The translations under genes were made by a program, and so were the position numbers. The notes under the pieces are model-generated. The model worked only from the letters and a program-made list of their open reading frames with translations, had not been told where the DNA came from and made no database searches. DNA of 38,649 bases from Kiritimatiellia bacterium (GTDB taxonomy: Bacteria; Verrucomicrobiota; Kiritimatiellia; RFP12; UBA1067): positions 1 to 38,649 of the forward strand of contig JAFSTA010000050.1 of NCBI GenBank assembly GCA_017450695.1, given 5' to 3'. Shown here piece after piece: positions 1 through 38,649 of this stretch (position 1 is the stretch's first letter; every line of letters begins with the position of its first letter).

Positions 1-1353
1 CATCCCGTCAAGGCGGCGCGGTCGTTCGGCAAGGCGTGGACGGCGGCGCGCTCCGAGGCGAGCCTTCAGGACGTGAATACGGAGATCCTGTCCGACCCGA
101 CCGTTCAGGAGGCCGTCAAGAAGTTCGGCCTTCACCTCCGCGAGGTGGACGCGCTGAACGAACGCGACGTCGAGATGTTCCACGGCATGGAGCGCAACAA
201 AGTGAAGATCTTCGGCAAGGAGTACGCCATCACGGACATCCCGTTCTTCGGCGAGTTCATGCTGAAGAGCGAACGCCACTACCTCACGTATCTCAACGCC
301 ATGTCCGCAGACCTCTACACGTCCATCGTAAACGGAATCCCCGGAGGCGCGACGCCGTGGCAGAAGAAGATGATAGCCGACATGATCAACATCTGGAACG
401 GCTCCGCCGCGCTCTCGAAGGAGCGCCGCCAGGCGCTGCAGAAGGCGTGGGTGAACGACATCTTCTGGGCGCCGCAGCTCGCCATCTCCCGCGTCCAGTC
501 CGCCGTCGGGTACGACATTTGGCATCCGCTCGTCGCGAAGGGGATCAAGAACGCCGACGGCACGTTCGAGAAGGTGTCGAACGATGAACGCAAGACGGCG
601 GCGAAGATCGGGCTTATCGAGCATCTGAGATCGACCGTCGCCATGATGGCGATGGGGTATCTGCTGCGCTGGCTGTTCGCGGACGACGACGACAAGTACG
701 ACTTCTCGCAGGCCGACTGGTTCGAGAAGATGATGATGCTCGCCTCGCCGAAGGTCGGCAACACCACGATAGACCTCACGGGCGGCGAATCGACGTTCAA
801 CAGGCTCGTTCACCAGCTCGCCACAAGGTCGAAGCGCACCGGCACGGGGCGCTTGCAGAAGTTTGGCGACTTCAACGGGCCGAGCACATGGGGCGTGATA
901 GGCCGCTATCTGCAAGGCAAGCTCTCGCCGTCCGCATCGACCGTCACAGCGCTCTGGGAGGGCAAGGACTACGTAGGCGAAGAGTACGGCGTCGGCAAGA
1001 TGGTGCAGGAAATGCTCGTCCCGCTGACGTTCGAGGACGTGAAGGACCAGCTTGAGCAGAACGGCGTCGGCAAGTCTCTCGTCACGGTTCCGCTGTCGAT
1101 TCTCGGCGCGGGCGGCTCCACCTACGACCGCAAGCCCTACGAGAACGCCGTCAACCGCTTCCTCGAAAAGAAGGACGGCTTCGCGCCGGACGTGCGCGGA
1201 CGGATAGAGGCGAAGGTAAAGGCGGCGAAGAGACTGGAGAGCGAGGCGGAGAAGCTTGAAAAGAACGGCAGGCCCGTCCCGCAGAGCCTCGCCGACAGGA
1301 TAGAGGAGCTGAAGTCCGGCGCCCTGTCGCTCATCCGCGAGGCGCGGAGGTGA
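1..1353 (+). CDS. C-terminal part of a phage large polyvalent protein (LPD38-like), 5' end outside window
   Basis: The frame is open from the first base with no stop, so this is the 3' end of a longer gene; a GTG at 73 is probably internal, because coding-like sequence (HPVKAARSFGKAW) precedes it. The visible 450 residues resemble the LPD38 domain found at the end of giant phage and integrative-element polyproteins: an aromatic SERHYLTYLNAMSADLY segment, FWAPQLAISRVQS, a hydrophobic stretch (about 190-200 of the visible part), then DLTGGES, RLVHQLATRS, RYLQGKLSPSAS and LWEGKDYVGEE. The tail is a charged helix rich in K, E and R. In phages such proteins are thought to be packaged multi-domain proteins; the specific role cannot be read here. 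It marks the edge of a prophage or related element. The domain call rests on remembered family patterns, not a search. Confidence 0.7.
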   Translation, partial: HPVKAARSFGKAWTAARSEASLQDVNTEILSDPTVQEAVKKFGLHLREVDALNERDVEMFHGMERNKVKIFGKEYAITDIPFFGEFMLKSERHYLTYLNAMSADLYTSIVNGIPGGATPWQKKMIADMINIWNGSAALSKERRQALQKAWVNDIFWAPQLAISRVQSAVGYDIWHPLVAKGIKNADGTFEKVSNDERKTAAKIGLIEHLRSTVAMMAMGYLLRWLFADDDDKYDFSQADWFEKMMMLASPKVGNTTIDLTGGESTFNRLVHQLATRSKRTGTGRLQKFGDFNGPSTWGVIGRYLQGKLSPSASTVTALWEGKDYVGEEYGVGKMVQEMLVPLTFEDVKDQLEQNGVGKSLVTVPLSILGAGGSTYDRKPYENAVNRFLEKKDGFAPDVRGRIEAKVKAAKRLESEAEKLEKNGRPVPQSLADRIEELKSGALSLIREARR

Positions 1354-1451
1354 GGCGCGACCCTCCGCTCCATTCCCTCGTTTTCCTCGCAAGGAACTCG
1401 CAAGAAAAATGGCGGATTTCGCACACAAAAGCAACCCTCCGCACATGATTT

Positions 1452-1477
1452 GCGAAATTACAAAAAGCTAATTTCGC
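1452..1477. terminator. Perfect 9-bp inverted repeat between phage gene and truncated kinase
   Basis: GCGAAATTA (1452-1460) and TAATTTCGC (1469-1477) are perfect complements around an 8-nt loop. It lies between the converging ends of the phage-type gene and the kinase-FGE gene, so a bidirectional terminator is the simplest reading. There is no strong T run, and it could instead belong to the element boundary. Confidence 0.35.
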
Positions 1478-1513
1478 CCTTATTTCATGGGGTTTTACTT
1501 GATTTTTATAGAA

Positions 1514-3190
1514 TTACAGAAAATGCGGAAATGAGGGTTTCCCGAAACCTCCGTAGGTTCCGGTCGTCCCCGCGCGGCAGGCATACTCCCACTCCGCCTC
1601 CGTCTGCAGACGCGCCCCGCAGTTTAACGCTGAGTTCACCTTTTGGATGAACTCCTGGCAATCGCTCCACGAGACATTCTCCACGGGCAGATTCCTACCT
1701 TCTCCCTTGAAATATGATGGATTATTCCTCATCACACTCTCCCACTGCCGTTGCGTCATCTCCGTCTCGCCCATCCAGAAACCTTTCGTCAGCGTCACGC
1801 GATGCTGCGTCTCGTCATTGCACCGCACATACTCGGATTCCGGGGTTCCCATCATGAATGTGCCAGGCGGACACCAGCGGAAACGCATCTCCACGCCGCC
1901 GGGCAGGGTGAGCGTCTTCACCGCGCCAGACTGATGGGACAACTGGGACGAATAGGACGGCTGGGACTTCGCCAGCGCCGCTTTCCGTTCCGCCTCCCGC
2001 TGTTGGCGTTCCCGTTCTGCTCGTTCAGCGGCCTCTTTTTCCTTTGCCGCGACGTAGATGCCATCGACATCCGCCTTCGTCACAGTTGTCGCAATTGTCC
2101 CTCCCGTCCCAGTTGTCCTTGTTGTCTCAGTCGTCCCGTGCCAGAGCCGCCAGCTGCCGAACGCGGCGGCGGCGAGACACGCGGCGAGAACGCCCCATTT
2201 CACGAACCCCGGGCGGGATGGGGCGGTGTCTTTCGGCTCGGGCGCGGCACCCCTTCCCGCCAACGCCTCCGCGAACGCGACGCAGGAGGGAAAGCGATCC
2301 TCCCGTTTCTTGGAGAGGGCACGGGCGAGCGCGGCGCGGACGGCGCGAGGAAAGTCTTCGGGAATCCGTGGCGCGACGGTATTCACCGCATTGCCCATCA
2401 CCCACAGGTCACCGGTCTCGAACGCCGAGGCGAAAGGCACCTTCCCCGCCAGCAGCTCATAGACGAGAACGGCCAGCGCGTACTGGTCGGTCGCCGCGTC
2501 CTGCTTCTCGCCCTGCCACTGTTCCGGCGCCATGTACGGGCGCGTCCCAGAGGTGTCGCGCACTTCCCGCGACACGCGCCCCATCGATGACCTCACCTCC
2601 GCCGCCAACCCGAAATCCAGCACCCGCGCAACCAGCCCGCCGTCCGATCTCGTCTCCACCATCACGTTCGACGGCTTGATGGCGCGGTGGATGATCCGCT
2701 GCCCGTGCGCGTAGTCCAGAGCATCCGCCACCTGCCGCGCGATCTCGACCGCCTGTTCGAGCGGCACGCGCGAGTCGGGGAACTGCCGACGCCACCTCGA
2801 AAGCGTCACGCCCGGCGCGTATGACATCACCAGCAGCAACTCGCTTGGGGAGACGCGCAGCTTCCGGCGGATCTCCTCCGACTCGTACCAGACCGACCGC
2901 ACGGGGTGGAGCGTCAGCGCGGCGGCGATATGCGGATGGTGCAAGCGCGAAACCAACGCGAAGTTCGCGCGCACGTTCTCCAGTTCCTCCGGGTTTCCCT
3001 GTACCTCCGGCGGCAGCCCCTTCACCGCGACGTCAATCCCCGCCACTGTGTCCCGCGCGAGAAAGACCGAGCCGAACCCGCCGGTACCCAGCTCCTCCAG
3101 CAGGTCGTACTGGTCGATCCGCCCGACCATCTTTTCCAGACCGTCTCCGCGCACCGTCCGGGTTGTCGCCTCGCTCAAAAAAAATTTCAT
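1514..3190 (-). CDS. Ser/Thr protein kinase-FGE sulfatase fusion, C-terminally truncated, HRD motif altered
   Basis: A 558-residue protein. Residues 28-310 form a PknB-like kinase domain with glycine loop GTGGFG (35-40), Lys57 in VAVKG, DFG at 192-194 and an APEQ segment. A single membrane helix follows (about 332-348), then a low-complexity linker and the first half of a formylglycine-generating-enzyme/sulfatase-modifying domain (about 430-550) with PPGTFMMGT, VTLTKGFWMGETEMT, PVENVSWSDC and EAEWEYACRAG. Two defects are visible. The catalytic loop reads HRAIKPSN, so the usual Asp is Ala170, suggesting a pseudokinase. The FGE domain stops right after ACRAGTTGTYGGFG, lacking its second half, where the gene meets phage-derived sequence. 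The start at 3190 was chosen because an AGGGG lies about 10 nt upstream; an upstream ATG at 3220 is possible. Intact members are membrane-anchored signalling proteins. Confidence 0.75.
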   Translation of the reverse strand: MKFFLSEATTRTVRGDGLEKMVGRIDQYDLLEELGTGGFGSVFLARDTVAGIDVAVKGLPPEVQGNPEELENVRANFALVSRLHHPHIAAALTLHPVRSVWYESEEIRRKLRVSPSELLLVMSYAPGVTLSRWRRQFPDSRVPLEQAVEIARQVADALDYAHGQRIIHRAIKPSNVMVETRSDGGLVARVLDFGLAAEVRSSMGRVSREVRDTSGTRPYMAPEQWQGEKQDAATDQYALAVLVYELLAGKVPFASAFETGDLWVMGNAVNTVAPRIPEDFPRAVRAALARALSKKREDRFPSCVAFAEALAGRGAAPEPKDTAPSRPGFVKWGVLAACLAAAAFGSWRLWHGTTETTRTTGTGGTIATTVTKADVDGIYVAAKEKEAAERAERERQQREAERKAALAKSQPSYSSQLSHQSGAVKTLTLPGGVEMRFRWCPPGTFMMGTPESEYVRCNDETQHRVTLTKGFWMGETEMTQRQWESVMRNNPSYFKGEGRNLPVENVSWSDCQEFIQKVNSALNCGARLQTEAEWEYACRAGTTGTYGGFGKPSFPHFL

Positions 3191-3256
3191 CCATGCAGCA
3201 TCCCCTCGCGTCCAAATCACACGCGGGGCGTCACCGCCACCCCGTTGAAAAGCGAT

Positions 3257-3285
3257 AGGATAGCAAAACCCGTTCCCGAAAACAA
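3257..3285 (-). promoter_or_regulatory. Predicted promoter of the kinase-FGE gene
   Basis: Read on the minus strand, an extended -10 TGCTATCCT (3265-3257) has TTGTTT 17 bp upstream (3285-3280). It is one of the TGnTAnnnT sites shared by several genes in this window. Confidence 0.5.
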
Positions 3286-3535
3286 GCCGCAGCTATAAAA
3301 GTTAAAGAGTTAAATGGTTCAATCGCCGCTGACACGGCTTTAAATTGGGGAATTGGAAACAACAAAGACAACTTGTTTCGGTACGGATCGCAACCGCGAG
3401 CCGGATGGGAAACGTCGCGCGGTTGCGCGACGACCACCCGCGTGTTGTCTATCCGTTGTTTCGGTTGTTTCCCTCCTTATTTCTCTTTCTTCCGTTTGTT
3501 ACACAAATTATGTATCATAAATTATGAAATCTGTG
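3286..3535. other. Gene-free gap with one GC hairpin and weak 9-bp words
   Basis: No gene or RNA is recognisable. CGTCGCGC (3413-3420) and GCGCGACG (3425-3432) form an 8-bp stem with a GGTT loop and no T run. From 3454 to about 3507 the T-rich sequence falls into 9-bp units (GTTGTTTC words), and GGAAACAAC near 3352 is their complement. This is weaker than the arrays elsewhere. Confidence 0.35.
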
Positions 3536-3565
3536 TTGCACTACACCTCTGAAACATGTTATCAT
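3536..3565 (+). promoter_or_regulatory. Predicted promoter of the AAA ATPase gene
   Basis: TTGCAC (3536-3541), an 18-bp spacer and TATCAT (3560-3565) preceded by TG form an extended -10 promoter. It ends only 6 nt before the ATG chosen for the ATPase, so the transcript may have a very short leader or be leaderless; no Shine-Dalgarno sequence is seen. Confidence 0.5.
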
Positions 3566-3571
3566 GGTGCC

Positions 3572-4681
3572 ATGAAACAGCGGAATCCATTTATCATCCA
3601 CGGTTACGAAGGACCGAAAAACTTTTGCGACAGAATTGTCGAGACAGAGAAGCTGAACGCGGCGATTGAGAATGGCCGCGACGTCACGCTCCTTGCGGAA
3701 CGGCGCATCGGCAAGACCGGACTCATCAAGCACTATTTTGAACGACTTCGGCAAGAGGGACGCCGGGCGACGATTTATGTCGATATTTTCGCAACCTCCA
3801 GCCTCTTCGAGTTTACGAGGCAGTTTGCGGCGGCGGTAATCGGATCGATGAATTCCCGGTTGGACAAGGCAATCCTTGCCGCGACACGCTTTTTCAAGAG
3901 TTTCAAGCCCGAGATTTCCTTTGACGCGGTGACCGGTACGCCGTCATTTTCAATCGGACTCCAGCCGCGCCACGTCGAAACAACGATGAAGGAGTGCTTT
4001 GACTATCTTGGGGGACGCGGGGATTGCGTGGTGGCGATCGACGAGTTCCAGCAGATCGGGACATACGCGGAATCCGGGACGGAGGCACTGCTGCGATCCT
4101 ATGTACAGTTTCTGCCGAACACCCGTTTCGTTTTCGCCGGTTCACGGCACCACATGATGACGGAGATGTTTTCCTCGGCCAAGCGGCCATTCTACAATTC
4201 TACCCAGACAATCCAGCTGGATCGGATAAACCGGGATATCTATTACGCGTTCGCAGCCCAAAGGATGCCCAAGGCGTGCGGTCTCACTCGCAAAACCTTT
4301 GACCGGATTTACTCGATGTTCGACGGTGTCACATGGTATGTCCAGGCTGTGATGAACAGATTGTACGAACGCGGGACTGCTTCGGACAGGGATGTCAGCA
4401 CGGTAGTTGACGAGCTACTCCAAGAGAAAAACTGGGAATATGCGGCATTGCTGAAAACCCTTCCGCCCGGTTCCGTACGCCTGTTGAAGGCCATTGCGCA
4501 GGAAGGTAAGGCACGTATGGTCACGAGCGGGAAATTCATCGCGACACATTCGCTTCACGGTGCGTCAAGCGTACAAATCGCGCTGAAACGGCTGCTGGAG
4601 GACGAACTCCTTTACGAGACGGAAGACGGGTATGTGGTCTATGACAGGCTCTTTGGTTTCTGGTTGACGCGACTACCGTAG
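3572..4681 (+). CDS. Stand-alone AAA-family ATPase with C-terminal winged-helix-like region
   Basis: A 369-residue protein of the prokaryotic and archaeal-type ATPase group that is common in gut bacteria. Walker A is the variant AERRIGKTG (42-50), Walker B is CVVAIDEFQQ (152-161), and FVFAGSRHH (187-195) fits the sensor strand. The C-terminal 80 residues (PPGSVRLLKAIAQEG through DELLYETEDGYVVYDRLFGFWL) look like the winged helix that ends this family. The start at 3572 is preferred over an in-frame ATG at 3524 because the predicted promoter lies between them. No partner gene is adjacent; the next gene converges on it. Members are seen in genomes as lone accessory genes, and their biological role is mostly unknown. 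Confidence 0.8.
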   Translation: MKQRNPFIIHGYEGPKNFCDRIVETEKLNAAIENGRDVTLLAERRIGKTGLIKHYFERLRQEGRRATIYVDIFATSSLFEFTRQFAAAVIGSMNSRLDKAILAATRFFKSFKPEISFDAVTGTPSFSIGLQPRHVETTMKECFDYLGGRGDCVVAIDEFQQIGTYAESGTEALLRSYVQFLPNTRFVFAGSRHHMMTEMFSSAKRPFYNSTQTIQLDRINRDIYYAFAAQRMPKACGLTRKTFDRIYSMFDGVTWYVQAVMNRLYERGTASDRDVSTVVDELLQEKNWEYAALLKTLPPGSVRLLKAIAQEGKARMVTSGKFIATHSLHGASSVQIALKRLLEDELLYETEDGYVVYDRLFGFWLTRLP

Positions 4682-4911
4682 TTTGCCCGAAGAGCCGCGG
4701 GGGAGGGGTGCGCCCCGTCGCGACCACAATGCTTACCTATCAGTTCAAGGTTGGGTGGTTCGGCAATCGATTGCAGTCGATCACCTTCGATAGCTATCGA
4801 TTATTCTCTACTGCATCCTTCTCAGATTCTCAGCCTACCCGTTTCTCAGCCTCTCAACTGGGGGCGAAGCGCCCCGCCCTCATTGACATTCCCGCAGGGA
4901 TAGGGTCGTCG
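4682..4911. repeat. Composite intergenic repeat locus 1
   Basis: The gap between two converging genes holds, in order: the R hairpin in reverse orientation (4706-4725), a short GTTCAAGGTTGGGTGGTT module, a period-10 CGAT array (CGAT at 4768, 4778, 4788, 4798) containing the 14-bp palindrome TCGATAGCTATCGA (4787-4800), a five-unit 8-bp CTTCTCAG-type array (4818-4857), and a 6-bp stem mini-hairpin GGGGCG-AAG-CGCCCC (4861-4875). The hairpin may serve both converging genes as a terminator. Confidence 0.75.
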
Positions 4912-6372
4912 TTACCCCAAGAAAGCCTTTTGACGTTTCAGCGTGGATACCAGTTCCGCACTGTCCACCTCACGCGGCAAACTGTTGCCGCGCAACGCGA
5001 GGGCGGCTGCGGTTCCTGCCGCCTGTCCCATCGCCATGCACGGAGGCATCACGCGGATCGCCCCGGCGGCCTCGGACGTCGCCGAAACGGAACGCCCCGC
5101 AACCAGCAGGTTCTCCACGCCCTTCGGCAACAGGCAGCGGTACGGAACGCCATACCAGTTCCCGTTTTGCACCGTCACGTACTGGTTGCTGAGCGGACCG
5201 AAGCGTCCGTGGATATCGACAGAGTTGGAGGCGAGCAAGATGCTGTCCTTCGGTACGGAACCGTGCAGCACGTCGTCGGTCGTCAACCGATACTCGCCGA
5301 AGATGTGCCGCGTCTCGCGGATACCGAGCGTCGAGGCGGTGGAGAGCAGGACCGCGTCCTTGCACCCCGGCACGTACTTGCGGAAAAAGTTGAAGATGAT
5401 CTGCACCTGCCGCCGCCCTTCCGCCTCCGCATCCGACAGGCTCTTGGGATTCGTGCCATCGACTCCCATGATACGCGAGGTGTTGATCGCCCACTGGTCT
5501 TCGCGAACGCCCCGGAATAGACCGATCGAGACGCGCTTCAGCGGCCAGTCCCCATGCTCCCGCGCCTCGGTCACGCGCCAGTGGAGCGAACGGTAGTTCA
5601 CCCCGTCCTTGCGGTAGAAATTGTTCAGGTTCGCCTGGATGTCCGCCTCTACCTTCGCGTATTCCACATTGCCGATCCGGAAGAACATCGAGGCGGGCTG
5701 GATGCGGCCGGCGGCCTTGTCGCCCAGTTCGCACGGAACGCCCGCGCGCGCGGCGACATCGGCGTCACCCGTCGCGTCGATCACGAGCTTGGCGCGCACC
5801 GTCTCCAAACCGGCCTTGGTCAGAATCCGCAACCCCGTGATCCGTCCCCCGTCCATCAGCGGTTCAGCGAAAGCCGCGTGGAAGAGCACGCGGACGCCCG
5901 CCTCGCGGCACATCTCGTCCAGCACCAGCTTCAACGCCTCCGGCTCAAACGGCGTACAGTGGTCGTGCCCGATTTTGATCCACGAGGTGAACGCCGTTCC
6001 GGCGCGACACTCGCGCGGATGGATCGCGCCGCCGCAAGCCACCAGCCGATCGACCACCTCCTCGAAGAGACCGCGAATGATCATCGTCTCCCCGGTCTTG
6101 TCGTAGCAGGTCATGAACGGATTGACCAGTCCCTGCGTCGCCATGCCGCCCAGGCACCCGCCCTGCTCCAGCAACAGGACGTCCGCCCCGTTGCGCGCGG
6201 CGGCGATCGCCGCGCAGACACCGGCGGGTCCGCCGCCGACCACGGCCAGCTGCGCCGAATAACCCTCACTTGACGAGACGGCAGGCGCCGCCGCCCGTAC
6301 CGTTGTCGCCGCCATCCCGGAAAGGGTCAAAGCCCCAGTCCCCTTCAAAAAACTACGCCGTGGTATCGCCAC
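4912..6372 (-). CDS. Tat-exported FAD-dependent oxidoreductase
   Basis: A 486-residue flavoprotein of the FAD_oxidored type (PF12831-like). The N-terminus PRRSFLKG followed by a hydrophobic stretch (12-28) is a Tat signal, so it should be exported already folded with FAD. The dinucleotide-binding motif VVGGGPAGVCAAIAAARNGA lies at 44-63, followed by GGCLGGMATQGLVNPF, as in family members. The C-terminal ATSEAAGAIRVMPPCMAMGQAAGTAAAL closes the FAD-binding fold. The start is a GTG at 6372 with GGGGGA a few bases upstream. The gene is single, with its own promoter, and converges on the ATPase gene. The substrate is unknown; such proteins recur beside secreted sugar-processing enzymes. Confidence 0.85.
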   Translation of the reverse strand: MAIPRRSFLKGTGALTLSGMAATTVRAAAPAVSSSEGYSAQLAVVGGGPAGVCAAIAAARNGADVLLLEQGGCLGGMATQGLVNPFMTCYDKTGETMIIRGLFEEVVDRLVACGGAIHPRECRAGTAFTSWIKIGHDHCTPFEPEALKLVLDEMCREAGVRVLFHAAFAEPLMDGGRITGLRILTKAGLETVRAKLVIDATGDADVAARAGVPCELGDKAAGRIQPASMFFRIGNVEYAKVEADIQANLNNFYRKDGVNYRSLHWRVTEAREHGDWPLKRVSIGLFRGVREDQWAINTSRIMGVDGTNPKSLSDAEAEGRRQVQIIFNFFRKYVPGCKDAVLLSTASTLGIRETRHIFGEYRLTTDDVLHGSVPKDSILLASNSVDIHGRFGPLSNQYVTVQNGNWYGVPYRCLLPKGVENLLVAGRSVSATSEAAGAIRVMPPCMAMGQAAGTAAALALRGNSLPREVDSAELVSTLKRQKAFLG

Positions 6373-6421
6373 GATTCCCCCATTCTGTCCGAATCAGACC
6401 ATGAACACAAAAAACGCAGAC

Positions 6422-6450
6422 ATTCTACCAATCCTCACCCCTTCCGTCAA
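6422..6450 (-). promoter_or_regulatory. Predicted promoter of the Tat-exported FAD oxidoreductase
   Basis: On the minus strand TTGACG (6450-6445), a 17-bp spacer and TAGAAT (6427-6422) preceded by TGG form a near-consensus sigma-70 promoter with an extended -10. Confidence 0.65.
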
Positions 6451-6482
6451 TTGCGCGATTTCATCGAGATTGGGCGCTTCGC

Positions 6483-6807
6483 GCGTTGCGTGAGTGATTC
6501 GATTCAGATACCTTGTTATACTACACGCTGGAGGTTGAAGTTATCGACGAGCTCCTGGGGAAGCGTCCGTTCTGGTTCACGCGGTCGCGACGGAGCGCGA
6601 CCTCCGTGGCTCCGCACCTCCGTGCGAGACAATCTTACCCTCATTTCTATTCCCGTGCGAGCGCGGGCGGCGAGCCACCACCCACCCGCCACCACCTAAC
6701 CACACAAACCACCCAATCAACCACCCAAACCACCTAACCATCCAACCACCCTACCACCTACCACCCAACCACCTACTAGCTCTCGAAAAAAACACCGATT
6801 TCGGCAT
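6483..6807. repeat. Composite intergenic repeat locus 2
   Basis: This gap upstream of tex holds a 25-bp dispersed repeat (6483-6507), an orphan promoter (6514-6522) with GGAGG at 6530-6534, the R hairpin with a perfect 7-bp stem GGTCGCG/CGCGACC (6583-6602), and a long C-rich array (about 6675-6775). Its complement consists mostly of 8-bp GGTTNGGT words and is G-quadruplex-like. No open reading frame here looks real. Confidence 0.7.
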
Positions 6808-6835
6808 GGAAAATGAAAAACGGTTTTGCTAGAAT
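6807..6835 (+). promoter_or_regulatory. Predicted promoter of tex
   Basis: TGGAAA (6807-6812), a 17-bp spacer and TAGAAT (6830-6835) preceded by TGC, 38 nt before the tex ATG. The -35 is weak; the extended -10 matches the other sites in this window. Confidence 0.5.
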
Positions 6836-6873
6836 GACCGCCTTGTTTTTGTTCACCGTAGAGGTTCACAGAT

Positions 6874-9357
6874 ATGGCTGATGTTATAAAGAGTCGAGAG
6901 GACATGGGACTGGACACCGCGCTTCCGCACCTGGTGGAAGAGCTAAAGATCGCGCCGCTCCAAATCGCGGCTGTCGCCAAATTGCTGGCAGAGGGAAACA
7001 CGATCCCGTTCATCGCACGTTACCGGAAAGAGATGCACGGGAATCTGGACGAGGTGCAAATCTCCAAGATTCAAGAGCGGTTGACCTATTATAAAGAACT
7101 GGAGGATCGCCGTTCCACGATCTTGAACTCCATCGAGGAACAGGGTAAACTGACGGATGAGCTGAAGGCGAAAATCCTCACCTGCCAGTCAAAGACCGCG
7201 CTGGAAGACCTCTACCTTCCCTACAAGCCCAAGCGTCGTACCCGTGCGATGGTCGCGCGCGAAAAGGGACTCGAACCGCTTGCGAAACTCATCCTCTCCC
7301 AGTTGCATGCGGTCTCCGCGACCGATGTCGCCGACGCGAAAGAGGGCAAGGAGATTACGGAGAGTTCGGGGCAACCGATCTCGCTGGCGGAAGCTGCCGC
7401 CCTCTTTATCGATGCGGAAAAAGGCGTTGCCGACGCGGAAAGCGCGTTGGCCGGAGCCAAGGACATTGTGGCGGAATTGATTTCCGAGAACGCCGAGGTG
7501 CGCGGCATGGTACGCAAGGCGTATGAGAAAACCGCCAAGGTCGTTTCGACCGTCGTGGAACCGAAACCGCAAGAGCCGACGAAGTTCGAGCAGTATTACG
7601 ATTTCAGCGAACCGCTCGCGGATATTCCCTCCCACCGGTTCCTCGCCATCCGGCGAGGACAGACGGAAGGCGTGCTGCGCGTGAAGCTCTCGTGCGATCC
7701 CGTGCCGATGCTTGAAAAGATTCGGGAGATCTATTCGCTGGACAAGGCATCGCCTTTCGCCGATGCGCTGGGTGAAGCGATCGACGACGGATACAAGCGC
7801 CTGATCGCGCCCAGTGTCGAAGTCGATGTGACGGTGGAGCAGAAGATGAAGGCGGACCGCGCGGCGGTCGAGGTCTTTGCCGAGAACCTGCGCAACCTCC
7901 TGCTCGCCGCGCCGCTGGGTGAACAGAAGATCATCGGAATCGACCCCGGCATCCGCACGGGCTGCAAGTGTGTCGCGCTGGACGCGACCGGAAAATTCTT
8001 GGAGAACTGCGTCATCTACATCCAGCGCGGGGCGCAGGAGATGATCGAGGCGAAGGTCAACATCTGCAAGCTCGTCGCCAAATACCGTCCCTACGCGATC
8101 GCCGTCGGCAACGGTACGGGCGGACGCGAGACGGAGGCGTTTGTCCGCGCCGTGCTGAAGGAGGCGGGCGCTTCGCACATCATGGTCATCCCCGTCAGCG
8201 AGGCGGGCGCCTCCGTGTACAGCGCGAGTGAAATCGCGCGTGAGGAATTCCCCGATCTAGACCTGACGGTTCGCGGCGCGATCTCGATCGGACGCCGCCT
8301 GCAGGATCCGTTGGCGGAACTGGTCAAGATCGACCCCAAGGCGATCGGCGTCGGGCAGTACCAGCACGACGTACACCAGCCGCTACTCGCAGCCAAGTTG
8401 GACGAGGTGGTCGTCAGCTGCGTGAACCGCGTGGGCGTGGAACTGAACACGGCGAGCGCGCCGCTGCTCACGCGCGTTTCGGGTATCGGCGCCTCGATGG
8501 CGAAGAAGATCGTCGCGTTCCGCAATCAGAACGGCGCGTTCCAGTCCCGGCAGGATCTGACGAAAGTCCCCGGTCTCGGCGCGAAGACCTACGAACAGGC
8601 GGCGGGCTTCCTGCGTATCCGCGGGGCCGCCAATCCGCTGGACTCGTCGGGCGTGCATCCGGAACGCTACGCGCTGGTCGAAAAGATGGCGAAGGATTTG
8701 GGCGTGGAGGTCAAGAGCCTGGTCGGAAACGCGGAACTGGCGGACAAGATTCCGCTGGAGAAGTATGTCTCCGCCGACTCGTCAGTCAACTCGTCCGGCG
8801 TCGGGCTGCCGACCCTGAAGGACATCATCGCCGAACTGAAGAAGCCGGGGCGCGACCCTCGCGAACACTTCGAGAAACCGGCCTTCCGCGATGACGTGAC
8901 GGAACTGGAAGACGTGAAAGAGGGCATGGAGCTGGAAGGCATCGTGACCAACGTGACCGCCTTCGGCGCGTTTGTGGATATCGGGGTACACCAGGACGGA
9001 CTCGTCCATGTCTCCGAACTGGCCGACCACTTCGTTTCCGATCCGGCATCCGTCGTGAAGACGGGCGACCGCATCAAGGTCCGCGTCCTGTCGGTGGATG
9101 TCGCGCGCAAGCGCATCTCCCTCAGCGCGCGTTCGCAACGTGCCCCCGGCAGCGGAAACGCCCCGTCCCAGGCGCCGCGCGGCGAACGTCGGGGAGGCGG
9201 AAGCGAACAGGGTGGTCGCGGTGGCTTCTCCGGAGGACGTCCCCCGTTCCGCGGCGGAAGAGACAGCGGTTCCCGGCGCGACCGACCGCCGCGTGACCCG
9301 AAGAACCCGCACAGCGGAGGATTCAACTGCAACCCCTTCGCCAACCTGAATTTCTAG
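6874..9357 (+). CDS. tex: RNA-binding transcription accessory protein Tex with an RGG-rich tail
   Basis: An 827-residue cytoplasmic Tex/YhgF homologue. The N-terminal helical region contains the family stretch IPFIARYRKEM (about 47-57) and EDLYLPYKPKRRT; the YqgF nuclease-like fold begins at IIGIDPGIRTGCK (about 352-364); QYQHDV and helix-hairpin-helix segments (SGIGASMAKKIV, VPGLGAKTYEQAAGFLRI) follow; and an S1 domain (about 683-752) has GIVTNVTAFGAFVDIGV. Bacterial Tex is usually about 720-780 residues. Here the last roughly 70 residues are an extra tail rich in Gly, Arg and Ser with RGG and RGGRGG-like spacing, a composition typical of RNA-binding disordered tails. AGAGG about 10 nt upstream supports the ATG at 6874. 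Tex acts with RNA polymerase and RNA during elongation. The gene is monocistronic. Confidence 0.95.
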   Translation: MADVIKSREDMGLDTALPHLVEELKIAPLQIAAVAKLLAEGNTIPFIARYRKEMHGNLDEVQISKIQERLTYYKELEDRRSTILNSIEEQGKLTDELKAKILTCQSKTALEDLYLPYKPKRRTRAMVAREKGLEPLAKLILSQLHAVSATDVADAKEGKEITESSGQPISLAEAAALFIDAEKGVADAESALAGAKDIVAELISENAEVRGMVRKAYEKTAKVVSTVVEPKPQEPTKFEQYYDFSEPLADIPSHRFLAIRRGQTEGVLRVKLSCDPVPMLEKIREIYSLDKASPFADALGEAIDDGYKRLIAPSVEVDVTVEQKMKADRAAVEVFAENLRNLLLAAPLGEQKIIGIDPGIRTGCKCVALDATGKFLENCVIYIQRGAQEMIEAKVNICKLVAKYRPYAIAVGNGTGGRETEAFVRAVLKEAGASHIMVIPVSEAGASVYSASEIAREEFPDLDLTVRGAISIGRRLQDPLAELVKIDPKAIGVGQYQHDVHQPLLAAKLDEVVVSCVNRVGVELNTASAPLLTRVSGIGASMAKKIVAFRNQNGAFQSRQDLTKVPGLGAKTYEQAAGFLRIRGAANPLDSSGVHPERYALVEKMAKDLGVEVKSLVGNAELADKIPLEKYVSADSSVNSSGVGLPTLKDIIAELKKPGRDPREHFEKPAFRDDVTELEDVKEGMELEGIVTNVTAFGAFVDIGVHQDGLVHVSELADHFVSDPASVVKTGDRIKVRVLSVDVARKRISLSARSQRAPGSGNAPSQAPRGERRGGGSEQGGRGGFSGGRPPFRGGRDSGSRRDRPPRDPKNPHSGGFNCNPFANLNF

Positions 9358-9686
9358 GCAATAGGATTTGCCGGATTTGCCGATTGCCTGTCAGTTGGCT
9401 TGGCAGGCCGGGGAAGCGTGGTAAGCCGGATGAGCCGGGTAGGCGTTGCGGTCGCGACGGGGCGCGTCCCTCCCCTTCTCCGCGTGTCCCTATCTTCTCA
9501 GCTTCTCAGACTCTCAGCTTTTCAGCTTCTCAACTGGCGCGAAGCGCCTCTTAGGGGCGCAGCCCCATTTAGGCCCGTAGGGCCACTTAGGCGGCACAGC
9601 CGCCACTTATCTCAGTTTCCCCGAAAGCCGACGGCGAGGGCGCCGTCGCTACGCAGCTGGCGGCGTGAACCGCCGCCAAATTTGTC
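9358..9686. repeat. Composite intergenic repeat locus 3, the most complete copy
   Basis: From left to right: 9-bp GGATTTGCC-type words (9364-9408); a four-unit period-9 AAGCCGGNT array (9414-9449); the R hairpin (9450-9469); a five-unit 8-bp CTTCTCAG array (9494-9533); four tandem mini-hairpins with 5-nt A/T spacers (9536-9609); and the D hairpin CGACGGCG-AGGG-CGCCGTCG (9629-9648) followed by a second stem, TGGCGGC/GCCGCCA. There is no protein-coding signal. Confidence 0.8.
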
Positions 9687-9715
9687 TTGAGGAAGCCTCG
9701 ATTCTTTGTTATGGT
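9687..9715 (+). promoter_or_regulatory. Predicted promoter of the secreted phosphodiesterase gene
   Basis: TTGAGG (9687-9692), a 17-bp spacer and TATGGT (9710-9715) preceded by TGT. It starts just after the last repeat hairpin and 34 nt before the chosen ATG. Confidence 0.55.
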
Positions 9716-9748
9716 TTTTCCATCGTTTTTACGAAAGGAATTCTCGGG

Positions 9749-10660
9749 ATGAAAAAATCTGTTTTTGGAATGATCGGATTGTTTTTGTTGGCTCCGCTTT
9801 TCGTCTCTGCGCAGTCTGCCGCACGTCCGAACGCGATCGTGAAACATGTGGTGCTGATCGGGGTTGACGGGTTCGGCGCTCGGAACATCCCCTGGGATCA
9901 GATGCCGAACCTGCGCAAGCTGCGCGACAACGGGTTGTACACGCCGGGACGGAACTGCTTCCCGACGGCCTCCGCGATCAACTGGGCGACCGCGCTGATG
10001 GGCACGACGGTGGATTTCCACGGATATCGCAAGTGGAACAGCAAGAAGCCGGATGTCGAGGCCTACCAGCTCACGGCGAAGGGAAAGCCGCCGTGCATCT
10101 TCTCTGAGATCCGCCGCCAGGATCCGAACGCCTACACGGTCTCCATTTTCGACTGGGACGGCATCGGGTTTGTCCATGAGACGAACGATGTCTCCACCTC
10201 TGTCTTCTTCCCCCACGACGCCGAAAACTATCTGGATCAGGAAAAGAAGGAAACCGAACGGATGATTCAGGAACTGGCGAAGAAGCCGACGCTAGCCTTC
10301 CTCTACTTCGGCCGCGTTGATTCAACCGGACACAAAATGGGATGGGGCACGCCGGAGTATATCCAGGCTTGCGTGGATACGGACGAGCACATCGGCAAGG
10401 TTGTCGCCTACCTCAACGAGAGCGGCATGATGCAGGACACGGCCATTCTGCTGATCGCGGATCACGGCGGTCACGACAAGGGACACGGCGATGCCACGCT
10501 GGCTTGCTACGACATTCCTTTCCTGATTTATAGCCCAAAACTCGCGGGTTACAAATTCCGCCAGCCGGTCTATCTGCCGGACACCGCTCCGACCGTCGCC
10601 TGGTTGCTCGGTTACGAGGTCTTCGAGGGCTGGCGCGGCCGTCCCGCGCTGAAGCGCTAA
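9749..10660 (+). CDS. Exported alkaline-phosphatase-superfamily phosphodiesterase (NPP-like)
   Basis: A 303-residue protein with a Sec signal peptide (about 1-21, ending FVSAQS). Metal-site motifs of the nucleotide pyrophosphatase/phosphodiesterase group are present: VVLIGVDGFG with Asp40, FPTASAINW with the likely Thr/Ser nucleophile (73-75), RVDSTGHKMG with Asp191 and His195, and IADHGGHDKGHGD with Asp238, His239 and nearby His residues. It probably hydrolyses phosphodiester or phosphomonoester bonds outside the cytoplasm; the substrate is unknown. The start at 9749 is set by AAGGAA 8 nt upstream and by the promoter that precedes it. It leads a same-strand block of exported proteins. Confidence 0.85.
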   Translation: MKKSVFGMIGLFLLAPLFVSAQSAARPNAIVKHVVLIGVDGFGARNIPWDQMPNLRKLRDNGLYTPGRNCFPTASAINWATALMGTTVDFHGYRKWNSKKPDVEAYQLTAKGKPPCIFSEIRRQDPNAYTVSIFDWDGIGFVHETNDVSTSVFFPHDAENYLDQEKKETERMIQELAKKPTLAFLYFGRVDSTGHKMGWGTPEYIQACVDTDEHIGKVVAYLNESGMMQDTAILLIADHGGHDKGHGDATLACYDIPFLIYSPKLAGYKFRQPVYLPDTAPTVAWLLGYEVFEGWRGRPALKR

Positions 10661-10680
10661 CCGAAACCGCATGGTGAGGT

Positions 10681-10712
10681 TCTGCGTGACGGCGGAAACA
10701 CCGTCGCTATGC
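10681..10712 (+). repeat. Divergent copy of the D hairpin
   Basis: GACGG (10688-10692) and CCGTC (10701-10705), with CGCTATGCG after the stem, match the D module of other gaps (stem followed by CGCTACGC). The loop here is longer and AT-richer. Confidence 0.45.
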
Positions 10713-10734
10713 GCGCGTCAAACGGGAGAAGCCT

Positions 10735-13026
10735 ATGAATCTGGTGCGGATTGGCGGGAGAGGGAATTGGTTGCGGATCGGGTTGCTCGTCTGCTGTACT
10801 GTTACGGGATGGGCGGGCGTCACGGAAACGGATTTCACGACGGAATCCGGCACGGCGTGGGTTTGTCCCGACGGCTGGACTTCCGTAAAAATCACCGAAC
10901 GGTATAGTGGCGGCGGCGTGAAGTTGAATACCACCGGTGCCTCCTTGACAACCGCCCCGTATTCCGGTTCCGTCACCTCGGTCGTCTTTGCGGTTCGTAT
11001 CCGTCCGTCCACATCTGCCAGCAACAAGGGAACGGACATCGACCTTTCGGTTTCGGCAGGAACGGCAAGCGTGTCGGGAACGCCCGCACAGACCTTCTCG
11101 ATTCTCTCCGAAAGTACGAGCCAGTCTTTGACCAACCTCACCGTCGCCTTCCCCGAGTCGAATGACATCCGTGTCGTCCAGCTGAAGGTGGATCAACGGA
11201 CGAAAGGCGCGGTGGAACTCAATTCCGTCACCGCGTACTGGGTGGACGGTTCCGCGCCCCTCGCATTGAGCGTCCCCGTGATCAACGAGGAAACCGCCCT
11301 TTCCGCAACCGGATTCACGGCATCCTGGTCCGCCGTGCAGGGGGCGGCAGCTTATCTCTTCCGAATCGCCAGCCTGCAAGTCACGGACGCGTCGCCCGGC
11401 ACGGCGATCTTCACCGAAACCTTTGAACCGTCCGCAGCATACAGTACGACCGCGATCAAGCAGTTCGACAATTACACCGACATGCCGGGCTGGAGCGGTG
11501 AGAAAGTTTATCCTTCCCCGGGCGCCCTGCGGATCGGTTCTACATCCGCCCGCGGCTGGCTCCTCTCCCCTTCCATCGCCCTTCCCGCACAAAGCGGCAA
11601 CTATGCGGTGAGTTTCGATGCCGCGATCTACAGCGCATCGGAGGCCGAGGACGCACGTGTCCAACTCGTCACAAACAGCGGAAACACGACCTCGCTAATC
11701 GAGACGCTCTCCCTCACAACGGCGACCAACACCTACACCATCCCCTTCGAGGCCACCGCCGGGCAAAGCGTCCAGTTCTGTTTCGAATCGGGCGAACGGA
11801 TCAAGAGCTGCCGCTTCCTGTTGGATCGCGTGCGCGTCCTCACCGGATACTCCGATGGCCATATCGCGACGAACTGGATCGGGACGGAAAGCGGCGGCGA
11901 GGTGGTAGGGACCTCCACGAACCTGACGCAGCTTTCCGTCGGGACATACGGGTATCAGGTCAAGGCACTGGAGCAAGCGGGGACGACAGGTGCGCTGGAT
12001 TCCGTGTGGTCCACCATGCGGGAGGTCACGCTGCAACCGTCCGTCCCGCCGGTCGTGACAGCAGAGACGCGGCAACAGGCATGGGTGGACGAGTCCCTGA
12101 CCATCCCCGTGACGGTCGCGAAAACCGATGCCGACGCATTGACGGGATTTTCCGCCGTCACGGAAGCGACGGGCGTGACAACATGGACGCTGGTAAGCGA
12201 AAACGCTTCCACCGTCACCTACCGGGTTACCTACACGCCCGTTGCGGCGGATGCGGGCGAACAGCAGATTCAAGTGCAGGCGTCGGACAAGGACGGAACC
12301 GGAACGGCGACGATTCTCGTCCAGGTTTATCCGGCTGGAACACCATCGGTTGTACTCGCACAGGCGAAAGGGACATACGCGCAGGATTTCAACGCGCTGA
12401 CGAACTTTGCCTCGTCCGCAGCGGACAGGACGGGGTGGCACAACCTCTCCATGCCGCTCCCTGCCTGGCAGGCGTATTTCGGCAAAGCACCGGTGACGGA
12501 GATGCTGACCAAGACGAACGGGACGGCGACGGGATTCTACGTCTATCCCCGCCACCCCGAAACGGAAGATTTCTCCATCGGGACCTGTGGCGGTAGCGGC
12601 TCCTCCTGCGTCTTCGGGTGCGTGTTCACCAACGCCACGGCAGAAACCCTGACGGAGCTGACCGTCTCCTTCCAAGCCGCACAGTGGTATGTCGGGAACA
12701 GCAATGTCGAAACGCTCGTCTTCCAATACTGCGTGACCAACCGCTGGGTGTCGCTTGACGAAGTGCCGGCGGCAAGCTGGCAGGGAGTGGAGGCGCTGGC
12801 ATTCCGTTCGACAGTCGCCCTGCTCGAAGGCGAGTCGAGATACCATACCTTTGCGCAAGAGGCCAAGACGGGCGCGATTCCGAACGAGCTGCCGCCGGGC
12901 GAACTGCTCCTGATCCGCTGGGTGGATCCGGACGACGCGGGGAACGACCACCGTTTCGCGGTTGACGACTTCATCCTCTCGTGGAAAGGCAAATACCCGA
13001 CCGGCACAACCTTCCTGATCCGCTAG
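10735..13026 (+). CDS. Large secreted surface-type protein with fibronectin/Ig-like modules
   Basis: A 763-residue protein with an N-terminal signal segment (about 13-28, LRIGLLVCCTVTGWAG). The rest is Thr/Ser-rich beta sequence. A fibronectin-III-like repeat begins near PVINEETALSATGFTASWSAVQGA and is interrupted by a jelly-roll-like insert (TIFTETFEPS to FLLDRVRVLTGYS). An Ig-like domain follows (PPVVTAETRQQAWVDESLTIPVTV to ILVQVYPAG), then a C-terminal jelly-roll-like domain ending DDFILSWKGKYP. No enzyme motif, LPXTG or autotransporter barrel is seen. GGGAGAAG just upstream supports the ATG. It lies 74 nt after the phosphodiesterase gene, so the two may be co-transcribed. Function unknown; binding to a surface or a glycan is only a guess. 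Confidence 0.7.
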   Translation: MNLVRIGGRGNWLRIGLLVCCTVTGWAGVTETDFTTESGTAWVCPDGWTSVKITERYSGGGVKLNTTGASLTTAPYSGSVTSVVFAVRIRPSTSASNKGTDIDLSVSAGTASVSGTPAQTFSILSESTSQSLTNLTVAFPESNDIRVVQLKVDQRTKGAVELNSVTAYWVDGSAPLALSVPVINEETALSATGFTASWSAVQGAAAYLFRIASLQVTDASPGTAIFTETFEPSAAYSTTAIKQFDNYTDMPGWSGEKVYPSPGALRIGSTSARGWLLSPSIALPAQSGNYAVSFDAAIYSASEAEDARVQLVTNSGNTTSLIETLSLTTATNTYTIPFEATAGQSVQFCFESGERIKSCRFLLDRVRVLTGYSDGHIATNWIGTESGGEVVGTSTNLTQLSVGTYGYQVKALEQAGTTGALDSVWSTMREVTLQPSVPPVVTAETRQQAWVDESLTIPVTVAKTDADALTGFSAVTEATGVTTWTLVSENASTVTYRVTYTPVAADAGEQQIQVQASDKDGTGTATILVQVYPAGTPSVVLAQAKGTYAQDFNALTNFASSAADRTGWHNLSMPLPAWQAYFGKAPVTEMLTKTNGTATGFYVYPRHPETEDFSIGTCGGSGSSCVFGCVFTNATAETLTELTVSFQAAQWYVGNSNVETLVFQYCVTNRWVSLDEVPAASWQGVEALAFRSTVALLEGESRYHTFAQEAKTGAIPNELPPGELLLIRWVDPDDAGNDHRFAVDDFILSWKGKYPTGTTFLIR

Positions 13027-13204
13027 CCGCATCCCACGCGAGACGCCCGCTGGCTTGCCTAGTAGTTCAGGGTTGGGTGGTTGGGTAGTTGGGTAGTTGG
13101 GTGGTCGATCGCAGTCGATAGCAGTCGATAGCCATCGATAGCTATCGATTATTTCCTATTGTCTGCTTCTCAGCTGGCGCGAAGCGCCCCTCTCCTTTTC
13201 GTAT
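13027..13204. repeat. Composite intergenic repeat locus 4 with G-quadruplex motif and period-10 CGAT array
   Basis: An exact 8-bp array of four GGTTGGGT/AGTTGGGT units (13071-13102) gives four GGG tracts with 5-nt loops (13075-13101). It is followed by five CGAT tetramers exactly 10 bp apart (13106, 13116, 13126, 13136, 13146) ending in the 16-bp palindrome ATCGATAGCTATCGAT (13134-13149), one CTTCTCAG unit, and the mini-hairpin GGCGC-GAA-GCGCC. Confidence 0.8.
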
Positions 13205-13233
13205 TTGAACGGCTTCGCAAAATATGGTATGAT
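13205..13233 (+). promoter_or_regulatory. Predicted promoter of the Pmp-like gene
   Basis: TTGAAC (13205-13210), a 17-bp spacer and TATGAT (13228-13233) preceded by TGG. Its position rules out the longer in-frame start at 13159 and supports the ATG at 13276. Confidence 0.65.
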
Positions 13234-13275
13234 TTTATTTTTCAGAGTGAGAGAAGTGGAAAGGCTTGGTTCCAG

Positions 13276-15348
13276 ATGGCAAGAAAGTATTGGGCTGTGA
13301 TATGCGGCATTCTCGCGTTCGCTTGGACAGGCGATGCGACAACCTATTATGTTTCCATGACTGGAGATGATACGAACGACGGTAAGTCTGCTGCCACCGC
13401 GTTCCGTACGGTCGCGAAAGGTTTCGCCACGATCCACGACAAAAGCAGGCGCGACGAGCTGATCATCGGCGCGGGACATTACACGGTCACAAAAGTTCTC
13501 TCCTTCGCGGGAGAATATTCCAACACGGAGCCGGACGTAGCGCGTGGCGAGACGGGGAATCCTGAAGATGTGGTGATCGATGCAGAAGGAAAGTGCAACA
13601 TCCTGAACACCACGCGCGGGGTTTTGGTCTCGGGCATTACCTTCCTGAATGGTGTCTCGACCGCAGGATTGACCGCCGGCGGAGTCCGCACCGGGAACGC
13701 GGAGAACGCGAACTATCTCTCCGTTGTCTCCAACTGCGTGATTTCCTCTTGTACCTGTACCAACAAAAACGCGAGTGCCGCTGCCTTCGTCGGTCCGAGC
13801 GGGCTGCTGGTCGATTGCGTCATCACGAACTGCACCGTGGAGGCGAACAGCTGTGGAACTGTGACACTTAACAGTGGCGCGATCGTCTCCAACTGCATGA
13901 TCGCGGCCAACATCTCGCATCACGAGAGCGGGACTTCCGGTATCTACGGTTACCAAGGAGCGCGAAACGCACAGGTGATCAACTGTCGCATCCTGCGCAA
14001 TGCCGCCCCCTACGCGGCGGCGGCTTTACAGGTGACGAATCTAGAGAGATGCGAAATCGCAGGGAATGTTGCGACGGCAGACTTGCACAACGGAGCTGCC
14101 GTCTATCACAACTACGGCAGTACAGCTTTCTGTGCGACGAACTGTCTCTTCGAGGCGAACACCAATCTCTGCTGGGAAGGATGTGGAGCGGCAATCTACA
14201 TTTCCCACGCGGACACCGTGACAAACGAGGTCATCGATTGCCGGTTTGTCGGCAACGTGGCGAGTAACACGGCGGGCGCGGTGCAGTGTACGGTCGGCGG
14301 GGAGACCTCGCTGGTGCGGTTCTCGCGCTGCCGTTTCGCGCAAAACCGCGCCCAAAACGGCGGTGCGTTCTGCTGCAGCGGTCTCGGATACATCGATTTC
14401 ACCGATTGCTCCTTCGAGGGGAACGAGGCGACGGAACAGGGCGGCGCCCTGCAGCAGACGGACCAGGTCAACCTCTCGATGACCGGTTGCCGCCTCGAAG
14501 GAAACCATGCGGGCGACAGCGGGGGCGGCATCAGCTTCCAGCAACGCCACTCCGGCGCGGACTTCGCCGCCACGAACTGCGTATTCGCCTCGAACACGGC
14601 GGTCAACTACGGCGGGGGCGCAGCCGTGGACAGTATCAACGTAAAAGACGGCGAGGACAACAACACGACCTATCCGCTCTATCCGCTCTACGGGGCGTTT
14701 TACTCCTGTATTTTTACGAACAATTTGGCGACGAAGGGTGGCGGCGGCTTTTGGTTACGCGAAAACAAGAAGCGTCCGGCTTCGGTGCAAAACCGCCCGT
14801 TGACCTTCCGCAATTGCCTCTTCGCGCGGAACACGGTAACCGGAACTGCGCAATACGACGCAGGCGGCGGACTCTACCTCGTTTCGTATGCCTATCCAGA
14901 AATCGATGCCTGTACGATTACGGACAACGACACCAAGTGGGGAGGCGCGGGCCTTTACCACCGCTGGTACATTGTCCTGCGCAACACCATTGTCGCGAAC
15001 AACCGCCAGAACGGCGTTCTGAACAGTTCCAATGACGACTGGTTCCGGTCGGGTTCCGGCGTCACGGTATCGAACTGCTGCGCCTGGTCGTTGCCGAAAA
15101 ACGCCGACGCGAAACCGTTGTTCACGGGCAGCACCCACTCGTTCTCGGCGAATCCCTTCTTCGCGGACTTCGCGGCAGGCGACTACACGTTGCTTTCCCT
15201 CTCGCCCTGCCGCAACGCGGGAACCTATCAGGAATGGATGGATGGGGCGACGGACCTGACAGGGAACGCCCGCATTTTCGGCGAGAAGGTGGACATGGGA
15301 TGCTACGAGCGCGTCTATCAGCTAGGTACCATCCTGCAAGTGCATTGA
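13276..15348 (+). CDS. Secreted right-handed beta-helix protein with chlamydial Pmp-type motifs
   Basis: A 690-residue protein with a signal peptide (about 1-20, ending FAWTGDA). TTYYVSMTGDDTNDGKSAATAFRTV is the usual entry strand of DUF1565-type parallel beta-helix proteins. The body consists of Cys-rich helix turns, many with the polymorphic-membrane-protein pattern FxxN followed by GGA or GGG: RFAQNRAQNGGAF, SFEGNEATEQGGAL, RLEGNHAGDSGGGI, VFASNTAVNYGGGA, IFTNNLATKGGGGF. No beta-barrel autotransporter domain is present, so it should be released or attached by other means. GGAAAGG lies about 12 nt upstream of the start. Adhesion or polysaccharide binding are typical roles of the fold; nothing here shows lyase residues. 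Confidence 0.8.
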   Translation: MARKYWAVICGILAFAWTGDATTYYVSMTGDDTNDGKSAATAFRTVAKGFATIHDKSRRDELIIGAGHYTVTKVLSFAGEYSNTEPDVARGETGNPEDVVIDAEGKCNILNTTRGVLVSGITFLNGVSTAGLTAGGVRTGNAENANYLSVVSNCVISSCTCTNKNASAAAFVGPSGLLVDCVITNCTVEANSCGTVTLNSGAIVSNCMIAANISHHESGTSGIYGYQGARNAQVINCRILRNAAPYAAAALQVTNLERCEIAGNVATADLHNGAAVYHNYGSTAFCATNCLFEANTNLCWEGCGAAIYISHADTVTNEVIDCRFVGNVASNTAGAVQCTVGGETSLVRFSRCRFAQNRAQNGGAFCCSGLGYIDFTDCSFEGNEATEQGGALQQTDQVNLSMTGCRLEGNHAGDSGGGISFQQRHSGADFAATNCVFASNTAVNYGGGAAVDSINVKDGEDNNTTYPLYPLYGAFYSCIFTNNLATKGGGGFWLRENKKRPASVQNRPLTFRNCLFARNTVTGTAQYDAGGGLYLVSYAYPEIDACTITDNDTKWGGAGLYHRWYIVLRNTIVANNRQNGVLNSSNDDWFRSGSGVTVSNCCAWSLPKNADAKPLFTGSTHSFSANPFFADFAAGDYTLLSLSPCRNAGTYQEWMDGATDLTGNARIFGEKVDMGCYERVYQLGTILQVH

Positions 15349-15402
15349 CTGACGAATGGGACACGAACGGTAATCCGAACGACAAAAAGAATGGAGAAAC
15401 AG

Positions 15403-17235
15403 ATGAAACGAATCGTATTGGCAGTATTGGCCGCCGCCGGGATTTCCGCGGCGAACGGCGGGGAGATGCGCACGGAGAAGAATTCGCCCGTCACGATCCG
15501 ACGCGAAGTGCAGGGCGATTTTGTGGTGGTCGGCGGCGGACTCTCGGGAGTCTGCGCGGCGATCGCGGCCGCACGTCACGGCGCGAAAACCGTGCTGGTA
15601 CAGGATCGCCCCATGCTGGGCGGTAATGCCTCCAGCGAAGTCCGCATGGGGATCTTGGGCGCGCACGGCGACAACAACAAGGAGACCGGCATTCTGGAAG
15701 AGTTGCAGATGAACAACATCCGCTACAACCCGCTCTTCCGTTACACGCTCTGGGACGACATCCTCTACTCCGCCGTGAAACGCGAACCGAACATCACCCT
15801 CCTGCTGAACACCTCGGTGAACAACGTGGAGATGAAGGACGGCAAGATCGCGGCGGTGCTGGGCTGGAACTGTAACGAATACTGCACCTACCGTGTCAGC
15901 GGCAAGCTCTTCGCAGACTGTTCAGGCGACGGCATTCTGCGTCTCTCTGGCGCGGAGTTCCGGCACGGGCGCGAGTTCCCGGAGGAGTTCGGGGAAACCT
16001 TCACGCAGGTCGGCGGCGACCACCGCACGATGGGCAACTCCATCCTCCTCCAGCTTCGCAAGACCGAAGAAGACCACCCCTTCACCGCACCGGAGTGGGC
16101 GTACCACTTCACGGACAAGGATTTCGCCGATCCGCCGAGCGAGAAGAAGAAAGGTATCCACTATTCCTATAAACGCCTGTATCCCGAAAACAACAACTTC
16201 TGGTGGATCGAGTTCGGCGGCAACATCGACACGATCGGTGACGCGGGCGCGATCCAGTTCGAGTTGAAGCGCATCGCCTACGGCGTCTGGGAGTACATGA
16301 AGAACCATCCGGACGGCCGTTGCAAGGGATATGACCTCGACTGGATCGGGAGTCTCCCCGGAAAGCGGGAGAGCGTACGCTTCATCGGCGACCACATCCT
16401 CACGCAGAACGACATCATGAACGGCGGCAAGTTTGATGACATCGTAGCCTACGGCGGCTGGACGCTGGACGACCACCATCCCGACGCCTTCTTCAAGAAA
16501 GGACACCTGAGCGTACACCATACGCCGCCATCCCCCTTCGGCATCCCCTTCCGCTGCCTCTATTCGCGCAACATTCCGAACCTGATGTTCGCCGGACGCG
16601 ACATCTCCTGTACGCACATGGGACTGAGCGCCACGCGCGTGATGGGCACCTGCGCCATCCTCGGCCAAGCCGCCGGAACCGGTGCCGCCCTCGCCCTGAA
16701 ATACGGCGTGACGCCCGCAGAACTGGGGAAGAAATATATCGCAGAGTTGCAGGACACGCTGGAGGATGACGACATCATGCTGCCGTACCGTTGGCGCAAG
16801 ATCTCGAAACTCACCGCCGATGCGGAGGCGACACACGAGATCCTCCGCAACGGAATCGACCGCAATTACAAGAAGCAGGACAACGGTGCCTGGCTGGAAC
16901 CGGGCAAAGAAAGCTGCGGCTACAGCTGGAAGGAACCCGTCACGATCCGCGGCTGCCGCCTCGTCTTCGATACCGAACTCAAGACCGGCAACAAGCGGAT
17001 GCTGAAACTGGAGGCGGAACACAACTACCGCAAGATGCCCTGGATGCTCGCCAAGTCCTTCCGCATCGAGGTGCGTACCGGTGGCAACTGGCAAACAGTC
17101 TATGAGGACAAGGAGAACATCCAGCGTCTCCGCCGCATCTCCTTCCCCGAAGTCAAGGCCGACGCGATCCGCCTCACGGTACTCTCCGTCTGGGGTACCA
17201 AAAACGCGCACGTCTTCGCCTTCGACGTGCTGTAA
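15403..17235 (+). CDS. Exported FAD-dependent oxidoreductase with C-terminal discoidin-like domain
   Basis: A 610-residue protein with a Sec-type signal (1-20). FAD binding is shown by VVVGGGLSGVCAAIAAARHGA (41-61) and LGGNASSEVRMGILGAHG, the typical start of the FAD_oxidored (PF12831) family; the C-terminal FAD segment is CTHMGLSATRVMGTCAILGQAAGTGAA. The last roughly 110 residues (CRLVFDTELKTGNKR to AIRLTVLSVWGTKNAHVFAFDVL) resemble an F5/8 type C (discoidin) sugar-binding domain. The ATG at 15403 has GGAG 6 nt upstream; an in-frame ATG at 15391 is less well placed. It follows the beta-helix gene by 54 nt with no promoter seen, so the two probably form an operon. It is a paralogue of the Tat-exported protein at 4912-6372. 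Confidence 0.85.
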   Translation: MKRIVLAVLAAAGISAANGGEMRTEKNSPVTIRREVQGDFVVVGGGLSGVCAAIAAARHGAKTVLVQDRPMLGGNASSEVRMGILGAHGDNNKETGILEELQMNNIRYNPLFRYTLWDDILYSAVKREPNITLLLNTSVNNVEMKDGKIAAVLGWNCNEYCTYRVSGKLFADCSGDGILRLSGAEFRHGREFPEEFGETFTQVGGDHRTMGNSILLQLRKTEEDHPFTAPEWAYHFTDKDFADPPSEKKKGIHYSYKRLYPENNNFWWIEFGGNIDTIGDAGAIQFELKRIAYGVWEYMKNHPDGRCKGYDLDWIGSLPGKRESVRFIGDHILTQNDIMNGGKFDDIVAYGGWTLDDHHPDAFFKKGHLSVHHTPPSPFGIPFRCLYSRNIPNLMFAGRDISCTHMGLSATRVMGTCAILGQAAGTGAALALKYGVTPAELGKKYIAELQDTLEDDDIMLPYRWRKISKLTADAEATHEILRNGIDRNYKKQDNGAWLEPGKESCGYSWKEPVTIRGCRLVFDTELKTGNKRMLKLEAEHNYRKMPWMLAKSFRIEVRTGGNWQTVYEDKENIQRLRRISFPEVKADAIRLTVLSVWGTKNAHVFAFDVL

Positions 17236-17720
17236 ACCGCCACAGCCGATTCTGAATGGGAGGGACGCGCCCCGTCGCGTCCGCCCACTTAACACGCCTG
17301 TAAGTTCAAGGTTGGGTGGTTAGGTTTAGGTGGTTAACTGGTTGGGTGGTTAGGTGGTTAGCCCGCCACGCACCATCTAGAATGACTAGAAGTTCTAGAA
17401 CTCCTAGAACCTCTAGCCTACAAGTCATCCGCTACCAGCTACACCTTGCTTAGAAGTTGGCGGGTAAACGTGTGAAGCATGATGCGGTCGCGACGGAGCG
17501 CGCCCCTCCCCATCTCTGCGCGAGACACGAGACACGCGACGCGCGACGTGCGCAACGGAATCTCGTCTTTCCGATATGCGTGTCGCCCGTCGTATGTCGC
17601 GTGTCCCTTCTCGCAGCTTCCCCGAAAGCCGACGGCGGGGGTGCCGTCGCTACGCAGCTGGCGCAAAGTACCTCTGCCTGGCAAGTCAACTTAGGCGGCG
17701 GGCTTGCCCTGCCTAACCAG
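17236..17720. repeat. Composite intergenic repeat locus 5
   Basis: Between two converging genes: the R hairpin with the compensated stem GGACGCG/CGCGTCC (17263-17282); a G-rich array of 8-bp GGTTNGGT words (17310-17363, one unit 6 bp); a period-9 CTAGAANNN array with CTAG at 17377, 17386, 17395, 17404 and 17413; a second R hairpin (17486-17505); GC-rich words around CGACACGC (about 17520-17606); and a D hairpin (17630-17649). No gene is seen. Confidence 0.8.
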
Positions 17721-20309
17721 CTACAATCCGTTTCCGCATTTCCGGTTCACCACGCGCATTTCGCAGGGGGCGAGGGTGAGCTGGCGCGGCTCGCCGCCGG
17801 CCAGCTCCAGCGTCACCGCGCGCGGCTTCACGCAATCCATGTTCAGCAGGTAGAGGGTATTGCGATAGACCGCCCACGAAACCGCCTTGGCATCCGGTCC
17901 CGAAACCTTCACACCCTCCGCCGTATGGCGCGACAGCATTTCCGCGACCTGCATTTTGTAGGTGTTTGCCGGAATACCACCTTTGCCCGGATATTCCCAG
18001 GCCAGCATGAGACGGATTCGCCCCTTCCCGATTCCGCTTTCGATCACGAGCGGGTATCCGTTCGGGGTCTTCGCGAGCACCTTCGCGCCCGTCGGAATCT
18101 TGTCAACCGTGGCGACATCAAATCCGCCGCCGTCCGTCCGACCGGTCACCCGACACGGGAAGCCGAATGCGGAGAGGTCGCCGCCCCCTACCAGGTCGGA
18201 TGGCCGATAGTCCTTCGCTTCACGGTCGGTGCGGACAGAAAGGTGCGGGAGACAGAGGAATAGTTCGCCGCCACGCTGGATCCATCGGGTCAGATGTTCC
18301 GCGATGCGAGGTGTCATCGTGTTCCATCCCGCATAAACAAGGAGCGAGTAGCGGGAGATGTCGTCGGGCAGGACTTCGTCATCAACCTGCACCACGTCCA
18401 CCTGCCCGAACGGCGTTCCCGCAAGCCAGTGGTTGGGATACGGCGCAAGCGCGCCATCCACGAGCGGGAAGGCAATCTCCTTCGCGAGCTGCCACGTTGA
18501 TTCGGGAGCGCCGCAACGCCAGTTCACGTTGTTGGATGCCGTGGCGTGCTGCGCCCAAATCGCAAAGGATGGGAAACTCATCCCCACGAAACCGTCATGG
18601 TTCCCCATCACGAATGCCGAGCAGGTCGCGGGACCGGAGGGATCGCGCGGATTCGCCTTGGTCCAGTCGCGGAACTCTTTCACCGTGCGCCGGTATTCCT
18701 TCGGCGCATGGCCGTCGTATCCCTGCTTCTCCCCTTTCGCGCCGGATGTGTACTCGTGCGCCTGCGTGGACTGAGCACCCGATTCGAGCACGATCAGAGA
18801 AGTGCCCATCAGGTACTGCTGGTAAAGCCCCGCCTTCAGGAGGTCGTATTTCTGCGCACTTGAATACGGAACCGGAAACGTCTGCCACTCCTCGGCAAGC
18901 CATCCGCCCCAAAACTCCGGCTTCCACTTCCGCGCCGCGCCGCGCGCCTCGCTCGTGGCGTACGCCAGGTTTGCGGAGCCGACGGCATACAGCTCGTTGC
19001 ACATGAAATCCATCCCTCCCTGAAGTTCATAGCAGCCGAGCGGGGAGCCGGAGGTGGAAAAGATGAAATCGTAATCTTTGTGCCGCGCACGAACAAACCG
19101 TTGCATGAAAACATTCACGAACCGATCCTTGGCCTCGCCGAGATCGGTCATGCCCTGCGGTACGCGCACGGCGGCAGCCTCGCGCGGCCCCTGATAGAGG
19201 TACCCCGCCAACTCGCCCACGTTGTTGCAGAGATAGCGTGCGCCGAGCGCATCCCGCGCCTTGTCCGTCAAATCGCGGCGATCATATCCGTAGATCGTCA
19301 TGAACCGCATTCCCTTGCGGTCGAACTCCGAACGGACACGCGCGGGCATTCCGGTGAGCGTGTTGAACTTGTTCCAGGAGACAATCAGGTCGGCCAGTTC
19401 ATTCGTGACGATTTCATCCGCGAATCGCCTGTCCCCGCCGTACACGCAGTGGCCCGTCACGACCTCGCACGGCGGGAACGGCGCTTCGAGCGGTCTGGCG
19501 TGCGGCACGAGTTCCACCGTCTGCCGGAACACGCCGTCCTTGCGCGTGTACGCCTCCACGTCCACAAGCAACGGTGCGCCTCCCCATCCCTGCATCCGTA
19601 CACGGAAGACCTCGCCCGTCTGTTCGATCCGGGGCGGACGCCAATCCCCTTCCCTCATGTGGATGTTCGGACGCCAGCCGAAGACATACCGTTCCGCCGG
19701 CACGTCCTTCATATCGACGAACCCGCAACGGTTGGCGGCATCCACCCATCCTTTGACTTCAGCGCGAATCCCTTTCCAAATCTCCACCCTGAAATCGCCA
19801 TGCGGGCTACCGCCCCAACAGAAGACCCCCTTCGGGCAGCAGATGCGCAACGAAGGCTTTGTGTGGCGCCATTGGGTTTTGGCTTGGAACGATTGGGGAA
19901 GGTTGAACTTCAGTTCGCAGCGTACGCCCGGCTTCTTCGGACCGAGATCTCCCCACGTCGGATTGGTCGGATTGAGGAGCGGCATCTTCTCTTCGCCGTC
20001 CGTGATGTAGAGGTCGTTCGTGCGCGAAGGCAAAGCCCATGTCCATCCCGTGTACTCGTTCGTGGCGGTTATCCAGAGCGAAATCTCACCGTCCGCGCGA
20101 TCTCCCGGAGAAATCGCCTCCAGCGGTATCTCCGCGTCGATCGGGGTACGTCCCGCAGCCGTCCTGTCAAGAATGCGGGTTTCCGCAAACAACGCGGAAA
20201 ACGTGCCGAGGGCGAAGGTGAAAAGAACCTGCGTAGAAAATACGGAGACTCGTTTTGAAAAACGGCGGGAGATGCCTTGCGCGCCAAATACTTGCTCGAT
20301 ACCAGTCAT
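17721..20309 (-). CDS. Large secreted glycoside-hydrolase-like protein
   Basis: An 862-residue protein. A positively charged N-terminus and a hydrophobic segment (about 20-44) indicate export. The N-terminal third is beta-rich. The middle (about 290-600) has alternating strands and helices that could be a TIM barrel, with NHDGFVGMSFPSFAIW, FWGGWLAEEWQTF and SLIVLESGAQS. The C-terminal third has a class-I-amidotransferase-like trimerisation domain (VVQVDDEVLPDDISRYSLLVYAGW to RWIQRGGELFLCLPHLS) and a small beta domain, an order seen in GH42-type enzymes. I cannot place catalytic acids with confidence or name a family. The start at 20309 has GAAAGGA 8 nt upstream and is preferred to 20330. It may be co-transcribed with the upstream secreted protein, 184 nt away. 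Confidence 0.65.
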   Translation of the reverse strand: MTGIEQVFGAQGISRRFSKRVSVFSTQVLFTFALGTFSALFAETRILDRTAAGRTPIDAEIPLEAISPGDRADGEISLWITATNEYTGWTWALPSRTNDLYITDGEEKMPLLNPTNPTWGDLGPKKPGVRCELKFNLPQSFQAKTQWRHTKPSLRICCPKGVFCWGGSPHGDFRVEIWKGIRAEVKGWVDAANRCGFVDMKDVPAERYVFGWRPNIHMREGDWRPPRIEQTGEVFRVRMQGWGGAPLLVDVEAYTRKDGVFRQTVELVPHARPLEAPFPPCEVVTGHCVYGGDRRFADEIVTNELADLIVSWNKFNTLTGMPARVRSEFDRKGMRFMTIYGYDRRDLTDKARDALGARYLCNNVGELAGYLYQGPREAAAVRVPQGMTDLGEAKDRFVNVFMQRFVRARHKDYDFIFSTSGSPLGCYELQGGMDFMCNELYAVGSANLAYATSEARGAARKWKPEFWGGWLAEEWQTFPVPYSSAQKYDLLKAGLYQQYLMGTSLIVLESGAQSTQAHEYTSGAKGEKQGYDGHAPKEYRRTVKEFRDWTKANPRDPSGPATCSAFVMGNHDGFVGMSFPSFAIWAQHATASNNVNWRCGAPESTWQLAKEIAFPLVDGALAPYPNHWLAGTPFGQVDVVQVDDEVLPDDISRYSLLVYAGWNTMTPRIAEHLTRWIQRGGELFLCLPHLSVRTDREAKDYRPSDLVGGGDLSAFGFPCRVTGRTDGGGFDVATVDKIPTGAKVLAKTPNGYPLVIESGIGKGRIRLMLAWEYPGKGGIPANTYKMQVAEMLSRHTAEGVKVSGPDAKAVSWAVYRNTLYLLNMDCVKPRAVTLELAGGEPRQLTLAPCEMRVVNRKCGNGL

Positions 20310-20493
20310 GACGTTGATCCTTTCGTACACGAGATTTCAACCTGTAGGAAACGTTCCCGCACAAGAATGTACAGGATGGTGACTTTGCCTACTCCCTGCC
20401 ACCTCCATCCCCGCCAGCGGGTGTCCCCCCGCACCACAGCGGTCGAGAACGCCCACCCGCTCAAACCTCAAAACCGACGGCCACATCCGCCGC

Positions 20494-21375
20494 CTACGGC
20501 TGGATCGGCTGTACGGCGTAGAGGGTACGTCTGCATAAGAAACGCACGAGCAGTTTGCCGTCGAAAATGTTGATGCTCTCCGGTTCCTCGTTCTTCCACT
20601 TCAGGTCTATGACGCCCGTCTCTTTCCTCGCGGCGAGGTCGATCGTCTGCAACGCCAGATACTTGGCATACCGCTTCGTGGATCCGTAGAGCACATACAG
20701 TTTACCGCTGTGGAGAACGCAGTCCTGCCGCACCAGCAATCTGCCCGCCTCAAACGAGTCGAGAACATCCGAATCTTTCAATTTGACAACCTCTCCGTCC
20801 GCGATTTTCGGCAACTTGAACTTGGTGACGATCTGCGTATTTCCCTCCTCCTTGATGGGGGAAGCGACTTTGTAGGAAATCGCGTAAAGCCATCCGTTCT
20901 GCCGGTCAACGGCCCAGTCCGCCGGTCCCGCGCCAAAGCGGTTCCCCGCCGTCAATCCAGCAGGGTCAATGACCTGCCTGATCTTCACCGACCGGAAATC
21001 GTTTGCCACCTCATAGACGAAACAGTTCCGTCCTCGGTTCCACTGACTCACATAGAGATACGGCAGGTTCGCCCCGTCCGGCTTTTCCACACCGAAACAC
21101 ATCGCGTTGCAGTGTACATCGCCGCGACCGCCCATCGGCAGGTAAAACTCGCCGAGCTTTTTCCCCGCTTTCAAGTCATACGCCGCAGCCGGCATCCCTT
21201 TCTCGCCATTCCGGGTACTCGATCCCTGGATCCAAATGTCACCATAAGACGCAGCACCCTGTGTGACGAATTTCTCCGCTTCGGGAATCGTCCTGGTCGC
21301 CACCAAATCCTCCGGTCCGCCAAACGCCATTCCCGCCATCACAAACATTCCACCAACCACCCACAATCTCTTCAT
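20494..21375 (-). CDS. Secreted protein of unknown function, possible beta-propeller
   Basis: A 293-residue protein with a clear signal peptide (1-19, MKRLWVVGGMFVMAGMAFG). The mature part is made of short beta segments typical of propeller-like repeats (ASYGDIWIQGSS, LPYLYVSQWNRG, DRQNGWLYAISYKV, HSGKLYVLYGSTKRYAKYLALQTIDL). No catalytic motif is recognisable. It precedes the large glycoside-hydrolase-like gene on the same strand, separated by 184 nt. A role alongside that enzyme is inferred only from position and shared export. Confidence 0.65.
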   Translation of the reverse strand: MKRLWVVGGMFVMAGMAFGGPEDLVATRTIPEAEKFVTQGAASYGDIWIQGSSTRNGEKGMPAAAYDLKAGKKLGEFYLPMGGRGDVHCNAMCFGVEKPDGANLPYLYVSQWNRGRNCFVYEVANDFRSVKIRQVIDPAGLTAGNRFGAGPADWAVDRQNGWLYAISYKVASPIKEEGNTQIVTKFKLPKIADGEVVKLKDSDVLDSFEAGRLLVRQDCVLHSGKLYVLYGSTKRYAKYLALQTIDLAARKETGVIDLKWKNEEPESINIFDGKLLVRFLCRRTLYAVQPIQP

Positions 21376-21744
21376 CCCATCTCTCCGTTTCCAATGATTT
21401 AACTGTCACCCCCGCCCTCGCACACTTCCTTCACCTAACCACCCAAGTAAAACCACCCAACTTTGAACACATGGGTAAGGCGTGTGCAGCAATGCGGTCG
21501 CGACGGAGCGCGACCCTCCCCATCTCTGCGTGAGGAAGGAAATGAAAGATCGGAAATGCGACAGGCAACACGCGATATGCACCCGTCGCATATCGCGTGT
21601 CCCAATTTTCACAGCTTCCGCGAAAGCCGACGGCGAGGGCGCCGTCGCTACGCAGCTGGCGGCGTGAGCCTCCTCTTCCTCGCCAAGTCAACTTAGGGGC
21701 GCAGCCGCCACTTATCTGCGTCTCAGCTGGCGCGAAGCGCCCCG
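21376..21744. repeat. Composite intergenic repeat locus 6
   Basis: It contains a reversed GTTCAAAGTTGGGTGGTT module (about 21436-21466), the R hairpin with a perfect 7-bp stem (21496-21515), a perfect 13-bp inverted repeat (21568-21580 with 21588-21600, 7-nt loop), the D hairpin (21628-21647), a hybrid mini-hairpin GGGGCGCAGCCGCC with CTTA spacers (about 21693-21714), and one CTCAG unit before GGCGC-GAA-GCGCC. No gene is seen. Confidence 0.8.
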
Positions 21745-23127
21745 CTAGAACTCCCATCCCGGACGGATGAAAGGCTTGATCAGCTTGTTCGCCTCTTCGT
21801 TGTCCGTCACGCACTTCTCGGCATCCCAAGAGATTTTCCCGGAAACGCGCTGCGCGAGACAGCCGACCTGCATCGCCTCCACCAGCGGAATCGAGTTGTC
21901 GATGTCGGAGAAAGCCTTCGTCTCGCCGAAGCAGGCGGCGACGAACTCGTCATAGTGCTTGCTGTGTACGCGGGGAAGCGTCACCGGAATGTCCTTGCAG
22001 GCGGGATGCTGATCCTGCCCCTTCATCTTCTCTTCGCCCTTCAGTGCGATGTAGCTCTGCTCGCCGTAGTCGTTCGTGCTGCAGAGGATGCCGTTGTCGC
22101 CAAGCACCACGCAACCGGTCGCGGGAATCTTCCCCATCGTGTTGATCACCTGCGGGATGATCTCCGCGACGGGCTTGCGGTAACCGTCGTACCAGTAGAT
22201 GTCCACATTCGGTTTCTTGCCGCCCGCCGACTCGCACGTAATCCGCACCTTGCTCCACAGCGGGTAGGTCTCGGGATAGGGCGGCGTGATCTCGACTGCC
22301 TCGCCGGAAATCACCCGCCCCAACTCCAGCCCGCGGAACGGCAGGTTCATCGTGTGGCAGGCCATGTCGCCGAACGCGCCAGTTCCGAAGTCGTACCACG
22401 CGCGCCACTCGATCGGCTCGTAGATGGACTTCTTGTACGGACGGAAAGGCGCCGTTCCAATCCAGCAGTCCCAGTCCAGATTCGGCGGCACCGGGTCGGA
22501 ATCTTTGGGACGGAAGAGCGGCTGGTGCCAGCCCCACTTGCACCCCGGCTCGATCTCCGGACGGTTCGTCCACACATGTACCTCGCGTACCTTGCCCAGA
22601 ATGCCGGAACGCAGGATTTCGACGCCGCGCCGCATCCCGTCCGTGGAGGATCCCTGGTTGCCCATCTGCGTGACGACCCTGTTTTCCCGCGCCGTCTTCT
22701 TGAAGTACTCCGCCTCCCAAAGCGTACGCACCAGCGGCTTCTGCACATAGACGTTTGCGCCGCGCTTCATCGCTTCGATCGCCGCGCGCGCATGGGTGTG
22801 GTCCGGCGTAGAGACGGAGACGATATCCAGCCCCTTCACCTCGTCGAACATCTTGCGGTAATCGGTGTAGAACTTCGCGTCTTTCACCTCCTCCTTCGCG
22901 CGGTCGATCCAGTCGCGGTTGGTGTCGCACATGGCGACGATCCGGCAACGCTTGGTATCCAGCAGACCGTGCCAATCGCTCCACCCCTTGCCGCCGATGC
23001 CGATCACGCCGACGTTCAACAGCTCGCCCCGCTTGCGGCTACTCATCGCGAACCCGCGCGACGCCATCATGCCGGCGGCAGCTCCGACACCACCCAGAAA
23101 ATCCCTTCTCGAAACACCGTTATTCAT
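21745..23127 (-). CDS. Tat-exported Gfo/Idh/MocA-family oxidoreductase
   Basis: A 460-residue protein. VSRRDFLGGVGAAAG at the N-terminus is a Tat signal, as expected for a protein that must fold around NAD(P) before export. The Rossmann motif is NVGVIGIGGKGW (about 38-49). SVSTPDHTHARAAIEAMKRGANVYVQKPLVRT carries the family nucleotide-site motif as QKP instead of EKP. GDMACHTMNLP contains the His of the second domain. The start at 23127 is set by AAGGAG 8 nt upstream. It begins 5 nt after the sugar isomerase gene, so the two form an operon. Exported members oxidise sugars, for example to 3-keto forms, in bacterial glycan breakdown. The substrate here is unknown. Confidence 0.85.
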   Translation of the reverse strand: MNNGVSRRDFLGGVGAAAGMMASRGFAMSSRKRGELLNVGVIGIGGKGWSDWHGLLDTKRCRIVAMCDTNRDWIDRAKEEVKDAKFYTDYRKMFDEVKGLDIVSVSTPDHTHARAAIEAMKRGANVYVQKPLVRTLWEAEYFKKTARENRVVTQMGNQGSSTDGMRRGVEILRSGILGKVREVHVWTNRPEIEPGCKWGWHQPLFRPKDSDPVPPNLDWDCWIGTAPFRPYKKSIYEPIEWRAWYDFGTGAFGDMACHTMNLPFRGLELGRVISGEAVEITPPYPETYPLWSKVRITCESAGGKKPNVDIYWYDGYRKPVAEIIPQVINTMGKIPATGCVVLGDNGILCSTNDYGEQSYIALKGEEKMKGQDQHPACKDIPVTLPRVHSKHYDEFVAACFGETKAFSDIDNSIPLVEAMQVGCLAQRVSGKISWDAEKCVTDNEEANKLIKPFIRPGWEF

Positions 23128-23132
23128 CACTC

Positions 23133-23948
23133 TTACTCCTTGTTGTGTGCGTTGAACCAATCCACGCAAGCCTTGACATTCGCCTCCGTCTTCTCATCCC
23201 ACTGCTCGTACTCGATGATGAGATCGGGATAGACGTTCGCCGCGCGCATCTCCTTCAGCAGGGTATCCAACTGCGAAAGCCCCTTCCCGAACGGGACGGG
23301 ATGCGCATTTTCATCGACATCGACAAAATGAAGGGAGAAGATACGGCTCTTCAGCAGCGTCCGGATTCCCTCAGCCGCGTCGATCTTCGCCAACCTCCAG
23401 TGCCCCACGTCCGCGCCGGAACCGAACCACTCGCTCCGCTTATTAATCTCGCCCGCCGCAAACTCAGGATTGCACCACGATGTCGTCCAGCCCACATTCG
23501 GCCCGTGGTTGTGGATCGCGACACGGATCTTGTATTCCTGCGCGAGCCTGTCCAGCAACGGCAGCACTTCGACGCGCGGCTCAACCAACAGCCGCGCGAT
23601 TCCAAGGTCTTGCGCGAACTGGAAAACCTCGCGCCACCCCTTCTCGTCGCCCGCGCCGATCACACCATAACTCACCGCCTTGACCCCGCACGCATCGAGG
23701 TAGGCTTTGACCGCCGGACGGATTTCCTTCGCCATCTCCCACGGCGTCACCTTTCCCTGGAACGGGCCGCCGATCTTCTGGACGTTTGTCAACTCGATCG
23801 CCTGGAATCCCAGACGCTTCGCCACCTCAATCGTCTCGATCATCGACCGATCCTTAAAGGTGTACGCCTGAAGCGCCAACGTAAACGTCTTCGCGCAAAG
23901 CACACTCGCCGTGCAAACCACAGCCATCGCAATGAGAATATTCTTCAT
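23133..23948 (-). CDS. Exported sugar phosphate isomerase/epimerase-like TIM-barrel protein
   Basis: A 271-residue protein with a signal peptide (1-19, ending CTASVLCAKT). The xylose-isomerase-like barrel (AP_endonuc_2 fold) shows the usual acidic and His metal-site positions: the LGFQAIELT strand, RLLVEPR, IRVAIHNHG, FSLHFVDVDEN and DLIIEYEQWDE near the C-terminus. It is the first gene of an operon with the Gfo/Idh/MocA gene, and a near-consensus promoter lies about 40 nt upstream. Pairs of exported Gfo/Idh/MocA dehydrogenases and such barrels act in oxidative glycoside-cleavage routes in other bacteria; that role is inferred here. Confidence 0.85.
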   Translation of the reverse strand: MKNILIAMAVVCTASVLCAKTFTLALQAYTFKDRSMIETIEVAKRLGFQAIELTNVQKIGGPFQGKVTPWEMAKEIRPAVKAYLDACGVKAVSYGVIGAGDEKGWREVFQFAQDLGIARLLVEPRVEVLPLLDRLAQEYKIRVAIHNHGPNVGWTTSWCNPEFAAGEINKRSEWFGSGADVGHWRLAKIDAAEGIRTLLKSRIFSLHFVDVDENAHPVPFGKGLSQLDTLLKEMRAANVYPDLIIEYEQWDEKTEANVKACVDWFNAHNKE

Positions 23949-23985
23949 TTCCTCTTTTCTCCCTAGGGTTGAACAAAACGAAGTT

Positions 23986-24015
23986 ATTTTACAGCATGAG
24001 GCGCCCTCCTGTCAA
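23986..24015 (-). promoter_or_regulatory. Predicted promoter of the isomerase-oxidoreductase operon
   Basis: On the minus strand a consensus TTGACA (24015-24010), an 18-bp spacer and TAAAAT (23991-23986), 38 nt before the isomerase ATG. Confidence 0.65.
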
Positions 24016-24039
24016 ATCAGAGTGCGCGAAAAATGGCGG

Positions 24040-24279
24040 ATGGCTCACCCTTGCCTGTCAGTAGAGCCGAGCCGGGTAAGCGTGTCAAGCCGGGTAAGCG
24101 GGTTCAGCTTCCCCGAAAGCCGACGGCGAGGGCGCCATCGCTACGCAACTGGCGCAAAGCGCGTCTTTCTGACCAAGTCAATTTAGGGGCGCAGCCGCCA
24201 CTTATCCGCTTCTCAGCTTCTCAGCCTCCCCGCTTCTCAGCTTCTCAGCTGGCGCGAAGCGCCCCCCCCGATTTCCCCC
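24040..24279. repeat. Composite intergenic repeat locus 7
   Basis: Between divergent genes: a period-9 AAGCCGGGT array (24069-24104), the D hairpin with one mismatch (24121-24140), a hybrid mini-hairpin with TTTA/CTTA spacers (about 24182-24204), a five-unit 8-bp CTTCTCAG array (24209-24248), and GGCGC-GAA-GCGCC. The pyrD promoter starts just after it. Confidence 0.8.
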
Positions 24280-24308
24280 TTGCGGCAAGGGGAATGGAAT
24301 AGTACAAT
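24280..24308 (+). promoter_or_regulatory. Predicted promoter of pyrD
   Basis: TTGCGG (24280-24285), a 17-bp spacer and TACAAT (24303-24308), 18 nt before the pyrD ATG. Confidence 0.6.
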
Positions 24309-24326
24309 AAGCGGCGAGGGTACAAT

Positions 24327-25229
24327 ATGAATCTTTCAGTCAATCTCGGTGGCATCCACATGAAGAATCCCGTGACGGTCGCGTCCGGCACGTTCGGGTA
24401 CGGACAAGAGTATGCGGGACTCGTGAATCTGAAAAAACTCGGCGCGATCACCGTCAAGGGAATCCGGCTTTCCCCGTGGGCGGGGAATCCTTTGCCGAGG
24501 CATGTCGAGGTACCCAGCGGAATGATCAACGCGATCGGACTGCAGGGTCCCGGTGTTGACGGGTTCATCCGCGACGACATGCCGTTCCTCCAAAAACAAC
24601 GCGTTCCGACAATCGTCAACATCTGGGGGACGAGTCAGGAGGAATACGTGGAAGTTGCCGCCCGCCTGACGGATGTGCCCGGTGTCAGCGGAATTGAACT
24701 GAATGTCTCCTGCCCCAACGTCAAAAAAGGCGGCCACACCTTCGGGCAGAACCCCCGCACGCTCGCCCGTCTGGTCTCCGCCGTCCGCAAGGCGACCCCG
24801 CTTCCTTTGCTGACCAAACTGGCGCCGAACGTGCCGGACATCCGCGTCTATGTCAAGGCCGCGCAGGACGCCGGATCGGACGCGATCTCGCTGATCAACA
24901 CCATCCCCGCGATGGCGATCGACATCGAACGGAGGAAACCGATCCTGGCGAACCGTTCGGGCGGACTCTCCGGACTCGGCATCCATCCCGTCGCGGTCAA
25001 GCTGGTGTGGGACGCGGCGGAGGTCGCGACCGTTCCGCTGCTGGCGATGGGCGGCATCTTCGGACCGGAGCAGGCGATCGAGTTCCTGGCGGCCGGGGCG
25101 ACGGCGGTCGCCGTCGGCACCGCCAACTTCATCGATCCTTCTACCCCGATCCGCGTCATCGACGGCATCGCAGACTACCTGAAACGGCACCAGATGCGCA
25201 CCCCCGCCGAAATCCGAATTCCGCGCTAA
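24327..25229 (+). CDS. pyrD: Dihydroorotate dehydrogenase, class 1B catalytic subunit
   Basis: A 300-residue cytoplasmic FMN enzyme that oxidises dihydroorotate to orotate in pyrimidine synthesis. Class 1 features are MKNPVTVASGTFGYG (12-26), the substrate loop NAIGLQGPG, and ELNVSCPNVKKGG with the catalytic Cys near 130, which is Cys in class 1 and Ser in class 2. The FMN-phosphate site is PLLAMGGIF and AVAVGTANF near the C-terminus. The length matches PyrDB. Class 1B enzymes work with the PyrK electron-transfer subunit; no pyrK lies next to it. The gene is monocistronic with its own promoter. Confidence 0.95.
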   Translation: MNLSVNLGGIHMKNPVTVASGTFGYGQEYAGLVNLKKLGAITVKGIRLSPWAGNPLPRHVEVPSGMINAIGLQGPGVDGFIRDDMPFLQKQRVPTIVNIWGTSQEEYVEVAARLTDVPGVSGIELNVSCPNVKKGGHTFGQNPRTLARLVSAVRKATPLPLLTKLAPNVPDIRVYVKAAQDAGSDAISLINTIPAMAIDIERRKPILANRSGGLSGLGIHPVAVKLVWDAAEVATVPLLAMGGIFGPEQAIEFLAAGATAVAVGTANFIDPSTPIRVIDGIADYLKRHQMRTPAEIRIPR

Positions 25230-25735
25230 CGCAAAAGCCGGATAAGCGGGTTAAGCCGGAATTTCAGCGTCAGAGACGCAAGAGAATGCGTGTCACGTCC
25301 GCTGCGTAGCGACGGCGTCCTCGCCGTCGGCTTTCGGGGAAGCGGCTTGTTTCCCTGCGCATGAGACAAACTGATCCTCATGTACATTCCCGTACGGTCG
25401 CGACGGAACGCGCCCCTCCCGCATCTTACCTAGACGTTCAAGAACCTCTAGCCACCACCTACCAGCTCGTCTTCATTGTTCACAAATCTCAAATGTTCAC
25501 AAATGCCAACAATGTCACAAATCACAATGCCATTTCAATTTGTATTTGTGGCAATGATGACAATTGTGCCAATTGTGAACAATCGGAGAAGTTATCTGAG
25601 TCGAATCACTCACGTAACGCGTGAGCGGGTGGCTAACACCTACCAGCCACCAGCTACCACCTACCAGCCACCAGCTACCACCTACCAGCCAACAACTACC
25701 AGCTACCTGCTGCGCAGCCCCGAAGCGAAACGAAT
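25230..25735. repeat. Composite intergenic repeat locus 8, with several different period-7 and period-9 arrays
   Basis: In order: a period-9 AAGCCGGNT array (25235-25261 and on), the D hairpin in reverse (25310-25329), the R hairpin (25396-25415), a period-9 CTAGAACCT-type trio (25430-25451), a period-9 array of CAATTGTG/CACAAATG words (25480-25587) with complementary ends, a 25-bp dispersed repeat (25596-25620), and eleven 7-bp CAGCTAC/CACCTAC units (25637-25713). This is the longest gene-free stretch in the window and no open frame in it looks real. Confidence 0.8.
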
Positions 25736-25761
25736 TTCTCCTTTCTATTCCTTCTGCGTTA

Positions 25762-25770
25762 TGCTATACT
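25762..25770 (+). promoter_or_regulatory. Extended -10 of argB
   Basis: TGCTATACT matches the extended -10 seen at other genes here; no clear -35 is present. GGAAGGAG follows at 25783-25790. Confidence 0.5.
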
Positions 25771-25831
25771 GATCGCCTTTTCGGAAGGAGAATCAGATAC
25801 GAAACTCGAAGAGGCAACAGGGAAAGCGGAA

Positions 25832-26686
25832 GTGCTGGTTGAGGCACTCCCGTACATTCAGGATTTCACCGGATCGACGGTTGTCATCAAAGTTGGCGGC
25901 AGCGTGATGGAATCCCCCCAGAATCTGGAGGGGCTGCTCACGGATATCGCCTTCATGGGCGCGGTCGGTATGCGTATCGTGCTGGTACACGGGGGCGGCA
26001 AGGCGATCTCGCGGGGACTGGCGAAGGCCGGCATCCCGACGGAGTTCGTCTGCGGCTTGCGCGTGACGACGGCGGAGGCGATTCGCGTGGTCGAGCGCGT
26101 CATCAAGAACGAGGTGAACGCCGAGGTGGTGGAGATGTTGCGCCGTCACGGTGCGAACGCCCATTCCCTGCACGGGGACTGGATCTTCACCGTCGATAAG
26201 AAAACCGGCACGGACCCGGAAACCGGCAAGCCGGTGGACTGGGGTTTCGTCGGCACGCCGAGTTGCGTGGATTCGCGTCCCGTGGAGGAGATGTTGCGTT
26301 CCGGCCTGGTTCCCGTCATCACGCCGTTGGGCGTGGGGGCGGACGGCGCGATGTACAACATCAACGCGGACACCGCCGCTTCCGCGCTGGCGAAGGCGAT
26401 GAAGGTCCGGAAGCTGGCGTTCATTTCGGATGTGCCGGGCGTGTTGCGTGATGTGAACGATCCGGACAGCCTGATCGGAACGCTGCGGTTGCGCGACATC
26501 GCGCAACTGCGGGATGAGGGGGTGATTGCGGGGGGAATGCTGCCGAAGCTGGAAAGCTGCGCGGCGGCAATCCGCGCCGGCGTCGGCAAAGTCCACCTGG
26601 TGGACGGGCGGATGCCGCACTCGCTGTTGCTGGAGATTTTTACGAAGAACGGAGTAGGAACGGAGATTATCGCAGATGAACAGTAA
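25832..26686 (+). CDS. argB: Acetylglutamate kinase; true start probably upstream at a non-ATG codon
   Basis: ArgB phosphorylates N-acetylglutamate in arginine synthesis. Family motifs are VVIKVGGSVM, VLVHGGGKAIS, the arginine-synthesis signature NINADTAASALA, and FISDVPGV. The first recognised start is the GTG at 25832, but the frame is open upstream and reads KLEEATGKAEVLVEALPYI, and the KAEVLVEALPYI part matches the usual ArgB N-terminus. The strong ribosome site GGAAGGAG (25783-25790) fits a start near 25799, where the in-frame codon is ACG followed by AAA CTC GAA. Initiation at ACG, or a base change or error in an original ATG, is therefore likely and would add 11 residues. The 3' end overlaps argD by 11 nt, so the two are translationally linked. 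Confidence 0.93.
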   Translation: MLVEALPYIQDFTGSTVVIKVGGSVMESPQNLEGLLTDIAFMGAVGMRIVLVHGGGKAISRGLAKAGIPTEFVCGLRVTTAEAIRVVERVIKNEVNAEVVEMLRRHGANAHSLHGDWIFTVDKKTGTDPETGKPVDWGFVGTPSCVDSRPVEEMLRSGLVPVITPLGVGADGAMYNINADTAASALAKAMKVRKLAFISDVPGVLRDVNDPDSLIGTLRLRDIAQLRDEGVIAGGMLPKLESCAAAIRAGVGKVHLVDGRMPHSLLLEIFTKNGVGTEIIADEQ

Positions 26687-27869
26687 CGAAATCGTGGACA
26701 AGTACAACCAATTCGTCATGCACACGTACGCCCCGTCGGTGGCGTTGTCCGAGGGTAAAGGATGCAAGGTACGCAACCCGGAGGGCGGAAGCTACCTGGA
26801 CTTCACGTCCGGGATTTCCGTGCATAATGTCGGACACTGCCACCCGAAAGTGGTCAAGGCGGTGCAGGACCAGGTAAGCAAGCTGGGGCACAGCTCGAAT
26901 CTCTTCTTCAACGAGAACCAGGCGTTGCTGGCGGAACGGCTCTCGCGCCTGACGCTGAACGGAAAGTGCTTCTTCTGCAACTCGGGCGCGGAAGCGAACG
27001 AGGCGATGGTCAAGCTCGCCCGCCTGTGGGGACACGAGAAGGGCAAGTATGAGGTGATCACGATGGTGCAGAGCTTCCACGGACGGACGCTCGGCATGAT
27101 CGCCGCGACCGGACAGGTCAAGGTGCAGAACGGCTTCGAGCCACTCCCCGTCGGGTTCGCCTACGCGGAGTTCAACAACCTGGAGTCGGTCAAGGAGGCG
27201 ATCACGGACAAGACGGTCGCGGTCCTGGTCGAGGCGGTCCAGGGCGAGGGCGGCATCCATCCCGCCACCGAGGAGTTCATGGTCGGACTCCGCCAGCTCT
27301 GCGACGAGAAGGACCTGCTGTTGCTGTGCGACGAGGTACAGTGCGGCATGGGCCGTACCGGCAAGTGGTGGGGATGGCAGCATTACCCGGTCAAGCCGGA
27401 TGCCTTCTCGATCGCCAAGTCGCTCGCCGACGGCGTGCCGATGGGCGCGCTCGTCGCCAGCCCGAAGCTTTCCGACGTCTTCCAGCCGGGCAACCACGCC
27501 TCGACATTCGGCGGCAACCCGCTCGCCAGCGCGGCGGCACTCGCCGTCCTGGACGTGATCGAGCAAGAGAATCTGGTCCAGCAGGCGGAGACGATGGGCA
27601 AGCTCTTTGTCGAGGGACTGAAGCTTTTCGTGGAGAAATACCAGCAGGTGCTGGAAATCCGTGGAGAGGGACTGCTGATCGGTATGGTGATGCAGGGCCG
27701 CGCGAAGGAAGTGGTGGATGCCTGCCGTGACATGGGTTTGCTCTGCTGCGTCGCGGGCGAACACGTCGTCCGGTTCCTGCCGCCGCTGAACGTGAAGGAA
27801 GACGAGCTGGAAGAGGCGCTGGAGATGATCGGCGACGCGCTGGAAGAACTCTACGGCGAGAACGCCTAA
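26676..27869 (+). CDS. argD: Acetylornithine aminotransferase (class III, PLP)
   Basis: A 397-residue PLP enzyme that converts N-acetylglutamate semialdehyde and glutamate to N-acetylornithine. Seen motifs are YLDFTSGISVHNVGHCHPKV (36-55), FCNSGAEANEAMVKLAR, SFHGRTLG, LLLCDEVQCGMGRTG, and FSIAKSLADGVPMGAL with the PLP-binding Lys near 248. STFGGNPLASAAA follows. The length is usual for ArgD. It overlaps argB and shares its promoter; other arginine genes are not in the window. Confidence 0.95.
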   Translation: MNSNEIVDKYNQFVMHTYAPSVALSEGKGCKVRNPEGGSYLDFTSGISVHNVGHCHPKVVKAVQDQVSKLGHSSNLFFNENQALLAERLSRLTLNGKCFFCNSGAEANEAMVKLARLWGHEKGKYEVITMVQSFHGRTLGMIAATGQVKVQNGFEPLPVGFAYAEFNNLESVKEAITDKTVAVLVEAVQGEGGIHPATEEFMVGLRQLCDEKDLLLLCDEVQCGMGRTGKWWGWQHYPVKPDAFSIAKSLADGVPMGALVASPKLSDVFQPGNHASTFGGNPLASAAALAVLDVIEQENLVQQAETMGKLFVEGLKLFVEKYQQVLEIRGEGLLIGMVMQGRAKEVVDACRDMGLLCCVAGEHVVRFLPPLNVKEDELEEALEMIGDALEELYGENA

Positions 27870-27889
27870 CCTCACACACGGTTCACGCG

Positions 27890-28438
27890 ATGAAAAAGAC
27901 GACCCAAAAAACGATTCACGCGAAGCCGACGGAAACCAAGAAGGCAACGGGGGCGGGCGCGACACCGAAGCGCCCTACCCTCGCCGCCAGCATTCCCATG
28001 TTTCCCGCCGCCCCCGCCTGGGAAACAAAACCAACCCCATCCGGGAAGCGCCCGACGGTCGCCCAACCGGTAGAGCCGAGACCGCAGCCACCGCATCGCC
28101 CCGCTCCACATCGAACGGAGCCGGTTGCCGACGAACCGCGCCGTCCCATCCCGTCCGCAAAGGACTGCCCGCTGGTGCTCGACGGCGAAATCGCGGCATC
28201 CGCCTTTTGTCCGGAAGCCTGTTTCTCCTGCGAGGAATTCGACTGCCGGTTCAGTGTGCCCACGGAGATACGCGGTTCGGGCGCCCTGCGCAGCCGCACG
28301 TTCGCGGCGGAGGACGAGGATTCGGACGGCGGAGACGACTGGGGCAACGCGATCGACCCCGAAACGGACGAGCCGATTCACGATTCGAGATACGGGATCT
28401 ATCGAGAGGACGCCGAGACCGGGGCGGAGGATGATTGA
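27890..28438 (+). CDS. Hypothetical Pro-rich protein with a Cys cluster and acidic tail
   Basis: A 182-residue protein of unrecognised family, 20 nt after argD and probably in the same transcript. The first 85 residues are disordered-looking and rich in Pro, Lys and Thr. A Cys cluster (DCPLVLDGE to CPEACFSCEEFDC, about 92-118) could bind a metal. The end is strongly acidic (AAEDEDSDGGDDWGN). There is no signal peptide or membrane helix. The start has no clear Shine-Dalgarno sequence, as expected for a gene translated after argD. Alternative frames on both strands are also open because of the GC content, so existence is likely but not certain. Confidence 0.55.
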   Translation: MKKTTQKTIHAKPTETKKATGAGATPKRPTLAASIPMFPAAPAWETKPTPSGKRPTVAQPVEPRPQPPHRPAPHRTEPVADEPRRPIPSAKDCPLVLDGEIAASAFCPEACFSCEEFDCRFSVPTEIRGSGALRSRTFAAEDEDSDGGDDWGNAIDPETDEPIHDSRYGIYREDAETGAEDD

Positions 28439-28454
28439 GCCTAAATCCCCCGTT

Positions 28455-28675
28455 TGGGTTCTCACGCAGAGCCGCTGAGGGCGCAGAGCACGCAGAGAAA
28501 AATGTCGGAAACAGGGACTTTTTCAAAACACAATGCTCGACTGGAGAATGGGAGGACATTCATCCAAATGGTGATCGTCGCAAGCGAATGGAATCCATCT
28601 CCCGACGCGCACCATACGGAGAAAGCAGCCTTCCCTCACCAGATCATTCCCTGAGTTCCGTGTATTCCGTGGTTT
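28455..28675. repeat. Gap with CACGCAGAG and TTCCGTGNN 9-mer repeats
   Basis: Four CACGCAGAG-type units (28463-28497) and a pair TTCCGTGTA/TTCCGTGGT (28655-28672) are present. Similar CACGCAGAG runs are, as I recall, scattered in many environmental bacterial genomes. Nothing else is recognised in the 265-nt gap. Confidence 0.5.
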
Positions 28676-28703
28676 TCAAATTGTCCAACATGAGGAATCT
28701 AGG

Positions 28704-29489
28704 TTGAGCGCGATGGAGCTGACTTTTCTGGGAACGGGAACATCCGTCGGGATTCCGATGATCGGTTGCCACTGCCCCGTCTGCTCCTCGGATGATCCGC
28801 GCAACACGCGCCGCCGTTCCTGCCTCTACGTCAAGACGGGACAAACCGCGTTTGTCATCGACACGCCGCCCGATTTCCGCCAGCAGATGCTGGACGCCTC
28901 GATTGAATCGCTGGATGCGGTGGTTTTCACCCACGCCCACGCGGACCACATTTTCGGATTCGACGACATCCGTCGTTTCAACACGCTCACGGGTACCGTC
29001 CTTCCCGCCTACGGGGATCCCGAAACGATCTCGCACATCCGTCAAATCTTCGATTACATCGGAACGAGACCCAATCCGCAGGGACTGTTCCGTCCGCTGA
29101 TCGAGTTCCGTCCCATTACCGCACCGTTCCAGATCGGCGATGTCACGCTGACACCGCTAGATATCGAGCACGGCGTGAAAATGACCGGCTACATCCTTGA
29201 ATCGAAGGGCACCCGCGCCGGTTATGTCTGCGATTGCCACAGCATTCCCGAAGAGAGCCTCGCGAAACTGACCGATCTGGATGTGATGGTACTCGATGCG
29301 CTGAAGTACGAACCGCACCCGACGCACCTGAGCGTGGCGGAATCGGTGGCATACCTGCAACAGATCGGCGCGCGCCAATCCTACCTGACACACCTCTGCC
29401 ATCACCTGGATCACGCGCAACTCACCTCCGAGCTACCGCCCAGCATCGCCGTCTCCTACGACGGCCTCACTGTCCGCCTCGGCAACTGA
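28704..29489 (+). CDS. PhnP-like MBL-fold metallo-hydrolase
   Basis: A 261-residue cytoplasmic protein of the metallo-beta-lactamase fold. LTFLGTGTSVGIPMIGCHCPVC (about 5-26) with its CxCxxC pattern and SDDPRNTRRRSCLYV match the PhnP group. FTHAHADHIFGFDDIR holds the HxHxDH metal motif, with further ligands at DIEHG, YVCDCHS and LTHLCHHLDH. PhnP itself cleaves cyclic ribose phosphate in phosphonate breakdown, but no phn genes are near, so the substrate is open. The TTG at 28704 was chosen because GAGGA lies 7 nt upstream; the ATG at 28713 has poorer spacing. Confidence 0.85.
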   Translation: MSAMELTFLGTGTSVGIPMIGCHCPVCSSDDPRNTRRRSCLYVKTGQTAFVIDTPPDFRQQMLDASIESLDAVVFTHAHADHIFGFDDIRRFNTLTGTVLPAYGDPETISHIRQIFDYIGTRPNPQGLFRPLIEFRPITAPFQIGDVTLTPLDIEHGVKMTGYILESKGTRAGYVCDCHSIPEESLAKLTDLDVMVLDALKYEPHPTHLSVAESVAYLQQIGARQSYLTHLCHHLDHAQLTSELPPSIAVSYDGLTVRLGN

Positions 29490-29900
29490 CACCCACCGAC
29501 CTATCTTGCGGCGTGTCATGCATGCCTCATTCCGAGACGCATCCGCGAATCGTGTACACATTTCTGAATCGACATGGTCTTGCCGATGCGGATTGTTCCG
29601 GGCAGAGTTCCTGTTTGCGTTAGACTGGTAGGGCGGCTTATCCGTAAGCCGCCGCACGGCTGAACCAGCTTACCCAGCCACGTGATCGATTGTGCGCGCC
29701 CGTACCCACCTGTCGCCCGACGGCGAGGCGCCGTCGCTACGCAAAAAGTTCCGACTCCCGTTCCCTGCGAGAGAGGAAAAACTACGCCCGCAAAAACGTT
29801 CATCTTGATCACGCTGTCAGCATATCGGTCTCACTTCTAGCTTTTCAGCTTTCCCCGCTTCTCTGCTGGCGCGTCCCCCCCGCCTCTCCGATTTCCGTAC
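29490..29900. repeat. Intergenic gap with 9-bp hairpin, D hairpin and CTTCTCAG-type words
   Basis: GGCGGCTTA-TCCG-TAAGCCGCC (29632-29653) is a perfect 9-bp stem. The D hairpin is at 29718-29736 (CGACGGCG-AGG-CGCCGTCG). 29833-29865 holds CTTTTCAG/CTTCTCTG words followed by CTGGCGCG, a worn copy of the 8-bp array. The first 140 nt show nothing recognisable. Confidence 0.65.
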
Positions 29901-29928
29901 TCGACACGCCTTGATTTTTTGCTATCAT
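29901..29928 (+). promoter_or_regulatory. Predicted promoter of the cysteine desulfurase gene
   Basis: TCGACA (29901-29906), a 16-bp spacer and TATCAT (29923-29928) preceded by TGC; AGGAAGG lies just before the ATG at 29959. Confidence 0.55.
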
Positions 29929-29958
29929 AAAGGCTTTCTTTTGAAAGATGAGGAAGGG

Positions 29959-31143
29959 ATGAAGACAATCTATTTCGACAACAATGCGACGACTTGCGTC
30001 GCCCCCGAAGTGCGGGACGCGATGTTGCCGTTTTTCGATTCCCTCTACGGGAATCCGTCCAGTATGCACGCGTTCGGCGGACAGGTCATGCGGCATGTCA
30101 ATGAGGCGCGCGAACGGATTGCCGCGTTTCTCCATGCGGATCCCTCCGAAATCATTTTCACCAGCTGTGGAACGGAAAGCGACAACTACGCGATTCGCGG
30201 AACGGCGGAGGTCTTCGGTGCGCAAAACCTCAAGATCATCACCTCGCGCGTGGAACATCCCGCCGTCCTCGGTCCCTGCCGCCGTCTCAAGGAGATGGGC
30301 GCCAAACTCATCGAGATTCCGGTTGACAGCGGCGGCAACTTGGATCTAGACGCCTACCAGGAGGCGTTGCGCGGATCGGAAGCCAAGCTCGTCACAATCA
30401 TGTGGGCGAACAACGAGACGGGCGTCATCTTCCCCGTCAAGCAGATCGCGGAACTGGCGAAGGCGGCGGGGGCGATTGTTCATACAGACGCGGTCCAGGT
30501 GGCGGGCAAGATTCCGCTGGACATGCGCGACGTGCCGGTCGATATGCTTTCGATTTCCGGACACAAGCTGCACGCGCCGAAAGGAATCGGAATCTTCTAC
30601 GTCCGCAAGGGAACACGCTTGCGTACTCAGCAGATCGGCGGGCATCAGGAAAGCGGACGGCGCGGCGGCACGGAAAACGTGCCGTACATCGTCGGCATGG
30701 CAAAGGCGTGCGAACTCGCCGAAGCCGCGATGCCGGAAGCAACCGCACGGGAACGCAGACTGCGCGACAAGCTGGAAAAGGGATTGCTGGAGACCTGCCC
30801 GGACGCCCGCGTGAACGGCGATCCCGAAAACCGTTTGGCAAACACGCTCAACATCAGCTTCGAGTACATCGAGGGCGAAGCGATTACCTACCACATGAGC
30901 GATCTGGGCATTTGCGTTTCCACCGGTTCCGCCTGCGCTTCCGGTTCGCTGGAGCCGTCCCACGTAATCCGCGCGATGGGTGTCCCGTTCACGGCGGTAC
31001 ACGGATCCGTCCGTTTCTCGCTCAGCCGCTACACCACCGAGGAAGAGGTGGATTACGTGCTACGCGAAATGCCCGGCGTCATCCGCAAGCTCCGTTCCCT
31101 GTCTCCCTTTGGAAAAGGCGACAAGCTCCCCGTCGAGTTGTAG
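29959..31143 (+). CDS. nifS: NifS/IscS-type cysteine desulfurase
   Basis: A 394-residue PLP enzyme that takes sulfur from cysteine for Fe-S clusters and thio-cofactors. The N-terminus IYFDNNATT, SCGTESDNYAIRG (69-81), VEHPAVL, MWANNETG, HTDAVQVAGK and SISGHKLHAPKG with PLP Lys203 are standard. The active-site Cys is in STGSACASGSLEPSHV (Cys326). The short loop and VHGSVRFSLSRYTTEEEVDY ending suit the NifS/IscS group I rather than the SufS type. The start at 29959 is preferred over an in-frame ATG at 29911, which lies inside the predicted promoter. No nifU, iscU or iscA is adjacent; it stands alone with its own promoter. Confidence 0.92.
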   Translation: MKTIYFDNNATTCVAPEVRDAMLPFFDSLYGNPSSMHAFGGQVMRHVNEARERIAAFLHADPSEIIFTSCGTESDNYAIRGTAEVFGAQNLKIITSRVEHPAVLGPCRRLKEMGAKLIEIPVDSGGNLDLDAYQEALRGSEAKLVTIMWANNETGVIFPVKQIAELAKAAGAIVHTDAVQVAGKIPLDMRDVPVDMLSISGHKLHAPKGIGIFYVRKGTRLRTQQIGGHQESGRRGGTENVPYIVGMAKACELAEAAMPEATARERRLRDKLEKGLLETCPDARVNGDPENRLANTLNISFEYIEGEAITYHMSDLGICVSTGSACASGSLEPSHVIRAMGVPFTAVHGSVRFSLSRYTTEEEVDYVLREMPGVIRKLRSLSPFGKGDKLPVEL

Positions 31144-31226
31144 CTTCTCAGCATCTCAGCATCTCAGCTTCCCCGCTTCTCAGCGGTGTCATCGCCCCCC
31201 GTGTCCGCGCATTCTTGCGCGGGTTC
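31144..31226. repeat. Five-unit CTTCTCAG array and hairpin between converging genes
   Basis: Five 8-bp units (31144-31183) start right after the nifS stop, one of them the CTTCCCCG variant. A 6-bp stem CCGCGC-ATTCTT-GCGCGG follows at 31205-31222 and may help end transcription from both sides. Confidence 0.6.
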
Positions 31227-31247
31227 CGCATCGGTTGAGGCGTACCG

Positions 31248-32228
31248 TCACCGGGAGCTGTTGTCCAGGCGGCGAATCATTTCCTGAACAATCTTGGCGG
31301 TGGTGTACAGACTGCGCGGGGAAAGCTTGTCTATCGTGTCCTGCGGCGTATGCCAGTAGGCGTTCTCGTCCGTTTCGTTTCCGTACTCGAAATCGATGAG
31401 ATCGATTGCCGGAAACCCGAGTTCGAAAAAGGCGTGGTGGTCATCATAAATGTATCCGTCGAAGAGTCCGATTTGATCCCGTTCCCCTACGGCCTCCGCC
31501 GCCTCCAGCGCCAACAGACGCAACGCCGCGTTCCCGTTGCGCGGCACGGTGAGCCTGAGGTTCGCGTCCCCTACCATGTCCATCAGGATGACTGCGCGGA
31601 CACCGGCGCGACGCTTTTTCATCTGGTGCGCCAACCGCTTGCTGCCGTGGAAACCGTCTTGATCCGAGTACGCGACCTGACATTCCTCCCCGTCCATAAA
31701 GCCGCACAGGATATTCGTCCGGTGGAGCGGATGAGCCTTAAACCACCCCGCGAGTTCCAGCAGAAGCGCGGTAGATGACGCGCCGTCGTTCGCGCCCTCG
31801 AACCGAGGGGCAATGCCGCTCTTTGTATCGAAATGGGAGAGCAACACAATCCAGTCGTTTCCCGGATCACGGGCAGGGACTGCCGCCAGCACATTCCGGA
31901 AGGGGCGTTCGCCGTGCGGGGTCGCTTCCCTGAATTCATCCAGTTTCCACGCCAACGAAGGCGCGGACGGATCGCCGGCGGGAAACCCCAGTTCCGTCAA
32001 GGCCGCAGTCAACCACTCTGCTGCATGACGTGCCCCGTCCGTACCGGCATCGCGCGGCGTGCAGTCGCGGATGAATGCAGCGGTACGCGCCATCGCCTGG
32101 GTCGCCACGGATTCCGGCAAGACGACAAACGGTTCAGCGGTTGCCGCCTCCGGGGAGGAGTTGCCGCATCCGGTCAGTAACGCGACGAGTGCCGTCGCAA
32201 AAAGCGAATTGATCATGCTAGGCCACAT
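31248..32228 (-). CDS. Lipoprotein peptidase M28 (aminopeptidase or glutaminyl-cyclase-like)
   Basis: A 326-residue zinc hydrolase anchored by lipid: ATALVALLTGC is a lipobox with Cys near 21. Zinc ligands of the M28 fold are seen in order: His and Asp in LLSHFDTKS, Asp in EGANDGASS, the Glu pair in GFMDGEECQ, Asp in ILMDMVGD, and His in ENAYWHTPQDT. DGYIYDDHHAFFELGFPAIDLID is the typical strand before the last ligand. It is either an aminopeptidase or a glutaminyl-cyclase-type enzyme in the periplasm; the residues do not settle which. A start at 32216 (MINSLFATAL) gives the same mature protein. The gene follows the S1 cluster on the same strand. Confidence 0.8.
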   Translation of the reverse strand: MWPSMINSLFATALVALLTGCGNSSPEAATAEPFVVLPESVATQAMARTAAFIRDCTPRDAGTDGARHAAEWLTAALTELGFPAGDPSAPSLAWKLDEFREATPHGERPFRNVLAAVPARDPGNDWIVLLSHFDTKSGIAPRFEGANDGASSTALLLELAGWFKAHPLHRTNILCGFMDGEECQVAYSDQDGFHGSKRLAHQMKKRRAGVRAVILMDMVGDANLRLTVPRNGNAALRLLALEAAEAVGERDQIGLFDGYIYDDHHAFFELGFPAIDLIDFEYGNETDENAYWHTPQDTIDKLSPRSLYTTAKIVQEMIRRLDNSSR

Positions 32229-32263
32229 TTCGTACTATCCATCGGAAAAGTCTCCCTCGCCCG

Positions 32264-32950
32264 TCACACTGTCGTAGGGCGGGGCACCACCCCCTCGCCT
32301 TCCGCCTCACGACCATCCGTCGCGGACGTCGGACGGCAGGCCAGGACGAAACCGCCGTTGGCGTGGAGTTCCAAGACGACACGCGTGTTACCCGGTTGCG
32401 CCGGGAAGGTCTCTTCCACGAAACCCGCCGCCTTTTGCTCCGCCGTATCGCGACTGTGCGCGTCGCGCAAGATCGTGAGGTCGTAGAACGGTACGCGGAC
32501 CGGAACGGGCAAACGGTACCAGATGTCCTCCAGCCGTACGGTCAAGACGCGCGGACGGATCGTAATCCCCGCAACCGAGAAAGACGCACCGTCCCTTGCG
32601 ACGCCAATCAGATAGGCGTCCAGTTCCCCGCGAATGAAGGTCACACGCGAGGTGGCAAAGGTGCGGAACGCCGCGCAAAACGCCGGCGTCGCTCCTTCCG
32701 AAAACGAAACGTCTCGATTATCCCCCGCACAGAAAGGAGCGGTTCGGAACCAATACCGTACCGCGTCTTCAGACGAGTGAAGAGGAGCGATGCCGGAAAC
32801 GGCATCTTCCGCACAGGAGGAATCCGCCAGTTCCGCACACCGCGCGTTCGCCAATGCGACAGGCGTGTCGAAAAGGCGGACGCAAGCGGGCGGCGGATCC
32901 AGCCGGACGGCCAGGATACCGCCCGACGGCAGATGGCGGATGACCGGCAT
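32264..32950 (-). CDS. Hypothetical protein translationally coupled to the S1 gene
   Basis: A 228-residue protein (start MPVIRHLPSGGILAV) whose ATG overlaps the TGA of the upstream S1-domain gene (TGATG at 32952-32948), a classic sign of coupled translation. I do not recognise the family. The middle contains strands such as RVTFIRGELDAYLIGVARDG and RVLTVRLEDIWYRLPVPV, the latter followed by VPFYDLTILRDAHSRDT; no signal peptide or membrane helix is present. The last 24 residues look disordered. It should be a cytoplasmic protein made in fixed ratio to S1; any functional link is inference. Confidence 0.65.
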   Translation of the reverse strand: MPVIRHLPSGGILAVRLDPPPACVRLFDTPVALANARCAELADSSCAEDAVSGIAPLHSSEDAVRYWFRTAPFCAGDNRDVSFSEGATPAFCAAFRTFATSRVTFIRGELDAYLIGVARDGASFSVAGITIRPRVLTVRLEDIWYRLPVPVRVPFYDLTILRDAHSRDTAEQKAAGFVEETFPAQPGNTRVVLELHANGGFVLACRPTSATDGREAEGEGVVPRPTTV

Positions 32951-34428
32951 CACAGTTTCAGTTGCGAGAGCGCGTCCCCCAAGGACCCGAACGAACCGTT
33001 CGCGTCCCTGTTCTCGGAGAGCCAGCGGGAGACATCCATTTCGTCTTCCGCCGCCTGCGCGTCCTTCTGCCACTTGGAAGGAAGCGTGAGCGAAATACGC
33101 CCGCCGTCCAATCCCTTGACCATCACCTGAATCTTGCTATCCAGCGGGAAGGCCGCCTCCAGCTTCGCCAGCGAGTTGCCGCCCTTGGGAAGATCCGTCT
33201 CGCTGATGTGGAGCAGTCCGGTCTTCTCCTCCGACAGGCGGACGAAAACGCCGAACGGCTGGATCGACTCGACGATCCCCTCGACCGTCGCGCCCACGGC
33301 GAGTTCGCCGGGCTGCAACGACTGGATCCGCTCGTCAACGGGAGTCAGGCTGAAACGCCGTTTCTCCGCATCCACGCTCTCGACTTTCAGCAGGATCTCC
33401 TGCCCCTCTTTCACCGCCTCACGGGCACTGACCAGGCGACGTCCCCTGCCGAGCTTGCTGATCGGGATCAACCCCTCGACACCGGGAATCAACTGGGCGA
33501 ACGCGCCGAAGTTTTCGACCTTCGTGATCTTGCCGGTGAAGGTTGAACCGACGGTGAATTTCGAGACCGCCTCGTCGAACGGATCCGCCTTGGCGCCGCG
33601 CAGCGAGAGGGAGATCCGGTTGTTCTCCCAGTCCAGCGAGAGAATCGCCACATCGACCGTGTCGCCGACCTTCAGGACATCCTCCGGCTTGACGCCGCGT
33701 TCCCACGAAATTTCGCGCAGGGGGATCAAGCCTTCCGCGCCGCCGAGTTCGACGAACGCGCCGAAATCCACCAGGCGCGTCACCTTGCCAGTCGCGATCA
33801 TGCCGACATACAGGTCTTCCTGCAAGTCCTTGCGTTGCTGTTCCCGCTCCTTTTCCAGCAAGGCGCGACGCGACACGATCAGGTTCTGCCCGCGCTCGTC
33901 CTTGCCGTATTCCGAAATCAAGAAGTTGAACTTCTCGCCGACATACGTCACGCCTTCCTGACGGAAGAGGTTGATCTGCGAATACGGGCAAAACGCGCGC
34001 TGTCCGTTGACCATCACCTCGTACCCGCCGGTGATCTCCTTCTCGACCGTGCCCTCCACGGGCATCTGCCGAGCAAAGGCGTCCGCCAGCGAACGTTCCA
34101 CGTCCGACGAGACAGACAAACGGCTGGAGAAGATGAAGGCTCCGCCCTGCATTCCCTGAAAGACCATGTCCACCGTGTCCCCGACCTTGCAGCGCAGGGA
34201 ACCGTCCGCGCACGTCACGTCCGCCACGGGGAGAAGCCCTTCGCGCTTCGCGCTCACGTCCAGAATCACATACTCGTCGCCGATAGACAGGACGACGCCC
34301 TTGACGTGTTCGCCCGGATCAAAGCCCTTGCGGTAGGTGTCGATGCCCGACTGCGAATCCAGCATCGAAGCGAAATCAGCCCGCGCCGCCTGTTCCTCAA
34401 GCGACTGTTTCCGAATGATTCTTTTCAT
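32950..34428 (-). CDS. rpsA: 30S ribosomal protein S1 homologue (five S1 repeats)
   Basis: A 492-residue protein with five recognisable S1 OB-fold repeats: GEHVKGVVLSIGDEYVILDV (about 39-58), MPVEGTVEKEITGGYEVMV, GMIATGKVTRLVDFGAFVELGGAEGLIPL, GSTFTGKITKVENFGAFAQLIPGVEGLIPI, and GATVEGIVESIQPFGVFVRLSEEKTGLLHI. E. coli S1 has six repeats in 557 residues; many bacteria have four to six. It binds mRNA during initiation. The stop overlaps the start of the next gene. It begins 11 nt after the stop of the Tat-exported oxidoreductase gene and no promoter is evident in between, so it may be read from that gene's promoter. Confidence 0.9.
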   Translation of the reverse strand: MKRIIRKQSLEEQAARADFASMLDSQSGIDTYRKGFDPGEHVKGVVLSIGDEYVILDVSAKREGLLPVADVTCADGSLRCKVGDTVDMVFQGMQGGAFIFSSRLSVSSDVERSLADAFARQMPVEGTVEKEITGGYEVMVNGQRAFCPYSQINLFRQEGVTYVGEKFNFLISEYGKDERGQNLIVSRRALLEKEREQQRKDLQEDLYVGMIATGKVTRLVDFGAFVELGGAEGLIPLREISWERGVKPEDVLKVGDTVDVAILSLDWENNRISLSLRGAKADPFDEAVSKFTVGSTFTGKITKVENFGAFAQLIPGVEGLIPISKLGRGRRLVSAREAVKEGQEILLKVESVDAEKRRFSLTPVDERIQSLQPGELAVGATVEGIVESIQPFGVFVRLSEEKTGLLHISETDLPKGGNSLAKLEAAFPLDSKIQVMVKGLDGGRISLTLPSKWQKDAQAAEDEMDVSRWLSENRDANGSFGSLGDALSQLKL

Positions 34429-34439
34429 CGATTTTCTTC

Positions 34440-35822
34440 CTATACTTTCCAGATGCCGCGATAGTTGCGCGTGAGCCAGGCCGGATCACCCGTGCCGTTG
34501 GCAAAGGTGTTCTTGACCGGATCCCACTCGAACGAGGCGTCATGGACATAGCTCATGTTGAAGAGATGGCAGAGGATCGCGGAATGCGCGCCGATCCCGA
34601 CGTGCGAACAGGGTTGCGTGCGGTTCTTCGCGCAGGTGACGAAATCGCCGGGATGCCCACCCCGCGTCTTGTAGAGCTGAACCTTCGCATCCTTCAGGAA
34701 CGCCTTCGCCGCCGTCGCGCAGGCGCGTTCCAGAGACCCCCCGTCTTCCTTCTTCGTGAAGCGCGCGATCGTTTCCTCGCCGCGCTTCATCTCGAACTTG
34801 CCACGGTTCACGGAGACGGTTCCCTCCGTGCCGTGGAAGACGGTACCCCACATTCCCCACGGCTTGTGGAGCAACGTGACGCCGTTGGCGTAGGTCACGA
34901 CCGCACCGTGCTGCGACCGCCCGCCGCGCACCGGATCCTTCGACGCGAATTTCGCGCGATCCGCCTTTTCCAGCTTGACCGGTCCGCTGTCGTCCATACC
35001 AAGCCCCCACTGCGCGATGTCCAGGTGATGCGCACCCCAGTCACCGCAGAAACCGGATCCGAAGAGGTCATCCATCCGCCACAGCATATAGTACTTGGTG
35101 TGAACGCCGCGCGGAGAGAGATCCGGATTGTACGGGATGTCCGGCGCACATCCGAGCCACAGCTGCCAGTCCAGTCCCGGCTCCATCTCCTGCGGCTCTT
35201 TCGGATCGAAATGCGGTTGGGAAGGCCCGCCGAAATGGCAGTCCACATGCGTGACCTTCCCGATCGCGCCGTTCCGAACCAGTTCGCACGCGGTACGGAA
35301 CTCAAGCCCGGAACGCTGCATCGCGCCGCACTGGACAATCCGCCCCGTCTCTTTCGAGACACGCATCACCTCGACCGCCTCGTGAATGTTGTAGGTCATC
35401 GGCTTCTCGCAATACACGTCCTTGCCGGCACGCATCATCGCGATCGTCATATAGGCGTGCCAGTGGTCCGGCACCGCGACGACCACGAGGTCGATATCCT
35501 TGTTCTCGGCGATCTCGCGGAAATCGCGATAACCCTTGACATTGCCCGCCGTCCCCCTTTCCGGATGATCGGTGTAATACTTGTTGACGCGCTCAATCCC
35601 CCAGTTGCGGCGATTGGTATCCACGTCGCCAATCGCCGTCACGTGTACCGGCTGCCCCAGGAACGCACCTAGCAATCCGCGTCCCTGCATACCCATTCCG
35701 ATCACCGCGACATTCGGGATCTCATTCGGCTTGTCGGCGGCAGCCCAAACGCGATCCGACAGAATCAGGGGCGCTCCGGAGAACGCGACACTCTTCAAAA
35801 ACGAACGACGAGAAAAACTCAT
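34440..35822 (-). CDS. Tat-exported Gfo/Idh/MocA-family oxidoreductase (second copy)
   Basis: A 460-residue protein, the same length as the paralogue at 21745-23127. MSFSRRSFLKSVAFSG is a Tat signal. The Rossmann motif is NVAVIGMGMQGRG (about 37-49); VVAVPDHWHAYMTIAMMRAGKDVYCEKPMTYN contains the intact EKP motif; DWGAHHLDIAQWGLGMD carries the conserved His and Asp of the C-terminal domain. It should oxidise a sugar or polyol with bound NAD(P) outside the cytoplasm. The start at 35822 follows AGGAATTGAGT. An odd neighbour: the ribosomal S1 gene starts 11 nt downstream. Confidence 0.87.
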   Translation of the reverse strand: MSFSRRSFLKSVAFSGAPLILSDRVWAAADKPNEIPNVAVIGMGMQGRGLLGAFLGQPVHVTAIGDVDTNRRNWGIERVNKYYTDHPERGTAGNVKGYRDFREIAENKDIDLVVVAVPDHWHAYMTIAMMRAGKDVYCEKPMTYNIHEAVEVMRVSKETGRIVQCGAMQRSGLEFRTACELVRNGAIGKVTHVDCHFGGPSQPHFDPKEPQEMEPGLDWQLWLGCAPDIPYNPDLSPRGVHTKYYMLWRMDDLFGSGFCGDWGAHHLDIAQWGLGMDDSGPVKLEKADRAKFASKDPVRGGRSQHGAVVTYANGVTLLHKPWGMWGTVFHGTEGTVSVNRGKFEMKRGEETIARFTKKEDGGSLERACATAAKAFLKDAKVQLYKTRGGHPGDFVTCAKNRTQPCSHVGIGAHSAILCHLFNMSYVHDASFEWDPVKNTFANGTGDPAWLTRNYRGIWKV

Positions 35823-35867
35823 ACTCAATTCCTTTGTTTGTTGGTTCAACACCCGCAAAAGGCAAGT

Positions 35868-35876
35868 ATCATAGCA
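35868..35876 (-). promoter_or_regulatory. Extended -10 of the Tat-exported oxidoreductase/S1 cluster
   Basis: TGCTATGAT on the minus strand, 45 nt before the ATG at 35822. No convincing -35 is seen. Confidence 0.5.
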
Positions 35877-36040
35877 TGATTCCTCCCCCTCTTTCCAGCG
35901 CAAAATGGAAAACGCGCATCCGCAAACCAATCCATACCTTGATTGTTTTTACCACACGACGGTTTTGATTTCACGCGAACGAATAACAACAAGCGAGAGG
36001 TAGTCATGTAACTGCACGACAATTCCATTCGACTCACGGC

Positions 36041-36863
36041 GTGATTGCGAACCGTCCCGATTCAAGTTGTCTCTGTTGCTTCCAAATCCCTACGTGTCCA
36101 TGTCGAGAAAAGAGATTTGTCCAGTTATGCCCAATCGGATGCGACTCCTATACAGCTGGAACAACTTCAGGGACAACTGTCATTTTGTGCGTGGGCCAAC
36201 CTGCCATCCCCGCGTCGGGTTCGACGGCTATCCGATCCTCCACCGCCACACCCACGCCTCCGGATGGGCGGCAAAGCTACCTCCCCCATAACGACAACGG
36301 AGGCCGGAAAACCTACCTCTAAGCCTATTCGCTGGACGTGGGGAGCTCGCGGTTCGCGCTCATGCTCAACGGCAGTGGAGTTGCCGTGTGGACCTGATCC
36401 TACACCGGCAGAGCGGAGACAACCCTGCACCGGTCCGTGCGGATTGACGGGCTTGCCAGCGGCTGCCCGGAAATCACATGCACGAATCCCGTGACCACCA
36501 ATCCAGCCGCCGACACGTTCATCACGCCCTTCGGAAACCCGCTTGTGATCACGGTCGGCGTACCATACCTCGTGCGCGGCAGCGAATACCGGTTCGCCGC
36601 GTCCGCCGAAATCACCGGCGGCACGGGATCGACCGTGTACGACGGCGAACTCAAGATCGACGGCGTACACGAGATACGCCAGTTCGGAGCGGCCGCCAGC
36701 TGGGGCGACACCACGCTCCGCGCCGTGTTTCGACTGGTACTTCCAGATCTTCGAGGTAGAGCTGGACTACACCGACACCGTCCGCGGCCTCAACTCGCCC
36801 AGCGACGCCGTCTGCGCGAAATGCGTCACCTACATCCGCCTGAACCAGTACCACCCCTCCTAA
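36041..36863 (+). pseudogene. Decayed element-borne gene with in-frame stops and a frameshift
   Basis: Coding-like sequence runs through three breaks. In one frame NDNGGRKTYL, stop, AYSLDVGSSRFALMLNGSGVAVWT, stop, SYTGRAETTLHRSVRIDGL continues into ITPFGNPLVITVGVPYLVRGSEYRF and GAAASWGDTTLRAVF. A +1 shift near 36730 then restores FDWYFQIFEVELDYTDTV to a natural TAA at 36863. The stops at about 36320 and 36390 are single-base events (for example TAC to TAA). The beta-rich, GSG-rich text would suit a phage or surface structural protein, but I do not recognise it. The exact 5' end is unclear. Confidence 0.6.
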
Positions 36864-36917
36864 CCACTTCTAGCCCCAAACAACATAGACGTTTATACGC
36901 ACGAACATATACTCATA

Positions 36918-36949
36918 CCGCCGGGTTGTTTCCACTTCCCGGCGGTTTT
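36918..36949 (+). terminator. Rho-independent terminator after the decayed gene
   Basis: CCGCCGGG (36918-36925) and CCCGGCGG (36938-36945) form a perfect 8-bp stem with a 12-nt loop, followed directly by TTTT. It sits 55 nt after the restored stop of the pseudogene. Confidence 0.8.
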
Positions 36950-37071
36950 CCTTTCCCCGGCGTCATCGCGCGGGATTTTGTGGCGTCTGATCTGCGGATG
37001 CGCCTTTTCCCGGAACACGGATTTTTTGTACTTGACATTCCTGCGGACGCGGCGCGAAAATAGCTTTCGCC

Positions 37072-37500
37072 ATGAGTGATGAGAAGGGAAAAACAGGTAA
37101 ACTTACACCGGTGGAGAAACGGGAGCTGAACGAACGGATTCTCAAGCTCAACTCGGATCAGCAACGGTTCGTCGCAAAGATTGACCTGTTCAAATACGCG
37201 ATTCGGTATATGTTCTATACTCTGTGTGCGTTAGGTTTCTTCTGGTCGCTCCACGACCTTTTCCGGGCGATACCGGATTCGCTGGCGCGAATCGCGGACA
37301 TCTTGCGCGAACTGAACGTCGCCAAGGTGATCTGGATTGTTGCGGGACTTCTCGGATACGCGATAGCCTGGATAAAGGACAGGCGCATTAAACGGCTTGT
37401 CGCCCAGAATGGAGACCTGCGCAGAATGAAAGAGGACCGCGACCCTTACAAGACGCGGAGCGGGCTGGATCGGTACGGGAACTCACAGGGAGACGAATGA
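37072..37500 (+). CDS. Small two-helix membrane protein of unknown function
   Basis: A 142-residue protein with a charged N-terminus (LTPVEKRELNERILKLNSDQQ), membrane helices at about 43-62 and 85-101, and a basic, polar C-terminus. I do not recognise a family. TTGACA at 37031-37036 could be a -35, but the -10 is unclear, and no Shine-Dalgarno sequence precedes the ATG. It is followed 27 nt later by another membrane protein on the same strand, so the two look like an operon. Both lie between a decayed gene and a decayed integrase, that is, in cargo of a former integrated element. Confidence 0.6.
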   Translation: MSDEKGKTGKLTPVEKRELNERILKLNSDQQRFVAKIDLFKYAIRYMFYTLCALGFFWSLHDLFRAIPDSLARIADILRELNVAKVIWIVAGLLGYAIAWIKDRRIKRLVAQNGDLRRMKEDRDPYKTRSGLDRYGNSQGDE

Positions 37501-37527
37501 CCCGGACATAGGGAACAAGGAGGGAAT

Positions 37528-38073
37528 ATGGAAACACCTGTCGTTTTTTTTACGCTGCTGGCATCGTTCGCGCTGCTCGACCTCGGATGGAGTATGTGGA
37601 AATCCACGATGTGCGAGATCCTACGTGACAACCTGATAGACCTGCGCGACGAATGGCGCGACCACTTCGCGCGCAAGGGGCTGGACATGGCGACCCCCGC
37701 GTACGCCAAGCTGCGCGAAATGCTCAACGGCCAGCTTCGCTATACGCGCCACCTGCGGTTCAGCGGTTTCATATACACGCTTTCAAGAATCACCCCGGAC
37801 GACTCGGAGTTCCTCGACGAGCAAACCCGAACCGCGTTCTCCGCGTGCGACGAAGAGACGCGACGACTGGTCGAGTCCATCCGCGAGCGCTCATCCGAGG
37901 CAGTCCTACGCTACATCGCGTCCACATCCATGTTTATTGTTCTGATGGTGCCGGCGTTCGCCGTCGCCCGCGTGTCAGGGTTCTTCGCCCGCCACCTCCG
38001 GGCCGTTATCCGCAACACGATCAGGTTCAACACCTCCGCCGTCGAGTGCGCGTCGCGGGCTGTCGCTCTGTGA
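37528..38073 (+). CDS. Membrane protein of unknown function, second gene of the pair
   Basis: A 181-residue protein with a hydrophobic N-terminal helix (4-22), a long charged helical middle (about 25-125, possibly coiled: ILRDNLIDLRDEWRDHFARKG, ESIRERSSEAVLRYI) and a second membrane helix (about 129-150). AAGGAGGG just before the ATG is a strong ribosome site. No family is recognised. Two helices with a large helical domain between them place the middle on one side of the membrane. It is paired with the gene at 37072-37500 inside the tRNA-linked element. Confidence 0.65.
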   Translation: METPVVFFTLLASFALLDLGWSMWKSTMCEILRDNLIDLRDEWRDHFARKGLDMATPAYAKLREMLNGQLRYTRHLRFSGFIYTLSRITPDDSEFLDEQTRTAFSACDEETRRLVESIRERSSEAVLRYIASTSMFIVLMVPAFAVARVSGFFARHLRAVIRNTIRFNTSAVECASRAVAL

Positions 38074-38214
38074 TGGTTCATACCTTGCGCCGGTCTCGCC
38101 GAGCCGCCGCGCGATTCCCGCAGACAGTTCCCGCAGCTCTTCCGTCATCAGACCGTCCAACGTCAGGACCGCTCCGTCGCCATGCCGTACCCCCTGTCGA
38201 GATCGAGAGTGTGG

Positions 38215-38447
38215 GTTTCGCCGGCTTCAGCTGTTCCAACTACGCCTCAACACCTCGCACCTGCACGACGATCTTCCTCCAAAACCTGTCGTTACTCACC
38301 CAGGGCGAACGGTACGATAAACTCCGTTAGTTTTTTCTCGGCGGCCGCCCGATCCGCCGTACCGGTGGATCGCAAATACAGCTTGCCGTCAACCATCCAA
38401 CGGGCACGATAAACCTTCCCGTGTTTTTCCAGAGATCCTTTAATCAT
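38215..38447 (-). pseudogene. Remnant of a tyrosine-recombinase integrase (N-terminal part only)
   Basis: From ATG 38447 (preceded by GGAGGTG) the protein reads MIKGSLEKHGKVYRARWMVDG, then LYLRSTGTADRAAAEKKLTEF. This is the arm-binding N-terminal domain of phage and island integrases. A TAA stops it at 38292 after 51 codons. Beyond it, another frame continues integrase-like text (KIVVQVRGVEA, stop, LEQLKPAKPTLSIS), showing a frameshift plus a second stop. The core and catalytic domains are missing. It points away from, and lies 150 nt from, the tRNA-Arg gene, the usual arrangement for an element inserted at that tRNA. Confidence 0.7.
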
Positions 38448-38541
38448 ACTCACCTCCACGCCCCGATTTATACCCAAACGGCACAATCATGCACAACAAC
38501 GAATTTTATCCTCGACTTTGTACCAGTTGTATCAAAGAGCG

Positions 38542-38590
38542 AAAAACAAAGAAAACGCACGGGAGCCTTGATTTTATTGGCTCCCGTGCG
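38542..38590 (-). terminator. Rho-independent terminator of tRNA-Arg
   Basis: CGCACGGGAGCC (38556-38567) and GGCTCCCGTGCG (38579-38590) form a perfect 12-bp stem with an 11-nt loop. On the minus strand it is followed by TTTTCTTTGTTTTT. It begins 10 nt after the tRNA 3' end. Confidence 0.9.
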
Positions 38591-38599
38591 CTTCCGGTT

Positions 38600-38649
38600 T
38601 GGCGCCGCCAGAGGGATTCGGACCCCCGACCCGCGGATTAGAAATCCGC
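38600..38649 (-). tRNA. tRNA-Arg (anticodon UCU), 3' half
   Basis: On the minus strand the window ends inside the tRNA. The anticodon stem-loop is GCGGA-TTTCTAA-TCCGC with anticodon TCT; a 5-nt variable loop (GGGTC), the T arm GGGGG-TCCGAAT-CCCTC, acceptor strand TGGCGGC, G73 and an encoded CCA follow. The D arm and 5' acceptor strand lie beyond 38649. Position 55 is C rather than the near-universal T. Confidence 0.9.

Follow-up and report, generated by a model that had tools for sequence, protein, structure and literature searches.

A chain of DNA mini-hairpins in a Kiritimatiellia genome represents an apparently undescribed family of small dispersed repeats

The array of mini-hairpins at positions 9536-9609 of the window (the whole 38,649-nucleotide stretch of DNA that was analysed, which is contig 218 of the 5.0-Mb draft genome of a Kiritimatiellia bacterium) belongs to a family of small DNA repeats, scattered over one gut-bacterial lineage, that has apparently not been described before. 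The loops of its units, the strand that the arrays prefer and the pattern of their mutations suggest that the family lives and spreads as folded single-stranded DNA, not as RNA. The literature searched, in which subscription journals were mostly not covered, held no description of the family and nothing relevant on repeats of the Kiritimatiellae. From the array's own genome 1.68 Mb of sequence was read in all, and many of the counts below come from the first 0.84 Mb.

The first-pass annotation of the window had described four tandem hairpins at this locus, and their stems, loops, spacers and spacing all match that description: each of the four has a perfect stem and an N-N-A three-base loop, and they follow one another in an 18-nt register. 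The parts of the locus, with the evidence that places them, are as follows.

9494-9535, + strand: module of CTTCTCAG-type 8-bp tandem repeats with hairpin 1 as its last part; it represents a family of its own, joined to the array (repeat search)
9536-9548, + strand: mini-hairpin 1, GGCGC-GAA-GCGCC, the terminal hairpin of the CTTCTCAG module (contexts of its genome copies)
9549-9553, + strand: spacer TCTTA (sequence)
9554-9566, + strand: mini-hairpin 2, core unit A, GGGGC-GCA-GCCCC (sequence, anchored copies)
9567-9571, + strand: spacer ATTTA (sequence, anchored copies)
9572-9584, + strand: mini-hairpin 3, core unit B, GGCCC-GTA-GGGCC (sequence, anchored copies)
9585-9589, + strand: spacer ACTTA (sequence, anchored copies)
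9590-9604, + strand: mini-hairpin 4, core unit C, GGCGGC-ACA-GCCGCC (sequence, anchored copies)
9605-9609, + strand: 3' terminal spacer ACTTA of the array (equivalent position in anchored copies)

Hairpin 1 is not a regular member of the array and belongs to the neighbouring CTTCTCAG module. Its sequence, GGCGCGAAGCGCC, has 24 copies in 0.84 Mb of the own genome, 20 of them directly after the A(G/A)CT that ends CTTCTCAG modules and just 2 before TCTTA. Given that hairpin 1 is part of this module, the recurring element is the three-unit core at 9554-9609 (GGGGC, GGCCC, GGCGGC), which usually has CCAAGTCAACTTA before it. Lone 5-bp triloop hairpins are common, with 64 in the window against 53 +/- 8 in simulated sequence of the same dinucleotide content, whereas four in-register N-N-A hairpins at 18 nt are rare; the folding z of the array is -4.5 as DNA and -3.6 as RNA. 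The CTTCTCAG octamers number 186 in 0.84 Mb of the own genome, and tandem repeats of this type, found in the window at 9494-9535 and 24207-24250, are C-rich with a skew-linked orientation as in the arrays. A GTAG REP-like palindrome also adjoins the array, at 9630-9652 (GACGGCGAGGGCGCCGTCGCTAC, reverse complement GTAGCGACGGCGCC...), with 28 exact copies in 0.84 Mb, and none of 43 looser copies in the own genome lies in a called gene. Stretches of the DGEGAVAT type, for example DGEGAVATHANGDGALAV, which resemble in-frame GTAG REP sequence, occur in a Y1 transposase open reading frame on contig 137 of the same genome (locus L017).

Two contracted copies lie further along the window.

21693-21714, + strand: contracted copy TTAGGGGCGCAGCCGCCACTTA, the 5' half of unit A fused to the 3' half of unit C (exact sequence match)
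24183-24204, + strand: second contracted A/C copy TTAGGGGCGCAGCCGCCACTTA (exact sequence match)

These are the hybrids that had been read as recombinants of two units. They are real, with GGGGCGCAGCCGCC at 21696-21709 and 24186-24199, and a recombinant origin is supported in the form of unit-level deletions: TTAGGGGCGCAGCCGCCACTTA has two exact copies in 0.84 Mb, both within the window, and from their letters they look like the result of a deletion across the nine bases GGCGCAGCC that core units A and C have in common.

Units were sampled by taking all sequence delimited on both sides by A(C/T)TTA-type spacers, with no requirement for pairing. Among 419 such cores in 0.84 Mb, 244 are perfectly paired and 96 more have one mismatch, compared with 3 and 10 of 143 in the reversed sequence, and the two-unit pattern TTAGG..CCAYTTAGG..CCAYTTA has 120 matches in the own genome against none for its backwards control. 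The consensus unit is G-N3-C-GNA-G-N3'-C-ACTTA, with GNNA as an alternative loop and a length of roughly 16-20 nt. The spacers, the outer G.C pair, the closing C.G pair and the GNA or GNNA loop are near-fixed, and the inner stem is variable yet complementary. C.G closes the stem in 309 of 338 own-genome units and 125 of 126 units in relatives (434 of 464 together). Own-genome loops are GNA in 208 units and GNNA in 76 (284 of 338), those of relatives are GNA in 119 of 126, and one or other form is present in 403 of the 464 units, none of which has the inverted TN(N)C loop. Tetraloops are mostly GCCA, and GNRA occurs just 18 times among all 338 own-genome loops.

Unusually stable DNA mini-hairpins have d(cGNAg) or d(cGNNAg) loops with a C.G closing pair, and the array units, with their closing C.G pair and GNA or GNNA loop, match this d(GCGNAGC)-type motif. 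One DNA aptamer study reportedly uses a mini-hairpin DNA; to our knowledge such hairpins are treated as a biophysical motif and not as a dispersed genomic repeat family. The loops of the array units follow the DNA cGN(N)Ag rule and not the RNA GNRA rule. By nearest-neighbour folding, the GNA strand and its complement each reach about -24 kcal/mol.

The first-pass annotation had also claimed that different paired bases in each copy keep every stem intact, and this holds between unit types, where compensation is full: paired double changes across slots were observed 194 times against about 43 expected under independence. It does not hold within the later copies of one element, in which changes are mostly uncompensated. 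Stem changes without compensation, which had been named as evidence against the claim, are in part what was found: across 42 distinct A-B-C copies, 586 of 630 cells pair, 44 are mismatched and uncompensated, and 8 hold compensated double changes, compared with a mean of 2.0 and a maximum of 6 in 2000 shuffles. Mismatches of the G.T and A.C kinds are equally frequent (29 vs 27, binomial p 0.89). Given that copies of one element decay mostly without compensation, the pairing reflects the way in which units are made or spread, and does not by itself show a structural function at each locus.

With genes called by a simple in-house hexamer caller, none of 102 arrays in the first 0.84 Mb and none of 125 in the full 1.68 Mb of the own genome lies inside a called gene. 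Arrays were found between convergent genes in 26 cases, between divergent genes in 21 and between codirectional genes in 40, where they show no preference in facing along transcription (15 same vs 25 opposite, p 0.15). In a comparison with MITEs, which have terminal inverted repeats and target-site duplications, the flanks of the arrays show no more in common than a short, partial consensus, CCAAGTCAA upstream and TCtgC downstream. The orientation of the arrays follows replication-type GC skew, calculated from fourfold-degenerate sites only and with the effect of gene direction removed: of 90 arrays, 65 have their GNA strand on the side of negative skew (65:25, p 3e-5; by contig 34:13), as do 39 of the 47 with clear skew (39:8 at |z|>=3). 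This bias was seen in one genome, in which the 20 arrays read later, taken alone, divide 10:10 (4:9 at |z|>=2). For the leading strand, rpoC and the L2 gene indicate opposite skew signs. Both CTTCTCAG and the REP-like module have the same skew-linked bias, and arrays without other repeat modules nearby divide 21:11 (p 0.11); given this shared bias, the array may be hitchhiking in a co-oriented mosaic of repeats.

Across the class, the general unit pattern was found in 10 of 346 genomes, belonging to four genera; of about 257 genomes sampled from the rest of the phylum, none has it. Within the own genus, arrays went undetected in two of four species, all represented by draft genomes. The public records in which the array occurs bear the titles Kiritimatiellae, Lentisphaerae or Verrucomicrobia, and several are metagenome-assembled genomes from goat or sheep gut. 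Other species of the order have the same spacer with other stems, for example GTCGC-GAA-GCGAC ACTTA GGGGC-GAA-GCCCC ACTTA GGGCC-GAA-GGCCC, and the arrays of relatives usually have an oppositely oriented half upstream, so that opposite halves flank TAAGTNNACTTA. Lone hits in Pelagibacterales, Desulfobacteraceae, archaeal, Rubripirellula and Bacteroidales genomes lack paired stems and were set aside as chance-like or as unrelated repeats. A phage origin was likewise rejected: the ACTTA-unit pattern has no match in phage records or viral contigs, and the spacer-free unit pattern gave only chance matches in viral contigs, in no case with two adjacent stems that pair perfectly.

Of the 28 arrays that were examined in relatives, 17 lie within genes, in the sister genus and one other genus. 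These genes encode a glycyl radical enzyme, a xylulokinase-like enzyme, an NspC-type carboxynorspermidine decarboxylase and, with two array sites, a protein that combines HZS-alpha and FGE domains. Almost all cores in relatives (122 of 126) measure 13 nt, and with a 5-nt spacer this makes 18 nt, or six codons. The in-frame arrays encode LSGPSGLS...TLRGEAPLRAEGPL; given that, on our reading, the centre sequence is free of stops in this sense frame only, the shared frame needs no selection on the peptide. Homologues of solved structure show the array region to be an insertion, of 47 residues compared with 2 in 9eaf and 45 compared with 11 in 5vm1. At the NspC site, the array is long in genomes G072 and G069 and shorter in G066; in G068 and G074 the site holds unrelated short tandem repeats. 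At the HZS-type sites the number of units varies among species, one copy being a single hairpin, and in G075 such a site holds a different hairpin array with GATTTAA spacers. Such enzyme linkers are recurrent sites for hairpin repeats, and the sites of the sister-genus arrays are empty or hold other repeats in relatives. On contig 68 of G075 (locus L233), the mini-hairpin array in the same enzyme linker has GATTTAA/TTAAATC spacers with TTC/GAA loops, and the other site holds AAAGGTG heptamers that form an inverted repeat. A second in-frame palindromic coding element, approximately GGGAGGGNCGCAATT...GACGCAATNAATTGCGTCCCTCCC, was noted in an NspC-like enzyme of the sister genus (L149, 6687-8015, residues ~145-180), where the solved homologue 9eaf has a short loop only, and twice more in a Y1-like open reading frame of the own genome (listed with L018).

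The interpretation to which we incline, at slightly better than even confidence, is that the arrays are small non-autonomous DNA repeats whose origin, growth and dispersal all proceed through single-stranded hairpins at replication, and that they are selfish or neutral and not regulatory RNA. Its observed basis is the dispersal of the family in several lineages of the order, the compensated unit types, the differences by whole units at orthologous sites and the skew-linked orientation. At replication forks, where single-stranded DNA is exposed, the units would fold into hairpins of unusual stability, slippage and template switching at those hairpins would add, delete and re-perfect units, and the whole array would occasionally be copied to new places. 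No transposition event was seen at base-pair resolution; dispersal to new genes is not accounted for by slippage alone. It is very improbable that the arrays are purely local slippage products, hairpins grown by template switching in permissive DNA, that never moved between loci. Such an origin would fit the differing unit numbers at orthologous sites, the unrelated short repeats that the same linker carries in other species and the capacity of template switching to create and perfect hairpins (PMC8794818). However, the ordered units GTCGC, GGGGC, GGGCC or GGGGC, GGCCC, GGCGGC recur at many unrelated loci, which requires copying. A role of the arrays as transcribed RNA hairpins, in the stabilisation, processing or termination of messages, is also a distinctly unlikely explanation: the strong folding as RNA (-39 kcal/mol, z -3.6) and the proposal that REPs of other bacteria act in this way (PMC3733652) speak for it, but G.U-type mismatches are not in excess over A.C-type ones, GNRA loops are few, the arrays are not oriented toward genes and often occupy divergent intergenic positions, and there is no match in Rfam, whose families found nothing in the window except one tRNA. 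An RNA role is unlikely given the equal G.T and A.C mismatches, the DNA-type loops and the indifference to gene direction, and a role linked to transcription was rejected on placement and the wobble test. A truncated tRNA lies at the window edge (38603-38649, - strand).

It is a tentative possibility that the arrays are a modular mobile repeat of single-stranded DNA, in which a putative enzyme of host or element recognises the GNA mini-hairpin together with the ACTTA linker on one of the replication strands; such an enzyme would add units, remove them or move them to other places, with coding DNA keeping only the 18-nt, six-codon form; if so, one array family can lengthen enzymes in frame. It is rather unlikely that the arrays are REP-like substrates of a trans-acting single-strand HUH (Y1) transposase, such as RAYT, that recognises the same hairpin and linker. 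The hairpin with its unpaired conserved linker and the head-to-head halves around TAAGTNNACTTA recall the REP/BIME design, Y1_Tnp genes are present in all 22 genomes searched, the own-genome Y1 locus L017 has GTAG REP-like sequences, and the strand bias is compatible with single-strand mobility. However, every genome searched that has no arrays likewise has Y1 genes, the units lack a GTAG or CGTC tag, and no unit occurs in 87.6 kb around 31 Y1_Tnp loci of the 22 genomes, so that linkage to RAYT is rejected within the approximately 1.5 kb examined per side. It is improbable that the arrays are useful, conserved binding sites, like BIMEs, of a chromosome-organising or single-strand-binding protein; this would explain the near-invariant spacers and loops, the placement in intergenic mosaics and the orientation tied to replication-type skew, but not the patchy distribution, with none detected in two of four own-genus species, the decay of copies without compensation or the sister-genus arrays inside unrelated enzyme genes.

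It is an open question how REP-like repeats originate and what keeps their stems paired, and the answer often given is RNA function. Hundreds of natural units separate the possibilities here: they keep pairing and a DNA-type loop, pay no heed to RNA-type wobble or to the orientation of genes, and are placed in accordance with replication-type strand skew. The in-frame copies in conserved enzymes are a further case beside the Rickettsia and REP insertions, and show how hairpin repeats at the level of DNA can remodel proteins in linkers that are used recurrently.

Among known systems, REP/BIME elements form GTAG- and CGTC-tagged families, and GTAG REPs have been reported from the PVC superphylum (PMC3733652). 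As in these elements, a genome has numerous copies of the arrays, the palindromes are short, subfamilies differ by alternative stem residues that remain complementary, mosaics contain head-to-head pairs (opposite halves around TAAGTNNACTTA), and some copies lie within genes. Unlike REP/BIME elements, the array units lack a GTAG or CGTC tag and are flanked on either side by A(C/T)TTA-type spacers; their stems are of 4-6 bp, dissimilar hairpins follow one another in a chain in which the ACTTA spacer stays constant, the loops are GNA or GNNA, G.T is not in excess, and linkage to a RAYT gene was not found within the approximately 1.5 kb examined per side. The palindromic elements of Rickettsia are 105-146 bp palindromes with terminal inverted repeats and, like the arrays, place palindromic DNA both between genes and in frame within conserved enzyme genes, with one open reading frame throughout (PMC2229807); the array insert differs in being a chain of variable number of 13-nt hairpins with 5-bp stems and 5-nt spacers (18-nt units). 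Template-switch or quasipalindrome mutation creates and re-perfects hairpins and can give apparent compensatory change in one event (PMC8794818), but it is a process, whereas the array is a dispersed element, and the loop inversions that one version predicts are absent (0 of 464 units). In summary, the family is a variant of the small non-autonomous palindromic repeats, set apart from both the REP/BIME and the Rickettsia elements.
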